Part shown: positions 1 to 64,000 of the stretch, in pieces
Numbering within the stretch: position 1 is the stretch's first letter
How the letters are laid out: every line of letters starts with the position of its first letter
Source of the DNA: Geothrix sp. SG200
GTDB lineage: Bacteria; Acidobacteriota; Holophagae; Holophagales; Holophagaceae
NCBI RefSeq assembly: GCF_022808935.1
Contig: NZ_JAKZFR010000001.1
Coordinates: forward strand, 62,001-126,000
Length of the DNA stretch: 64,000 nt
Direction: 5' to 3'
Notes under the pieces: model-generated
Databases searched by the model: none
The model's input: the letters and a program-made list of their open reading frames with translations, nothing else
Told to the model about the DNA's origin: nothing
Translations under genes and position numbers: made by a program

Positions 1-358
1 TGGCTTCCGCCAGGCTGGGCTCTCCGCCTTGTTCAGCCGGCACCGTCAGCAGGCCCGCGGGCTTGAACACGAAGAGCAGGTGGTTGTCCTCCCACAGCGT
101 CTCGTAGGGGCCGGAATTCAGCTTCCTCGGCGCCGGCAGCACCTCGTAGGTGAGCTCGGGATCGAAGACCACCTTCACCGTGTCCCCGGCCTTGAGCCGG
201 TGGCCGTGCTTCTCGGCGGTCTCGCCGTTCACCGTCACGCAGCGCCCGTCGATGAAGCCCTTGGCCTGCCGGTGGCTGATGACCATCACCTTGTGCAGTT
301 CTGAAGCCAGGGCCGCGCCCTCCTGCTCCGCCTGCCATTCCCGTTCGATGCGTGCCAT
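1..358 (-). CDS. RluA-family pseudouridine synthase, N-terminal part (runs off the window)
   Basis: The reverse strand from 358 to the window edge encodes about 119 residues. They begin MARIEREW, continue with an S4-type RNA-binding segment (HRQAKGFIDGRCVTVNGE, then HRLKAGDTV), and lead into WEDNHLLFVFKPAGLLTVP, the start of the RluA catalytic fold. The family isomerises uridine to pseudouridine in rRNA or tRNA in the cytoplasm. The catalytic aspartate (HRLD motif) lies beyond the window, so the target class cannot be assigned. A GGAGGG ribosome site 6-8 bases before the ATG at 358 favours this start over an in-frame ATG at 376. The gene is transcribed away from the M16 peptidase terminator. 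Confidence 0.85.
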   Translation of the reverse strand, partial: MARIEREWQAEQEGAALASELHKVMVISHRQAKGFIDGRCVTVNGETAEKHGHRLKAGDTVKVVFDPELTYEVLPAPRKLNSGPYETLWEDNHLLFVFKPAGLLTVPAEQGGEPSLAEA

Positions 359-439
359 GGCGACGCCCTCCGTCATCGCCCCCCGTCACTGTCAACGCCG
401 AGCGGACATCCAGAAGACCATGAAACGCTTTCCCCACCT

Positions 440-477
440 AGCAAAATGGGGAGCGGCTCGCCGCTCCCCATTTTGCT
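440..477 (-). terminator. Intrinsic terminator of the M16 peptidase gene
   Basis: A perfect 18-bp inverted repeat (arms AGCAAAATGGGGAGCGGC and its complement) with a 2-base centre lies 14 bases past the stop of the reverse-strand M16 gene. The arm ends are A/T-rich, so either strand transcribes a GC stem followed by a TTTTGCT tract. Confidence 0.85.
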
Positions 478-490
478 GGCGCGGGGAAGA

Positions 491-3289
<2,799 letters not shown>

Positions 3290-3423
3290 GTGACCTCCAA
3301 GTTGTGAAAGATTCCCGATGGGAGACCCTCAGATTACGCGGCATGCAGAGATGCGCTTGTTAAGAAATGTTTAGCTCTGGCCCGAGGTTCCACCCCTCGG
3401 CCTAAGACCGGGCAGGGGGAAGG

Positions 3424-3484
3424 TTGACAGGAGGGACGGAAGGAATCATGTTTATGCATCTAGATGTCATAAACATCTAGATGT
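3424..3484 (+). promoter_or_regulatory. Promoter element and nested palindromic operator before the split permease
   Basis: A perfect -35 hexamer TTGACA lies at 3424-3429. From 3448 to 3476 there is an inverted repeat, ATGTTTATG ... CATAAACAT, whose centre contains the palindrome CATCTAGATG. That palindrome occurs again at 3474-3483. PadR-family regulators typically bind ATGT...ACAT dyads, and a PadR gene ends this operon, so autoregulation is a reasonable inference. The -10 element is not clear and may lie inside the operator. Confidence 0.6.
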
Positions 3485-3504
3485 TCAAAGTGGAGTCCAC
3501 CCTC

Positions 3505-3978
3505 ATGTCTTCCCTCATCCTGCTTGCGCTGGCCTTGTCCGGCCTCCTCCTGTCCGCCCGGAAGGACCGGGCCCGTACCCGCAAGGCCATGGAGGCGGCG
3601 TGGCGGTCCTGGCTCGGCCTGCTTCCGTCGCTCCTGGGGCTGACCGCGGGCATCGGGCTGGCCACGGCGCTGATCTCGCCCCAGGCCGTGGCGCGGCTGT
3701 TCCAGGAGCACGGGGCCGCGGGCTTCTTCCTCCTGTCAGGCCTGGGCGCCCTGATCACGATCCCGTCGCCGGTGGCGTACCCCTTGGCGGGGACGCTCCA
3801 CCGCATGGGCGCCAGCCTTCCCGCCCTCGCCAGCTTCATCACCACCCTCACCATGGTGGGGTTCCTCACCGCGCCGCTGGAGGTCAAGGCCTTCGGCCGG
3901 GCGTTCACCTTCCGGAGGCAGGCCCTGAGCCTGGTCCTGGCCCTGACCATCGGGGCGACCATGGGGGTGCTGCTGTGA
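3505..3978 (+). CDS. Small permease, first half (DUF318/COG0701-like)
   Basis: An integral membrane protein of 157 residues with about four hydrophobic segments. It has the conserved GLGALITIPSPVAYPLAG and ASFITTLTMVGFLTAP motifs of the YraQ/ArsP-like permease superfamily. An in-frame ATG at 3481 would add eight residues, but it lies inside the palindromic operator. The ATG at 3505 has a GTGGAG ribosome site and is preferred. The next gene overlaps by four bases and encodes the complementary half, so the two probably assemble as one transporter. The substrate is unknown; relatives have been linked to organoarsenicals or metals, which cannot be read here. Confidence 0.75.
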   Translation: MSSLILLALALSGLLLSARKDRARTRKAMEAAWRSWLGLLPSLLGLTAGIGLATALISPQAVARLFQEHGAAGFFLLSGLGALITIPSPVAYPLAGTLHRMGASLPALASFITTLTMVGFLTAPLEVKAFGRAFTFRRQALSLVLALTIGATMGVLL

Positions 3979-4493
3979 GCCGGACCTGGCGTCCCGTCCT
4001 CTGGATCCTGGCGGCCGTTGCGGCGGTCCACTTCGGCCTGGCCTGGCGGTTCCCGGGCCTTGCGGTCGCCTCGGCCAAGGGGGGCCTGCGGGGCTTCGGC
4101 CAGATCCTGGCCATCCTGCCTGCGGTGCTGGTCCTCCTGGCCCTGTTCGACGCCTGGGTTCCCCGGGCGGTGGTGGAGCGGAGCCTGGGGCCAGGTTCAG
4201 GCCTCCGGGGGGTGGCCTTCGCCATGCTGCTGGGCACGGCGGCGGCGGGGCCCATCTACGCGGCCTTCCCCCTGGGCCTGTCCCTCCGGGAGAAGGGGGC
4301 CCGGACCGCCAACCTGGTCATCTTCCTGGGCGCCTGGGCCACCATCAAAGTGCCCATGCTGATGCTGGAGAGCGCCTTCCTGGGCCCGCGCTTCGCCTTG
4401 ACCCGCCTCGTCCTCACCGTCCCCGGTATCCTCGGCTGCGGGTTCCTCATGGAGCGGCTGGAGCGTCGATCAACGCGCCAAGGAGCGCGCTGA
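3975..4493 (+). CDS. Small permease, second half (DUF318/COG0701-like)
   Basis: A 172-residue membrane protein starting at a GTG that overlaps the stop of the preceding gene (GTGA), which implies translational coupling. It carries the second-half motifs of the family: GTAAAGPIYAAFPLGLSLREKGA, then NLVIFLGAWATIKVPMLMLE. About five membrane segments are visible. Typical YraQ-type permeases carry both halves in one chain of roughly 300 residues; here they are two genes. It is followed 21 bases later by a PadR regulator. Confidence 0.75.
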   Translation: MSRTWRPVLWILAAVAAVHFGLAWRFPGLAVASAKGGLRGFGQILAILPAVLVLLALFDAWVPRAVVERSLGPGSGLRGVAFAMLLGTAAAGPIYAAFPLGLSLREKGARTANLVIFLGAWATIKVPMLMLESAFLGPRFALTRLVLTVPGILGCGFLMERLERRSTRQGAR

Positions 4494-4514
4494 GAGTACA
4501 CTTCCCTTCATCCC

Positions 4515-4865
4515 ATGCCCGCCGCCCACCGCCACGCCCGCCACCTGCCCGCCTTCATCCTGCTGGCCCTCACGGACGGTCCCCTGCACGGGCATGCCAT
4601 CCGGGGAGCGCTCCACGCGCGGTTCACGGACTTCAAGGGCGATCCCGGTGCCATCTACCGGACGCTCCAGGCCCTGGATGCCGCAGGGGAGGTGACGGCC
4701 CACTGGGACACGGGCACTCGCGGCCCCGCCCGGAAGATCTACGAACTGACGCCCCTCGGCTGGGAGCGGCTTGGCTTCTGGGAGACGGACATCCGCCAGC
4801 GGCTTGGCTTCCTCCAGGGCTTCCTGGACGGCTATGCGAAGGTGCGGCGTTCCGGCCGATCCTGA
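4515..4865 (+). CDS. PadR-family transcriptional regulator
   Basis: The 116-residue protein opens with the PadR winged-helix signature (LPAFILLALTDGPLHGHAIRGAL). It continues with GAIYRTLQALDAAGEVTAHWDT and RKIYELTPLGWERL, the recognition helix and wing. The short C-terminal helix region is of the small PadR-s1 type. It is the last gene of the permease operon and most likely controls it through the ATGT...ACAT dyad at 3448-3476. The ligand is unknown. Its last 34 bases overlap the convergent uracil-DNA-glycosylase-like gene. Confidence 0.85.
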   Translation: MPAAHRHARHLPAFILLALTDGPLHGHAIRGALHARFTDFKGDPGAIYRTLQALDAAGEVTAHWDTGTRGPARKIYELTPLGWERLGFWETDIRQRLGFLQGFLDGYAKVRRSGRS

Positions 4866-5461
4866 TCGAGAAGCCGCCGGAGCCGGGCCTCCCACTCGGC
4901 GCGGAGATCCTCCAGCCGCAGGCCTTTCCCCTTGCCCGGCGCGGCCTGCAGCAGGCCCTGGGCGCTGGGGTGGGGAAGGGCGTGCAGCTCGAAGGGGGGC
5001 GCGCCCTCCAGCCGCGAGAGCACCCACTGCGCCCGTTTCCCGAAGGCGATGACGCGCAGGGTGGAAGCGCCACCTTGCGAGGCCCGCACCAGCTCCGCCT
5101 CCAGTCGAGCCAGGTTGGCCGGGTCCAGCAGGTCGCGGTTGGAGGGGGCATGGAAGTGCTCGCCATCCTTCGTGGGGCAGGCGGGGTAGGCGTTGCTGAG
5201 GGCCGTGCCGATGAGGCGCGGGGCCAGGCCCAGGGCCTTGAAGCGGGCGCCGTCCCAGTCTTCCCAGGCTGCCGCAGGCACGTCGGCCCGGTGCGTGGCT
5301 GTCAAGGCTCGGTAGACGGTGACGCCCGCGCCGTCGCCCCAGAAGGGAAGGCCCGACTGGTCCGCGCCCCGGGGCCCGGGGGCTTCGCCGAAGAGCATGA
5401 CGGTGACCGGCCCGGCGTCGGGAAAGAGGGCGGGGACGGGTCGACCTTGAATGCGGGGCAT
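4832..5461 (-). CDS. Uracil-DNA glycosylase superfamily protein
   Basis: A 209-residue protein starting MPRIQGRPVPALFPDAG. It has the family motif GEAPG near residue 26, followed by GLPFWGD, and near the C-terminus the HPS triad (ALPHPSAQGLL). These match motif A and motif B of the uracil-DNA glycosylase fold, which removes uracil or damaged bases from DNA. The exact family (IV, V or a non-glycosylase relative) is not decidable by eye. The ATG at 5461 has an AGGAAG site; the long upstream in-frame extension is low-complexity and is not used. It is convergent with, and overlaps, padR. Confidence 0.75.
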   Translation of the reverse strand: MPRIQGRPVPALFPDAGPVTVMLFGEAPGPRGADQSGLPFWGDGAGVTVYRALTATHRADVPAAAWEDWDGARFKALGLAPRLIGTALSNAYPACPTKDGEHFHAPSNRDLLDPANLARLEAELVRASQGGASTLRVIAFGKRAQWVLSRLEGAPPFELHALPHPSAQGLLQAAPGKGKGLRLEDLRAEWEARLRRLLDQDRPERRTFA

Positions 5462-5570
5462 GGCGCTTCCTGAAGGCGTACATTCTGCAGTGGTCCCGCC
5501 GCGTGGAGAACGCCCTTCCACCAGAGGCGGGCTGCGGACCCGGACCGGGAAGCTCAGGGGGAGGTGGATC

Positions 5571-6821
5571 GTGGGGCGACTCGCGGAGAACCTCGAGAAG
5601 GGAGCCGCCCTGCTGGCGGGAGCGGCGGCCCTGCTGCTCGGACCGGCCTGCGGGGGTGGTGGCGGAGACGGGGAAGTGGCGATCCCGCCCTTCTGGGTCT
5701 GGGGCCAGGTGGTGGTGGCGGACCTGAACAGGGACGGCCGGGCGGATGTGGCGGTTCCCGCCACTCTGATCGACGGCGGAACGCACCGGAGCAGCGTGCA
5801 GGTCTTCCTCCGGGACGCGGCGGGCGGGTTTGCCGCGCCGGCCGCCTACCCCCTGGCCTTCGATCCCTGGGGCCTGGCGGCGGGAGACCTGGACGGGGAT
5901 GGACGGCCGGATCTCGTCGTGGCCGTTCCCGCCTCCACACCCCCGCAACTGAACACCCCGGGGGACAGTGGCGGGCTGATCGTGCTCCGGCAGGACCCCG
6001 TGATGCCGGGGCGTTTCCTCCCTCAAGCCTGGATCCAGACCGGTGGGGCGGCGGAAGCCGCAACGGTGGCGGATCTGACGGGAGATGGCCGGGCGGACCT
6101 GGCCGTGGCGGACGGGGTGCGTGTCAACGGCCGCATGCTCCTGCTGGCGCAGGCTCCGGACTCACCGGGCGCCTTCCTGCCGGCGGTCTCGGTGCCTGTG
6201 GCGGCCGGGCAGGGGTTCAGCGACCTGGTGGCGGCGGATGTCGATGGCGACGGCCGATCGGACCTGGTGCTGGCGGGCTCGGGGGGCCTGGCCCTGCTCT
6301 TGCGGCAGGCGGGCGGAGGCTTCGCGCCGCCGATCTTCCTCGCCCCGGGCCAGCGGCTCGATGGAGTGGCCGCGGCGGACCTCGACGGCGACGGCCGGAT
6401 GGACCTGGTGGCGGCGAACCCCGGGAATGCCCCAGACGGCGGCCGGGGCGGGGCCAGCGTGACGGTCTTCCTGCAGAACCAGCCCGGCGCCTTCTCCGCC
6501 ACGGCCATTCCCGTGGCCGACGGGGCACGCCAGGTGGCCATCGGGGACCTGAATGGCGACGGCGTGCCGGACATCGCGGTGATCTCGCTGGTGTACCAGT
6601 CTCTGTCGATGCCCTCGAGGGTGACGGTCCTCCTGCAGTCCGCCGCCGGCCGGGGCGCCTTCGCGGTGGGCGCCGTCATGGACGGGACTGGGTCATCCAA
6701 CTTCATCGCGCTCGGCGATGTCGATGGCGATGGCCGCACGGACGTGGTCCTGAACCAGGGGCCCAGCGTGATGGTCCAGACGGCGCCCGGTGTCTTCAGC
6801 TCGCCTCGGGCGCTGCGCTGA
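5571..6821 (+). CDS. FG-GAP/VCBS repeat surface lipoprotein
   Basis: A protein of 416 residues from a GTG at 5571 preceded by GGGGGAGG. The N-terminus has a hydrophobic stretch ending in LLLGPAC followed by a glycine-rich linker, which reads as a slightly atypical lipobox. The rest is made of seven calcium-binding repeats of the type D-x-[DNT]-x-D-G-x-x-D (for example DLNRDGRAD, DLDGDGRPD, DVDGDGRSD). This is the pattern of integrin-alpha-like FG-GAP beta-propellers, usually exported and used for binding or adhesion. Translation upstream of 5571 in the same frame is possible but has no ribosome site. Confidence 0.85.
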   Translation: MGRLAENLEKGAALLAGAAALLLGPACGGGGGDGEVAIPPFWVWGQVVVADLNRDGRADVAVPATLIDGGTHRSSVQVFLRDAAGGFAAPAAYPLAFDPWGLAAGDLDGDGRPDLVVAVPASTPPQLNTPGDSGGLIVLRQDPVMPGRFLPQAWIQTGGAAEAATVADLTGDGRADLAVADGVRVNGRMLLLAQAPDSPGAFLPAVSVPVAAGQGFSDLVAADVDGDGRSDLVLAGSGGLALLLRQAGGGFAPPIFLAPGQRLDGVAAADLDGDGRMDLVAANPGNAPDGGRGGASVTVFLQNQPGAFSATAIPVADGARQVAIGDLNGDGVPDIAVISLVYQSLSMPSRVTVLLQSAAGRGAFAVGAVMDGTGSSNFIALGDVDGDGRTDVVLNQGPSVMVQTAPGVFSSPRALR

Positions 6822-6828
6822 AGGGTGC

Positions 6829-7419
6829 TCAGCCGGGCTGCCCTTCCTTCATGAGCGCGGACAGCGCCTTGAACTGGGGGTGGTTCTTGTCCCGGGCCCA
6901 CTCGAAGGCCACGGACTCGTGGTTGGTGAGTGTGGCGCCGGCGGCGGCCATGCGGTCCAGCGCGTGGCGGCGGTACTCCTCGCCCCGGCCGCTGACGGCG
7001 TCCCAGCAGAGGTGCACCTCGTGGCCCGAGCCCAGCAGCTCGAGCACGGTCTGCATCACGCAGACATGGGCCTCGATGCCCGCCACCACGATCTGGCGCT
7101 TCTCCCGGGCGAGGTGGGGCCGGGCCTGCTTGAGCAGGGCCTCGAAGCCGCTGTCGCCGCAGCAGCCGAAGGCGGTCTTCTCCAGGAAGAACTTCGGCGT
7201 GGCCAGGGCGTCGTAGGTGGCGCGGATGCTCTCCTCGGTGGGGCCGATGCCCTTCGGGTACTGCTCGGTGAGGACCACGGGCACCGAGAAAAGGTCCGCC
7301 AGCCGCATGAGGCGGCGCGTGGCCTCCAGCACCAGGGCCGGCCGGTGGACCATGCCCACGAGCTTGCCCTGGAGGTCGATGACGACGAGGATGCTGCGGC
7401 TGGAATCGAGCAGGGCCAT
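6829..7419 (-). CDS. Isochorismatase-family cysteine hydrolase
   Basis: A 196-residue YcaC/isochorismatase-like alpha/beta hydrolase. The catalytic triad can be placed at D15 (LVVIDLQGK), K81 (FFLEKTAFGCCGD) and C120 (GIEAHVCVMQTVLEL). The family hydrolyses small amides or vinyl ethers such as isochorismate or nicotinamide. The substrate cannot be inferred from this context. The gene starts 16 bases after the M13 peptidase stop on the same strand, so the two probably share a transcript. Confidence 0.88.
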   Translation of the reverse strand: MALLDSSRSILVVIDLQGKLVGMVHRPALVLEATRRLMRLADLFSVPVVLTEQYPKGIGPTEESIRATYDALATPKFFLEKTAFGCCGDSGFEALLKQARPHLAREKRQIVVAGIEAHVCVMQTVLELLGSGHEVHLCWDAVSGRGEEYRRHALDRMAAAGATLTNHESVAFEWARDKNHPQFKALSALMKEGQPG

Positions 7420-7435
7420 GGGAATCTCCCGGGGT

Positions 7436-9478
7436 CTACCAGATCTTCACGCGGTCCGCGGGCGCCAGGTAAAGCTTCTGGTCCGGCTTCACGCCGAAGG
7501 CGGGATACCAGGCGTCCAGGTTCCGGACGGTGTAGGGGCGGAAGGAGGCCGGGGCGTGGCCGTCCGTGAGGATCTGCTGGCGCAGCTGGGGCTCGCGGGT
7601 CTTCTCGCGCCAGCTCTGGGCGTAGCTGAGGAAGAACTGCTGGTCGCCGGTGAGCCCCTGGACCACGGGCGCCTCCTTGCCCTTCAGGGACAGGCGGTAG
7701 GCGTCGTAGGCGGCGGCGAGGCCGGCCACATCCGCGATGTTCTCTCCCAGGGTCTGCTTGCCCTTGATGTGCAGGCCCGGGAAGGGCTCGTAGGCGTCGA
7801 ACTGCTTCACCAGCTGGTCGGCGGAGGCCTGGAAGTGCTTCAGGTCCTCGGGGGTCCACCAGTTCTCCAGCTTGCCTGTGGCGTCGAAGAGGGAGCCCGA
7901 GTCGTCGAAGCTGTGGCTGATCTCGTGCCCGATCACCGCGCCGATGGCGCCGTAGTCCATGACCATGGGCCGCTTCGGGTCGAAGAATGGGGGCTGCAGG
8001 ATGGCCGCCGGGAAGTTGAGGGCGTTCATCACCGGCAGGTTCACGGCGTTCACGAGCTGGGGATTCATCACCCACTCCGTGCGGTCGATGGGCTTGCCGA
8101 GCTTGGCCAGGTTGCGTGCGTACTCGAAGCGCTCGGCCCGGTCCGCATTGCCGAAGGCGTCGCCCGGCACGATCTTCAGGCGCCGGTAGTCGCGCCAGCG
8201 GTCCGGGTAGCCGACGCTCACCTGGAGCGCCTCGAGCTTGGCGAGGGCCTTGGCCTTGGTGGCGGGGGACATCCAGTCCAGGTGCTCGATGCGGACGCGG
8301 AAGGCACCCTTGATGTTCGCCACCATGCGCTCGGCCCGGATCTTCTCGGAGGGGGGGAAGTACTTCGAGACATAGGCCTTCCCCACGGTCTCGCCCAGGG
8401 CCTGGTTGGTGAGGTCCACGGCCACCGTCCAGCGTTCGCGGGGCTGAGAGGCGCCGCTCAGCACCTTGCCGTAGAAGGCGAAAGACTGGTCGCGCACGGC
8501 CTTGGGCAGGACCGGGGCGGCGTGCTGGATGGCGTGGAAGGCCAGGTAGTCCCGCCAGACGCTCAGCGGCACCTCGGCGGTCAGGGCGGACAGTCCCGTG
8601 ACCGCCCCCGGCTGCCACACCACGAACACGCTCGGCTTCGTCAGGCCTGCGGCGGCGAAGAAAGCCTCCCAGTCCAGGCCCGGCGCCTTGGCGGCGAAGT
8701 CGGCGCGGCGCCAGTGGTTGTTCCCCTTCGGGATGTCGCCGGATTCCTCGCGGCCCAGGTGGGCCTTGGCCATGCGGGTTTCCAGGTCCACCACCGCCGT
8801 GGCGCGTTCAAGCACGCCGGAGAGTCCGGCCAGCTTCAGCATGGCCGCCACGTGGGTGGTGTACTGGGTGCGGACGGCCGCCATGCCCTCGGAGGGGTCC
8901 AGGTAGTAGCTGCGCTCGGGTAGGCCGAGTCCCCCCTGGACGAGGAAGGGGGCGTACTGGTCGGGCTGGTCCAGATCCTGGGCCACCCAGAGGCCGAGGA
9001 AGTTGGCCGTGTGGTAGTTGGTGGCGTTCAGTAGGTCCACGTCCGCCCGCAGCGTCGAGCCCAGGTAGCGGGCCAGCTGGGTGCGGTCCTGGATGGCGGC
9101 GATGGCCTTGAAGGCGGGCCCGAGGGGCGACAGGCCCCTGGCCTCGATCCGCTTCTGGTCCATGAAGCTGGCGTAGCAGTCGCCGACCTTGCGCAGCTCG
9201 GATCCTGCGGGCGCCTGGGCGGCTCCCCGGATCAGGGCGGCGGTGCGGCGGTCGGTCAGGTCCGCCACCTCGCGTCCGACCCCGTAGGATCCCCGGTCCG
9301 CAGGGATCTCGGTCCGCTTCACCCAGGCCCCGTTGGCGTAGGCGAAGAAATCGTCGCCGGGGGCCACGGTGCGGTCCATGCCCGCCAGGTCGAGCCCATG
9401 GGGCGCCGCCTTGGGCGGGGCCGCCACAAGGGCGGGGACGGTGATACACAGGGAAAGGAGGGGCAAAGATCCGCGCAT
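7436..9478 (-). CDS. Secreted M13 (neprilysin/PepO-type) zinc metallopeptidase
   Basis: A 680-residue protein with a signal peptide (MRGSLPLLSLCITVPALVAA). The zinc site is HEISH with H518 and H522 in VIGHEISHSFDDSGS. The NAxY-like substrate element appears as VMNALNFPAAILQPPFF, and ENIADVAG supplies the downstream Glu ligand. M13 enzymes cleave oligopeptides under about 40 residues. The C-terminus reads VKIW where the family usually ends CRVW, a minor difference. It is followed by the isochorismatase-like gene in the same direction. Confidence 0.94.
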   Translation of the reverse strand: MRGSLPLLSLCITVPALVAAPPKAAPHGLDLAGMDRTVAPGDDFFAYANGAWVKRTEIPADRGSYGVGREVADLTDRRTAALIRGAAQAPAGSELRKVGDCYASFMDQKRIEARGLSPLGPAFKAIAAIQDRTQLARYLGSTLRADVDLLNATNYHTANFLGLWVAQDLDQPDQYAPFLVQGGLGLPERSYYLDPSEGMAAVRTQYTTHVAAMLKLAGLSGVLERATAVVDLETRMAKAHLGREESGDIPKGNNHWRRADFAAKAPGLDWEAFFAAAGLTKPSVFVVWQPGAVTGLSALTAEVPLSVWRDYLAFHAIQHAAPVLPKAVRDQSFAFYGKVLSGASQPRERWTVAVDLTNQALGETVGKAYVSKYFPPSEKIRAERMVANIKGAFRVRIEHLDWMSPATKAKALAKLEALQVSVGYPDRWRDYRRLKIVPGDAFGNADRAERFEYARNLAKLGKPIDRTEWVMNPQLVNAVNLPVMNALNFPAAILQPPFFDPKRPMVMDYGAIGAVIGHEISHSFDDSGSLFDATGKLENWWTPEDLKHFQASADQLVKQFDAYEPFPGLHIKGKQTLGENIADVAGLAAAYDAYRLSLKGKEAPVVQGLTGDQQFFLSYAQSWREKTREPQLRQQILTDGHAPASFRPYTVRNLDAWYPAFGVKPDQKLYLAPADRVKIW

Positions 9479-9614
9479 GGAGTACCTCAGGACCTACCAG
9501 GGTGGACTGAAAGGTCCGCCACGGGAAGGTCCTGGGTCCACGGAGGCGGATCCACCTCTCCTGGCCCGGGAGTCGGGGACCCCCCCGGGCGGGATGGGCA
9601 GGGCCGGGGAAACC

Positions 9615-10010
9615 TCAGTCCAACGGGATGCGGAGCGTCTGGCCCACCTGGATCTTGTCGGGATCGCTGAGCTGGTCCCGGTTCGCCTCGAAGATCCGCA
9701 GGTAGGCGTTCGCGTCTCCATAGAACCGCTTGGCGATCTTGGAAAGTGAATCTCCAGAGTGGACTTCGTAGGCGGCCTCCTTGGGAGCCAGGGCGGGATT
9801 CACGTCGATGTCGCAGGTCACGTCGTCCACGCTGGGGTTCACGGTCTTCAGGGCGTCCCAGACCGCGTTCTTTAGCTGATCTGATCCGGCACTTGCCTTC
9901 AGGAAGAGCTTGTCATCCTGCAGGTGGAGGTTGTGGACCTGGAACCCCGGGCCATTCACGATGCTCAGGGCCTGGGAGTAGGCGGACTTCAGAAGGTCGA
10001 AGCGATCCAT
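9615..10010 (-). CDS. LysM-domain protein of YgaU type
   Basis: A 131-residue protein with no signal peptide. The N-terminal 75 residues resemble a BON-like alpha/beta module (LKNAVWDALKTVNPSVDDVTCDIDV). Residues 79-129 are a LysM domain (YEVHSGDSLSKIAKRFYGDANAYLRIFEANRD...IQVGQTLRIP), which binds peptidoglycan or related glycans. This order matches YgaU/XkdP-like proteins. The start at 10010 is set by an AAGGAG site eight bases upstream; longer in-frame readings are proline/arginine-rich noise. Confidence 0.85.
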   Translation of the reverse strand: MDRFDLLKSAYSQALSIVNGPGFQVHNLHLQDDKLFLKASAGSDQLKNAVWDALKTVNPSVDDVTCDIDVNPALAPKEAAYEVHSGDSLSKIAKRFYGDANAYLRIFEANRDQLSDPDKIQVGQTLRIPLD

Positions 10011-10138
10011 GGGGCGGCTCCTTGAAAAGGGTTGGGGGTGGAGGTGACGAGGGTGTGCCCTGGGGGATGGGCGGTGGTCCGTCCGAGGTGGGAAGGGAAG
10101 GGGCGGAGAAACCTCCAGGGCCGGCCAATCGGTGCGGG

Positions 10139-11083
10139 TCAAGGGCTGGCTGCGGGAGCGGGGAGCGCGTGGCGCCAGTCCCGCCCCACCAGCAGGACCT
10201 GGACCTTGCCATTCCCGAGGAACATGGCGGTATCCCAAAGAAGCCCAGGGATGGTGCGGGCTGGACCGGCGGCGGCGTCGAAGGCGAGGCTGCGAGTGCG
10301 GAACCAGCGCCGGTAGACCAGGTGCCAGCTCCCGCCCGCCTGCACGAGGAAGGCGCCATGGAACCGCGGCAGACCCTTCACCCGCCGGGCGAAGCAGGGC
10401 AGGATCTCCGTGGGGCGGGTGGGCGCCAGCTCCAGGGCCTTCAGCTCCGCCCAGAGGGGGACCTCGTCGCGGCTTCCGCGCCCCACCAGGGAGCGCACCG
10501 CCCCACGGAAGCCCGTGAGCACGAACACCAGGGCCCGAGCCAGCAATGGCACGAGGAGGGCCGTGGCCACCAGCACCGCGCCGAGCACGGGCAGGGCGAT
10601 GGCCGGGTGGCTGTAGGCCAGGGCCAGGAGGCCGACGACACCCATGTCCTCCGCCACGCTGAGGACGCCGTGGCTGGTGGGCTCCGGCGCGGTGTGGGCG
10701 AGCAGGCGTACCCCCATCTTGCTGCCGTGGGTGCCCAGGGCGATGGCGCCGCCTGCCAGCAGGGCCAGCACCTTGGCCACGGGATGCAGCTCGCCCGCGG
10801 CCCCAAGAGCCAGGAGGGCGCCGCCCAGGGGTCGGATGAAGGTGTGGAGGCCGTCCCAGATGGGCGTGACGAAGGGCACCTTGTCCGCCAGGAACTCCAG
10901 GAGAAACAAAAGGGCCGCGGTCCCCAGCACCACCGGGTGGCTCAGGACAGCCAGATCCGGGGGCAGGCCGTGGATCCAGCCGTAACGCTGCCCGGCGCCC
11001 ACCAGGAGCACCGTGAGGTAGAGGTTGATGCCGGAGACCGTGGAGAGGCCGAGGATGGCCGCCAGGGTCTGCGCTGGGCCCAT
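10139..11083 (-). CDS. DUF4126 integral membrane protein
   Basis: A protein of 314 residues, largely hydrophobic in its first 200, with several membrane segments. It has the family hallmark SGINLYLTVLLVGAGQRYGWI at the N-terminus and GGAIALGTHGSKMGVRLLA mid-chain. The C-terminal 110 residues are soluble and less conserved. The function is unknown. The start ATG overlaps the stop of the GlsB-like gene (TGATG), so the two are translationally coupled; a TTG one codon earlier is also possible. Confidence 0.8.
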   Translation of the reverse strand: MGPAQTLAAILGLSTVSGINLYLTVLLVGAGQRYGWIHGLPPDLAVLSHPVVLGTAALLFLLEFLADKVPFVTPIWDGLHTFIRPLGGALLALGAAGELHPVAKVLALLAGGAIALGTHGSKMGVRLLAHTAPEPTSHGVLSVAEDMGVVGLLALAYSHPAIALPVLGAVLVATALLVPLLARALVFVLTGFRGAVRSLVGRGSRDEVPLWAELKALELAPTRPTEILPCFARRVKGLPRFHGAFLVQAGGSWHLVYRRWFRTRSLAFDAAAGPARTIPGLLWDTAMFLGNGKVQVLLVGRDWRHALPAPAASP

Positions 11084-11337
11084 CAAGCCGTGAACCGTTT
11101 ATACAGGTGGTAGACCCCCAGGAGGATCACCGCGCCCACCACGGACATGAGGAAGCCCGCGCCCTGGCCTTCCTGGTAGTGGCCCACGGCCCGGCCGATC
11201 CAGGTGCCCAGGAAGGAGCCCGCGATGCCGAGGACCATGGTGACGATCCACCCGCCCGGATCCTTGCCGGGCATGAGGAGCTTCGCCACGGCGCCGGCGA
11301 TGAGACCGATGATGCAGGTCCAGATGAGGTGGAGCAT
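11083..11337 (-). CDS. GlsB/YeaQ/YmgE-family small membrane protein
   Basis: An 84-residue transglycosylase-associated family protein with three predicted membrane helices. It has the glycine-rich motif IIGLIAGAVAKLLMPGKDPGGW and the segment LGIAGSFLGTWIG. The family is stress-associated in many bacteria, with no known enzymatic activity. The ATG at 11337 has a GGGGAGG site and is chosen over an upstream ATG that would add a hydrophilic leader. It forms an operon with the overlapping DUF4126 gene. Confidence 0.9.
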   Translation of the reverse strand: MLHLIWTCIIGLIAGAVAKLLMPGKDPGGWIVTMVLGIAGSFLGTWIGRAVGHYQEGQGAGFLMSVVGAVILLGVYHLYKRFTA

Positions 11338-11506
11338 GCAGACCTCCCCGATGGGTTTGGTTGATGTCGCAGCCACCTTAGGCTTCGGGTCAGTTGCGGT
11401 CAATCGCAAAACCCATTACACATCACGCCGAGATGCCTTGAATTGAGGGCTTGCGGGAGGCGGGACCGGAGAGGAACCTGGGGCTCCACTTCCTGAGGAG
11501 GATGTC

Positions 11507-11899
11507 ATGGGTCTGCTGGACATGGTGGGCGGTCTGCTGGGACAGGGCGGTCAGGCAGAAGGCGGCAACCCGCTCCTGGGGGCCGTCATGGGTCTCATCC
11601 AGAACCATCCCGGGGGCCTCCAGGGCCTGCTGGGCCAGTTCCAGGAGAAGGGGCTGGGGGACCAGGTGGCCTCCTGGATCGGCACGGGGGCGAACCAGCC
11701 CATCAGTGCCGAGCACGTCCAGACAGCCCTGGGCTCCGACCAGCTGCAGCAGCTGGCGGGCCAGCTGGGGATCTCCCACGGCGAGGCCGCCTCGGGGCTG
11801 GCGAATCTCCTGCCCCAGGTGGTGGACAAGCTCAGCCCCCAGGGCAGCCTGCCCGAGGGCGGGATCGGCATGGACCTGCTGAAGAAGTTTTTGGGCTAG
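11507..11899 (+). CDS. YidB-family (DUF937) protein
   Basis: A 130-residue soluble protein rich in Gly, Gln and Leu, starting MGLLDMVGGLLGQ after an AGGAGG ribosome site. It carries the family segments GLGDQVASWIGTGANQPIS and LAGQLGISHGEAASGLANLLPQVVDKLSPQG. The function of the family is unknown. The gene stands alone between two oppositely oriented genes. Confidence 0.88.
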   Translation: MGLLDMVGGLLGQGGQAEGGNPLLGAVMGLIQNHPGGLQGLLGQFQEKGLGDQVASWIGTGANQPISAEHVQTALGSDQLQQLAGQLGISHGEAASGLANLLPQVVDKLSPQGSLPEGGIGMDLLKKFLG

Positions 11900-11911
11900 G
11901 AGGGCCGAGAC

Positions 11912-12469
11912 CTACATTCGGAGCGCGGTCTCCGCGGCCGTGGCATCGCGTGCCTTCAGGTGGTCGAAGACGATCAGGTACCACCCGATGGCCGCGAGGA
12001 TGGCATGCCGGAAGCGGGCCGGGTGCGTCGTGTCCAGTTCCACGTCGCCCTGCTCGTAGCCGGGAAGGGAAGTGACGTCCCGGCCTGTGCGGGCATGGAG
12101 GCGCACCAGAGGCATGCCACTGAGATCCGCAAAGGTCCCGCCGGGGCCGACCCCGTGATGCCAGATCCAGTCGAAGGCCGCGCCATCCTCGAATTCCAGG
12201 CGCCCGTGCCGGAAGGCGTGAGGGTGGAAGGTGGCGAGGTTCACCTTCCCGCCCTCCTCCCGGAGGGTCACCACCGGGTTCATCACGCCCAGGTGCTTGA
12301 GGGTCCAGGTCCCTTCGGCTGTCTCGACGCGGGCCAGGATGCAGCCTTCATCCATGAAGGTCATGGTGGCGAAGACCTCCTGCTCCACGTGCAGTTCAAA
12401 GCTCCTGGGATTGGCTCCGGACCGCCGCCATTCCAGGATGTTGGTGGTGGATTCGCTGAGTGACCTCAT
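11912..12469 (-). CDS. Hypothetical protein, beta-rich
   Basis: A 185-residue protein with no signal peptide or membrane helix. Alternating short beta-strand patterns (FATMTFMDEGCILARVETAEGTWTLKHLG; LEFEDGAAFDWIWHHGVG) are followed by a hydrophobic C-terminal helix (ILAAIGWYLIVFDHL). The pattern is reminiscent of tubby/LURP-like barrels, but I do not recognise a named family. It converges on the YidB-like gene with 12 bases between the stops. Confidence 0.65.
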   Translation of the reverse strand: MRSLSESTTNILEWRRSGANPRSFELHVEQEVFATMTFMDEGCILARVETAEGTWTLKHLGVMNPVVTLREEGGKVNLATFHPHAFRHGRLEFEDGAAFDWIWHHGVGPGGTFADLSGMPLVRLHARTGRDVTSLPGYEQGDVELDTTHPARFRHAILAAIGWYLIVFDHLKARDATAAETALRM

Positions 12470-12709
12470 GACCTGCCCCCAGTTCCCGCGGGGAATGCGT
12501 CCGCGTACGGGAAATGTACGTCCGATGGGAGAATAGAGTCAGAGGGTGTGGCGGGAAAATACAGGTTGGATTGAGGCGCTGTATGGATTGGGCCTTGACT
12601 CGGTTCTCCCGTCCCCCGGACCGACCGGGGCGGAGGGGGCACCGGGAGACCAGGGGGTGGTGGCGCGGGGGGTGGAGAGCCCTATCTTTAGAATTCACAG
12701 AGGAAAGTG

Positions 12710-12940
12710 ATGACCTGCGAGACACGGGGCGACCGGCGCCATTCGCCGGGAGTGCGGAAAGACGAGGCGCGAGGGGCCCTTTGGTCCCTGCCGGATGGCC
12801 ACCGTCTGCCCAACCTGGTGGACGCGGCGCCCCTCCTGCTGGCGGATCCGGCCCATCCCGCCCGCCTGCGCCCCACGGACCTGGAACACCCCGAGGATTT
12901 CCACATGCGCCTGACGGCCTGGCTCCTGCGCCAGGGCTGA
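12710..12940 (+). CDS. Small hypothetical protein
   Basis: A 76-residue reading frame starting ATG at 12710 (a GTG at 12707 is also in frame). A good GAGGA site lies five bases upstream. It is rich in Leu, Pro and Asp (LPDGHRLPNLVDAAPLLLADPAHPARLRPTDLEHPEDFHMRLTAWLLRQG) and has no motif I recognise. The codon third positions look coding and the gene is convergent with lysC. The 240 bases upstream (12470-12709) show nothing else I can name. Confidence 0.5.
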   Translation: MTCETRGDRRHSPGVRKDEARGALWSLPDGHRLPNLVDAAPLLLADPAHPARLRPTDLEHPEDFHMRLTAWLLRQG

Positions 12941-12961
12941 CACGGGACCGCGAAAATCCGG

Positions 12962-14305
12962 TCAGGACTGGGTCTGGAAGCTGTCCAGAACACAGCGGCC
13001 GTGAAGGCGGGGAATCAGGTCGCCCAGCCGGGCTTCGGGCACCAGGAAGGCGATGGAGACGGTGCTGCCGCCCGTGAGCAGCCCGCCTACGGGCTCCTGC
13101 CCCAGGGCCGCCAGATGACGCAGGGCGGCCAGGGGATCGGTCCGCAGGCCCTCGCCCACCAGGGCCACCACGGCCCACCCCCCTTCCAGGTCCGGGCCCT
13201 CGGCGGCCAGGTCCGCCAGCACCTTGGCCGCCGCGGCCGTGTCCGGCCGCACCGCCAGCAGGGTGCCTGCCGGGCTGGACACCAGCCCGAAGCGCAGGGC
13301 TCCGGCCTCCTCCAGGCGCCGGGCGGCCTCCAGGGGCGGTTCCAGGCCATCCGAGGCCGGGAATCGCAGGAGGCTGAGACCTTCCTTGTACGCCACGGAG
13401 GTGACGGCGCCCGGCGTCCGCGCGGGCGGCACGGGCAGGATCTCCGTGCGGGAGGCCGCGGGTCGCAGCGTGTTGGCCACCACGAGCCGGAAGCCCCCCC
13501 GGCCGCCGGGAGCCAGGGAGTCCGCGTGCAGCACCTTGGCGCCGAAGGCGCTGAGGGCCTCGGCTTCGCCCAGGCTCATCTGGGGGATGGGCTGGGCCTC
13601 GGCCACCAGGCTGGGATCCGCGGTGAGCACGCCGTCCACATCCGTCCAGATCTGCACTTCGGTCGCGCCCAGCGCCTCGCCCAGCAGGGTGGCGCTGGTG
13701 TCCGAGCCGCCCCGGCCCAGCGTGGTGGTGTGCCCCTCGGCCGTGGCGCCCAGGAAGCCCTGGGTGACCCAGAGGGCGCCGGCGGCCAGACCCTCGCGCC
13801 AGGGCGCGGCGGCGGCGCGCAGGGCCGCGAGCTGCGGCCGGGCCTTGCCGAAGCGGGCATCGGTCCGCATCACCTCCCGCACGTCCTTGAAGGTCCCGCC
13901 GAAGCAGAGGGCCGCCAGGTGAGCCGACAGCGTCTCGCCCAGCGCCAGGGCCGAGTCCCGTCCCCGGGCCGTCGCCTCGCCCAGCATGGCCATGCCCGTG
14001 AGCAGCTGGTCCAGCCGCTCGAAGAGGGGTGTCCAGGCCGGCCGGACCTCGGCCCAGAGGCCCAGCTCGGAGGCCACCTGGCGGTGCCGGTCCCGCAGGG
14101 CGACCAGATGCTCCCGCGCACCGGGCAGGTCGCCCCGGCCCGCCGCGGCGCAGGCCTCCAGGAGGCGGTCCGTGGTGCCCCTCAGGGCCGAGACCACCAC
14201 CAGGCCGCCGGAGGGGAGCTCGTCGCGGACGATGGCGGCCGCCCGGCGGAGCGCGTCGGCGCTGCCCACGGAGCTGCCGCCGAACTTGAGGACCTTCAGG
14301 CTCAT
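12962..14305 (-). CDS. lysC: Aspartate kinase
   Basis: A 447-residue enzyme that phosphorylates aspartate to start the Lys/Thr/Met pathway. The N-terminal [11 protein letters not shown] is the ATP/substrate motif. [21 protein letters not shown] and [16 protein letters not shown] are the conserved kinase segments, and the C-terminal 140 residues form ACT-type regulatory domains. It is the last gene of the metY-metA-lysC operon. Its ATG overlaps the metA stop (ATGA), so it is coupled to methionine synthesis and placed under SAM-riboswitch control. This suggests the isozyme is dedicated to methionine supply. Confidence 0.95.
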
Positions 14306-15237
14306 GCCCGCCCCCCTTCCGCCGGCAGGGCGTCCGCCTGGAAGGGGACCTCCTGATAGACGGCGTAGTTCAGCCAGTTCGAGAAGAGGAGGTTGGCGTG
14401 GCTCCGCCAGCGCACCTGGGGCTCGCGGGTGGGGTCGTCGTCCGGGAAGTAGTTCCGGGGAATGCCGATGGGCAGGCCCTTGCCCAGGTCCCGGGCGTAC
14501 TCGCCCTGGAGGGTGCCGGGGTCGTACTCCGAGTGGCCGGTGACGAAGACCTGCCGCCGGTCCGCGGACTGCAGCAGGTACACGCCTGCCTCGTCGGACT
14601 CGGCCAGGAGCATGAGCCGCGGCTCCGCCAGGACGTCCGCCCGGCGGGTCTCCGTGTGGCGCGAGTGGGGCGCGAAGAACACATCGTCGAAGCCCTGCAC
14701 CAGGTGCTCCTGGCGCACGTTCACCCGGTGGGGAAACACTCCGAACTGCTTCTCGGCCAGGGGGTGCTTGGGGATCCCGTAGTAGTGGTGGAGGGCCGCC
14801 TGGGCGCCCCAGCAGATGAAGAAGCTGGAGAAGACGTTCGTGCGGGCCCAGTCCAGCAGCTGCGCCAGCTCCGGCCAGTAGTCCACCGCCTCGAAGGGCA
14901 GCGTCTCCACGGGGGCGCCGGTGACGATGAGCCCGTCGAAGGCCTGCCCGCGCACGTCCGTGAAGGACACGTAGTGCTCCAGCAGGTGCTCCGAGGGGGT
15001 GTTCTTCGCCTCGTGGGAGGCCATGTGGAGCAGCGTCACCTCCACCTGCAGGGGGGAGTTGCCGAGCAGGCGCAGGAGCTGGGTCTCCGTGGCGATCTTG
15101 GTGGGCATCAGGTTGAGGATGGCGATGCGGAGGGGGCGGATGTCCTGCTGGAGGGCGCGATGCTCCTCCATGAGGAACACGTTCTCCGCCTCCAGGACGC
15201 CGCGGGCGGGCAGGGTGTCGGGGATCTTGACGGGCAT
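14302..15237 (-). CDS. metA: Homoserine O-acyltransferase MetA, predicted acetyl-CoA type
   Basis: A 311-residue protein collinear with the E. coli MetA numbering: catalytic C142 ([10 protein letters not shown]), H235 and E237 (TGHSEYDPG). The residue known to decide acyl donor is E111 ([11 protein letters not shown]); Glu at this place goes with acetyl-CoA, Gly with succinyl-CoA. It therefore probably makes O-acetylhomoserine, which is the substrate of MetY encoded just upstream. The start ATG at 15237 lies 14 bases after the metY stop. The gene overlaps lysC by four bases. Confidence 0.94.
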
Positions 15238-15251
15238 GGGCGGAATCCCCT

Positions 15252-16790
<1,539 letters not shown>

Positions 16791-16885
16791 TGGAACTGAC
16801 AAGGATCTCGTAAGAGAACGGCCCCGAAGGGCCGGTGGAGAACAGTAACGCTGGGCAACCTGCTTGGCAACCCCTTTCGTTGTCT

Positions 16886-18082
16886 TCACAGAGGCACCGG
16901 CTCCTTCCGCTTCGTGGGAGCTGGGCCGGGCGCAGGGGAGGGATCGACCGACGTGGCCGGCCTGGCCGGCCTGGCTTTGGGCGCCGGTGCGGATTCGACC
17001 GTTCTCAGGGCCTCCTCCAGCGGCAGGATCCTTCCCCCTTCAGAGGTGAAGGCCTGGGTCGGCTCGATCACCTTGAATCGGCGGATGGTGAAGGGCTTCT
17101 CCTCTTCCACCACCAAATGGTCGAAACGGGAATGGTCCACTTGGGTGAAACGGGCGGTCGCGGGATCCAACCTCAGGAAGCACACATCATCCTTCCAGCC
17201 CACTTCCTTGTCGGCCGGCACGGGCCAGAAGCCGGACTGGATGAGTTCCGCCTTCCGGAGCTGAGGGAGCTTGGACCAGGCCAGGTCGATGTCCGCGCGG
17301 TCCAGGGGGAGGAACACCTGGGTCGGGACCAGGATGGCTCCGTCCCCATCGAGAAAGGCCCGGCCGAACAGGGAGGGATTCTGGAATTCTCCCGTGTCCT
17401 TGCACAGGGTGATGCCGGCCGCGCCCCAGACATTGGTGTGGATCAGGTCCACGGACCAGGGTTCCGTGCCCACCCGCACCCGGACCGCCTTCCCCGTTGC
17501 CGTCAGGAGGTAGAAGGCATCGCGGGAAAACGCGGCCGTCATGCGCGCATCGCTTCCGACCTGCACCTCCAGGAGTTGCGCGGCCTCCCCGGTCAGCAGA
17601 TCCACCCGGACCAGGCATTGGGATACGGCCCCGCCCTTGGGGGGTGAGGCTGATCGAGACCCTGCCTTGGCATCCCGGCTCACCTGGAGGAAGAGGAGGC
17701 GGTCTTCCCATGCCCCCAGGAGTTTCCAGCTTTCCCCCGGCTTGGCGGGGAGGGCCTTCGGTTCAGTCCAGGTCCATCGCCGTTCCCCGGCATCGGTGAA
17801 GAAGGGCTTTCCCGAACGGGCCACTGGATGGTGGTCTTCCGTGAATCCGACCTGGTAGACCTTGGACCCGTCCCAAGCCACTTCCATGCGCCCCAGGGGC
17901 TTCAGGCCGGGCCGGAAGTCCGGCAGGTCCCGGACCTGAGCGAGCCTTGACTCCGCGGTGGTTCGCCGCAACACCTGGCCTTCCAGGACGACCTCCTGCC
18001 GATCCGCCAAGCCCACGACGGATTGCCCGGGGAGCGCCCGCGCGGCGAGCAGCAGACATCCACCCATCGAGGCCAGCTTCAT
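16886..18082 (-). CDS. Secreted hypothetical protein
   Basis: A 398-residue protein from the ATG at 18082 (GGGAGG site). The N-terminus KLASMGGCLLLAARALPGQS is a Sec signal peptide. The body has alternating strand patterns (MEVAWDGSKVYQVGF; LLGAWEDRLLFLQVS; AFSRDAFYLLTATGKAVRVRVG) that resemble a beta-propeller or similar repeat fold. A charged Ala/Pro-rich tail follows. I recognise no named family. It is transcribed divergently from the lipoprotein gene at 18300. Confidence 0.7.
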   Translation of the reverse strand: MKLASMGGCLLLAARALPGQSVVGLADRQEVVLEGQVLRRTTAESRLAQVRDLPDFRPGLKPLGRMEVAWDGSKVYQVGFTEDHHPVARSGKPFFTDAGERRWTWTEPKALPAKPGESWKLLGAWEDRLLFLQVSRDAKAGSRSASPPKGGAVSQCLVRVDLLTGEAAQLLEVQVGSDARMTAAFSRDAFYLLTATGKAVRVRVGTEPWSVDLIHTNVWGAAGITLCKDTGEFQNPSLFGRAFLDGDGAILVPTQVFLPLDRADIDLAWSKLPQLRKAELIQSGFWPVPADKEVGWKDDVCFLRLDPATARFTQVDHSRFDHLVVEEEKPFTIRRFKVIEPTQAFTSEGGRILPLEEALRTVESAPAPKARPARPATSVDPSPAPGPAPTKRKEPVPL

Positions 18083-18299
18083 GGCCACCTCCCACGCCCG
18101 ATCACCCGACCATTGGATCATGGCCCGACGTGCCCCAGCCACGATCGCAGCGCGGGCCGTTCGTACCCTCGCGCCCGGTTCCTCATGGCCTGCTGCGCAT
18201 TCCCTTCGATGCCCGGAAAGGTCACCTCTGCCACACTGCTCTTCTTGGCAGGATCCGCCCACTGCGAGGGCCGCCTGCCCCGGAATGGGGGGCCTCACC

Positions 18300-18782
18300 A
18301 TGCAACGCCGCTTCGCCGCTTTGATCATCGCCCTCCCGGCGGTTGTCTCCATGGGCTGTACCAAGCCAGATCTGGATGTGACGAAGCTCAGGGTGGGGAT
18401 GACCAAGAAGGAGGTGCTCGAACGCGTGGGAGGCCCCTCCAAGACGACGGTCGCCAACGACACCGAAGTGCTTGAGTACGAGGCCTACGATCGGTACGGA
18501 GCCATCAAGATCAACAGCCGAACCCAGTACGTCCGTCTCGTGAATGGTCGGGTGGACGCCTTCGGAACCCAGGAGGACCTGAAGGCTGGGCGGCCCTCCC
18601 CGCGGGCGAAGGAAACCCGGGTGAAGGCCGCCGATGACCGAGCGGCTCTGCCTGCCCCGCCTGCATTCGATCTGCGAACGGAACTGGAGAAACTGGAGAA
18701 GCTCAAGAAGGATGGACTCATCTCCGAGACGGAGTTCCAGGAGCTTCGCCAGAAGGTCATGGACAAGGCCCGAGCCCAGTAG
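18300..18782 (+). CDS. SmpA/OmlA-like lipoprotein with C-terminal SHOCT-type segment
   Basis: A 160-residue protein. The signal peptide ends in a lipobox (AVVSMGC), giving a lipid-modified Cys. Residues about 30-75 look like the SmpA/BamE-type small domain (LRVGMTKKEVLERVGGPSKTTVANDTEVLEYEAY). The C-terminus (FDLRTELEKLEKLKKDGLISETEFQELRQKVM) matches the SHOCT short helical motif that often ends bacterial membrane-associated proteins. The combination suggests an envelope lipoprotein of unknown role. An in-frame ATG at 18285 is an alternative start. Confidence 0.75.
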   Translation: MQRRFAALIIALPAVVSMGCTKPDLDVTKLRVGMTKKEVLERVGGPSKTTVANDTEVLEYEAYDRYGAIKINSRTQYVRLVNGRVDAFGTQEDLKAGRPSPRAKETRVKAADDRAALPAPPAFDLRTELEKLEKLKKDGLISETEFQELRQKVMDKARAQ

Positions 18783-18806
18783 CCCTCCACCCTGGAGGAA
18801 ACCGGG

Positions 18807-21800
18807 TCAGGCGGAGAAGTACCGCGCCTGGGGATGCCAGGCCACCAGGGCGCTGGTGCTGTACTCAGGGTCCATCTGGTGGCTGTCGCTGAGGTGGACG
18901 CCGATCTCCGCGCCGCGCAGCAGGTCGAGGATGGGGCCATTGCCTTCCAGGTCGGGGCAGGCGGGGTAGCCGTAGGAGTAGCGGGAGCCCTGGTAGCCCT
19001 GGGCGAAGAGGGCGCGGCCGGGCAGGTCCCTGTGGTGGATGCCCAGCTCCCGGCGGATGCGGGCGTGGACGCGCTCGGCGTAGGCCTCCGTCAGCTCCGT
19101 GGCGAGGCCGTGGAAGGCGAAGTAGTCCGCGTAGCCGTCCTCCCGGTAGAGCCTGGCCGCGTGGTCCGCGGCGGCCTGGCCCAGGGTGACGAGCTGGAGG
19201 GCCAGCACATCGGTGGCGTCCGCGCGGAAGAAGTCTGCGATGCAGAGTCTCCTTCCCGAGCCCTGGCGCGGGAAGCCGAGCACGGCGAGAGTCTTGGAAC
19301 GGTCGCCGGGATCGAGCACCCGCAGCGCATCGCCTTCGGCCCGCACGGGGAAGTAGCCGTAGCGGGCCTTCGGTTGGAAGACCGGATCGGCCGCGAGGCG
19401 CTCCTTCCAGCGCGCCAGCTGGGGCTCGGCCTTGTTCCGGAGCACGGCCGCGAAGGCCTCGGCGCCCTGGCTGCCCTGGCTGAAGCCCCAGCGGTTGCGG
19501 ACCAGGGCGAACTCGTCCAGGTGCTCGAAGAGATCCACGGGCGCGTCGGCGATCTCCCGCACGCCCCAGAAGGGCGGCTCCGGGGAGGGCGCGTCATGGC
19601 GCACCCAGCTGCTCTGGCCATGTTCCGTCAGCGGGACTGAAGCACTTCCCCGCTTCAGGATCCTGATATCTCCAGCCGCGGAAGCGGCCGGCGCAGGTGC
19701 CGGCACGCTGACATCCCCCGCCACCAGCGCCTGCATGTGTCGCAGGCCCTCGAAGGCGTCCTCCGCATAGAGCACCGCGCCCGAATAGGACCGGCGGCAG
19801 TCACCCTCCACATAGTCGCGGGTGAGGGCGGCACCGCCGAGGATGACGGGCACCCGCTGGGCCTGCTCCTCCAGGAAGTGCAGGTTCTCCTTCATGATCA
19901 CCGTGGACTTCACCAGCAGGCCCGAGAGGCCGATGGCGTCCGCGGGCCAGGCCTCCAGCTCCTTGAGGATGGACTCGATGGGCTGCTTGATGCCCAGGTT
20001 CTTCACCTCGAAGCCGTTGTTGCTGAGGATGATGTCCACCAGGTTCTTGCCGATGTCGTGGACGTCGCCCTTCACCGTGGCCAGCAGGATGCGGCCCTTC
20101 TGGTAGGTGGACTCCCGGGGCAGGTGCGGCTCGATGCGCTTGATGGCGGCCTTCATGGCCTCGGCGCTCTCCAGCACGAAGGGCAGCTGCATCTCGCCGG
20201 AGCCGAAGCGCTCACCCACCACCTTCATGGCGCCCAGCAGCACCTCGTTGATGAGCTTCAGCGGGTCGTGGTCCTTCAGGGCCTCGTCCACATCGGCCAG
20301 GATGGCCTGCTTCTCGCCATCGAGGATGCCGTGGTGCAGGCGCTCCAGCACGGGCAGGTCGGCCCGGTGGTCGTCGGCGAGGGTGGCCTTGCGGTCGCTG
20401 AAGCGCGCCAGGACGGCCTTGAGGGGGTCGTAGCCCTCCGAGCGCCGGTCGAAGATCAGGTCCTCGACCATGCGGCGCTCCTCGGGGTCGATCTTCGCGA
20501 CGGGGAGCACCTTCGAGGCGTTGAAGATGGCCATGTCCAGCCCGTGCTTCACGCCGTGGTAGAGCATGAGGGCGTTGAGCACGTGGCGCGCCGCGGGGTT
20601 CAGGCCGAAGCTCACGTTGCTCACGCCGAGCATGGTCATCACGCCCGGCAGCTCGGCCTTGATGAGGCGCAAGGCCTCCAGCGTCTCCACGGCGGAGCCG
20701 CGGAAGGTCTCGTCGCCGCTGCCCAGTGTGAAGGTCAGCGGATCGATGATGAGGTCGCCGGCATCCATCCCGTACTCACCCACCACGAGAGCGTGCAGCC
20801 GCTTCGCCACGGCCAGCTTCTCCTCCCGCGTCTTGGCCATGCCCCGCTCGTCGATGGTGAGGCCCACCACGGCGGCCCCATAGGTCCTGCACAGATCCAG
20901 GATCTTCCGCGCCTTGCCCTCGCCGTCCTCGAAGTTGATGGAGTTCACCACGCACCTGCCGGGGCTGCGCTGGAGGGCCTTCTCGATGACCGGAACCTCG
21001 GTGCTGTCGATGACCAGGGGCAGGGTGATCTGGGAGACCAGGCGGCCCAGCAGCTCGCCCGCGTCGCGCACCTCGTCGCGGCCCACGTAGGCCACGCAGA
21101 GGTCCAGCAGGTGGGCGCCCTCCTTCTGCTGCTCTTTCGCCAGGGCGATCATGCCGTCCCAGTCCTCTGCGGCCAGCAGGTCGCGGAACTTCTTCGAGCC
21201 GTTCGCATTGGTCCGCTCGCCCACGATGAGGGGCGCGGGCTCCTGCTTGAGGGCCACGCTCTGGTAGAGGCTGGCGGCGCTGCGCTCCAGTTTCGGCGTG
21301 CGCTCCGGGGGATTCAGCTTCTCCACCCCGGGGGCCAGGGCGCGGATGTGGTCCGGCGTGGTGCCGCAGCATCCGCCCAGGATGGCGAGGCCGAACTCCG
21401 AGGCCGCGTGCAGCACCTTGGGAGCGAAGGCCGCCGGATCCAGCGGGTAGACCACCTGGCCGGCCACGTTCTCGGGCAGGCCCGCGTTGGGCAGGCAGCT
21501 GATGGGAAAGGGACTGGCCTCGCAGAGGGTCTGCAGGTGCTGGTGCATTTCGTCGGGGCCCGTGGCGCAGTTGAGGCCCAGCACATCGATGCCCAGTGGC
21601 TCCACGCTGGTGAGCACGGCGGCGATGTCCGAGCCCACCAGCAGGGTGCCCGTGGTCTCGACGGTGGCCTGGACCCAGAGGGGTACCTTGCGCTGCTTGG
21701 CGGCCATGGCCTCGCGCGCGGCGCGCACGGCCACCTTGATCTGGCCCAGGTCCTGGCAGGTCTCGATGAGGATCGCGTCGGCGCCTCCGTCCAGCAGGCC

Positions 21801-22229
21801 ATCCATCTGCACGCGGTACGAGGCCAGCAGCTCGGCGTAGCCCACGTGGCCCAGCGTGATGAGCTTGGTGCCGGGGCCCACGGAGCCGATGACGAAGCGG
21901 GGCCGGTCGAAGCTGCGGGCCACCTCCTTCGCCAACGATGCCGCCTGCACGTTCAGGCCGTAGGCCTTGTCCGCCAGGCCGAACTCGCCGAGCACCAGCG
22001 GGTTCGCGCCGAAGGTATTGGTCTCCACCGCATCGGCGCCCGCGTTGAGATAGCTTTCGTGGATCTCGCGGATCCACTGGGGCCGCCGCTCGGTCAGCAG
22101 GTCCACGCAGCCCTCCAGCGCCGGGCCGCCGTAGTCCTCCACCGTGGGCGTGCGGGCGAAGATCTGCGTCCCCATGCCGCCGTCCAGCAGCAGCACCTTG
22201 TCGCGGAGGAGCGTGTCGAGGGTCGTCAT
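18807..22229 (-). CDS. metH: Cobalamin-dependent methionine synthase
   Basis: A 1140-residue enzyme that transfers methyl from methyl-THF through cobalamin to homocysteine. All four modules are present. The homocysteine domain has zinc ligands C221 (GLNCATGP), C287 and C288 (GGCCGTTPDH). The pterin domain contains VGERTNANGSKKF. The B12 domain carries GDVHDIGKN. The C-terminal reactivation domain contains YGYPACPD. The ATG at 22229 is preferred; a GTG at 22253 would add eight residues. It is the third gene after the MetF fusion and a ferredoxin, probably under the SAM-I riboswitch at 24565-24674. Because the reactivation domain is intact, it needs a one-electron donor, plausibly that ferredoxin. 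Confidence 0.96.
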   Translation of the reverse strand: MTTLDTLLRDKVLLLDGGMGTQIFARTPTVEDYGGPALEGCVDLLTERRPQWIREIHESYLNAGADAVETNTFGANPLVLGEFGLADKAYGLNVQAASLAKEVARSFDRPRFVIGSVGPGTKLITLGHVGYAELLASYRVQMDGLLDGGADAILIETCQDLGQIKVAVRAAREAMAAKQRKVPLWVQATVETTGTLLVGSDIAAVLTSVEPLGIDVLGLNCATGPDEMHQHLQTLCEASPFPISCLPNAGLPENVAGQVVYPLDPAAFAPKVLHAASEFGLAILGGCCGTTPDHIRALAPGVEKLNPPERTPKLERSAASLYQSVALKQEPAPLIVGERTNANGSKKFRDLLAAEDWDGMIALAKEQQKEGAHLLDLCVAYVGRDEVRDAGELLGRLVSQITLPLVIDSTEVPVIEKALQRSPGRCVVNSINFEDGEGKARKILDLCRTYGAAVVGLTIDERGMAKTREEKLAVAKRLHALVVGEYGMDAGDLIIDPLTFTLGSGDETFRGSAVETLEALRLIKAELPGVMTMLGVSNVSFGLNPAARHVLNALMLYHGVKHGLDMAIFNASKVLPVAKIDPEERRMVEDLIFDRRSEGYDPLKAVLARFSDRKATLADDHRADLPVLERLHHGILDGEKQAILADVDEALKDHDPLKLINEVLLGAMKVVGERFGSGEMQLPFVLESAEAMKAAIKRIEPHLPRESTYQKGRILLATVKGDVHDIGKNLVDIILSNNGFEVKNLGIKQPIESILKELEAWPADAIGLSGLLVKSTVIMKENLHFLEEQAQRVPVILGGAALTRDYVEGDCRRSYSGAVLYAEDAFEGLRHMQALVAGDVSVPAPAPAASAAGDIRILKRGSASVPLTEHGQSSWVRHDAPSPEPPFWGVREIADAPVDLFEHLDEFALVRNRWGFSQGSQGAEAFAAVLRNKAEPQLARWKERLAADPVFQPKARYGYFPVRAEGDALRVLDPGDRSKTLAVLGFPRQGSGRRLCIADFFRADATDVLALQLVTLGQAAADHAARLYREDGYADYFAFHGLATELTEAYAERVHARIRRELGIHHRDLPGRALFAQGYQGSRYSYGYPACPDLEGNGPILDLLRGAEIGVHLSDSHQMDPEYSTSALVAWHPQARYFSA

Positions 22230-22248
22230 GCAACAGCCTTTTTCATTC

Positions 22249-22354
22249 GCCACGGGTGAACACGGATGAACTCAGATGGAAGCCGTGGGTGATTGAGATG
22301 GGGCGGAGTCTCCTTGCGATTTTCGATCCTTGTTCATCTGTGTTCATCCGTGGC
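22249..22354. repeat. Short inverted-repeat element between metH and the ferredoxin gene
   Basis: A 23-base arm at 22249-22271 (starts GCCACGGGTGAACACGG) is matched by its reverse complement at 22332-22354 with 21 of 23 identical, around a 60-base centre. The arms look like the GTTCATCTGTGTTCATCCGTGG type of repeat seen in many environmental genomes. It fills the whole intergenic gap and touches the ferredoxin stop. Confidence 0.75.
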
Positions 22355-22641
22355 TAAAGCCCCAGGTAGTCGATGGCCACGTCGCCATGGACGGTCACCT
22401 GGCAGGCGAGGCGCTGGTCGGCCGGCGCGTCCAGGCCCTGGAGGAAGTCCCGCTCCTCCGCGCCCATCTCGCTGCAGTGGCCCAGGCCTTCGGCCACGCG
22501 CACCCGGCAGGTGCCGCAGGAGCCCGTGCGGCAGCCGAAGGTGATGTCCGCCCCGGCGGCGTCGGCGATCGCCTGCAACGGCGTCCCCTCCGGCGCTTCG
22601 ACCAGCAGATCTTCCAGCAGGAAATGGACCTTCACGCTCAT
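22354..22641 (-). CDS. [2Fe-2S] plant-type ferredoxin
   Basis: A 95-residue electron carrier with the ligands C37, C42, C45 (GCRTGSCGTC) and C80 (RLACQ), the usual C-x4-C-x2-C...C spacing. Its ATG overlaps the stop of the MetF fusion (ATGA). metH follows after an inverted-repeat element. Position between a methylene-THF reductase and MetH suggests it delivers electrons either to the reductase or to the reductive reactivation of cob(II)alamin in MetH, a role flavodoxin plays in E. coli. This is inference from context. Confidence 0.92.
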   Translation of the reverse strand: MSVKVHFLLEDLLVEAPEGTPLQAIADAAGADITFGCRTGSCGTCRVRVAEGLGHCSEMGAEERDFLQGLDAPADQRLACQVTVHGDVAIDYLGL

Positions 22642-24497
22642 GCAACCTCCCGTTTCGGCAGGAGCGGCGCGACGAGCTCGACCTGGCCGAAGGGGGCGCT
22701 GAGCTGGAGGCCGCGGATGCGGGGGCGGATGGCCTCGATGGTCTCCTGGGCGATGGCCAGGCCCTCCTTGACCTGGTCGTCGGCGGTGGCCCACCTGGCC
22801 ATGCGGGTGAGCAGGGCGGGCGGCACGAGGACGCCGGGCACCTCGTTGGCCATGAACTCAGCGTTGCGCAGGCTCTTGAAGGGCCAGATGCCGGCGATGA
22901 CGGGCAGGCCGGGGGCCACGCCCTCGGCGAAGTCCAGGAAGCGGAAGAGGCTGTCCGGGTCGAAGACGGGCTGGGTGATGGCCCACTGGGCGCCAGCCTC
23001 GACCTTGTAGCGGAATCGGGTCTTCTCCCGCTCCAGGTCCGGGGCCACGGGATTGGCGCCCACGCCCACGCTGAAGGAGGTGGGCTTGCCGATGCTGGCG
23101 CCGCCGAGGTCGAGGCCCGTGTTGAGGCGCTTGAGCATGTTCACGAGGCCGATGGCGTCCACGTCGAAGACCGCCGTGGCCTGGGGATAAGGCCCCAGCT
23201 TCGGGGGGTCGCCGGTGACGGCCAGGATGTTGCGCAGCCCCAGGCCCGCGGCCCCCAGCAGGTCGCTCTGCATGCCCAGCAGGTTCCGGTCCCGGCAGGC
23301 GTAGTGGAGGATGGTCTCCACGCCCACCTGCTGCTCGATGATCAGGGCCGTGGCCAGGGCGGACATGCGGGCCATGGCCCGGGGGCCGTCCGGCACGTTG
23401 ATGGCGTCCACGCCCAGGGCCCGGCACTGGCGGGTCTTGGCCAGGAGCTTGTCGTACTCCATGCCCTTGGGCGGCACGAGTTCCACGGTGTGGGTGAATT
23501 CGCCCTGGGCGAGCTTGAGGCTGAAGCGGCTCCGGAAGGCGAAGGGGACCTCGGGCTGGGGCTGCTCGTGGGGCTTGAGTTCGTAGCGCCCCCCGGCCTG
23601 GACGAAGGCCCGCTCCTGGCGGAAAGCCCCCCGCATGGCGCGGATGTGGGCGGCCGTCGTGCCGCTGCAGCCTCCCACGGCGCGGGCGCCGCCGGCCAGG
23701 GCCCGGGCCGCGAAGCCGCCCAGGTACTCGGGGCTGGCCCCGTAGATCAGGCGGCCATCCACCATGTGGGGCAGGCCTGGGTTGGGCAGCAGGACGATGG
23801 GCCGGGTGGTGACGCCCTTCAGGTGCTCCAGCAGCCGCAGGTGCGGTGCGGGGCCGTTGCCGCCGATGAGGCCCACCAGGTCCGCGCCCCAGGTGTCGAG
23901 CTGCTTGATGAACCACTCCGGTTCCGCGCCGAAGAGGGCCTGGCCCTCGTCGTTGGTGGTCATCAGGGCGGCGAGGGGCAGGCGGCCGACCTCCTGGACG
24001 GCGAGGATGGCCTGGTGGATCTCGTTGAGATCCTCGAAGCCCTCCAGCACGACCAGGTCGGAACCGGCCCCGACGAGCGCCTCCGCCTGCTCGCGGAAGA
24101 AGGCTCGGGCCTCCTCGAAGGAGGTGGGCCCCCAGGGCTCGATGCGGACGCCCAGGGGGCCGATGCAGCCCGCCACCCAGGCGCGGGCCTGCTGCTGGGC
24201 GATGGCCTGCTTCGCCAGGGCCACGCCCTCGCGGTTGACGGCGTCGAGCTGGCCCTCCAGGCCCCGGGCGGCAAGCTTCAGCCGGTTGGCGCCCCAGGTG
24301 TTGGTGGTGAGCACCTGGGAGCCCGCGGCGAGGAACTCGCCGTGGATGGCCAGCAGCAGGTCCGGCGCCTTGAGGTTGCACTCCTCGAAGCTGCGCTGGA
24401 GCGTGATGCCCCGGTCATGCAGGGCCGAGGCGGTGCTTCCGTCGAAGAGGAAACACTCGCCCTCGTCGAGGGCCTGCCGGAAGGTGGGTTGGGTCAT
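22638..24497 (-). CDS. Homocysteine-methyltransferase-like / methylenetetrahydrofolate reductase fusion (YitJ-like)
   Basis: A 619-residue fusion. Residues 1-300 have the homocysteine S-methyltransferase barrel (FDGSTASALHDRGI, TNTWGANRLKL). Residues about 335-600 are a MetF-type reductase (VELVPPKGMEYDK, NILAVTGDPP, FDPDSLFRFLDF), which makes methyl-THF using reduced flavin. The methyltransferase half is odd. At the site of the first zinc cysteine it reads GLIGGNGP, with Gly212 for Cys. At the GGCC site it reads GGCSGT (C277, S278). Only one of three zinc ligands remains, so that half is probably inactive or altered. It is the first gene of the operon behind a SAM-I aptamer; the ribosome site is weak. 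Confidence 0.9.
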   Translation of the reverse strand: MTQPTFRQALDEGECFLFDGSTASALHDRGITLQRSFEECNLKAPDLLLAIHGEFLAAGSQVLTTNTWGANRLKLAARGLEGQLDAVNREGVALAKQAIAQQQARAWVAGCIGPLGVRIEPWGPTSFEEARAFFREQAEALVGAGSDLVVLEGFEDLNEIHQAILAVQEVGRLPLAALMTTNDEGQALFGAEPEWFIKQLDTWGADLVGLIGGNGPAPHLRLLEHLKGVTTRPIVLLPNPGLPHMVDGRLIYGASPEYLGGFAARALAGGARAVGGCSGTTAAHIRAMRGAFRQERAFVQAGGRYELKPHEQPQPEVPFAFRSRFSLKLAQGEFTHTVELVPPKGMEYDKLLAKTRQCRALGVDAINVPDGPRAMARMSALATALIIEQQVGVETILHYACRDRNLLGMQSDLLGAAGLGLRNILAVTGDPPKLGPYPQATAVFDVDAIGLVNMLKRLNTGLDLGGASIGKPTSFSVGVGANPVAPDLEREKTRFRYKVEAGAQWAITQPVFDPDSLFRFLDFAEGVAPGLPVIAGIWPFKSLRNAEFMANEVPGVLVPPALLTRMARWATADDQVKEGLAIAQETIEAIRPRIRGLQLSAPFGQVELVAPLLPKREVA

Positions 24498-24564
24498 GGA
24501 TGCGCCTGGTGGTGATCAGGGCAGTCTTCAGCGGCATCCAGGGGGTCTCGGGTCAGTCCGGGTC

Positions 24565-24674
24565 GTTCGGTATCTTCCCCCCGGGATACGCCGGGGGCAG
24601 GAATTGGCACCTTGCGTTCGCAGGTTGCCAAGGTTTCACAGGGCCTTTCCCTCCACCTTTCTGGATAGCGCTAT
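24565..24674 (-). promoter_or_regulatory. SAM-I riboswitch aptamer upstream of the MetF fusion
   Basis: The reverse strand carries the same core as the metY leader: CTATCCAGAAAGGTGGAGGG, GGCCCTGTGAAACC, TTGGCAACC and GGTGCCAATTCC, with a GAAC P3 loop instead of GAAA. No T-tailed hairpin is visible in the 67 bases between the aptamer and the ATG at 24497, so control may act on translation or use a different terminator. The bases 24675-24744 show nothing further. Confidence 0.9.
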
Positions 24675-24744
24675 GGAGTGCCAGGGGCACTCATGGGGAC
24701 TGCCAAAGATCGAGGAACCAGGATGGTCTGACCACACCCGTCCG

Positions 24745-26187
24745 TCAAGCCTGGGGCGGCGGGGCGGCCCCTCCCCCGGCCGGATGGGCCGTGAGGCCCT
24801 TGCGCTTCAGGTGGCCCCAGCTGTCCTTGCCTCGAATCCAGTCGAAGGTGCCCCGGAGTCGCCACCACAGTGTCAGCTGCCGGTAGCCGAAGTTCTCGGC
24901 CACGGCCGCGAACAGGAGCAGGGCCCAGGCCTTGAGGCCCTGGTAGCGGTGCCCGCTGATCTCCTGGAGCACCACGGCCACCACGGAGTTCAGCACACCC
25001 AGGAGCAGGGCCACGTAGATGAAGAGGATGGCGAATGGCGTGTTCAGTGAGTGGGTCCAGACAGACCAGGCGAAGAGAAGGTAGCCGCCCACCTCGACGA
25101 TGGGGGCCAGGGCCTCGAAGAAGATGAAATAGGGCATGGAGAAGAAGCCGATGCGCCCGTACTTCGGGTTGAAGCACATCGCCCGGTGCCGCCAGAGGGT
25201 CTCCAGCAGGCCGCGCTGCCAGCGGTTCCGCTGCCGGCCCAGGCCTCGGAAGTCCTCGGGCACCTCGGTCCAGCACACGGGATCGGGGACCAGGGTGATG
25301 TGGTGGGGCCGCTTCCACTCGCGCAGGCAGCGGTGAAGACGAACGACGAGCTCGAAGTCCTCGCCGATGGTGGCGGTCTCGAAGCCCCCCGCGGCCACCA
25401 CCAAGTCCTTCCGGAACACGCCGAAGGCGCCGCTGACGATGAACATGCTGTCCAGGGAGGCCAGGCCCACGCGGGCGAAGAGGAAGGCCCGCAGGTACTC
25501 GACGATCTGGAAGCGGGCTAGCCAGGAACCGGGCAGGAAGATGCCGCGGATGCCCATGGGGGTGACCTTGCAGCCGTTCACGGGCCGCACCACGCCGCCG
25601 GAGGCCACCATGTCGGGACGGTCCATGAAGGGCCGGGCGATGCGGAGGAGGGCATCGTTCTCCAGGAGGCTGTCTCCGTCCATGCAGCAGACCAGCGGGT
25701 AGCGGGCCAGGTTGATGCCGCAGTTCAGGGCGTCCGCCTTGCCACCATTGGCCTTGTCCACCACCACCAGGTTGGGCACGTAGGCGCTCTCGTAGATGCC
25801 GCGCACTTCCTGGGTGGGCAGCAGGTGGCGCACGACCCTCTGGCTGGGCTGGAGCTTGAAGGCCTTGACCAGGCGCTCCAGGGTGGCGTCCGTGCTGCCG
25901 TCGCTCACCACCACCACCTGGAACTCGGGGTAGCGCAGGCTGATGAGGCTGTTGACGCTGGGCACCGCGCCGGCCTCCTCGTTGTAGACCGGGCAGATCA
26001 GCGTGATGGGCTTGTAGTGGCTGGTCTCGAAGGCCGTGTCGAGACGGTCGATCCTCACCGCATCCAGGTAGCTGCGGATGGAGAAGAAGGCCCTCAGGAT
26101 CAGTGACAGGTTCGTCAGCTGCATGGCCAGGTAGTAGAGGAGGATGCCCCACTCGGCGAAGGCCAGGATGATGGCGCGGAAGGTCAC
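24745..26187 (-). CDS. Membrane GT2 processive glycosyltransferase (polysaccharide synthase)
   Basis: A 480-residue protein of the cellulose/poly-GlcNAc synthase type. One N-terminal membrane segment (residues 8-30) precedes the cytoplasmic GT-A domain. The catalytic set is D96 (VVSDGS), D170-x-D172 (MDGDS), E276-D277 (GEDFEL) and Q319-R-x-R-W323 (QRNRW), the D,D,D,QxxRW signature of processive synthases. Several membrane helices follow from about residue 345. It polymerises and exports a sugar from a nucleotide-sugar donor; the sugar is unknown. Its start overlaps the HEAT gene stop (ATGA), and it ends a five-gene operon. No PilZ domain is visible. Confidence 0.9.
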   Translation of the reverse strand: MTFRAIILAFAEWGILLYYLAMQLTNLSLILRAFFSIRSYLDAVRIDRLDTAFETSHYKPITLICPVYNEEAGAVPSVNSLISLRYPEFQVVVVSDGSTDATLERLVKAFKLQPSQRVVRHLLPTQEVRGIYESAYVPNLVVVDKANGGKADALNCGINLARYPLVCCMDGDSLLENDALLRIARPFMDRPDMVASGGVVRPVNGCKVTPMGIRGIFLPGSWLARFQIVEYLRAFLFARVGLASLDSMFIVSGAFGVFRKDLVVAAGGFETATIGEDFELVVRLHRCLREWKRPHHITLVPDPVCWTEVPEDFRGLGRQRNRWQRGLLETLWRHRAMCFNPKYGRIGFFSMPYFIFFEALAPIVEVGGYLLFAWSVWTHSLNTPFAILFIYVALLLGVLNSVVAVVLQEISGHRYQGLKAWALLLFAAVAENFGYRQLTLWWRLRGTFDWIRGKDSWGHLKRKGLTAHPAGGGAAPPPQA

Positions 26188-27335
26188 AGGTGCCCCCGTT
26201 CATCGGCCCACTCGAGCCGCTCCCGGGCCATGTCGCGGGCGAAGCGGTCGGACCCGGGATCCTCCGCCAGCCAGGACAGGGCGGACACGCCGGAGTGGCC
26301 GAGGTCCACGAGGCTCTGGGCGGCGTTGCGGCGGACTTCGTAGACGGGATCGGTCATCAGCGGGAGCAGGTCGGGAACGGCCGAGGGGCCGCCCAGCACG
26401 CCCAGGGCCCGGGCCACCTGGGCGCGGATCTCCCAGGCGGGGCTTGCGGCAAGGCTCAGCACCCGCGGGTAGACCTCCGGGTCCGCCAGGATGATGAGGG
26501 CCTTGAGGACGGAGGCCCGGAGGTCCACGCTCGGCACGTCCAGCAGCCACAGAAGGCGCGGGAGGGACTCGCGGTGGCGGTGGGAGCCCACCAGCAGGGC
26601 GTAGAGGATCCAGGGCTCCGGGTTCTGGTTCGGCGACTCCAGGTTCTCCTTCATCCAGGGCAGCAGGTCCGGCCCGAATCCTTCGAGCACCCGGAGGAGC
26701 CGCTCCCGCTGGTAGAGCTCTTCGCGCATGACCCAGGCCAGCACCGGCGCGGCGAACCTCAGGCTCCGGCTGTGGGTCAGGGCCTGGGCCGCCGTGTGGG
26801 CCACGAAGGGGACCGGATCATCAAGCAGGGGCAGGACCTGCTCCAGGTAGCCCTCCATGCGGATGCCGGGCTTCCACCGCCAGGGGCGCTCCGTCACCGG
26901 GGGCGGCGCGTGCTCCGCCGGTTCGTCCAGGCGGAAGACGGAGATTTCCTTGGCCGCCTGGGCCCGGACGTTGGGATCGCGGTCCTTCAGCCGCTGGGGC
27001 AGGGACGCGTGGAGGCCCATGCTCAGGTAGAGCTCCCGGAGCAGCTCGAATTCCTGCCCGGCGATGGTGGACTGGTAGCGGGCGAGGAAGTCCCGGAACA
27101 GCCACCGGTCGGCCCAGGGGACCGGCCCGAAGGATTCGTGCTCGAAGCCCCTCTTGAACAGGTAATCCGTGAGCTGGGTCTCCCAGGCCTGGTAGCAGGC
27201 GATGCGATGCCGATTCTGGCGGTCCTTGCGGTACTGCAGGACGGTGCCCACCAGCACCAGCCCGCCGGTCAGTGCCAGGAGGCCGAATGTCGCCCAGCGG
27301 AGGAGGGGCAGCAGCAGGTCGTGGGGAAAGGGCAT
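26184..27335 (-). CDS. Membrane-anchored HEAT-repeat protein
   Basis: A 383-residue protein. A single membrane helix lies at residues about 10-32 (ATFGLLALTGGLVLVGTVLQY). A 100-residue linker domain is followed by HEAT/armadillo-like helical repeats (PLLDDPVPFVAHTAAQALTHS; LIILADPEVYPRVLSLAA; ALGVLGGPSAVPDLLPLMTDPVYEVRRNAAQSLVDLG). Such repeats bind proteins. In this operon it lies between a receiver-domain protein and the GT2 synthase, so it may connect the signal input to the synthase. Spacing is 12 bases after the receiver gene and a four-base overlap with the GT2 gene. Confidence 0.85.
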   Translation of the reverse strand: MPFPHDLLLPLLRWATFGLLALTGGLVLVGTVLQYRKDRQNRHRIACYQAWETQLTDYLFKRGFEHESFGPVPWADRWLFRDFLARYQSTIAGQEFELLRELYLSMGLHASLPQRLKDRDPNVRAQAAKEISVFRLDEPAEHAPPPVTERPWRWKPGIRMEGYLEQVLPLLDDPVPFVAHTAAQALTHSRSLRFAAPVLAWVMREELYQRERLLRVLEGFGPDLLPWMKENLESPNQNPEPWILYALLVGSHRHRESLPRLLWLLDVPSVDLRASVLKALIILADPEVYPRVLSLAASPAWEIRAQVARALGVLGGPSAVPDLLPLMTDPVYEVRRNAAQSLVDLGHSGVSALSWLAEDPGSDRFARDMARERLEWADERGHL

Positions 27336-27347
27336 GGACAGGATGGC

Positions 27348-27752
27348 TCACCCCACGCGGTGGGAGCGTTCGTAGAGCCGCCACAGCCGCTCCACCATCA
27401 CCTGGACCGAGATCGGCTTCGCCATGTAGTCATCCGCGCCGGCCGCCAGGCAGCGCACCATGTCCTGCTCGCTGTGGTTGCTGGAGAGGAGCAGGATGGG
27501 GATGCGGCCCTTGGGCGGCGCGAGGTCCCGCACCTCCTGCACCAGCCGGAACCCGTTCATGGCAGGCATCATGAGGTCGGTGGTGATCATGTCGACCTGG
27601 TCGCGGTGGAGGATCTCGAGAGCGTCCATGCCGTTGGCGGCCACGAGCACCTTGAGCCCCTCCATCTCCAGGCGGACCTGGATGATCTTCGCGGTCGCAG
27701 GGTCGTCTTCGACCACCAGGATCGTCGTTTGGGCTGGCCAGCGTCGGGTCAT
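27348..27752 (-). CDS. Single-domain response regulator
   Basis: A protein of 134 residues that is a receiver domain only. The acidic pocket is D16/D17 (VVEDDPAT), the phospho-acceptor D59 (TTDLMMP), the conserved Ser/Thr in LLLSSN and the Lys near 112 (MAKPIS). There is no output domain, so it must act by protein contact. It lies inside the polysaccharide operon, 20 bases after the TPR/beta-barrel gene. The ribosome site before the ATG at 27752 is poor; an in-frame ATG at 27785, overlapping the upstream gene, is an alternative. Confidence 0.88.
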   Translation of the reverse strand: MTRRWPAQTTILVVEDDPATAKIIQVRLEMEGLKVLVAANGMDALEILHRDQVDMITTDLMMPAMNGFRLVQEVRDLAPPKGRIPILLLSSNHSEQDMVRCLAAGADDYMAKPISVQVMVERLWRLYERSHRVG

Positions 27753-27772
27753 CGGAAAAAGTCTACCCCTTT

Positions 27773-29470
27773 CTACCAGAACCATCGATTCCCTCGGATC
27801 CGGATCCCGAACCGGAGGGTGTGGTCGCGGTAGCTGGTGGGGTCCGTGGGATCGGCGATGGGCAGGCCCGCCACGCTCTGGCTCCAGGAGGCGAAGAGGG
27901 TGGCGGCGGAGCCCCCGGGCGTCCAGGTTCCCGCCAAGGCGTAGCCCCAGGTGAACTGGCTGGCGGTCTGGTTCACCACCTGGCTTCCGCCCCACCCGTC
28001 GAGGGCCACCTCCCAGCGCTCCTCGCGCCGCGCCGAGACACCGGCGGTGGCGCCGTAGTAGCGGTAGCGCTCGGGGTTGAAGAACCCGATGCGGAGGCTC
28101 TGGTCCTGGTCGATGAACCGGGTGGCGAGCCCCGCGCGCCACTCCCCCCACTCGATGGGGAACCGATGCCCCGCCTCTGCCCGGACGCCCGTCCGGGCCG
28201 CGCCGTGGGAGAGGAAGGCCCGCTCCAGGGACAGGGCCGCATGGTCAAGGGTCTGGTTGAAGACCCACGTCCCGCCCAACCCCCAGGTCCGGGTGAACGT
28301 GCGGAGGTCCAGGGCCCGGGGGGTGGCCAGGTTCGGCGCGAAGGTGTGGGACAGCACCAGGTTCAGGCCCGGCGCCGCGCGCCAACCCAGGGCCAGGCTG
28401 TGGAAGCCCGCAGCGTCCCCGCCCACGTCATCCACCCGGCCCACCTGGGCCGAGGCCGTGACCCGCGAGCCCAGGGGATGGCTGAGGCCCAGCGACCATT
28501 CTTGCGGCTTGCGCTCCGCCTGGCCGCTCTGGTCCAGCAGGTCGAAGCTCGCGCCGGCCCGGAGGCTCCCGTCGAAGAACGGCACCGCCGCGTCCACCCG
28601 CCGGGCCTGGGCGCGCAGACCCTCGTTGGAGTCCGTGCGGGTCTGGGAGAGCTCGATCCAGGGGCCCTGGGCGTCGGCCAGGCCGCGGAGGCGGGCCTGG
28701 GCGTCCTCGCGCGTGTCCGGCTGGTCCGCCAGGGCCTCGGCGCGAGTCCGCGCCCGGCGGAGACGGCCCATTCGCTGGTCGATCTGCGCCCGGATGAGCT
28801 CCGCTTCGGAGCTCTGGACATCCTCGGATCCGAGGCCGCCCAGACGCCGCTCGGCCGCTTCGGGATCGCCGGCCCAGAGGTCCAGCTGGGCCAGCCCCAG
28901 GATCGCCTGGCGGTTGCCCGGCGTCCGGGCGAGGGCCTCCTGGTAGGCCCGGCGGGCCTGCCCGTGCCGCCCGCGCCAGCCGAGCACGCGGCCCCGGAGC
29001 AGGTGGAAGTCCGTGTCGGCGGGATGGGCCTGCAGCCAGGCGTCCGCCATGGCCAGGCTCTGGTCCATGCGCCCGTCCCAGCTCAGGTAGGTGGCCGTGT
29101 CCAGGGTGGCCTGGCGGTCGCCCTTGGCCACGTGGGGCCGGAGGATCTCCACGGCCTCGCCGAAGCGTCCGGACCAGGCGGTGACCCGGGCCAGCACCGG
29201 CTCGGATTCCGCCGCCAGCTCCGGATGGACCTCCCGGTGCCGCTTCAGGTCGCGGATGGCCTCGTCGAACCGCTTCATCCAGCTGAAGGTCCGGGCTCGC
29301 TCGAGAAGGGCGTCGGGCTGGTCCTTCCAGAGCTCCAGCATTCGGGTGTAGACCGCCACGGCCTCGGGGAACCGCTTCTGCGAGCGCAGCTCCCGGGCCT
29401 GCTTCAGGAGCGCGGCGGCATCCGGAGCCGGGGCGGGCTCCTGCATGGCGGGCGGTGCGGGATGGATCAT
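27773..29470 (-). CDS. TPR plus outer-membrane beta-barrel protein (YaiO/PgaA-like)
   Basis: A 565-residue protein. Residues 20-290 are TPR-like helical repeats (FPEAVAVYTRMLELWKDQPDALLERART; HGQARRAYQEALARTPGNRQAILGLAQLDLWAGD). Residues 300-565 alternate in beta-strand fashion and end in an aromatic residue (GNRWFW), as outer-membrane barrels do. This order fits export proteins such as PgaA, BcsC or YaiO. The ATG at 29470 overlaps the upstream stop (ATGA). No Sec signal peptide is visible at the N-terminus (MIHPAPPAMQEPAPAP) or in the frame just upstream, which is unexpected for a barrel. Confidence 0.82.
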   Translation of the reverse strand: MIHPAPPAMQEPAPAPDAAALLKQARELRSQKRFPEAVAVYTRMLELWKDQPDALLERARTFSWMKRFDEAIRDLKRHREVHPELAAESEPVLARVTAWSGRFGEAVEILRPHVAKGDRQATLDTATYLSWDGRMDQSLAMADAWLQAHPADTDFHLLRGRVLGWRGRHGQARRAYQEALARTPGNRQAILGLAQLDLWAGDPEAAERRLGGLGSEDVQSSEAELIRAQIDQRMGRLRRARTRAEALADQPDTREDAQARLRGLADAQGPWIELSQTRTDSNEGLRAQARRVDAAVPFFDGSLRAGASFDLLDQSGQAERKPQEWSLGLSHPLGSRVTASAQVGRVDDVGGDAAGFHSLALGWRAAPGLNLVLSHTFAPNLATPRALDLRTFTRTWGLGGTWVFNQTLDHAALSLERAFLSHGAARTGVRAEAGHRFPIEWGEWRAGLATRFIDQDQSLRIGFFNPERYRYYGATAGVSARREERWEVALDGWGGSQVVNQTASQFTWGYALAGTWTPGGSAATLFASWSQSVAGLPIADPTDPTSYRDHTLRFGIRIRGNRWFW

Positions 29471-31788
29471 CGGGGCAACCTCGGTTCGTCGGGGGTGGCG
29501 GCCAGGGCTTTCTGATAGATCGAGAAGGACAGCTTGCGGAAGCGATGAAAGGTCGGCCGGTTCCAGGCCCGCCAGGTGTAGAGCGGGGGCACGGGGATGG
29601 CGCCGCGGACGGCGGCGGGGAGGGTGAGGCGGAGGGTGCTGGGACCTTCTCCGAGCGGTTTGTCGGCATCCACGATCGCCAACACGAATCTGAACCCTGG
29701 GGTTTTGGAAGATTCCAGGGGGCCGCCGGTTTTCCACCCGGGATCGTCCAGCACCATCCGCTGACTCGGATCCGTGACCTGGATCAGCGTCCAGGGGATG
29801 CGCGCCTCGATGAACCCCCGGCCGTCGGGGGCCCGGCCCGCCTGCCATTCGGCGCGGGAGTCGAAGGCGGGATCGGCGCGGTCCTGGGTTCCCTGGCGGA
29901 GCCAGCCGATCTCCGTGGTGTGGCCCGGGAACCGCGTGCCATCGCGGCCGATTCGGGGGTGGTTGCTCTTGGCCGTGGGCATGAGGAAGCGGCCCGCCTC
30001 GTTGGCCACGCTCTGATAACGGTGATGGGGCAGGGGCCGGTAGTCGGGGACGGCGTAGGGGGCATCCACGAACACCCCCGTGTGGTCCGGCCCCTGGAAG
30101 AGGACCGCGAACTCCAGGCCGGCCTCGCTGCGCGGGCTGGCCACCCAGGGAAGCCGGTGGTCGCCCCGGCGGGTGTCCACGGTGTCGAGGCCCACGAGGA
30201 TCGCTTCCTTCGTGAAGTCCGCGGGACGCGGGAGGAACAGGCCGAGGTGGAGCCAGCCCTCGTCCGCCACGGCCTTCAGGGAGAGCCCGTCGGCCTCGAG
30301 GTATGCGGGAATCCGGGCCCAGTCGTCCGCCTTGCCGTCGATCAGGATGGATGGCCCCTTGGCGCCGGGCCGGTAGGCGATGAGGCCGTAGTTCTCCTCG
30401 GCGTCCATGGCGTTGTACCAGAGCGGCTTCCGCTCGAAGGGGCGCTCGAAGGGCAGGGTGAGCCAGTTCTTCTTGAACCACTCGTCGATCCAGGCGAAGA
30501 GCACGCCCCCGGCGCAGCCCGCGTCGTAGATGTCCTGCTGGAGCCGGGCATCCTGCTCGCCCTGCTCGCGCTCGCCTTGGCCGCCGTGGGTCAGGCCCTG
30601 GGGCTGCCAGTGGGCGACGATGCGGGAGGAGGGCACGCCGAATTCCGCGATGAGCACCGGATGGCGGGCGTGATGCCTCACCAGGTCGGCGAGGTAGCCC
30701 GAGTAATGGCTGGGGCCCAGGTGATCCCGGGCCTGGGCGTAGCCAGGATCCAGGTTCATGAAGTCGGGGTAGTACGGGTAGGCGTGGTAGCTGGCGAAGA
30801 GCCCGGCCCTGAGCTGTGACGTGCCCTCGAACTTCTCCATGTCCAGGCTGGCGGCGTCCTCGTCGTCGGGCTCCGGGTTCGGGGCCTCCGCCGCCATGCC
30901 GAGCTTCTGCCGCAGGGCGCGTTCCTCCTGCTCCGTGGATTCCGTGATGTGGAAGAGAGGGTCCAGGGTGGGCCAGTTGGTGAAGGCGATGGGCCGCTGG
31001 GCCTGGAACCGGTCCCATTCCTCGGCGAGGAAGTAATCCAGGCTCTGGGCGAGGAACCGCTCCATGGCGTGGCCCTCCCGCACCGTGACGAAACGGCCGG
31101 TCCAGGTCGAGGTCCGCGAGTGCTGGCGATTGAAGGCCACCACGCTCGAAGACTCCCATTCGCGGCCCAGGATGACGGCCAGGGTCCAGGGGCTGACGTC
31201 CGCGCCAAAGGTGCCGCTGGCGTGGCCCGGGCGGGCGGGGATGCGGGCCTGGCCGTGGAGCACCCCGGCCACGTCCCGCATCTCCCGGTGCCAGGCCGCG
31301 AGCCAGGCGGGATCCAGGAAGTCGTGGCGGGGGGGCAGCTCGGTCCAGACGCCGTGGATGAGCCGCATGGGCTTCCGGGCGCCGAGGTTGTAGGCGCGCA
31401 GGGCCTCGTAGAACGCGGGCGGATGGATGGTGTAGACGCGGATGGTGTTGAAGCCCGCCTCCGCCATCTCCCGGATCCACCCGTCGTAGGTGGCCCGGTC
31501 CGGGAACTCGCTGGGGTGCCGGCCGGGAATGGCTGCGCCCAGGTTCACGCCCTTGACATAGAAGGGATGCCATCCGCCGGCGCCATCCGCCACCTCCAAC
31601 CGGCGGTCGTGGGCGCGTGCCGGGATCAGGGGCTGGGAGGGGCGGGTGACCGGATGCGGAGGATTGGCCTGAAGGCGGGAGGGAGGCGCCGGGGCCGCCG
31701 ACAGGGGGGCTTCACCCCCCGGGAGACCCAGAGAAAGGGCGAGGCCAATCATCTTCAGGGCTGGTAAAGGCCGAATCATCTGCTTCAT
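29467..31788 (-). CDS. Secreted glycoside-hydrolase-like TIM-barrel protein
   Basis: A 773-residue protein with an N-terminal signal segment (MIGLALSLGLPGGEAPLSAA). Residues 75-460 look like a clan GH-A barrel (GVNLGAAIPGRHP; AGFNTIRVYTIHPPAFY). Candidate acid/base is E210 (VILGREWES) and nucleophile E382 (VLIAEFGVPSS), the usual two Glu of this clan. The C-terminal 300 residues resemble a sugar-binding beta-sandwich (ILIDGKADDWARIPAYLEAD). It is the first gene of the operon. By analogy with PgaB, BcsZ or PelA it may trim or modify the exported polymer. The family number cannot be fixed by eye. Confidence 0.8.
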   Translation of the reverse strand: MKQMIRPLPALKMIGLALSLGLPGGEAPLSAAPAPPSRLQANPPHPVTRPSQPLIPARAHDRRLEVADGAGGWHPFYVKGVNLGAAIPGRHPSEFPDRATYDGWIREMAEAGFNTIRVYTIHPPAFYEALRAYNLGARKPMRLIHGVWTELPPRHDFLDPAWLAAWHREMRDVAGVLHGQARIPARPGHASGTFGADVSPWTLAVILGREWESSSVVAFNRQHSRTSTWTGRFVTVREGHAMERFLAQSLDYFLAEEWDRFQAQRPIAFTNWPTLDPLFHITESTEQEERALRQKLGMAAEAPNPEPDDEDAASLDMEKFEGTSQLRAGLFASYHAYPYYPDFMNLDPGYAQARDHLGPSHYSGYLADLVRHHARHPVLIAEFGVPSSRIVAHWQPQGLTHGGQGEREQGEQDARLQQDIYDAGCAGGVLFAWIDEWFKKNWLTLPFERPFERKPLWYNAMDAEENYGLIAYRPGAKGPSILIDGKADDWARIPAYLEADGLSLKAVADEGWLHLGLFLPRPADFTKEAILVGLDTVDTRRGDHRLPWVASPRSEAGLEFAVLFQGPDHTGVFVDAPYAVPDYRPLPHHRYQSVANEAGRFLMPTAKSNHPRIGRDGTRFPGHTTEIGWLRQGTQDRADPAFDSRAEWQAGRAPDGRGFIEARIPWTLIQVTDPSQRMVLDDPGWKTGGPLESSKTPGFRFVLAIVDADKPLGEGPSTLRLTLPAAVRGAIPVPPLYTWRAWNRPTFHRFRKLSFSIYQKALAATPDEPRLPR

Positions 31789-31867
31789 TAGAGCGGGAAT
31801 TTACCGTTCGCGAGCAGAAAATCACAGGCAGTGCCTTTGATCAGGGGGGAGGGCTCTCCGAGGGGAC

Positions 31868-32830
31868 CTACCAGGCCAGGAGGCGGTCCAGGGCGGATCG
31901 CAGGGCTTTCGTCCCGGGCAGGTGGGCGGCCTCCAGGGGGGGGCTGGCGGGGATCGGCGTGTCCGCGCCCCCCACCCGCAGCACCGGGGCGTCCAGCCAG
32001 CCGAAGCAGGTCTCGCCGATGCGGGCGGCCAGCTCGGCGCCGGGGCCGTAGGTGAGGCTGGCTTCGGTGAGCACCAGGACGCGATGGGTCCGCTTCGCGA
32101 GCGCGGTGATGGCCTCGTCATCCAGGGGCCAGAGGGTGCGCAGGTCCAGCACGGCCACGTCCAGCTCCGCCACGGCTTCCAGCGCCACGTGCTGGGCGGC
32201 GCCGTAGGTGATCACGCAGGCCTTCGAGCCGTCTTTCCGCAGGGCGGCTTCACCGAGCCGGGCCGTGGGAGCCTCGTCCCATTCGTCCTTGAGGCGGCGA
32301 TAGAGGTGCTTGTGCTCGAAGAACAGCACGGGATCGGGGTCGTCGATGGCCGCGCGGAGCAGAGCGTAGGCATCGCGCACGGTGCCCGGCGCCACCACCT
32401 TCAGGCCGGGGCTGCCGAGGAAGTGGCCCTCGGGGTTCTGGCTGTGGAAGGGCCCGCCGCCATTGCCGGCGCCGGAGGGTCCCCGGAACACGGCGGGCAC
32501 GGTGGCGCCCCAGCGCCAGTGGGCCTTGGCCGCGAAGTTCACCATGAGGTCGGACGCCAGCAGGGCGAAGTCCATGAACTGGAACTCCGCCACGGGCCGC
32601 TGACCCATCAGGGCCGCGCCGATGGCGGCGCCGGCGATGGCCTGCTCGGAGATGGGCGTGTCGATCACCCGGTCCGCGCCGAAGCGCTCCAGCAGGCCCT
32701 CCGTGGCCCGGAAGGCGCCGCCGTAGGTGCCGATGTCCTCGCCCAGGCAGCAGACGCGGGGATCGGCCTCCATGGCGTCGAAGAGGGCCTGGCGGATGGC
32801 GTCGACGTAGGTGCCCGAGAAGGCGGTCAT
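31868..32830 (-). CDS. 2-oxoacid dehydrogenase E1 component, beta subunit
   Basis: A 320-residue transketolase-like protein of the E1-beta family. Conserved segments are CLGEDIGTYGGAFRATEGL, DTPISEQAIAGAAIGAA, FMDFALLASDLMVNFAAK and VLDLRTLWPLDDEAI. With an alpha subunit it forms the thiamine-diphosphate decarboxylase of pyruvate or branched-chain 2-oxoacid dehydrogenase complexes. No alpha subunit or E2 is next to it. Its ATG overlaps the stop of the upstream cysteine/cystathionine synthase gene, so the two are co-translated. Confidence 0.93.
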   Translation of the reverse strand: MTAFSGTYVDAIRQALFDAMEADPRVCCLGEDIGTYGGAFRATEGLLERFGADRVIDTPISEQAIAGAAIGAALMGQRPVAEFQFMDFALLASDLMVNFAAKAHWRWGATVPAVFRGPSGAGNGGGPFHSQNPEGHFLGSPGLKVVAPGTVRDAYALLRAAIDDPDPVLFFEHKHLYRRLKDEWDEAPTARLGEAALRKDGSKACVITYGAAQHVALEAVAELDVAVLDLRTLWPLDDEAITALAKRTHRVLVLTEASLTYGPGAELAARIGETCFGWLDAPVLRVGGADTPIPASPPLEAAHLPGTKALRSALDRLLAW

Positions 32831-33828
32831 CCCTCCGCCTCGAGCAGGCCCCTCTCCGCGAGCCACGCGTCGTTGAAGATGCTGCTGAGGTAGCGGCCCG
32901 CCCCGTCGGGGAACACAGTCACGATTCGCGCCGGGCGGTCCATGGGCGGCAGCTTGGCCGCCACCTGCCGCACGGCCCACAGCGCGGCGCCGCTGGAGCC
33001 GCCGCCCAGGACGCCCTCCTCCTTCACCAGCCGCCGCGCGTGGTGGAAGGCGTCGCGGTCCGTCACCTGGAACATCTCATCGATGAGCTCGAACTCCATG
33101 GTCGGGATGAGGAACTCGTCGCCCAGGCCCTCGATCTTGTAGGGCCCGGCCTTCAGCTCCTTCTCGCCGCGGAAGTGGGGCGTGAAGACGGACCCCACGG
33201 GGTCCACGGCCACGACCTTGATCTTCGGATCCTTCTCTTTCAGGTAGCGGCCCACGCCCCCGATCGTGCCGCCGGTGCCGGCGCCGGCCACCAGGACGTC
33301 GATGCGGCCCTCCATCTGTTCCCAGATCTCCGGTCCCGTGCCGGCGTAGTGGGCGGCGTTGTTCTCCCGGTTGCCGTGCTGGTCGGGGAAGAAGCAGTGC
33401 GGCGTCTCCCGGGCCAGGCGCGGCGTGATGTTGTTGTAGCTGTCCGGGTGCTCCGGCGGCAGGCTGGTGTCCACCTTGTGCACCTGGGCGCCGAGCGCCA
33501 GCAACTGGTTCAGCTTCTCCTGGCTGATGGTGTCGCGCACCACGACCTTCAGCCTGTAGCCCTTCTGGATGGCCATGAGGGCCAGGCCCATGGCCGTGTT
33601 GCCCGAGGAGTTCTCGATGATGGTGTCGCCGGGCTTCAGCCGGCCATCCCGCTCCGCCGCCTCGATCATGTGCTTGGCGATGCGGTCCTTGCTGCTGCCC
33701 ATGGGGTTCAGGAACTCGAGCTTGGCGAAGACCTCCGCCGGAAGGTCCGACACCACGCGGCGCAGCCGCACCAGCGGCGTGTTGCCGATGGCTTCCAGGA
33801 CACTGCCGCAGGGCTTCCGGTACTGCAT
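32827..33828 (-). CDS. PLP-dependent cysteine synthase / cystathionine beta-synthase
   Basis: A 333-residue fold-type II PLP enzyme. The PLP lysine is in LNPMGSSKDRIAKHM. The substrate loop reads ENSSGNTAMGLA and the phosphate-binding loop GAGTGGTIGGVGRYLKE. The longer form, with segments such as DQHGNRENNAAHYAGTGPEIWEQ, resembles cystathionine beta-synthase and its bacterial relatives more than plain CysK. It has no C-terminal CBS domains. It makes cysteine from acetylserine and sulfide, or cystathionine from serine and homocysteine. A GGAGG site precedes the ATG at 33828. It overlaps the E1-beta gene. Confidence 0.9.
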   Translation of the reverse strand: MQYRKPCGSVLEAIGNTPLVRLRRVVSDLPAEVFAKLEFLNPMGSSKDRIAKHMIEAAERDGRLKPGDTIIENSSGNTAMGLALMAIQKGYRLKVVVRDTISQEKLNQLLALGAQVHKVDTSLPPEHPDSYNNITPRLARETPHCFFPDQHGNRENNAAHYAGTGPEIWEQMEGRIDVLVAGAGTGGTIGGVGRYLKEKDPKIKVVAVDPVGSVFTPHFRGEKELKAGPYKIEGLGDEFLIPTMEFELIDEMFQVTDRDAFHHARRLVKEEGVLGGGSSGAALWAVRQVAAKLPPMDRPARIVTVFPDGAGRYLSSIFNDAWLAERGLLEAEG

Positions 33829-34084
33829 GGGGTTCCTCCGGGAACCAGTATGCCCGGAGGCGGCGGGGGCTCCGCGCCGGGTCGCGCCCCGTGCTCCCGG
33901 CCGAGGCCGGTGCGCCCGGGTGCTGCGGGAGAAGAGCTGCCTGGAGGCGGGACCCGGCGGGTGAGGCGCTTTGAGCGGTTTTGCGGCGCTTTGACGCTTG
34001 AGGGCCGGAACCACCCTCCAAATCCTGGTCGGGCCATCCCTCATTCACGAGTGATGGGTCGCTCATGCCGGGAAAGGAGCCCCT

Positions 34085-34639
34085 ATGAGTCAGATCATGC
34101 GCAGCATCACCATCGCGCTGGCCGCCGCGACGGCCGCACCGGTGATCCAGGCCCAGGATTTCACCGCGGTGAGGGGGATGGGTCAGGCCATGCTCCCGGC
34201 GGTCGTCCATCTCCACGAGAACGACACCTGGGGCGGCACCATGTTCCTCACCCTGGACGGCAAAGAGATGCTGGTGGGCGTCTTTTCCGGGCAGGACGGC
34301 GAGGTCACCTGGCACGGCCCTGAGGGGCTGAATGGGAACGGCAAGGGCGGCACCAACACCTTCGCCTTCAACCTGCAGCCCGACGGCACCTACAAGGACA
34401 CCTTCACCACCTTCGTGGTGAACGGCAGCTTCCCCTCCCCCAAGGGCCAGCTCGGGTTTGGCAACTACCAGGGCTCCCACCGGATCGTCTCCGGCACAGG
34501 CCGCTTCGCCAATGCCTCGGGAACCCTCCTGTTGACCGGCACCTTCGTCTGGTTCCCCCTGGCCGGCGGCACCCAGGAACTGGGCTACTTCAACCCCGAG
34601 GTCTCCGGCGTGCTCACCAACGTCGCGCCTCCGGAGTAG
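34085..34639 (+). CDS. Secreted hypothetical protein with allene-oxide-cyclase-like barrel
   Basis: A 184-residue protein with a signal peptide (SITIALAAATAAPVIQA). The C-terminal part contains SHRIVSGTGRFANASGTLLLTGTF, a pattern typical of the allene oxide cyclase/dirigent-like beta-barrel (the GTGxFxxASG turn). Such bacterial proteins are mostly uncharacterised. The gene is single, divergent from the PLP enzyme gene and followed by an AT-rich spacer. Confidence 0.7.
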   Translation: MSQIMRSITIALAAATAAPVIQAQDFTAVRGMGQAMLPAVVHLHENDTWGGTMFLTLDGKEMLVGVFSGQDGEVTWHGPEGLNGNGKGGTNTFAFNLQPDGTYKDTFTTFVVNGSFPSPKGQLGFGNYQGSHRIVSGTGRFANASGTLLLTGTFVWFPLAGGTQELGYFNPEVSGVLTNVAPPE

Positions 34640-34673
34640 GCCGACGGGACGTGACCAGCCTGGGCGCCATTGA

Positions 34674-34736
34674 AATCGAAACCATATGTTATGAAATAAC
34701 GGGTGAATTCCATCGACAGAAAAGTCTTTTTCTGTC
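34674..34736. promoter_or_regulatory. AT-rich spacer with hairpin before the HTH gene
   Basis: A locally AT-rich stretch (TGAAATCGAAACCATATGTTATG...) contains a perfect 9-bp inverted repeat at 34715-34736 (GACAGAAAA / TTTTCTGTC, 4-base loop). It may be the promoter and operator of the HTH gene at 34800, or a weak terminator of the secreted-protein gene. Confidence 0.35.
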
Positions 34737-34799
34737 AGATTGCCCGTGCATCCAAGCTGTTTCAGGGCAGTAGGTGACACGGTCGGGAGGAGGAGCGGC

Positions 34800-35051
34800 A
34801 TGGCCCCTTCAGGCGACACCCCGGGCGGCGCCAGGATGGGGGAGGTGTGCCTGCGCTCCTGGAAGGAGATCGCCGCCTATGCGCAGGTGAGCGTGGCCAC
34901 CGTCCAGCGCTGGGAGAAGTGGGAGCGGCTTCCCGTCCACCGCCACATGCACCGGCGGCTCGGCTCCGTCTATGCCTACCCTTTCGAGATCGATGGGTGG
35001 CTGGAGGGCAGGGACCTGTTCGTGGCGCTGCGGCGGGTCGGGGCCGAATAG
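34800..35051 (+). CDS. Stand-alone helix-turn-helix DNA-binding protein (Acidobacteria type)
   Basis: An 83-residue protein starting at 34800 after a GGAGGAGG site. It contains SWKEIAAYAQVSVATVQRWEKWERLPVHRH followed by GSVYAYPFEIDGWLEGRD. This is a MerR/excisionase-like helix-turn-helix that, in Acidobacteriota, usually forms the N-terminus of much longer proteins. Here it is free-standing and ends right after the module. It is probably a small regulator; no partner gene is obvious. The 147 bases to the next gene (35052-35198) show nothing. Confidence 0.75.
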   Translation: MAPSGDTPGGARMGEVCLRSWKEIAAYAQVSVATVQRWEKWERLPVHRHMHRRLGSVYAYPFEIDGWLEGRDLFVALRRVGAE

Positions 35052-35198
35052 GCGGGTTCCGGAGGCCGCCTCCGCTGGGAAGCGGCCGAGGCTCGCCTTC
35101 GCCCGCACCAGGGGCCCGGAGCTGGCCCCAGTGTCGCGGGCGGGGCGGCATTTCCGGTCGTCAGGGCGTTCCCAATCGCGGTGTCCTGGCGTGGCCTC

Positions 35199-37094
35199 TC
35201 AGTGGCAGCGCCTGCAGGATGGCGTGTCGCGAACCGGGATCCCCTTCGGCGCCGGCGTCGAAGCCGGGCGGGGCTTGGGGGCGGGCCGTGTCATGGGGCA
35301 GGCTCGGGCCGGGAGATCGGCAACCTGGATGGGGAAGGGGCGCAGGTGATCTTTCAGGAAGTAGGCGGGCACGGCCCGGAGCGCCCGCTCCGCCTCCGCC
35401 TTGGAGGCGTAGGCCCCCAGGAAGAGCTGGTTGAGGCTCCTCCCGTCTCGCAACTGGAGGGGCGCGATGAAGAGGTCGGGCAGGCCGGGGTAAGCCCAGG
35501 CCGCATTCTTGAGGGTGACGGTCAGCCGGGCCGCTTCGAGCCGAAGGGTCCATTGGCGCGCCGGGAGGGTCGCGAGGTAGGCCCGGCTCAGGTCCAGGGC
35601 CCGGGAGATGTCGCCCCTCCGGAGCGCCGCGAGCCGATCAGCCGCGCTGGAATCCGAAGGATCAACCTTCCTGGGGGTGGCGGTCTCCTGGGCGCGGGGC
35701 ACGGAAACGGGGCCGGCACCCTGAGCAGAGGCCATCCCGCCAGGCGAAGCCGCAGCCACCATGGGGCGGGCTGGTACCGCGGGAGAATCCGGGCCCTGAG
35801 ATGGCGCCTGGGACTCGGGCCCTGGCAGGGTTGGAGCGGGGAAGGCCGAGGCGCGGGGCGCGGAAACGGGAGCGGCGCCCTGAGCAGAGGCTGTCTCGTC
35901 AGGCGAAGCCGCAGCCACCATGGGGCGGGCTGGTACCGCGGGAGAAGCCGAGCCCCGAGATGGCGCCTGGGACGCAGGCCCTGGCAGGGCCGGAGCGCCG
36001 GAGGCCGAGGCGCGGGGCATGGTAACGGGGGCGGTGCCCTGAGCAGAGGCCATCCCGCCAGGCGAAGCCGCAGCCACCATGGGGCGGGCTGGTACCGCGG
36101 GAGAAGCTGGGCCCTGGTATGGCGCCTGGGACGCGGGCCCTGGCAGGGTCGGAGCGGCTGAGGCCGAGGCGCGGGGCGCGGAAACGGGGGCGGCGCCCTG
36201 AGCAGAGGCCGTCCCGCCAGCCGAAGCCACGGCCACCATGGGGCGGGCTGATTTCGCGGGAGAAACTGGGCCCTGAGATGGCGCCTGGGACTCGGGCCCT
36301 GGCAGGGTTGGAGCGGGGAAGGCCGGGGCGCGGGGCACGGAACCGGGGGCCGCGTCCGGAGCAGAGGCCGTCCCGCCAGGCGAAGCCGCAGTCACCATGG
36401 GGCGGGCTGGTACCGCGGGAGAAGCCGGACCCTGAGATGGCGCCTGGGAGACAGACGCCGGCAGGGCCGGAGCGGTGGAGAGCGGGGCCCGGGATGCGGC
36501 AGGAGGGGATGGGGGGGCGGCGGAGCTGGCACCCCAGGCGTATCCCAGAAGGAGGGAGGCCTGGATCTCCTGGAGCGATCTGGAGGGGAGGCGGAAGATG
36601 GCTCGCCCTTCCATCCCCCAGAACAGCGCGGTCCCGGAATGCTGGACGAACCCCAGGGAAGCGTGGACTGTCGTGGTGCGGGTGGTGGTCTGGGTGTAGG
36701 TGAGGGCGTCGGTCTCCGAGGATCGGAGGGTTCCCAGTCCCAGTCCCAGGTAGGGCCACATCGCCATGGCCGGGTCCTCGGACAAGGTCGTCAGGAAGCT
36801 GGCCGAGAGGGCCTGGTATCGGGGCTTCGCGCCTGGAAGGGTCGAGCTCCTGGTTTCGTACTGGTAGCCGTCGAGGGAGATGCCGTGACGCCCGCCCTTG
36901 AAGACAAGGGTCCCCTGGAGGCCCAGAAGGATGGGGGATCCTGCATTTTCCGGGGGATCGAAGAAGAGCGATCCGGCCCTGATACCCAGCCACTTGAACC
37001 CGGGGTCACCGGCTTCGGGGCCAGGGCTCGCGGCGAGGCTAATGCCAAGGCCCATGGCCAGGATCGGCTGTAGGCGCATCTGCCTGCCCATCAT
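35199..37094 (-). CDS. Beta-barrel / Pro-Ala repeat / SPOR-like envelope protein
   Basis: A 631-residue protein in three parts. Residues 1-22 are a signal peptide. Residues 30-190 look like a small outer-membrane-type beta domain (FKWLGIRAGSLFFD; WPYLGLGLGTLRSSE; SLLLGYAWGAS). Residues 216-470 are four full and one partial copies of a 53-residue Pro/Ala/Ser repeat (SQAPSQGPASPAVPARPMV...). Residues about 545-595 resemble a SPOR domain (NQLFLGAYASKAEAERALRAVPAYFL), which binds denuded septal peptidoglycan. A GGAGG site precedes tandem ATGs at 37094 and 37091. The repeat linker may span the periplasm between outer membrane and cell wall. The combination is unusual. Confidence 0.78.
   Translation of the reverse strand: MMGRQMRLQPILAMGLGISLAASPGPEAGDPGFKWLGIRAGSLFFDPPENAGSPILLGLQGTLVFKGGRHGISLDGYQYETRSSTLPGAKPRYQALSASFLTTLSEDPAMAMWPYLGLGLGTLRSSETDALTYTQTTTRTTTVHASLGFVQHSGTALFWGMEGRAIFRLPSRSLQEIQASLLLGYAWGASSAAPPSPPAASRAPLSTAPALPASVSQAPSQGPASPAVPARPMVTAASPGGTASAPDAAPGSVPRAPAFPAPTLPGPESQAPSQGPVSPAKSARPMVAVASAGGTASAQGAAPVSAPRASASAAPTLPGPASQAPYQGPASPAVPARPMVAAASPGGMASAQGTAPVTMPRASASGAPALPGPASQAPSRGSASPAVPARPMVAAASPDETASAQGAAPVSAPRASAFPAPTLPGPESQAPSQGPDSPAVPARPMVAAASPGGMASAQGAGPVSVPRAQETATPRKVDPSDSSAADRLAALRRGDISRALDLSRAYLATLPARQWTLRLEAARLTVTLKNAAWAYPGLPDLFIAPLQLRDGRSLNQLFLGAYASKAEAERALRAVPAYFLKDHLRPFPIQVADLPARACPMTRPAPKPRPASTPAPKGIPVRDTPSCRRCH
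35685..36449 (-). repeat. 159-bp in-frame tandem repeat
   Basis: Four complete copies and one copy of about 129 bases of a 159-bp (53-codon) unit inside the preceding gene. Copies differ by scattered substitutions but keep SQAP...ARPMV...ASA...LPGP. The period is a multiple of three, so copy-number change would keep the frame. Confidence 0.9.
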
Positions 37095-37261
37095 TACGAC
37101 CTCCGGGTAAACAAAGCGTCAGAGTAACCCAAGAGGCTCTTCCAAAATTATCCTTGTTGATCACAACTTGCCCGATCCGGGGGGCGGGCGGAGCCTGGAG
37201 GGCGGAACCGAGGTACATCGGGCGGACTTCATGCCTTCCGCCGCCCCGGTAGACTGATCCG

Positions 37262-38944
37262 ATGCTCTCATCTCTTCGCATCCAGAACCTGGCCCTGGTC
37301 GAAGACCTGTCCCTCGACTGGGGGCCGGGCTTCACGGTGCTCACGGGCGAGACGGGAGCGGGCAAGTCCCTGCTGGTGGATGCGCTGTCGCTGCTGGTGG
37401 GCGCCCGGGGCGACGGGGAGCTGGTGCGGCACGGCGCGGACCGGGCCACGGTGGAGGCCGTGGTGGAGGGCCGCTTCGAGGCCTGGCGGGCCTTCCTGGT
37501 CGAGCGTGGCTTGCCGGAGGAACAGCCGGTGGTGTTGCGCCGCGAGGTGGGGGCGGGCCGCAGCCGGGCCTGGATCAACGGCGCCAGCTGCGCCCTGGCG
37601 GACCTGCGGGAGGCGGGCCGCCTCTGGATGCGCCTCACCAGCCAGCACGACCACCAGTCGTTGCTGGGCGAAGACCGCCATCTGACGCTCATCGACGAGG
37701 TGCTGGGAATCGAGCCCGCCCTGGAACCCCAAGCTGCCGCCGTGCGGGAGGCCGAGGCCGCGCTGAAGGCCCGCCGGCGCAGCGAGGCCGAACGCGAGCA
37801 GCGCCTGGAGCAGCTCGCGGAGGCCCTGGCGGATCTGGAGAAGCTGGCGCCGAAGCCCGGCGAGTGGGCCCAGCTCAAGGCCGACCGCGAGCCCCTGCGC
37901 CATGCCGTTCACCTGGAGCAGGCCTTCCGGGAAGCCGCCGAGGCCCTTGACGCCGGCATTCCCAAGGTGGAGCTGGCCCACAAGGCGCTGGTGCGCGCCG
38001 TGACCCATTGGCCGGACGCCGTGGCCGAGCAGGACCGCCTGCGATCCGCCGTCCTGGAGCTGGAGGATCTCCTGGCCCTTTCCCAGGACCAGGCTTTGCG
38101 CTGGTCCCAGGCCGGCGCCGATCGCATCGAGGCCATGGAGGCCCGCCTCGCCCTCTACGAGCGTCTGGCCCGCCGCCACCGCTGCGAGCCCGAGGACTTG
38201 GCCGCGCGCCAGCAGGCGCTCAAGGACGAACAGCGGGCCCTGCTGGCTGGCGATGTCTCCGTGAAGGAGCTGGAACAGGCCCTGACGAAGGCCACGGAGG
38301 CCTACCGCCAGCTGGCCGAGGTGCTGCATGGTCGCCGGTCCGAGGCCATTCCCAAGCTGGAAGCCGAAGTCCAGAAGCGACTGGGCCGCCTGGGCATGAA
38401 GGGGGCACGGATCCAGCTGCGGCTCGTCCTGGCGGAGGAATCCGGCAGCCCCGTCCAGCAGAGCGGCCGGCCCGTCCGCGTGGCGGCCCAGGGCTTCTCG
38501 GCCCTGGCCATCTGGATCGAGCCGAACCCCGGCGAGGGTTTCCGCCCCCTGGCGAAGATCGCCTCCGGCGGCGAGCTGAGCCGCCTCATGCTGTCGCTCG
38601 TGGGGGCCGGTCTCGCCCTCGGCGCGGGCGTCAGGGACGGCCTCACCCTGGTGCTGGACGAGGTGGATGCGGGTCTCGGCGGTGAGACGGCCCTGGCTGT
38701 GGGCAAGGCCGTGGCGGAACTCGGGAAGGCCCATCAGGTGCTGGCGGTGACGCACCTGGCCCAGGTGGCGGCTCGCGCCGATCGGCACGGACGCCTGCAC
38801 AAGGAGACCGAAGGCGGCCGCACCCGGAGTGCCCTGGGCTGGGTGGCGGGCGAGACCCGCAATCGGGAGCTGGCCCGCCTCCTCTCCGGCCATCCCGACC
38901 GACCGGAGGCGCTGGAGCACGCGAAGGTGCTGCTCGAAGGATGA
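37262..38944 (+). CDS. recN: DNA repair protein RecN
   Basis: A 560-residue SMC-like ATPase of normal family length. The Walker A motif is GETGAGKS near residue 29 within FTVLTGETGAGKSLLVDAL. A long coiled-coil middle is seen (EAEAALKARRRSEAEREQRLEQLAEAL). The C-terminal half has the signature KIASGGELSRLMLSL and Walker B LVLDEVDAGLGG. It acts in double-strand-break repair. The 167-base spacer upstream shows no clear LexA-type box by eye. A bidirectional terminator follows. Confidence 0.96.
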   Translation: MLSSLRIQNLALVEDLSLDWGPGFTVLTGETGAGKSLLVDALSLLVGARGDGELVRHGADRATVEAVVEGRFEAWRAFLVERGLPEEQPVVLRREVGAGRSRAWINGASCALADLREAGRLWMRLTSQHDHQSLLGEDRHLTLIDEVLGIEPALEPQAAAVREAEAALKARRRSEAEREQRLEQLAEALADLEKLAPKPGEWAQLKADREPLRHAVHLEQAFREAAEALDAGIPKVELAHKALVRAVTHWPDAVAEQDRLRSAVLELEDLLALSQDQALRWSQAGADRIEAMEARLALYERLARRHRCEPEDLAARQQALKDEQRALLAGDVSVKELEQALTKATEAYRQLAEVLHGRRSEAIPKLEAEVQKRLGRLGMKGARIQLRLVLAEESGSPVQQSGRPVRVAAQGFSALAIWIEPNPGEGFRPLAKIASGGELSRLMLSLVGAGLALGAGVRDGLTLVLDEVDAGLGGETALAVGKAVAELGKAHQVLAVTHLAQVAARADRHGRLHKETEGGRTRSALGWVAGETRNRELARLLSGHPDRPEALEHAKVLLEG

Positions 38945-38957
38945 GCCTGGGCGGATG

Positions 38958-38986
38958 AAAAAGGGCCGCCCGGAGGCGGCCCTTTC
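38958..38986. terminator. Bidirectional terminator between recN and the M4 peptidase gene
   Basis: An 8-bp GC stem (GGGCCGCC / GGCGGCCC, 4-base loop) is flanked by AAAAA on the left and TTT on the right. It serves recN on the forward strand and, with a five-T tail, the reverse-strand M4 gene. Confidence 0.8.
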
Positions 38987-39001
38987 CGTGGTTCGTTCCG
39001 A

Positions 39002-41428
39002 CTACTTGACGCTCACATCGTCGACGACGAAGGAGGTCTGGAGGCTGCTGTCCTCCACAGAGTAGAAGCGCAGGCGGATGGTCTGGCCCTTGTAGGCGCT
39101 GAGGCTCAGCGACTTCTGGGTGTAGCCCGTGCCCTTGTTCAGGTTGGAGTAGGTAGCCAGGGTGGCCAGCACGGTGCCGGAGGTGTTGAGGACCTGCACC
39201 TTCATCGTGTCGTAGGCGGTGGTGGTGGTGGTCTCCGCCGTGTCGATGTGGAGCCAGAAGGTCAGGGTGCCGGTGGCGGTGCTGGGGATGGCGATCTGCT
39301 GGTAGATGTAGTCGGTGTGGGCGGAGCCGTAGCCGCACATCCAGGCATCGTAGGAGCCGCCGTGGGCGGGCTCGCCGGTGTAGGTGCCGATGACGCCGGT
39401 GGTCTGGGTCCAGCTGGTGGCGCCGCTCTCGAAGCCGCCGTTCAGGACCAGTTCGGTGCCGGAGGTGCTGTTGGAGACCGTGAAGCTCACGCCGGTGCTG
39501 GTGCCCACGTTGCCGGCGGCGTCATAGGCCTTGGCGGTCAGCGTGTGGGTGGCGTTGGTCAGCGTGGTGCTGTCCAGCGTCATGCTGTAGGGGCTGGTGG
39601 TGTCGCTGCCCTTCAGCGCGCCATCCACGTAGAACTCCACCTTGGTGACGCCCACGTTGTCGGAGGCGGTGGCGGAGAAGGTGATGGTGCCGCTGGTGCC
39701 GGATTCAGAGGCGGAGACGGTGGGGGCGGTGGTGTCGGAGGAGCCACTGGTCCAGGCCGATCCCACGTTGATGCCGTGGAAGGCGTTCCACACGGCCTGC
39801 TCCTCGACGCCACCGGCGCCGTAGAGGTCCTTGGCGGCGCTGATGGCGGCCGTGCGAGCCCCGGCGTAGTTGGTGCTGGAGGTCATGTAGACCGTCAGCG
39901 CGCGGAACCAGATGGCCGCGGCCTTGTCGTTGCCGATGCCGGTCATGCCGCTGGGCAGGTAGGTGGTGCTGGTGTTGCCGCTGGTGGTGGCGCCCTGACT
40001 CAGGAAGTAGAAGCAGCGGTTCATGGGGCCGCTGGAGTAGTGCACGTCCAGGTTGCCGATGGTGGAGGACCAGGCGTCGGGGCTGGAGCCATCGAGGCTG
40101 GGCTTGTACATCCAGCGCAGGGGGTTGGTGGCCAGCTGCTCGCCGATGGTCCAGTTGCCGCCGGTGCTGCCGATGGTGGAACCCGACCCGCCGCGGGCGT
40201 AGAACTCGATCATGGTGCCGAAGATGTCGGAGTTCGACTCGTTCAGGCCGCCCGATTCGCCGGAGTAGGTGAGGTTGGCGGTGCGGGCGCAGACGCCGTG
40301 GCTCATCTCGTGGCCGGCCACGTCCAGGGCAGTCAGCGTCGTGAAACTGGAGCCGTCGCCGTAGGTCATGCAGAAGCAGCTGTCAGACCAGAAGGCGTTG
40401 TCGTAGCTGTTGCTGATGTGGACGCGGCTGTAGGTGGCGGTGCCGGCGCCGTCGATGCCATTGCGGCCGAAGACGTTCTTGTAGAAGTCCCAGCTCTTGA
40501 TCATGCCGAACATGGCGTCCACAGCCGCGGTCTCGCCGTTGGCGGCGGTGGTGGAGGAGCCTTCCACGTAGTTCGCGCCATCGCCCCAGGTGTTGTCCGC
40601 ATCGGTGTAGAGCGTGCCGGTGGCGGTGGAGGTGGTGGCGGCGTGGGCCATGTTGGTGACCACGTTGTTGCCGAAGGAGCCGCCGCTGCCGCGGGTCATG
40701 TCGCGCAGCTCATAGGTGCTGCCGGTGTAGTTCGTGGGCAGGGAGACGGTGCCGTTGTACTGGCTGTTGCCCGTGCCGGTGGCCGCGGTGGTGTGGAGGG
40801 AGTTCCAGGACTTCAGGATGGCGCCGTTACGGGCGTCCACCAGGTAGTCGGTGTGCTTGATGCCGTCCTGGTCGTTCTCGAGCTCGGTGTGGACGTGGTA
40901 GGCCAGGGTGTAACGGACGACCTGGCGGGTCATGTCCTCGGCGTTCAGGTCGGCGGCGGCCCGGCCGTGGCGGGCGACCTCGATCGTTTCGGGATAGACC
41001 ACCAGCTCGGCGCTGGGGGCATAGGCGTAGGCACCCTTGGGGGCCAGGTCTCGCTGGACGACGGCCAGGGCTTCCGCCGTGTCGAGGGAGGGCGTCACGT
41101 TCAGCTGGATGCCCTTGAGCAGGGCGTTCGTGAGGGGAAGCTCGGTGCCGTTCTTGGCGGTGTGGGTGATGACGTCGCCGCCCCACACCTTCACGCCCTT
41201 GTAGGTCTGCTGGAAGTGGGCGTGCGACTGACCGAGCTGGTCGGAGTGGGCGTCGCGGAGGAGGAACGCGTGATCGCCGTCCAGGCCGAGCTGGGCGCGG
41301 GAGGCCAGGAGGTGCTGGGACGCGGACTCTGCGCGCAGGGTGTCCTGCGGGAGGCGGGCGCTCAGGGAACCGGCGGCGAGGGCCGCGGTGAGGAAGGACA
41401 GGGCCATACGGCCCGTGGAGGTCGCCAT
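39002..41428 (-). CDS. Secreted thermolysin-type M4 metallopeptidase
   Basis: An 808-residue protein with signal peptide, an FTP/PepSY-like propeptide (residues about 35-230), and an M4 catalytic domain. The zinc site is H373-E374-M-S-H377 with the third ligand E397 (GGLNESNSD). After the peptidase comes an Ig-like domain (TVSASESGTSGTITFSATASDNVGVTKVEFYVDG) and a C-terminal beta-sandwich resembling carbohydrate-binding modules (LVLNGGFESGATSWTQTTG). It is probably an extracellular protease. The ATG at 41428 has an AAGGAG site. The Thr/Ser-rich composition differs from its neighbours. The AT-rich region upstream probably carries its promoter. Confidence 0.94.
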   Translation of the reverse strand: MATSTGRMALSFLTAALAAGSLSARLPQDTLRAESASQHLLASRAQLGLDGDHAFLLRDAHSDQLGQSHAHFQQTYKGVKVWGGDVITHTAKNGTELPLTNALLKGIQLNVTPSLDTAEALAVVQRDLAPKGAYAYAPSAELVVYPETIEVARHGRAAADLNAEDMTRQVVRYTLAYHVHTELENDQDGIKHTDYLVDARNGAILKSWNSLHTTAATGTGNSQYNGTVSLPTNYTGSTYELRDMTRGSGGSFGNNVVTNMAHAATTSTATGTLYTDADNTWGDGANYVEGSSTTAANGETAAVDAMFGMIKSWDFYKNVFGRNGIDGAGTATYSRVHISNSYDNAFWSDSCFCMTYGDGSSFTTLTALDVAGHEMSHGVCARTANLTYSGESGGLNESNSDIFGTMIEFYARGGSGSTIGSTGGNWTIGEQLATNPLRWMYKPSLDGSSPDAWSSTIGNLDVHYSSGPMNRCFYFLSQGATTSGNTSTTYLPSGMTGIGNDKAAAIWFRALTVYMTSSTNYAGARTAAISAAKDLYGAGGVEEQAVWNAFHGINVGSAWTSGSSDTTAPTVSASESGTSGTITFSATASDNVGVTKVEFYVDGALKGSDTTSPYSMTLDSTTLTNATHTLTAKAYDAAGNVGTSTGVSFTVSNSTSGTELVLNGGFESGATSWTQTTGVIGTYTGEPAHGGSYDAWMCGYGSAHTDYIYQQIAIPSTATGTLTFWLHIDTAETTTTTAYDTMKVQVLNTSGTVLATLATYSNLNKGTGYTQKSLSLSAYKGQTIRLRFYSVEDSSLQTSFVVDDVSVK

Positions 41429-41545
41429 GGGGGCTCCTTGACTTGGGGGGGGGGAGGGCCTGCCCGCTTCGCGCAAGCGAGGGCGGAGGCTCAGTGGGGG
41501 GGGAAAGATCGGAAAGTCGGAACCAGAGTCCCTACCGCGCGTCAA

Positions 41546-41671
41546 CCCCTCAAGTTAAGGCTTGTTAATTTTCTTGAGAATCATTTCTATTTAAAAAAAT
41601 ACGATACAAACTTATTAATACCAATGGTTGATAATTAATCCATCGGTCCGGTTTGATCATTTTGATCAAAG
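41546..41671. promoter_or_regulatory. AT-rich control region with a perfect palindrome
   Basis: The 291 bases between the M4 gene and der contain a strongly AT-rich core (about 41555-41645) that stands out in this GC-rich DNA. At 41652-41670 lies a perfect inverted repeat, TTTGATCA-TTT-TGATCAAA. It is a likely operator or activator site for the reverse-strand M4 gene 224 bases away. A short hairpin (GAAGGG / CCCTTC, 41676-41693) next to it may help end der transcripts. Confidence 0.5.
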
Positions 41672-41719
41672 GCCTGAAGGGATCTCGCCCTTCTGGAACC
41701 CCGGGGGCGGATCCGGAGC

Positions 41720-43294
41720 TTAGGGCCGCTTGGTGGATTTCTGGCGGACCCGCTTCGGGCCGGTGCCCTTGCGGGGGGCCTGCTTGGCCGCCGGTCGGGG
41801 GCCTTCCTTCTTCTTGGGCCTGGGCCGGGCCTTCACCCTGTCCGCCCGCTGGGCCTGGAGGGACTCGTTGCTGCGGGAGGGCTTGAGGCCTTCGCCGGGA
41901 TCGAGGATGCGGCGCACGGGAGCCATCTCGGCCTCCTCGCCCTCGCCCTTCTGCTTCTTCTGGACGCTGAGGCGGAGGGGCACGCCCGCCAGGCCGAACT
42001 GCTCGCGCAGGCGGTTCTCCAGGTAGCGCACGTAGCTGAAGTGCAGGCCCCGGTCCGTGTTGGCCTTCACCACGAAGCTGGGAGGTCGCACGCCCACCTG
42101 GGTCATGAAGTAGAGCTTGGGAAGCTTGCCGTCCACCGCGTGGGGGCTCATGGCCGCCACGGATTCGCGCAGGAAGCGGTTCAGTTCGCCCGTGGGGATG
42201 CGCCGTGCGTGGGCTTCGGCCAGCTCGTCGATCATGCCGAAGAGTTTGGACACTCGCTGTCCAGTCAAGGCGGAGAGGAAGATCATGGGCGCGTGGTGCA
42301 GGAAGCCGAGGCTGCGGCGGAGGTCCTCCTCGGCGCCGTAGATGGTGTGCGTGTCCTTCTCCACCAGGTCCCACTTGTTCACCACGAGGATGACGGCGGC
42401 GCCGGCCTCCTGCGCGTAGCCGGCGATGACGGCGTCCTGGTGGGTGGCGCCTTCGACGGCGTCCAGCAGCAGGAGGCTGACATCAGCCCGGGCCATGGCC
42501 TGCTTGGCCTTGAGGATGCTGAGCTTCTCGGCGCCCTCGTGGGTCTTGCCCTTCTTGCGGATTCCGGCCGTGTCGATCATCCGGTAGACCTTCCCCTTCA
42601 CGTGGAAGACCGTGTCCACCGTGTCCCGCGTGGTGCCAGCCACGTCGCTCACCAGGCTGCGCTCATAGCCCAGCAGCCGGTTCGTGAGGGAGGACTTGCC
42701 CACGTTGGGGCGGCCGATGAGGGCGAAGCGCAGCTCGTCCGAGAGGTTGTGGATGGCCGCTTCCTCGGGGGTGCGGTGGAAGGGCAGGCGGGCGCGGATG
42801 GCCTCAAGCAGCTCGGGCACGCCGGACCCGTGGGCCGCAGAGATGGAGAGCACCGCGTCGAAGCCCAGGCCGTAGAAGCCGGCGTCGGGAGCCCCGCCCT
42901 TCATGCCGTCCAGCTTGTTGATGACCAGGAGGATGGGCTTGCCTTGGCGGCGGAGGCGACCCGCGATCTCCTCGTCGCCGGCCGTGAGGCCATCGTGCCC
43001 GTCCACCAGAAGGATGGCCACGTGGGCCTCGCCCAGGGCCGCTTCGGCCATGCGGGTGATGCCCTGGGTGATGACATCATCGCCTTCGAAATCCAGACCG
43101 CCGGTGTCCACCAGCTCGAAGACCTCCTCGGCCATCCCCTCGTCATCGAGGCAGGTGACGCGACCATAGCTGCGGTCCCTGGTCATGCCCGGCAGGTCGT
43201 GGACCAGGGCTGCCCGGCTGCGGGTGAGCCGGTTGAAGAGGGTGGACTTGCCCACGTTGGGACGTCCGCAGAGGGCGACGAGAGGCAGTTTCAT
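41720..43294 (-). CDS. der: Ribosome biogenesis GTPase Der (EngA)
   Basis: A 524-residue protein with two tandem GTPase domains, the mark of Der. The P-loops are GRPNVGKS near residue 10 and again near 196 (IGRPNVGKSSLTN); the NKLDG and NKWDL motifs confer guanine specificity. A C-terminal KH-like domain follows. The last 65 residues form a Lys/Arg/Pro-rich tail (RPRPKKKEGPRPAAKQAPRK), longer than usual, which may bind rRNA. It acts in 50S subunit assembly. Confidence 0.96.
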   Translation of the reverse strand: MKLPLVALCGRPNVGKSTLFNRLTRSRAALVHDLPGMTRDRSYGRVTCLDDEGMAEEVFELVDTGGLDFEGDDVITQGITRMAEAALGEAHVAILLVDGHDGLTAGDEEIAGRLRRQGKPILLVINKLDGMKGGAPDAGFYGLGFDAVLSISAAHGSGVPELLEAIRARLPFHRTPEEAAIHNLSDELRFALIGRPNVGKSSLTNRLLGYERSLVSDVAGTTRDTVDTVFHVKGKVYRMIDTAGIRKKGKTHEGAEKLSILKAKQAMARADVSLLLLDAVEGATHQDAVIAGYAQEAGAAVILVVNKWDLVEKDTHTIYGAEEDLRRSLGFLHHAPMIFLSALTGQRVSKLFGMIDELAEAHARRIPTGELNRFLRESVAAMSPHAVDGKLPKLYFMTQVGVRPPSFVVKANTDRGLHFSYVRYLENRLREQFGLAGVPLRLSVQKKQKGEGEEAEMAPVRRILDPGEGLKPSRSNESLQAQRADRVKARPRPKKKEGPRPAAKQAPRKGTGPKRVRQKSTKRP

Positions 43295-43409
43295 ATCTGT
43301 TCCAAGCCCTCCAGTCTATCGGCCTGGGCCGGAAAAGACAGCGCAGGAATGAGGACGCGTCGTCACTTCCGCCGTAAGCTGGAGTGGATAAATCCGACGA
43401 GGTGCGTTC

Positions 43410-43754
43410 ATGAAGAGGATTCTTGCGGTCTTCCTGGTCGTGGCGGGGCTGTTCACCGGAGTCTACTACGTCATGACGGGCCGCCTTCCCTGGGTGGCCC
43501 TCTCCCAGGAGGAACAGCAGGTCATCGCCCTGGGCGAGGAGTTCCAGCGGGCGCGGGAGCAGTGGCAGACGGCCGGCCGGACCCAGGCCCTGGGGGTGGA
43601 TGCGTCCAGCCAGATCGAGGCTCCGCTGGCGACCTTGGATCGCCTCGACCAGGAACTGGCGGACCTGACGCCCCAGCTGAAGTCGACCGAAGCCAAGAAC
43701 CGGGCCACGATCCTGCGGAGGGAGATCGCGGCGTTCAAGAGCGAGATGCGGTAG
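43410..43754 (+). CDS. Small membrane-anchored coiled-coil protein
   Basis: A 114-residue protein starting MKRILAVFLVVAGLFTGVYYVM, a single N-terminal membrane helix. The remainder is charged and helical (LSQEEQQVIALGEEFQRAREQW; LDRLDQELADLTPQLKSTEAKNRATILRREIAAF), consistent with a coiled coil in the periplasm. I recognise no family. It is divergent from der and is followed by the repeat region. Confidence 0.7.
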   Translation: MKRILAVFLVVAGLFTGVYYVMTGRLPWVALSQEEQQVIALGEEFQRAREQWQTAGRTQALGVDASSQIEAPLATLDRLDQELADLTPQLKSTEAKNRATILRREIAAFKSEMR

Positions 43755-43798
43755 AGGGCCCATCGGGTTGGCCGTTCTCCCCCTTCCGCACCGACCCA

Positions 43799-44390
43799 TG
43801 AAGTCGCGGGGCTCGACCATTCGACTGAAGCGCAGCGGAAGGAGAATAGGACGGCATGACCGGAGGTCATGGCCGCCCGAAGGGCGAGGGCGGAGCCCGA
43901 GTCAGCGGGTCCGCGGCGCCCTTCGGGCTTGCGTCCCCCGGCCTTGCTCTGACAGGGCATCAAGCCCTGTCTCCGCAAGTCCACTCGACGCTGGATCCTG
44001 GCCGCGCATGCGCGGCCGGGGCGGGTCCGAGCCCCATCGGCCCCGCCGTTCTCCTCCTCTCGTTTCGACCCACCTAGTCGCGGGGCTCGAACGCGGCTCC
44101 GTCGCCCTTCGGGCTAGGATCCGCCGCGTAGCCGGCAGCTACTCCGGCCCTCCACTGGAGAGCCTCCGCTGACGCTGCCGTCTCCGCACTCGCGGGTCCG
44201 AGCCCCATCAGCCCCGCCGTTCCCCTCCTCTCGTTTCGACCCACGTAGTCGCGGGGCTCGAACGCGGCTCCGTCGCCCTTCGGGCTAGGATCCGCCGCGT
44301 AGCCGGCAGCTACTCCGGCCCTCCACTGGAGGGCCTCCGCTGACGCTGCCGTCTCCGCACTCGCGGGTCCGAGCCCCATCAGCCCCAAAC
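43799..44390. repeat. Tandem repeats resembling the 3' half of tRNA-Asp
   Basis: Three units lie between the coiled-coil gene and tRNA-Asp. The last two share a 171-base period (starts at 44075 and 44246, almost identical); the first, from about 43799, is longer and diverged. Each unit begins near AGTCGCGGGGCTCGA and ends with CGCGGGTCCGAGCCCCATC, which resembles the T-arm and acceptor strand of the adjacent tRNA-Asp, in opposite orientation to the gene. No protein-coding gene is supported in this stretch of more than 600 bases; an open frame across it reflects only the repeat. Confidence 0.8.
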
Positions 44391-44393
44391 GCG

Positions 44394-44419
44394 AAAAAGC
44401 GCCCGACTGGGCGCTTTTT
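44394..44419 (-). terminator. Terminator of the tRNA transcript
   Basis: A perfect 11-bp stem AAAAAGCGCCC / GGGCGCTTTTT with a 4-base loop directly follows tRNA-Asp on the reverse strand, sharing one base with its encoded CCA end. Confidence 0.9.
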
Positions 44420-44495
44420 GGCGGGGCTGACGGGGCTCGAACCCGCGACCTCCGGCGTGACAGGCCGGCACTCTAACCGACTGAGCTACAACCCC
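44419..44495 (-). tRNA. tRNA-Asp (anticodon GTC)
   Basis: A 77-nt gene including an encoded CCA. The acceptor stem pairs GGGGTTG with CAGCCCC, the D arm is AGCTCAGTCGGTTAGAG, the anticodon stem-loop is CCGGC-CTGTCAC-GCCGG with anticodon GTC, and the T loop contains GGTTCGAGCCC. It follows tRNA-Val on the same strand with 22 bases between. Confidence 0.96.
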
Positions 44496-44517
44496 TTGCT
44501 TTTTCACCAGATGGATC

Positions 44518-44593
44518 TGGTGGGCGATGACGGGCTCGAACCGCCGACATGCTGCGTGTAAGGCAGCTGCTCTACCGACTGAGCTAATCGCCC
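44518..44593 (-). tRNA. tRNA-Val (anticodon TAC)
   Basis: A 76-nt gene with encoded CCA. The acceptor stem is GGGCGAT with ATCGCCC, the anticodon loop is CTTACAC with TAC, and the T arm is GGCGGTTCGAGCCCGTC. It is the first gene of a two-tRNA transcript with tRNA-Asp. Confidence 0.95.
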
Positions 44594-44653
44594 GAATCGC
44601 CGAACCATGATGCTCACACAGGATGCAGGAAGGGTCAAGGCCAAAGGTCTGCG

Positions 44654-44682
44654 TTGAGGGTTTCCTCCAGATCTGGTAAGGT
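44654..44682 (+). promoter_or_regulatory. Candidate sigma-70 promoter of the ATP synthase operon
   Basis: TTGAGG at 44654-44659 and TAAGGT at 44677-44682 are separated by exactly 17 bases, about 105 bases before the first atp gene. The rest of the 195-base spacer shows nothing else. Confidence 0.45.
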
Positions 44683-44788
44683 TTTCAGACTTCCGTGCCA
44701 GGGGTTCCCGGGGACCTTTCGCTGGTGTCGGTGTGACCCTGGCCGATCCCTTCGGCCGTGGCCTTGGGACGTTTCTGGAGGGTGGCCT

Positions 44789-45301
44789 GTGGCGCTGCTG
44801 GAACTGGCGAATCTGACGCTCCGATCACCGGAAGGGGACGGCCCCGTCGCGCGCATCCTGGCCCAGATGCCGGATCCCATGCGCCCGGACCTGCCGGCCA
44901 TCCTGTTCGTGATCGTCCTGCTCGTGGTGCTCTACATCTACCTCAAGGTGGTGTTCTTCAAGCCCATCACCCAGGTCATGGACGACCGGGAGCGGGACCT
45001 GAGCGCCGGCGGAGACGCCAAGGCCGAGGCCGCGGCGCAGCTGGAGGCCCGTCAGAAGGATTATCAGGGCCGCCTGAAGGATCTCCGCGCGCAGGCCTTC
45101 GAGCGGCGCAAGGCCCTGGCGGATGCCGCCGGCAAGGACAAGCAGCAGCTGCTTGACGAGGCCCGGGCCAAGGCCCTGGCCGAGCGTCAGGCCGCCGTGG
45201 CTTCCCTGAAGGCGCAGCAGGCCGAAGCCAAGCAGAACCTGCTGGCCCAGGTGGACGCCCTGTCCGAGACCATGGCCCAGACCCTCCTGAAGCAGGCCTG
45301 A
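44789..45301 (+). CDS. ATP synthase F0 subunit b (first b-type copy)
   Basis: A protein of 170 residues from a GTG at 44789 with a GGAGG site. A membrane helix (LPAILFVIVLLVVLYIYLKVVFF) near residues 33-55 is followed by a long charged coiled coil (EAAAQLEARQKDYQGRLKDLRAQAFERRKALADAAGKDKQQLLDEARAKALAERQ). It is one of two b-type stator subunits in this operon, joining F1 to the membrane sector. The 33 residues before the helix are not typical, so a start at the internal ATG (MPDPMRPDLP) is also possible. Confidence 0.85.
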   Translation: MALLELANLTLRSPEGDGPVARILAQMPDPMRPDLPAILFVIVLLVVLYIYLKVVFFKPITQVMDDRERDLSAGGDAKAEAAAQLEARQKDYQGRLKDLRAQAFERRKALADAAGKDKQQLLDEARAKALAERQAAVASLKAQQAEAKQNLLAQVDALSETMAQTLLKQA

Positions 45302-45303
45302 GC

Positions 45304-46100
45304 ATGAAGACCCCGAGCATGAATACCCTGACCCGACTCTCCCTCGCCGCCGCCCTGGTGCTCAGCCCCCTCGGGCTGTCGGCCCAGGCCCAAGACTCCC
45401 ACACAGCCCCCGCCGCTGAGGCGCACGAGGCGCCTGCGGCCGGCCACGGCGCCCAGCCTGCGGCGCATGAGGCCCAGCCCGCGGAAGGCCATGCGCCCGA
45501 AGCCCATGGCGAGGCGGCCGCCGGTCACGAAACGGCCGGTCAGGAAGCGCATGGCGGCGCCCACCACGGCCCGGCCATGAAGCTCTTCGGCAAGGCGTAC
45601 GGCAACCTGGGCGCCTTCCTCGTCCAGCTGCTGAACTTCGCCATCTACGCCGCGGCCCTCTTCTTCCTGCTGAAGGGCGCCCTGTCCGCCATGTTCAAGT
45701 CCCGCAAGGAGGAGCTGGAAACGATGCTCGCCCAGGCGGAGAAGGACAAGGCCGAGAGCGAGGCCCAGATGAAGGAGATGGAGGCCAAGATGGCTGGGCT
45801 CGAAGGTGAGCTGGCGGGCATCCTGGCCAAGGCCGAGACCGACGCCGAGGCCGAGAAGCAGCGCGTGCTGGAGGCCGCGAAAGCCGAGGCCGGCCAGATC
45901 CTGGCCCAGGCCCAGGCAGAGATCGGCTTCCAGAAGCGGCAGGCCGAGCAGGAACTGCGGGCTCTCGTGGCCGAGCTGGCCGTCGAAGGCGCTGCCAAGC
46001 GCCTGGAGGCCAAGCTGGCGGGCCCTGACGCCGCCAAGGCCATCGACCGCGCCATCCAGCAGATCGGCCAGCAGACCGCCCAGCAAACCGGGGGTATCCA

Positions 46101-46104
<4 letters not shown>
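45304..46104 (+). CDS. atpF: ATP synthase F0 subunit b-type with signal peptide and His-rich extension
   Basis: A 266-residue protein, about 100 longer than usual. Residues 1-30 look like a cleavable signal peptide (LSLAAALVLSPLGLSAQAQ). Residues 31-90 are an Ala/His/Glu-rich stretch with about 15 histidines. The membrane helix (LVQLLNFAIYAAALFFLLKGAL) comes at about 105-127, followed by the usual b-subunit coiled coil (KSRKEELETMLAQAEKDKAESEAQ...). The His-rich segment should face the periplasm. The gene starts two bases after the first b gene and overlaps atpH by four bases. Confidence 0.88.
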
Positions 46105-48264
<2,160 letters not shown>

Positions 48265-48268
48265 TCCG

Positions 48269-49150
48269 ATGGCCGGTCTCCAGGACATTCGCCGCCGCAT
48301 CCGGTCGGTGAAGAACACCCAACAGGTCACCAAGGCCATGAAGATGATTTCCGCCGTGAAGCTGCGGAAGTCCCAGGAACGCCTCGTGGCCCTGCGCCCC
48401 TACGCCGGGAAGATGATGGACGTCGTCCATCGCGTCGTGGGCCGCATCAAGGGTGATTCCGAGATCCAGCCGGGCCCCGCCGCCCAGGCCTTCCTGGCCC
48501 CCCGCGAGGAGAAGCGCATCCGCGTGGTCCTCGTGGCTTCGGACAAGGGCCTCTGCGGCGGCTTCAACGCCAACGTGCTCAAGGCCGCCACCGCCTTCGC
48601 CACGGAAACCCAGGCCGAGATCGTGCATCTGGACGTGGTCGGCAAGCGCGCGGCCGAGTGGGCGCGCAAGCGCAAGCTGACCGCCACCGGGGAATACCTG
48701 AACATCCCCCTCGCGGGCTTCCAGCGGGTGGTGACGGAGATCTCCGAAGGCGCCGCCACCCAGTATCACGCCGGGGAGATCGACGCGCTCTACGTCATCT
48801 ACAACTACTTCAACAGCCCCGTGGCGCAGACGCCCACGGTCTTCAAAGTCTTCCCCATGGAGCTGGACCGGCGCACCGAGAGCCGCGAGGCCGCCGAGGT
48901 GCCCCACCTCCTCGAGCCTGATCCCAACGCGGTCCTCGAGACGCTGCTGCCCCGCTTCGTGGAGACCGAGCTGCTGCGCAACCTCCTGGAGAGCAGCGCC
49001 TCCGAGCACGGCGCCCGCATGGCGGCCATGGACAAGGCCAGCAACAACGCCGGCGAGATGATCGCCAAGCTGACGCTGACCATGAACAAGATCCGCCAGG
49101 CCAGCATCACCAACCAGATCATCGAGATCGTGTCCGGAGCAAATGCTTGA
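48269..49150 (+). CDS. atpG: ATP synthase F1 subunit gamma
   Basis: A 293-residue rotor shaft subunit with the N-terminal helix MAGLQDIRRRIRSVKNTQQVTKAMKMISAVKLRK and the matching C-terminal helix ASNNAGEMIAKLTLTMNKIRQASITNQIIEIVSGANA. It starts four bases after atpA. An inverted-repeat element lies between it and atpD. Confidence 0.97.
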   Translation: MAGLQDIRRRIRSVKNTQQVTKAMKMISAVKLRKSQERLVALRPYAGKMMDVVHRVVGRIKGDSEIQPGPAAQAFLAPREEKRIRVVLVASDKGLCGGFNANVLKAATAFATETQAEIVHLDVVGKRAAEWARKRKLTATGEYLNIPLAGFQRVVTEISEGAATQYHAGEIDALYVIYNYFNSPVAQTPTVFKVFPMELDRRTESREAAEVPHLLEPDPNAVLETLLPRFVETELLRNLLESSASEHGARMAAMDKASNNAGEMIAKLTLTMNKIRQASITNQIIEIVSGANA

Positions 49151-50691
<1,541 letters not shown>

Positions 50692-50726
50692 CCACCCAGC
50701 CAGGTTGAAAAGTCATGGAACGGTAC

Positions 50727-50772
50727 GCCGAGGCATCCACCTTTGATGTCTCGGCAATCCGCGAAGCGGATT
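50727..50772 (+). promoter_or_regulatory. Two adjacent hairpins between atpD and atpC
   Basis: The first is an 11-bp stem (GCCGAGGCATC / GATGTCTCGGC, one G-T pair, 7-base loop). It is followed directly by a second 7-bp stem (AATCCGC / GCGGATT, GAA loop). There is no T-run, so RNA processing, stability or attenuation before atpC is more likely than full termination. Confidence 0.6.
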
Positions 50773-50806
50773 CCGAGAAGATGGCCACGGATCCCGAGAG
50801 GCAATC

Positions 50807-51229
50807 ATGTCCCAATCCATCAAGCTTGAAGTCGTGACCCCGGAACGTCCCGTCTTTTCGGCCGACGTGGCGGAGGTTCAGTTCCCCACGGCCACCCGCG
50901 GCTACTACGGCATCCTGCCGGGCCACACGCCCCTGATGACCGCTGTGGGCGACGGCCTGCTCTACTACGTGCAGGATGGCCAGAAGCACTGGCTGACGGT
51001 GTTCGGGGGCTTCGCGGAAGTCGGCCCCGATCGCGTCACGATCCTGGCCCGCGAAAGCGAGACGGTGGACATGATCGATCTGGAGCGCGTCGAGGCGGAC
51101 CGCCAGCACGCACTGAAGCTCCTCAAGGAGGCCCAGACCGAGCATGACCTGGCCTCCGCCCAGGCCGCCCTCGACGCCAGCCTCATCCGCCTCCAGGCCG
51201 CGGGCCACCCGGCCGGCCACGGATTCTGA
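50807..51229 (+). CDS. atpC: ATP synthase F1 subunit epsilon
   Basis: A 140-residue rotor subunit with the N-terminal beta-sandwich (SIKLEVVTPERPVFSADVAEVQFPTATRGYYGILPGHTPLMTAVGDGLL) and a C-terminal helical pair (ERVEADRQHALKLLKEAQTEHDLASAQAALDASLIRLQ). It ends the operon. Subunits a and c, and atpI, are not in this window. Confidence 0.95.
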   Translation: MSQSIKLEVVTPERPVFSADVAEVQFPTATRGYYGILPGHTPLMTAVGDGLLYYVQDGQKHWLTVFGGFAEVGPDRVTILARESETVDMIDLERVEADRQHALKLLKEAQTEHDLASAQAALDASLIRLQAAGHPAGHGF

Positions 51230-51322
51230 TCGGCTGCTCTCCCGCCGACGTCTTCACCCGTTCTCATGGACCCGCTGCCCGGGGCCGATGAGGGCGGGTG
51301 AAGTCTTCCTGTCGGAGCCGCC

Positions 51323-51682
51323 TTGCCGGATCTTCTGCCCATCCTCGACCCACGTCCTCTCCACGCCCTCCTGGAGATGGGGGCGGAACCGGGCTTGGTG
51401 ACGGAGCTGATCGGCCTGCTGGAGGCGGATGTCCCCGCGCGGATGGCCGCCCTGCGGCAGGCACTGGAGCGCGAGGACGGCGACGCCGCGATACCGGAGG
51501 CCCACCAGCTGAAGGGGGCCCTGGGGACCATGGGGCTCCAGCGCTTCGCCGACCTGGGCCACCGGATGGAGGAGCACCTCCGCGCCGGCGAGTGGGAAGC
51601 CGCGCGCCACCTCCTGGAGGCGTTCCCCGCCGCCTATGGGGAAGCCCTGGCCGCGATCCGGGCGGCCTTTCCGGAGGCCTGA
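51323..51682 (+). CDS. Histidine phosphotransfer (Hpt) domain protein
   Basis: A single 119-residue Hpt domain. The phospho-acceptor His is in EAHQLKGALGTMGLQRFADLGHRME, the HxLKGxxxxxG hallmark. The start is a TTG at 51323 behind a GGAG site. It would relay phosphate between a hybrid kinase and a response regulator. No kinase is adjacent, but a lone receiver is encoded at 27348-27752. It is convergent with the phosphodiesterase gene. Confidence 0.87.
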   Translation: MPDLLPILDPRPLHALLEMGAEPGLVTELIGLLEADVPARMAALRQALEREDGDAAIPEAHQLKGALGTMGLQRFADLGHRMEEHLRAGEWEAARHLLEAFPAAYGEALAAIRAAFPEA

Positions 51683-51689
51683 CCGTCCC

Positions 51690-52451
51690 CTACCAGACCA
51701 GCCGTTCGTCCTGGGCCAGCAGGCTGACCCGGCGGTCGCCCAGGGCCTGGATCTGGGGCAGCATGGTGGCCTTGTCACCGGGGGTGAGGTGGTAGATCCT
51801 CACGGGCACGTCCCGGGTGAGCTTCCGGAGCTCGGTTCCGAGCATGGCGGGGGTCAGGTGCTTGGAGGCCTCGGCGAGCCCGGCCTGTTCGTTGGGGAAG
51901 CTGGCTTCCGTGATGACCAGGCGCAGGTTGGGCGTGGCGTTGGCTTCCGCCCAGATGCGATCCGTTCCCGCGGTGTCGCTGGTGAAGATGAAGGCGTCCT
52001 TCCCGTCGTCGACCTTGTAGCCGACGCAGGGAACCAGGTGGTTCACGCGGATGGGCGTGATGGCGAGGCCGCAGACGCGGTAGGTGTGCTCGGGTTCGAT
52101 CTCCGTGTAGCGGATGGTGGGATCGTTGGGGCTGGGGATCACGCTGAAGTCGGGCCACAGCTCGTCGTTGAAGAGGTGGCGCCGGAGCACGTCGAGGGTC
52201 TCGGGCAGGGCATGGATCTCCACGGCCTCGTGGGTGTGCCCGAAGATGTTCTTGGTGAAGAAGGGCAGGGTGCAGATGTGGTCCAGGTGCGAGTGGCTGA
52301 GGAACACATGCTGGATGGCCACCTGCTCAGCGACCGTGAGAGCCGCCGTCAGCGAGCCGGCATCGATGGCCACGCAGCCGTTGACGAGCAGGCCCGTGAG
52401 GCGCTCGCCCTCGACTTCTCCGCCGCTGCAGCCCAGGACTCTGAGTTCCAT
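51690..52451 (-). CDS. Metallo-beta-lactamase-fold hydrolase, class II cAMP phosphodiesterase-like
   Basis: A 253-residue protein with the metal motif SHSHLDH near residue 52 and a further His in RVNHLVPCVGYKV. The N-terminus MELRVLGCSGGEVEGERLTGLLVN and ITEASFPN resemble class II 3',5'-cyclic nucleotide phosphodiesterases. It probably hydrolyses a cyclic nucleotide or another phosphodiester. The nearest upstream gene on this strand is separated by a terminator. Confidence 0.82.
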   Translation of the reverse strand: MELRVLGCSGGEVEGERLTGLLVNGCVAIDAGSLTAALTVAEQVAIQHVFLSHSHLDHICTLPFFTKNIFGHTHEAVEIHALPETLDVLRRHLFNDELWPDFSVIPSPNDPTIRYTEIEPEHTYRVCGLAITPIRVNHLVPCVGYKVDDGKDAFIFTSDTAGTDRIWAEANATPNLRLVITEASFPNEQAGLAEASKHLTPAMLGTELRKLTRDVPVRIYHLTPGDKATMLPQIQALGDRRVSLLAQDERLVW

Positions 52452-52479
52452 CGTTCCTCGGTGTAAGTGGACTCATCAT

Positions 52480-52514
52480 ACGAAAAAGGAGCGCCGGAGG
52501 CGCCCCTTTTTCGT
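52480..52514. terminator. Terminator of the small outer-membrane protein gene
   Basis: A near-perfect inverted repeat ACGAAAAAGG...GCGCC / GGCGC...CCTTTTTCGT gives a GC stem with T5 on either strand. It lies 15 bases past the stop of the reverse-strand gene at 52530. Confidence 0.88.
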
Positions 52515-52529
52515 CACGGGGACCGACCG

Positions 52530-53126
52530 CTAGAAGCGGATGCCGCCGTAGATGCCGATCTGCACCTGCGGAGCGAGGGCCTCGCTCAGATCCTTGTAGG
52601 TGGCCGTGGTGTCCTTCTTGGTGAGGGGCGCGGCCACTTCGAGGGTGAAGAAGGGGCTCACGAGGGGGGTCGGGATGCTGAAGCCGACGTTCACGCGGGC
52701 CCAGGGGCGGCCCAGGGTGCTGTCCGTGCTGGCGCCCGCGGTGGGGCGGAAGGTGAGGCTCTCGGAGCGGTATTCCACGCCGGCGCCCACGTTCACCAGG
52801 AGCTTCCAGTTCACCATGGCGCCCACGGCCCAGTACTGGTTCTCCAGCTCGCCATACTTGGTGCCGCCGTAGGTGAGGTCGCCGGTGGTCTTGTTGTGCC
52901 AGGTGGCGTTCAGTTGGAGGGCGGCCACCTTCAAGTCCACGACGTCGAAGCCGCCGCGGATGGCGAAGCCCGTGGGGCTCACGGCATCGTACTTCTGGCC
53001 CGTGCCGAAGGAAGCGGCCTGGGCCTTGCCCACCTGCTTGTCCAGCAGCACGCCGACCTCGCCGGCGGAGGCCGGGAGGGCGGTCATGGCGGCGAGCGCC
53101 GCGAGTGAAAGCAGTTGCCTGCGCAT
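52530..53126 (-). CDS. Small outer-membrane beta-barrel protein
   Basis: A 198-residue protein with signal peptide (MRRQLLSLAALAAMTALPASAG). It alternates in strand pattern through its length (FAIRGGFDVVDLKVAALQLNATWHNKT; YWAVGAMVNWKLLVNVGAGVEYRSESLTFRP) and ends in a terminal aromatic (GIYGGIRF), as expected for an outer-membrane barrel of about eight strands. The function is unknown. The start at 53126 is chosen by the signal peptide. Confidence 0.8.
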   Translation of the reverse strand: MRRQLLSLAALAAMTALPASAGEVGVLLDKQVGKAQAASFGTGQKYDAVSPTGFAIRGGFDVVDLKVAALQLNATWHNKTTGDLTYGGTKYGELENQYWAVGAMVNWKLLVNVGAGVEYRSESLTFRPTAGASTDSTLGRPWARVNVGFSIPTPLVSPFFTLEVAAPLTKKDTTATYKDLSEALAPQVQIGIYGGIRF

Positions 53127-53218
53127 AGAGTCCCCCAATCCGGCAGATATGGCATCATCGGGCCTCCGGAGGCTGTGGTCAACCTCCGCCGGTCCCGCCA
53201 TCTTGTTAACCTCAGGTC

Positions 53219-54262
53219 ATGCGGGCCCACCTTCGCTTCCTGATCCTGGACGGCTTCGACCCCGATACGGGCGAACTCGCCCTGCGGGTGGCCTTCCAGG
53301 CGGGGCCGGAGCCGGGCATGGACCTGATCCGCCTCCATCTGCACCTCGGAAGGGCCGGCAACGCGCTGGACCCCCTGAGCCGCCAGCTCCGGACGCACGT
53401 GCAGATGCCGGTGCCGCCCCTCTGGGAACACGGCCTCAAGACCGTCATCCACGCCATCGAGGAGGAGCTGCCCGGCCCCGAGGGGCGCAACCCCCTGCGC
53501 TACCTGTGGGTCAGGACCCAGCTGCTCCACCCGGCCGAGGCGGCGCGTTCCACGCCGAACCATCCCGTGGCCCGCCAGGTGGAGATCCTGCGGGACTGGG
53601 CGAACCGCCTGGACCAGGAGGGCCAGGCCCTCCGGGCCGCCGAAGTTCTGGATCGCCTGCTGCTCCTCGCGCCCAAGGATGTCGCCAGCCTCGCCTACCT
53701 GACCACCTTCTTCCGGGACCAGGGCATGGCCGAGGAGATGGCCGCCGTCGCCGAGCGGTGGGTCAAGGCCGAGCCCGGGCGCCTGGAGGCGCAGCTGCGC
53801 CTGGGCGAGGCGCACCTGCGCCTGGGTCGCGCGCGGGAGGCCCGGGCGGCCTTCGAGGCTGTCCTGAAGGCCCAGCCGGTCCACCTGCTGGGCCACCTCG
53901 GCATGGCCCAGGCCCTGGGGATGCTGGGGGGAAACCCGTTTCCGCACCTGGACGCGGCTCAGGAGTTGGATCCCGCCGCCACGGCTTCGGTGCTGCGGGA
54001 GACCTTCGACTACCGGCTGCTGGAGCCCCCGGCCGGCGACCGGGTCCATCCTCTGGACGCGCTGCCGCCCCTCCTCGGCGTCTCCGGCGCCGAGATCCAG
54101 GACTTCCTCCAGTTCCTGGGCCTGCCCCTCACGGGGCCCGAGGGCACCGTGCGCGAATCAGAGCTGGCCCGGTGGGTGGGCGTGATGAACCGCTACGCCC
54201 TGCTGCCCGGAGGCCTCAACTGGTCGGCCCCCACCCCCCGGCGGCTGCCGGATCTGGTATAG
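53219..54262 (+). CDS. TPR-containing protein
   Basis: A 347-residue protein. The first 110 residues form a domain I do not recognise (HLRFLILDGFDPDTGELALRVAFQAGPEPG). Residues 115-270 are TPR-like (EILRDWANRLDQEGQALRAAEVLDRLLLLAPKD; AQLRLGEAHLRLGRAREARAAFEAVLKAQPVH). There is no signal peptide. It is divergent from the small barrel gene and followed by a short repeat and purC. A protein-binding role is likely. Confidence 0.75.
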   Translation: MRAHLRFLILDGFDPDTGELALRVAFQAGPEPGMDLIRLHLHLGRAGNALDPLSRQLRTHVQMPVPPLWEHGLKTVIHAIEEELPGPEGRNPLRYLWVRTQLLHPAEAARSTPNHPVARQVEILRDWANRLDQEGQALRAAEVLDRLLLLAPKDVASLAYLTTFFRDQGMAEEMAAVAERWVKAEPGRLEAQLRLGEAHLRLGRAREARAAFEAVLKAQPVHLLGHLGMAQALGMLGGNPFPHLDAAQELDPAATASVLRETFDYRLLEPPAGDRVHPLDALPPLLGVSGAEIQDFLQFLGLPLTGPEGTVRESELARWVGVMNRYALLPGGLNWSAPTPRRLPDLV

Positions 54263-54263
54263 G

Positions 54264-54293
54264 AGCTGACGGCTATCAGCTGTCAGCGATCAG
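54264..54293. repeat. Short dispersed-type repeat before purC
   Basis: A stretch of repeated CTGACGGCTATCAGCTGTCAGC-like units, each with GCTGACAG/CTATCAGC symmetry. This resembles small intergenic repeats found in many environmental genomes. It lies in the 86-base gap before purC. Confidence 0.5.
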
Positions 54294-54348
54294 TGACGGA
54301 CCGGTGACGGCCGGCCGCTAGGATGGATGTTTCGACTCTGGAGGCTTC

Positions 54349-55227
54349 ATGGCCGTCGTGTTGAGCACCGATCTTCCCTTCCCCGTGTTCCGCCGGGGCA
54401 AGGTCCGGGATGTGTATGACCTGGGCAAGCAGCTGCTCATCGTGGCCACGGACCGCATCAGCGCCTTCGACTGCGTGATGCCCGAGGGCATCCCGGACAA
54501 GGGGCGCATCCTCACGGCGGTGGCGGCCTACTGGTTCGAGGCCACCGAGGATCTGGTGCCCAACCACTTCCGCGGCAATCCCGCGTGGCCGGCGGCGCTG
54601 GAACCCTACCGCGAGGCCCTGGCCGGCCGCGCCGTGGTGGTGGAGAAGACCCGGCCCATGCCGGTGGAGTGCGTGGTGCGCGGCTACCTGGCGGGCAGCG
54701 GCTGGAAGGAATACCAGAGCGGCCAGTCCGTCTGCGGCGTGCCGCTGCCGGCGGGCCTGCGCCTGGCGGATCGCCTGCCCGAGCCCATCTTCACGCCCGC
54801 CACCAAGGAGGAGGAGGGGCACGACGAGAACATCAGCTTCGAGCGCATGGCCGAGATCGTGGGCGCGGATCTGGCGGGGCGGCTGCGGGACCTGAGCCTG
54901 GCCCTCTACCGGCGCGGCGCGGAGCTGGCGGCCCAGAAGGGCATCCTGCTGGCGGACACGAAATTCGAGTTCGGCCTCAGCGACGCCGGCGAGCTGATCC
55001 TCATTGATGAGGCCCTCACCCCGGACAGCAGCCGCTACTGGCTGGCGGACAGCTGGGCGCCGGGGAAGAATCCCCCGAGCCTGGACAAGCAGTTCCTCCG
55101 CGACTACCTGGAGACGCTCCCGGGCTGGGACAAGCAGCCGCCGGCACCGCATCTGCCGGAGGCCATCATCGAAGGGATCCGGGCCCGGTACCTGGACCTG
55201 GCCGGACGGTTCGGCGTGCAGGTCTGA
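54349..55227 (+). CDS. purC: Phosphoribosylaminoimidazole-succinocarboxamide synthase (SAICAR synthetase)
   Basis: A 292-residue enzyme of the longer PurC type, joining aspartate to CAIR with ATP in purine synthesis. Motifs: FPVFRRGKVRDVYDLGKQLLIVATDRISAFDCVMPEGIPDKG, RPMPVECVVRGYLAGSGWKEYQ and DTKFEFGLSDAGELILIDEALTPDSSRYW. It begins after the GGAGG at about 54341. It abuts the convergent M16-like gene, whose stop starts at the next base. Confidence 0.97.
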   Translation: MAVVLSTDLPFPVFRRGKVRDVYDLGKQLLIVATDRISAFDCVMPEGIPDKGRILTAVAAYWFEATEDLVPNHFRGNPAWPAALEPYREALAGRAVVVEKTRPMPVECVVRGYLAGSGWKEYQSGQSVCGVPLPAGLRLADRLPEPIFTPATKEEEGHDENISFERMAEIVGADLAGRLRDLSLALYRRGAELAAQKGILLADTKFEFGLSDAGELILIDEALTPDSSRYWLADSWAPGKNPPSLDKQFLRDYLETLPGWDKQPPAPHLPEAIIEGIRARYLDLAGRFGVQV

Positions 55228-56505
55228 TCAGGGGCCGACGGGGCCGGCGAGGACTCCGGTCCGGATGCGGGCCGGGTCCAGCCACCGGCGGAGCCCTTGG
55301 TTCAGGGTCTCCAACGTGAGCGCATTCACGCGCGTGGGGGAGACCGACCGCCCCCGCGCTTCGGCCAGGGCTTCGCGGACCTGGGCTTCCGGGTGGAGGG
55401 TGATGAGGGCGCGGCTTTCGGACCAGGCGGCCTGAGCGCGGCGGAGGTCCGTCTCGGTGAAGCCGCGCTGACGGATGGCCTGGAGGCGCTCCACCATCGA
55501 AGTTTCAGCGCTGGAGGCGGATCCGGAGGGATCCGCCTCCAGCTCGCCCACCAGATCCAGACCCTCCAATCGGAGCTGCGCGGGAGCCAGGGCCGGGTCT
55601 CCGGGGAGCAGCAGAGCGAGAAGCGCCGCCGATTCAGGATCCAGGTCCTCCGGCTGGGCCGCCACGGCCATGGCCAGGAGAGCGGGTCGAGGGCTCCGGA
55701 CCAGGATCCGGGGGGCCTGCGGGGTCGCGGGAGCCGGGGCCGATGCGGCGGCGGGTGCCGAGGCGGCGGCGGGTTGGACGGTAGCCTGGGCGGCGGCCTC
55801 GGTGGTGGCGGGAACCGGGGGCTGCGCCTGGACGGTCCAGGTGCCGAAGCTGAGGAGCACGAGGCGCTTGGCCTGCTCCAGGCCGAGGTCGCCCTGGAGG
55901 ACCAGCACCGCCCGGTCGGGTCTCAGCGCGCGGGCATAGAAGGCCAGCAGGTCCGGGTGGTTGATGGCGGACAGGTGGTCGAGTGTGGGGATCTGGAGGG
56001 TCGGGTCCGGCTCCAGCAGCAGGCGCAGCTTGGCCCGGGGCGTGGCCTCCAGGCGCTCCGTCTCGCGCCAGCTGGCGAGGCGGTCGGTCTCGAGCGTGAG
56101 GGAGGTGGCCACCGAGCGGAAGGCGCGATCCGCCAGCAGGCCCAGGGCCAGATCCTGATCCCGGCTCCGGGCCAGGAGGCTCCAGGATAGGCCGTCCGTC
56201 CGGAGGGCGGGAACCAGCTCGATGCCGGCCCCGGCCAGGAGCTGCTCGAACTCGTCGAGGCTGAAGGCGCCGGCGTCCGAATGCCCCAGGACACGCAGGG
56301 CCAGGGCCGCCAGGCCCGGGTGGACCGTCTCCAGGTCGCGGCTCAGGAGCACGTTCAGGCGGGCCCGGACCAGGGGGCGCTCGTGATCCTCCAGGAGGAC
56401 CACCCGCATTCCGTTGGGCAGGCTGAAGGCCTGGGGCCGGATCGAGGTCTGGGCCTGCCCTGGGAGGGTGAGGATGATCGCGGCCAGGGCCGCCAGGGGT
56501 CTCAT
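55228..56505 (-). CDS. Zinc-less M16-like protein (second of pair)
   Basis: A 425-residue protein with a signal peptide (LAALAAIILTLPGQA). The N-terminal FSLPNGMRVVLLEDHERPLVRARLNVLL matches the opening strand of M16 peptidases. Where HXXEH should lie it reads GLAALALRVLGHSD, without the ligands. An Ala/Pro-rich linker (about residues 232-270) separates the two lobes. It is probably a structural or chaperone-like partner. It overlaps the first M16-like gene by four bases. Confidence 0.82.
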   Translation of the reverse strand: MRPLAALAAIILTLPGQAQTSIRPQAFSLPNGMRVVLLEDHERPLVRARLNVLLSRDLETVHPGLAALALRVLGHSDAGAFSLDEFEQLLAGAGIELVPALRTDGLSWSLLARSRDQDLALGLLADRAFRSVATSLTLETDRLASWRETERLEATPRAKLRLLLEPDPTLQIPTLDHLSAINHPDLLAFYARALRPDRAVLVLQGDLGLEQAKRLVLLSFGTWTVQAQPPVPATTEAAAQATVQPAAASAPAAASAPAPATPQAPRILVRSPRPALLAMAVAAQPEDLDPESAALLALLLPGDPALAPAQLRLEGLDLVGELEADPSGSASSAETSMVERLQAIRQRGFTETDLRRAQAAWSESRALITLHPEAQVREALAEARGRSVSPTRVNALTLETLNQGLRRWLDPARIRTGVLAGPVGP

Positions 56506-58181
56506 CGCTTCTCCGGTGTGAGCTGGGCTTCCAGGAGCTTGAGGGTCCGGCGGCGCTCGTCGAGGCTGAGCATGCGGAGCTGGCGGAGCCCCTCCGAGAC
56601 CAGGCGCTCCCGCTGGGCCAGATCCTCGATGCGGGTGGCCGCGAGGGCCTTCAGCACCCGCGCTGTCTCTGCCTCCAGGGGATCCTGGCTCTCGTCCGTG
56701 CCCGACTGCAGCCAGAGGGTCGTCCGATGGCTCGGGTTCAGCCAGGTCCGAGTGGCCAGCTGGACGGCCTCCGGCCCCAGGTTCCGCAGGCGCTGGACCT
56801 CCTGTTCCGCCTGCCGCCAGTCCCCAGCCTCCGCCCAGGCTCGAGCCAGGGTCGAGGCGAGGGCTCCGGGCTCATCCTGGATCCGGAGCTGCTCCACGTC
56901 GATCTGGGTCAAGGCGCGCTGCCACTCGTCCGTGGGGATGGGCTCCTGCTGGAGCCGCAGGATCTCCGTGTGCAGGGCGCCTTCCAACTCCGCGAGGCTG
57001 TGGCCTTCCGACGGCACGGCGCGGACCACCAGCAGGCCGGGCAGGCGGCCTCCCGGGACATCCATCCACACATCGGCGGACTGGGCCACGGCCTTTTGGC
57101 GCACCAGCCGCTGGGCCAGGCGGCCCGAGGGGCCCTCCAGGAGGCGGGCGGCCATGCGCAGGGCCAGGTGGTCCCGGTGCGGGCGCGCCGGGATGCGCCA
57201 GCTCACCAGCAGGGCGGGGGTCCCGCCCAGGCTCGCCTGAATGCGCCGGTCGCCGAGGTCTGCCGGGATTTCCGGCAGGAGGGGGTCCTCCGTCGAGGCG
57301 CTGGCCGCGCCGGCGGGCAGCGCCCCGAAGGTCCGCTCCACGAGGGGCAGGGCCGCGTCCATGCTGAGGCCGCCCACCAGCACCACCGTGAGCTGGTCCG
57401 GTCGGCAGGCGCGGCGGGCCCAGGTCTGGAGGTCCGAGCGGCGCATGGCCTCCAGGGCGGGGAGGTGGTCCGCCAGGTCGCGGCCGTACGGGTGGCCGGG
57501 CAGGGCGGCGCCCTGGATCATCGGCAGGCCCTGGGGGCCCCGGGACCGCAGTTCCGTCGCCAGGGCGGCGCGGGCTTCGGAGAACCGGCTGAGTTGGAGG
57601 ACGTTCAGCCGCTGGACCTCCGTGCGGCACCAGAACTCGAAGTCCGAGGCGGGCAGTTCGGTCTGGACCAGCAGCGCATCGGCGCCGGCGGTGGCCGTCT
57701 GGCGCCCGCCGCGGGCCGCGTAGAGGTCCGCCAGGGGCGAGGTGGAATAGCGGGCCCGCACGGCCTGGTGCAGGGTCCAGAGGCTGGCTCCCAGGGCCTG
57801 CGCCTGGTTCGCGGACTCGGGCGCCTTCCGCTGGCGGAGCCGCTCCAGCCGCAGAGCCTCCAGCAGGCCCTCCTCCTCCTTGAGCAGGGCGTCGAGCGAG
57901 CCGTTCCCCTTGGCCGGGTCCAGATCCTCGGGCCAGGTGGCGCCGTAGAGGGCCCGGGCCAGCAGGTCGGTGGCGCCGGCCAGCGGCGGGGGTTCCTCCG
58001 CCCGGCCGCCCCGGAAGACCAGGGCCGCATGGAAGGCGGTCACGGCCCGCCGCTCCACCACCAGGAGCCGGACGCCGTTCGCCAGACGCCGCTCCTGCAC
58101 ATCCTCCGTGTGGGAGTCGAGGAGGGGCGCCTGGGCGCTCAGACCGAGGACGGCAAGAAGGGGCAGGACCAGGCGTCGCAT
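56502..58181 (-). CDS. Zinc-less M16-like protein (first of pair)
   Basis: A 559-residue protein with a signal peptide (LVLPLLAVLGLSAQA). The start of the mature part (ERRLANGVRLLVVERRAVTAFHAALVFRGGRAEEPPPLAGATDLLARALYG) aligns with M16 peptidases. The HXXEH site has become DLLAR, so no zinc can be bound. The second module has the normal GPSGRLAQRLVRQKAVAQS segment. M16 pairs usually keep one active member; here neither is. It starts 13 bases after the DUF4097 gene. Confidence 0.84.
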   Translation of the reverse strand: MRRLVLPLLAVLGLSAQAPLLDSHTEDVQERRLANGVRLLVVERRAVTAFHAALVFRGGRAEEPPPLAGATDLLARALYGATWPEDLDPAKGNGSLDALLKEEEGLLEALRLERLRQRKAPESANQAQALGASLWTLHQAVRARYSTSPLADLYAARGGRQTATAGADALLVQTELPASDFEFWCRTEVQRLNVLQLSRFSEARAALATELRSRGPQGLPMIQGAALPGHPYGRDLADHLPALEAMRRSDLQTWARRACRPDQLTVVLVGGLSMDAALPLVERTFGALPAGAASASTEDPLLPEIPADLGDRRIQASLGGTPALLVSWRIPARPHRDHLALRMAARLLEGPSGRLAQRLVRQKAVAQSADVWMDVPGGRLPGLLVVRAVPSEGHSLAELEGALHTEILRLQQEPIPTDEWQRALTQIDVEQLRIQDEPGALASTLARAWAEAGDWRQAEQEVQRLRNLGPEAVQLATRTWLNPSHRTTLWLQSGTDESQDPLEAETARVLKALAATRIEDLAQRERLVSEGLRQLRMLSLDERRRTLKLLEAQLTPEKR

Positions 58182-58194
58182 GGTCCGTAGGGTA

Positions 58195-59097
58195 CTACTT
58201 CACCCGGATGCTGCCGTTGGTGGTTTCAAGCCGGATCTGCTGCGTCCGGCCGGGCACCTTCACATGGGCGCTGTGCTTGGTGATCTCGATGACCTGCGCG
58301 CCCGGGACCTTGACGTCCATGGAGCCGTTGCTGTTCTCGGCCATCAGCTCGCCCGTGGCCTTGCCCAGCTCCACCTCGATGCTGCCGTTGGTGGATTCCA
58401 GGTAGATGCCTTCGCCCCAGCCGTCCAGGTTCCGGGCCCGGACGCTGCCGTTGGTGGTTTCCAGGCGGATGCCGCCGGCCACGTCCTCGAGGGTGATGCG
58501 TCCGTTGGTGGTGCCGCCCTTGATCCGGGCCGCCAGGTTCCGGGCCTCGATGGGGCCGTTGGTGGTGTCCGCCTGGACCTCGCCCCGCACGTCCGAGACC
58601 AGGATGGCGCCGTTGGTGGCCTCGCAGCGGGCGTAGCCCTCGAGGTGCTCCACGGCCACGGTGCCGTTGGTGGTGCGGAAATAGCCCAGGACCCGACGGG
58701 GCACCTGAAGCGTCATTTCGCAGCGGGGGCTGATGTAGACGCCGAAGCTCCAGGAGGGCTGCTGGAACATCGCCTCGATGTCCAGGTCCGATCCCTTGCG
58801 CTGGAGCACCAACTCCACCCGGCGCTTCTCGCTGTCGCGGATCTGGGCGGTGAGGGCGACCTCCTCCTTGTCCCAGCCGGTCACCCGGATGCCGCCGTTC
58901 CGGTTCTTCACCCAGAGCTTCGACCCGTAGGCGAGCTGCTCTGTGCGCTGCTCCGTGCGCGAGCCTGAGGGCACGTCCACCCCGATCATCGGGGCCGGGG
59001 GCGCCGGCGGGGGGGGCGGGGGCGGCGGCGGGGGAGCCTGGGCCAGCAGGGCGCTCCCGACCAGGAACAGGGGGATCCAACGGCTGGAGACGGTCAT
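58195..59097 (-). CDS. DUF4097-family secreted beta-repeat protein
   Basis: A 300-residue protein with signal peptide (WIPLFLVGSALLAQA), a run of ten prolines, and then a beta-helix-like repeat region. Repeats carry TTNG or similar turns about every 18-20 residues (FRTTNGTVAVEHLEG; EATNGAILVSDVRG; DTTNGPIEARNLAA; TTNGRITLEDVAGG; ETTNGSVRARNLDG). These are hallmarks of DUF4097 adhesin-like domains. The function is unknown. It heads the operon with two M16-like genes. The ATG at 59097 is preferred over an upstream in-frame start by the signal peptide. Confidence 0.85.
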   Translation of the reverse strand: MTVSSRWIPLFLVGSALLAQAPPPPPPPPPPAPPAPMIGVDVPSGSRTEQRTEQLAYGSKLWVKNRNGGIRVTGWDKEEVALTAQIRDSEKRRVELVLQRKGSDLDIEAMFQQPSWSFGVYISPRCEMTLQVPRRVLGYFRTTNGTVAVEHLEGYARCEATNGAILVSDVRGEVQADTTNGPIEARNLAARIKGGTTNGRITLEDVAGGIRLETTNGSVRARNLDGWGEGIYLESTNGSIEVELGKATGELMAENSNGSMDVKVPGAQVIEITKHSAHVKVPGRTQQIRLETTNGSIRVK

Positions 59098-59212
59098 GGT
59101 GGCTTCCGTGGAGGAAAGAACCAGGGCGGGCCTGGATGTGAAGTTCACGGTAATGTCTCGGGGGCGTTTAGTCATCAGGGCTTGTCCGGGTCCCGACCGG
59201 GGCGGCCGGACC

Positions 59213-60181
59213 TCAGCTTTTCCTGGGGGCGGGCCCCAGGGTGGACCCCTCGACGATCTTCACCGGGACCACCACGTGCCGGACGGCGTCGCGCTCGATG
59301 GCCCCGAGGGCCAGCGCGACAGCTTCGTGGGCGATGGCGGGAATGTCCTGGGCCACGGAGGCGAGCCCGGGATAGAGGTCCACCAGGCCGTCAAAGCCCA
59401 GCACGGAGACCTGTTCGGGGACGGCCACGGACAGGTCGGCCAGGGCGCCGAGGGCCCCCACGGCCATCTCGTCTGTCGCGCAAAAGATGCCTGTCGGACG
59501 GTGGCCCTGCTGCCAGGCGTCCCGCATGAGCCGGTAGCCGCCCAGCACCGAGCCCCCGCCACGCAGGATGACGGGGGCCAGGGACTGGCCGCCGTGCTCG
59601 GCCAGGGCGGCGGTGAAGCCGGCGGCGCGGTCCACGGCCCACTGGTGCTCATCGGCCACCGTGAGGTGCAGCAGGTCGCGGTGGCCCAGCGCGAGCAGGC
59701 GCATGGCGGCGAGGCGGCCGCCGCCGATGTCGTCGGGCGCCACGCAGGACACGCCCGGGTGGTGGCCGATGAGCGCGCCCGGGACCCCGCGCCGCCAGAG
59801 GGTCGCCAACCGCTGGTCGATGTCGGCGCAATGGAACATCAGCACCGCATCCAGCCGCCGCCGCACGGGGGTGATGTCCACCGGAAGCTCGATGAACTGG
59901 GTGGCGTGCATCTGCATCTCCCGCAGCAGGGCGCGCCAGATCACGCTGAAGTAGGGCGACAGCCGGTTCTCGCCGGCGCCCACCCAGATGCCGAGGGTGT
60001 GCTTGCTGCGCCGCGACAGCTCCCGGGCCACGGGGTCCGGCTCGTAGCCGAGCTTCTTCATCACGGCGAGGACGGTTTCCCGCGTTTCAGCGGCCACGGT
60101 GGGCTTGCCGTTGATGACACGGCTCACCGTGCCCGTGGACACGCCAGCCTGGCGGGCGATCTCACCGATGGTGATCTTCAT
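59213..60181 (-). CDS. LacI-family transcriptional regulator
   Basis: A 322-residue regulator. The N-terminal helix-turn-helix is TIGEIARQAGVSTGTVSRVINGKPTVAAETRETVLAVMKKLGYEPDPVARELSRR, with the usual hinge. The C-terminal periplasmic-binding-like domain has TGIFCATDEMAVGALGALADLSVAVPEQVSVLGFDG. It lies 71 bases after glucokinase on the same strand and most likely binds the two palindromes at 61560-61573 and 61652-61665. An alpha-glucoside or its product is the probable inducer. Confidence 0.93.
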   Translation of the reverse strand: MKITIGEIARQAGVSTGTVSRVINGKPTVAAETRETVLAVMKKLGYEPDPVARELSRRSKHTLGIWVGAGENRLSPYFSVIWRALLREMQMHATQFIELPVDITPVRRRLDAVLMFHCADIDQRLATLWRRGVPGALIGHHPGVSCVAPDDIGGGRLAAMRLLALGHRDLLHLTVADEHQWAVDRAAGFTAALAEHGGQSLAPVILRGGGSVLGGYRLMRDAWQQGHRPTGIFCATDEMAVGALGALADLSVAVPEQVSVLGFDGLVDLYPGLASVAQDIPAIAHEAVALALGAIERDAVRHVVVPVKIVEGSTLGPAPRKS

Positions 60182-60252
60182 TGGGGGCCGCCAGGGAAGG
60201 AGCGCGGGAGAGGGAAGGGACCACCCATGAATAGCGTTCGGTCATCCGGGCG

Positions 60253-61287
60253 TCAATCCAGGCAGTCCAGGGCGCGGGCCGCGCCGTAGAGGCTCAGGTC
60301 GTAGTCCCGGGTGATGAAGACCGGCGTTTCCCGGGCGAGGGTGTCGATGTGCGGGCGGTAGTTCCGCTCGAACCGGGCCATGAAGCGCCCACCCTCCATG
60401 AAGCGGTCCGAGTTCTTGGCGGCGATGCCCCCGGCGAGGAAGAGTCCCCCGGTGGGCAGGAACGCGGCGCAGAGCTCGGCGCAGACCCGGGCGTAGAGGT
60501 CCACGAACATCGCCATGGTGCGGGCGCAGGCCGGATCCCAGCCGGCACGGGCGGAGATGGCGGCGGGCTGGTCCGCGGCGGGAAGGTCCAGGAGGGCGGT
60601 GGCTCCAGCCGTCCCATGCGCGCGGCCCGAGTCGAGGAGGAAGCGGAGGATGCGCGTCAGGCCCTGCCCTGAGACGGCCAGCTCGGCGCCCGGCGGGCCG
60701 GGCAGGCCTTCAGCCAGGTGCCTCCAGAGGGCCAGGGAGTCCTCGTCGAACACTGGCAGGCCGATGTGCCCCCCTTCGCTGGGGTAGGCCCGCGGGCCCT
60801 GGGGCGTGCGGATGATGAAGCCCGCACCGAGGCCCGTGCCGGCGCCCACCACCAGGGCGAGGCCCTTGGGATCCGCCATTGGGAGGCTGCCGTCGCCGTG
60901 GGGAAGCGGGAGGACCTGGCCGGCGTCCGAGAGGTTCAGCTCGAGCACGCCGCAGGACAGGGCCGTGAAGTCGTTGATCAGGCGGACCGGGATGCCCAGC
61001 GCCTGCTCCAGCTCGGCGCCGTCCATGTCCCAGGGGGCGTTGGTGAGGCGGATGCGGCGATCGAGAACCGGGCCGGCGCCGGACAGGCAGGCCCGGACCG
61101 GCCGATCGGCCGGAGCGGCGGCGAGGAACCGCCGGATAGGACCGAGAAGGGACGGCTCCTCCTGGGTGCTGAAGCGTTCCTTGCGGTGGAGGCGATAGCC
61201 GGAGTCACCGGGCGCCAGCAGGGCCAGGCTCAGGTTGGTGCCCCCCACGTCCGCCACCAGAATGAGGTTGTCAACGGTTGCATTCAC
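60253..61287 (-). CDS. glk: Glucokinase
   Basis: A 344-residue ROK/Glk-type kinase of the bacterial glucokinase family. The ATP motif is LVADVGGTNLSLALL. The sugar-site segments include LINDFTALSCGVLEL, VVGAGTGLGAGFII and SEGGHIGLPVFDED, and FLAGGIAAKNSDRFMEGGRFM is the C-terminal signature. It phosphorylates glucose released by the alpha-glucosidase. It is divergent from the GH13 gene and co-directional with lacI. Confidence 0.93.
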   Translation of the reverse strand: MNATVDNLILVADVGGTNLSLALLAPGDSGYRLHRKERFSTQEEPSLLGPIRRFLAAAPADRPVRACLSGAGPVLDRRIRLTNAPWDMDGAELEQALGIPVRLINDFTALSCGVLELNLSDAGQVLPLPHGDGSLPMADPKGLALVVGAGTGLGAGFIIRTPQGPRAYPSEGGHIGLPVFDEDSLALWRHLAEGLPGPPGAELAVSGQGLTRILRFLLDSGRAHGTAGATALLDLPAADQPAAISARAGWDPACARTMAMFVDLYARVCAELCAAFLPTGGLFLAGGIAAKNSDRFMEGGRFMARFERNYRPHIDTLARETPVFITRDYDLSLYGAARALDCLD

Positions 61288-61720
61288 TGGATATCACCTC
61301 AGCAGATCCCGAAAGTGGGGGCAGCACCGCCCCTTCATCCATGACGGACGGCCAACACCAGATTGTCCCCTCCCGGGCGAGGCGTCCACCGGATCCCATG
61401 GGATGACCCAGGCGGGTCGGAAGGGCTTCCAGGCGGGCGCCGGCGGCTGAAAACCAGCCTGGATGCTGAATCGCATGCGAATCGCCAAAAAGTTCCCCCA
61501 CCTCTGAATTCCTTCCTTGACACGCCCATGACACCAGTCGACCATACCTGCGACCTCCTTGTAACCGTTTACACACGCCTCGACGCCACACCCCTGTCCC
61601 CATCCATGTTTCCCGCAGGTACCCAGGAAAAGCCCACCGGGAATATCGATTTGTAACCGGTTACATACGAATTCACCCTGTGCCCCGCTCCCGTCCTCAC
61701 CCCAACAAGGAACTCTGACC
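61288..61720. promoter_or_regulatory. Divergent control region of the alpha-glucoside locus, with two LacI-type operators
   Basis: Two operators are visible: the near-palindrome TGTAACCGTTTACA at 61560-61573 and the perfect palindrome TGTAACCGGTTACA at 61652-61665, 92 bases apart, which would suit DNA looping. A TTGACA box at 61517-61522 may be the -35 of the forward promoter, placing the first operator near +1; its -10 is unclear. A further palindrome, TCGCATGCGA, lies at 61471-61480. No gene is supported in these 433 bases. Confidence 0.8.
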
Positions 61721-63370
61721 ATGCCCGTCCGGGAACCCGTCGCCCACCCGATCCCAGGCACCGAATGGTGGCGCGGGGCGGCGATCTACCAGATCTACCC
61801 CCGGAGCTTCCAGGACACGAACGGGGATGGCATCGGCGACCTTCCGGGCATCACTCGCCATCTGGCCCACGTGGCCGACCTCGGGGTGGACGCCATCTGG
61901 ATCTCGCCCTTCTTCACGTCGCCCATGAAGGACTTCGGCTACGACGTGTCGAACTACCGGGACGTGGACCCCACCTTCGGCACGTTGGCGGACTTCGACC
62001 GGATGGTGGCCGAGGCGCACCGCCTAGGCATGAAGGTGCTCATCGACCAGGTGCTGTCTCATTCCTCCGACCAGCACGCCTGGTTCAAGGAGAGCCGAGC
62101 CAGCCGGATCAATCCCAAGGCGGATTGGTACGTCTGGGCCGAGGCCAAGGCGGACGGCACGCCGCCCAACAATTGGCAGTCGGTCTTCGGGGGTCCCGCC
62201 TGGACCTGGGAGCCGCACCGGCGGCAGTACTATCTCCACAACTTCCTGGAGTCCCAGCCGGACCTCAACTTCCACCATGAGCCCGTGCAGGCCCAGCTGC
62301 TCGAGGAAGTGCGCTTCTGGATGGAGCGCGGCGTGGACGGCTTCCGCTTCGACGCCTGCAACTTCCACTTCCACGACCGGCGGCTGCGGAACAACCCGGC
62401 GGCCCGGCCCGGATCCGTGGAGCTCACCTCCGTCCAGGAGGGCAACCCCTACGGGCGGCAGATCCACCGCTACGACAAGACCCAGCCGGAGAACCTGGGG
62501 TTCCTGAAGCGCCTCCGGACGCTGCTGGACCAGTACGGGGCCATGAGCGTGGGCGAGATCGGCGACGAAGGCGCCCTCGCCACCATGGCCGAGTACACCG
62601 CGGATGGCGACAAGCTGCACATGGCCTACGGGTTCAGCCTCTTCACGGACGAGTTCAGCGCCGGGCGCATCCGGTCCGTGGTGGAGGAGTTCGAGCGCTA
62701 TGTCCGTCGCGGCGGCGGGTGGGGCTGCTGGTCGCTCTCCAACCACGACAGCGTCCGGGTGGTCACCCGCTGGGGCAAGGGCGTGGATGATCCCGCCTTC
62801 CCCAAGCTGCTGCTGGCGGTGCTCGGTTCGCTGCGCGGGAGCTTCTGCATCTACCAAGGCGAGGAGCTGGGCCTGCCCGAGGCCGAAGTGCCCTTCGACC
62901 GTCTCATCGACCCGTACGGCATCACCTTCTGGCCGGACTTCAAGGGCCGGGACGGCTGCCGCACCCCCATGCCCTGGACCAGCGAGGCGCCGCGGGGCGG
63001 GTTCTCGACCGTGGAACCCTGGCTGCCCATGTTCCCGGATCACCTGCGCCGCTCCGTGGCCGCCCAGGCCTCCGACCCCGATTCGGTCATGGGCTTCTAC
63101 CGTCGTTTCCTCGCCTGGCGGAAAGGCTTCGAATCCCTCCGGCGCGGGACCATCCGGTTCCAGCGCACCGCCGAGCCCCTCCTGGCCTTCCGCCGCGAGG
63201 CCGGCGACGAGCACATCTTGGCGGCCTTCAACCTGAGCCCCAACCCCATCAGCCACACCGTCCCCGGTTCCGTCCAGCCCTTCGACGGGCATGGCCTCCC
63301 GGCCTGCCGCCTCGAAGGCCGGACCCTCCACCTTCCCCCTTGGGGAGGGTTCTTCGGCCGCATGGCCTGA
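61721..63370 (+). CDS. GH13 alpha-glucosidase
   Basis: A 549-residue alpha-amylase-family enzyme without signal peptide, so cytoplasmic. The catalytic residues are nucleophile D211 (GFRFDACNF), acid/base E279 (SVGEIGDEG) and D343 (LSNHDSVRVV). The loop FHDRRLRNNP and the opening WWRGAAIYQIYPRSFQDTNGDGIGDLPGI fit the alpha-glucosidase/oligo-1,6-glucosidase branch. It should release glucose from imported malto-oligosaccharides or other alpha-glucosides for glucokinase. It is the first gene of the forward operon, followed by the porin. Confidence 0.94.
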   Translation: MPVREPVAHPIPGTEWWRGAAIYQIYPRSFQDTNGDGIGDLPGITRHLAHVADLGVDAIWISPFFTSPMKDFGYDVSNYRDVDPTFGTLADFDRMVAEAHRLGMKVLIDQVLSHSSDQHAWFKESRASRINPKADWYVWAEAKADGTPPNNWQSVFGGPAWTWEPHRRQYYLHNFLESQPDLNFHHEPVQAQLLEEVRFWMERGVDGFRFDACNFHFHDRRLRNNPAARPGSVELTSVQEGNPYGRQIHRYDKTQPENLGFLKRLRTLLDQYGAMSVGEIGDEGALATMAEYTADGDKLHMAYGFSLFTDEFSAGRIRSVVEEFERYVRRGGGWGCWSLSNHDSVRVVTRWGKGVDDPAFPKLLLAVLGSLRGSFCIYQGEELGLPEAEVPFDRLIDPYGITFWPDFKGRDGCRTPMPWTSEAPRGGFSTVEPWLPMFPDHLRRSVAAQASDPDSVMGFYRRFLAWRKGFESLRRGTIRFQRTAEPLLAFRREAGDEHILAAFNLSPNPISHTVPGSVQPFDGHGLPACRLEGRTLHLPPWGGFFGRMA

Positions 63371-63449
63371 TTCCATGCGCCAGCCCTCCCTCCGCAAGCT
63401 TCCCACCCAACCCGCCGCCCCCGCGGCTTCTCCCACTGGAGGCAAGACC

Positions 63450-64000
63450 ATGAAGTCTCTCTCCCTCATCAAGGCCGCGCTGCCCTTGGCGCTGGCCTGC
63501 GGACCGCTCCTCGCGCAGGACGTGGTCGAAATCCACGGCTACACCCGCATGGGCGTCGGCCGCTCGTCGAACGGCGGCGAGCAGGGCAGCTTCTACCTGC
63601 CCGGCACCATCAACAACCCCTCCGGAGGCCCCGGCTACCGGCTCGGCAATGAGGAGGACAACTACCTCGAGCTCGCCATCGACGTGAAGGCCTACGAGAG
63701 GGGCGATACCAACTTCAAGCTCCACTTCCGCCCGACCTTCCGGCAGTACTACGATGCGCGGGATGCGAGCGTGGACGCCGGCGGCAACGTGGACTACTCC
63801 CACGCGGCCACCCAGAACCAGATGGTCTACCTGCGCGAGGCCTGGGGCGAGGCGAATGGCATGCTGGGTGACTCCTTCATGCTGAAGAATGCCTCCATCT
63901 GGGCGGGCCGGCGGTTCTACCAGCGCCACGACCTTCACATGCTGGACTTCTACTACTGGAACAACAGCGGCGATGGCGTGGGGGTCGAAGGCATCGACGT
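63450..64000 (+). CDS. LamB-like maltoporin / carbohydrate porin (3' end beyond window)
   Basis: The first 183 residues are visible. A signal peptide (SLIKAALPLALACGPLLAQ) precedes EIHGYTRMGVGRSSNGGEQGSFYLPG, then RLGNEEDNYLELAIDVKAYERGDTNFKLHFRPTFRQ and LREAWGEANGMLGDSFMLKNASIWAGRRFYQRHDLHMLDFYYWNNSGDGVGVEGID, all characteristic of LamB trimeric sugar porins. It should take up malto-oligosaccharides across the outer membrane. A GGAGG site precedes the ATG at 63450, 79 bases after the GH13 gene. Confidence 0.92.
   Translation, partial: MKSLSLIKAALPLALACGPLLAQDVVEIHGYTRMGVGRSSNGGEQGSFYLPGTINNPSGGPGYRLGNEEDNYLELAIDVKAYERGDTNFKLHFRPTFRQYYDARDASVDAGGNVDYSHAATQNQMVYLREAWGEANGMLGDSFMLKNASIWAGRRFYQRHDLHMLDFYYWNNSGDGVGVEGID

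Follow-up and report, generated by a model that had tools for sequence, protein, structure and literature searches.

A five-gene cassette with a candidate polysaccharide synthase, a HEAT-repeat protein and a stand-alone receiver in Acidobacteriota

Gene content and mobility of the locus

Five minus-strand genes of an Acidobacteriota host occupy positions 24745-31788 of the window (the whole 64,000-nucleotide stretch that was analysed). They encode a GH-A hydrolase (GH), a TPR/beta-barrel protein, a lone receiver, a membrane-anchored HEAT protein and a glycosyltransferase (GT2) with a QxxRW motif. The genes and the adjoining features are as follows.

31868..32830, minus strand: 2-oxoacid dehydrogenase beta-subunit-like gene, 5' flank, outside the cassette (read from sequence)
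29467..31788, minus strand: GH-A hydrolase, 773 aa, predicted secreted, C-terminal beta domain; predicted acid/base E210 and nucleophile E382
27773..29470, minus strand: TPR repeats and C-terminal beta-barrel, 565 aa, predicted export porin; BcsC TPR match (5e-7)
27348..27752, minus strand: stand-alone receiver, 134 aa, complete phosphorylation site (D16, D17, D59, S90, K112)
26184..27335, minus strand: HEAT-repeat protein, 383 aa, membrane-anchored, HEAT domain predicted cytoplasmic
24745..26187, minus strand: processive-type GT2, 480 aa, GTG start; D, DxD, ED and QxxRW motifs plus TM segments
24567..24671, minus strand: SAM riboswitch of the downstream methyltransferase/MTHFR-like gene, outside the cassette (85.1 bits against a gathering score of 44.4)
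22638..24497, minus strand: homocysteine S-methyltransferase/MTHFR-like gene, 3' flank, outside the cassette (read from sequence)

The tight packing described in the initial annotation (overlaps, or gaps of at most 20 bases) was borne out for all five ORFs. The GH and TPR genes share a 4-bp ATGA overlap (29467-29470) and the HEAT and GT2 genes a 4-bp GTGA overlap, in which the GTG start of GT2 overlaps the HEAT stop, while the TPR/receiver and receiver/HEAT gaps measure 20 and 12 bp. Third-position GC is 90-94% in each of the five genes.

Between the same two flanking genes, nine relatives have an empty site of 19-295 bp, and eleven have an insert of 7.3-8.9 kb. The SAM riboswitch, which is kept at the empty site, delimits the cassette on its 3' side. 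The five genes are a mobile functional unit, gained and lost as a cassette.

Candidate synthase, hydrolase and exporter

The window GT2 has the features of a processive synthase, namely D95, DGD (169-171), the catalytic acid ED (275-276) and QRNRW (318-322) with flanking TM segments, and these motifs do not vary across an alignment of nine bacterial and archaeal sequences, in agreement with the processive D,D,D,QxxRW enzyme first proposed. By NCBIfam score its closest named family is PgaC/IcaA, and its product would be an exopolysaccharide.

The hydrolase has no family match in Pfam or NCBIfam, and its sequence profile matched no GH chain in the PDB, GH157 included. The predicted structure, with a mean pLDDT of 82.7, has a GH-A barrel followed by a C-terminal beta domain. 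The model matches the barrels of GH157 and GH2, in keeping with the (beta/alpha)8 barrel and two catalytic Glu of clan GH-A; the best match is the GH157 endo-beta-1,3-glucanase LaGH157 (Z 29-33, ~311 residues, rmsd 2.4 A, 16% identity). E210 is kept in 17 of 18 aligned rows and E382 in all 18. The model thus supports the GH-A-like hydrolase of the initial annotation as a clan GH-A enzyme with E210/E382 as the predicted catalytic pair. The gene occurs in 16 of 37 genomes of the genus, 15 of which also carry GT2, and is missing in 5 of the 20 GT2-bearing ones. More widely, the family was found in ~21 of the loci; the short "GH" genes of three loci (L023, L029 and L048) proved to encode a separate domain.

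TPRs are clear in the TPR protein, and a barrel is inferred from its C-terminal half, which ends in ...GNRWFW. No signal peptide was recognisable in the window protein or in any genus relative examined, so that the outer-membrane barrel of the initial annotation is only likely. The protein does not match YaiO (PF19413/TIGR04390), whereas TIGR04390 matches 26 of 33 TPR-barrel proteins scanned from relatives. Among 77 diderm loci, 35 encode a YaiO-type barrel; the 28 monoderm or archaeal loci encode none.

A similar core also occurs in several non-processive GT2 families, and the solved structures matched by the window GT2 include enzymes of that kind. The GT2 could accordingly be non-polymerising and add one or a few sugars to a lipid or envelope component under regulation by the HEAT protein and the receiver, with the GH serving unrelated catabolism. 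We regard this as improbable, given the QxxRW motif, the TM segments around the catalytic domain and the similarity to PgaC/IcaA, together with the diderm-only YaiO barrels next to the synthase and the fusion of GH domains to TPRs in the same loci (3 of 16 proteins scanned).

Linkage of the HEAT protein to the synthase

The HEAT protein begins with one TM helix, followed by HEAT repeats (model pLDDT 92.8), as expected of the membrane-anchored HEAT protein that had been annotated. The charge pattern places the repeats in the cytoplasm for 73 of 76 HEAT proteins.

Among 90 loci fetched by GT2 alone, 87 have the HEAT gene directly upstream of GT2. With 13 same-genus loci included, adjacency was seen in 96 of 103 at first and in 100 of 103 after the exceptions had been checked, the seven apparent exceptions being four ORF-overlap artefacts, two Nitrospira loci in which an inverted block of genes separates the pair, and one cut contig. 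Within one genus, of which 37 genomes were compared, the 20 that have HEAT are also the 20 that have GT2. Across 119 Acidobacteriota genomes, HEAT adjoins all 24 GT2s of the clade as opposed to 3 of the 33 GT2s that match more weakly; of 27 strong HEAT matches, 26 adjoin GT2. The GT2 and HEAT distance matrices correlate at r=0.78 (86 loci; permutation maximum 0.13), which may in part reflect shared species history.

The receiver and its relation to HEAT

The window receiver matches Response_reg (E=1e-27), carries no output domain and has every residue expected of a phosphorylatable receiver (acidic pair D16 and D17, phospho-Asp D59, S90 and K112), which upholds its description as a lone receiver. 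These positions are kept in 52-58 of 60 aligned relatives (phospho-Asp 56/60, Lys 58/60). In 64 of 92 loci, a receiver is encoded among the four genes upstream of GT2; the other 28 have none near GT2, so that the receiver may be one of several inputs.

This distribution also bears on the role of HEAT, which might be an obligate structural subunit of the same polysaccharide machine, comparable to PgaD or BcsB and needed for stability or for assembly of the channel, with the receiver acting elsewhere, e.g., on a diguanylate cyclase or kinase. HEAT is near universal where the receiver is not, the GT2-receiver correlation (r=0.40, 68 loci) is far below that of GT2 and HEAT, and a YaiO gene separates the receiver from HEAT in several loci. 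Nevertheless, in many phyla, archaeal ones among them, a lone receiver without output domain directly precedes HEAT. HEAT arrays also serve as scaffolds on which proteins dock, as illustrated by the alphaRep and PP2A-A matches of the HEAT model. A purely structural HEAT appears unlikely, though less so than a non-polymerising GT2, and we favor a HEAT adaptor that docks the receiver.

A conserved core with exchangeable partners

The HEAT, receiver and YaiO counts across loci indicate that conservation centres on receiver-HEAT-GT2, within which HEAT and GT2 form the tightest pair, and that the hydrolase, porin and polymer-modifying genes are exchangeable. The window locus has this module, with HEAT directly upstream of a clade GT2 and a receiver gene near. 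Homologues of the genes do co-occur, the opposite of what the initial annotation had named as evidence against one system. The co-occurrence that it had named as support for one system holds for the three-gene core but does not extend to GH and the TPR-porin, which are swapped or absent in many loci.

The core recurs across many bacterial phyla and archaea. Archaeal rows nest among bacterial ones in the GT2 tree, which does not root the module, and this nesting suggests transfer.

Comparison with known synthase-dependent systems

The synthase-dependent matrix polymers that have been studied in depth are under the control of c-di-GMP receptors (PMC8461298). The window operon follows the same parts logic as Pga, Bcs or Pel, as had been noted, with synthase, hydrolase and TPR-porin in one operon and PgaC/IcaA and the TPRs of PgaA/BcsC as nearest families. 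These similarities, and the YaiO barrels of relatives, would fit a divergent member of Pga, Bcs or the E. coli YaiO/YaiP locus. However, no named system fits the five-gene set, since the markers of Pga and Bcs either gave no match or scored far under their cut-offs, and such membership is very improbable. The claim that the operon lacks the known accessory genes is supported, as no deacetylase, PgaD, PilZ, BcsB or Pel match was found in it with Pfam and NCBIfam.

Pga/Ica (poly-beta-1,6-GlcNAc) similarly combines a QxxRW GT2, a TPR+barrel exporter and a periplasmic carbohydrate-active enzyme in one operon. Against the Pga models, GT2 scores 132 bits (PgaC/IcaA, TIGR03937, cut-off 422.3) and the TPR-porin 35.6 bits (PgaA, TIGR03939, cut-off 366.65), and neither the PgaB deacetylase/GH153 nor PgaD was matched among the five genes in Pfam and NCBIfam. 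The window has HEAT and a receiver where Pga has the c-di-GMP-binding PgaC/PgaD, whose control has been reviewed (PMC8461298).

Bcs shares a GT2 synthase, a TPR-barrel exporter and a secreted hydrolase, here in the role of BcsZ, and some relatives of the window locus add a sulfatase-fold (LTA-synthase-like) enzyme that recalls BcsG. The window GT2 is 480 aa compared with ~800 in Bcs, the hydrolase is GH-A instead of GH8, the CelA model scores 30.5 bits against 699.1, and there is no PilZ, BcsB or GH8 match in the operon.

Pel, like the window set, joins a periplasmic hydrolase to TPR/porin logic and has a cytoplasmic protein dedicated to control, but its synthase is the GT4 enzyme PelF. The five genes hold a GT2, HEAT and a receiver and match no Pel family (GT4 PelF, PelD, PelG), while the Pel control protein PelD binds c-di-GMP (PMC8461298).

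The E. coli locus yaiO-yaiX-yaiP-yaiS resembles the related loci in that a YaiO barrel adjoins a GT2. The alignment with YaiP spans 224 residues at only 28%, no HEAT gene is listed in the yaiO-yaiP-yaiS region of MG1655, and the window barrel is not a YaiO match.

A full-text literature search, with subscription papers and preprints outside its coverage, returned no paper describing a receiver-HEAT-GT2 module. Two candidate precedents were set aside: the Rubrivivax EmbRS cluster belongs to the Wzx/Wzy type, and in the lipocone paper the sole mention of HEAT concerns beta-catenin.

Proposed mechanism and significance

The five genes probably form one synthase-dependent surface-polysaccharide system in which a phosphorylatable receiver acts on the synthase via a cytoplasmic HEAT adaptor. 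At the inner membrane, GT2 would build a chain from a sugar nucleotide and thread it across, the TPR-barrel protein would carry it through the periplasm and outer membrane, and the secreted GH-A enzyme might trim or clear chains in the periplasm. Anchored by its N-terminal helix, the HEAT protein would sit on the synthase and dock the phosphorylated receiver with its cytoplasmic repeats, such that a phosphorelay could turn synthesis on or off post-translationally.

HEAT and the receiver would then take the role played elsewhere by the c-di-GMP receptors PilZ, PgaD, PelD and Alg44. The initial suggestion that they stand where PilZ/c-di-GMP control is usual agrees with the window receiver, which has no GGDEF domain, and with the lack of a PilZ match in the operon, but it does not extend to all related loci, as 14 of 60 adjacent receiver proteins carry GGDEF.

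More tentatively, and with slightly less than even confidence, we propose that an undescribed class of synthase-dependent polysaccharide secretion exists in a dozen or more bacterial phyla and in several lineages of archaea. Its synthase would be gated directly by a two-component phosphorelay, with the membrane-anchored HEAT protein as adaptor, either replacing c-di-GMP or adding to it. If so, Gram-negative and Gram-positive bacteria and archaea would have in common a widespread system with HEAT as conserved partner and a phosphorylatable receiver as neighbour, and kinases would be predicted to switch matrix synthesis by protein contact. Many proteins that now carry no annotation beyond "HEAT repeat domain-containing" or "YaiO family" would gain a function. 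The module also includes a hydrolase family that has no Pfam or NCBIfam model, and, as the core consists of three small genes, the idea is directly testable.

Gene organization and boundaries of the cassette

Five minus-strand open reading frames had been placed at 24745-31788 by the initial annotation as a candidate undescribed exopolysaccharide system, and these genes are real and correctly located. They encode a secreted GH-A hydrolase (GH), a TPR-barrel protein, a receiver, a HEAT protein and a GT2. The GH stop overlaps the TPR-barrel start by 4 bases (ATGA, 29467-29470), gaps of 20 and 12 bases separate TPR-barrel from receiver and receiver from HEAT, and HEAT and GT2 again overlap by 4 bases (GTGA); GC at third positions is 90-94% in all five frames. 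The source genome has 10 contigs (3.36 Mb), the window being contig 1, 62001-126000, and its closest named relatives are Holophagaceae (Acidobacteriota; loci L021 and L022). Outside the cassette, a 631-aa ORF (35199-37094, minus strand) carries a long Pro/Ala/Ser-rich repeat (APSQGPASPAVPARPMVAAASPGG...) with an ordered-looking end on either side.

Features at the cassette site
22638-24497, minus: methyltransferase/MTHFR-like flanking gene
24567-24671, minus: SAM riboswitch (RF00162, 85.1 bits), upstream of homocysteine methyltransferase/MTHFR-like and metH-like genes
24745-31788, minus: five-gene cassette
31868-32830, minus: 2-oxoacid dehydrogenase beta-subunit-like flanking gene

Eleven cluster carriers have 7.3-8.9 kb between the flanking genes and nine non-carriers have 19-295 bp; two more non-carriers hold other DNA there (1.8 and 6.5 kb). 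The downstream gene keeps its SAM riboswitch at the empty site; together with the filled and empty sites, this indicates that gain or loss affects the cassette as a whole. The cassette ends proposed earlier coincide with those given by filled and empty sites. The five genes form one unit by three tests, namely distant linkage, a negative control and empty sites, and the cassette is real, mobile and widely conserved.

Linkage of HEAT and GT2

Loci were sought by GT2: the single protein was run against plasmids, and an alignment of nine rows served as query for 84,980 species genomes. The bacterial loci span many phyla, among them Gemmatimonadota, Bacillota, Actinomycetota, Bacteroidota, Deinococcota, Nitrospirota, Pseudomonadota, Neomarinimicrobiota, Myxococcota and Cloacimonadota; the archaeal loci belong to haloarchaea, one methanomicrobial and one Thermoplasmatota archaeon. 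Automatic calling placed HEAT immediately 5' of GT2 in 96 of 103 loci, and correcting four overlap artefacts raised this to 100; because 13 of these loci are from the same genus, 12 of them retrieved by HEAT itself, 87/90 is the fair figure. The pair persists at GT2 identities of only 28-38% (Devosia, Planococcus, Bacteroides finegoldii, Legionella adelaidensis), and the sole clear breaks are two Nitrospira loci (L065, L066), in which same-strand HEAT and GT2 are parted by an inverted block with a large YaiO protein. GT2 distances track HEAT distances (correlation r = 0.78 for 86 loci, with 0.13 the highest value among permutations), and the value for the receiver is 0.40 (68 loci). In another locus, L061, the module has 44% identity; the contig bears the title Klebsiella pneumoniae MAG and is likely mis-binned.

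Among 119 Acidobacteriota genomes, HEAT is immediately 5' of clade GT2 (E below 1e-150) in 24/24 cases versus 3/33 weaker GT2 rows (two loci), the negative control, and 26 of 27 strong HEAT matches adjoin clade GT2. Within the genus, both genes occur together in 20 of 37 genomes and both are missing from the remaining 17.

Hydrolase, barrels and exchangeable parts

Pfam matches in the cassette comprise TPRs, the receiver (1e-27), HEAT repeats and GT2; the hydrolase has no family match in Pfam or NCBIfam. Its AlphaFold2 model (pLDDT 82.7) best matches a GH157 endo-beta-1,3-glucanase (Z 29-33, ~311 residues, 2.4 A, 16% identity), followed by GH2 glucuronidases (Z ~27). E210 (GREWE) is conserved in 17/18 aligned rows and E382 (AEFG) in all 18. 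The family is present in ~21 loci, and 3 of 16 scanned members are GH-TPR fusions. Bacillota members often have an additional N-terminal domain of ~380 residues, which in other phyla is free-standing downstream of GT2 or YaiO; neither form has a Pfam match. A second GH-family copy in Paenibacillus (L018:2776-5874, L099:4821-7868) has DPDL/TPDL in place of GxEW, with loss of the acid/base Glu, and is perhaps a binding pseudo-enzyme.

Accessory proteins of related loci
L018, L055, L085 (Bacillota): N-terminal 380 residues of long GH, fused to GH
L023:11931-13118, L029:11660-12865, L048:10392-11534 (Neomarinimicrobiota, Myxococcota): free-standing ~380-residue domain beside GT2/YaiO
L119:1111-2052, L122:10339-11316: small secreted protein (314-326 aa) in cassette types without GH

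In the genus relatives read, the TPR-barrel start at the ATGA overlap is conserved; no signal peptide is evident there or in the window, in contrast to most YaiO proteins of other loci. YaiO barrels occur in 35/77 diderm versus 0/28 monoderm or archaeal loci, with envelope type assigned from record titles and untitled records counted as diderm.

At the same site, genomes G036 (same genus) and G160 (same family) keep the HEAT-GT2 core, with the receiver observed in G036, and exchange GH and the window-type TPR-barrel for a small secreted protein and a sulfatase-fold (LTA-synthase-like) membrane enzyme; the G160 set also holds a YaiO barrel (E = 8e-62). The small secreted protein has no Pfam match and possibly substitutes functionally for the hydrolase. 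In relatives G002 and G032 the GH-TPR pair is oriented away from receiver-HEAT-GT2.

Proposed mechanism

The cassette is probably a synthase-dependent polysaccharide secretion system with an unusual conserved partner, for which we infer the product and the regulatory step. It shares its logic with Pga and Bcs, but their defining parts are missing and model scores fall far under the cut-offs. No description of the module was found in the open full-text literature searched. Bcs, Alg, Pel and Pga are gated by c-di-GMP receptors (PMC8461298), and none was seen in the window operon.

GT2 has all processive-synthase motifs, invariant in nine aligned sequences, and would polymerise and translocate a glycan that the porin would export and GH would trim. 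The HEAT protein was modelled with confidence (pLDDT 92.8), and its fold is like that of general protein-docking scaffolds, alphaRep and PP2A-A among them. An N-terminal hydrophobic segment is present in 76/76 aligned HEAT proteins, and the charge pattern predicts cytoplasmic repeats in 73. The receiver has a complete phosphorylation site; of 60 aligned receiver proteins, 59 match Response_reg, 14 also GGDEF and 11 Hpt, and in Thermus (L041) a histidine kinase-TPR fusion adjoins the receiver. Since lone receivers adjoin a cytoplasmic docking scaffold linked to the synthase gene, the phosphorylated receiver may dock on HEAT and alter synthase activity. Outside the genus, 64 of 92 loci have a receiver-domain gene no more than four genes upstream; because the other 28 have no receiver near GT2, HEAT may instead be primarily a structural subunit, which is the main alternative. 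The analysis itself establishes the active-site residues, a predicted topology, linkage, joint gain and loss, and the correlation with envelope type; synthesis, export, trimming and receiver docking are inferred steps. Hints at the sugar are weak and vary: the Legionella locus has a sugar-nucleotide dehydrogenase and epimerases, the Halosolutus locus GlmS and a nucleotidyltransferase, and the window a GH157-like hydrolase.
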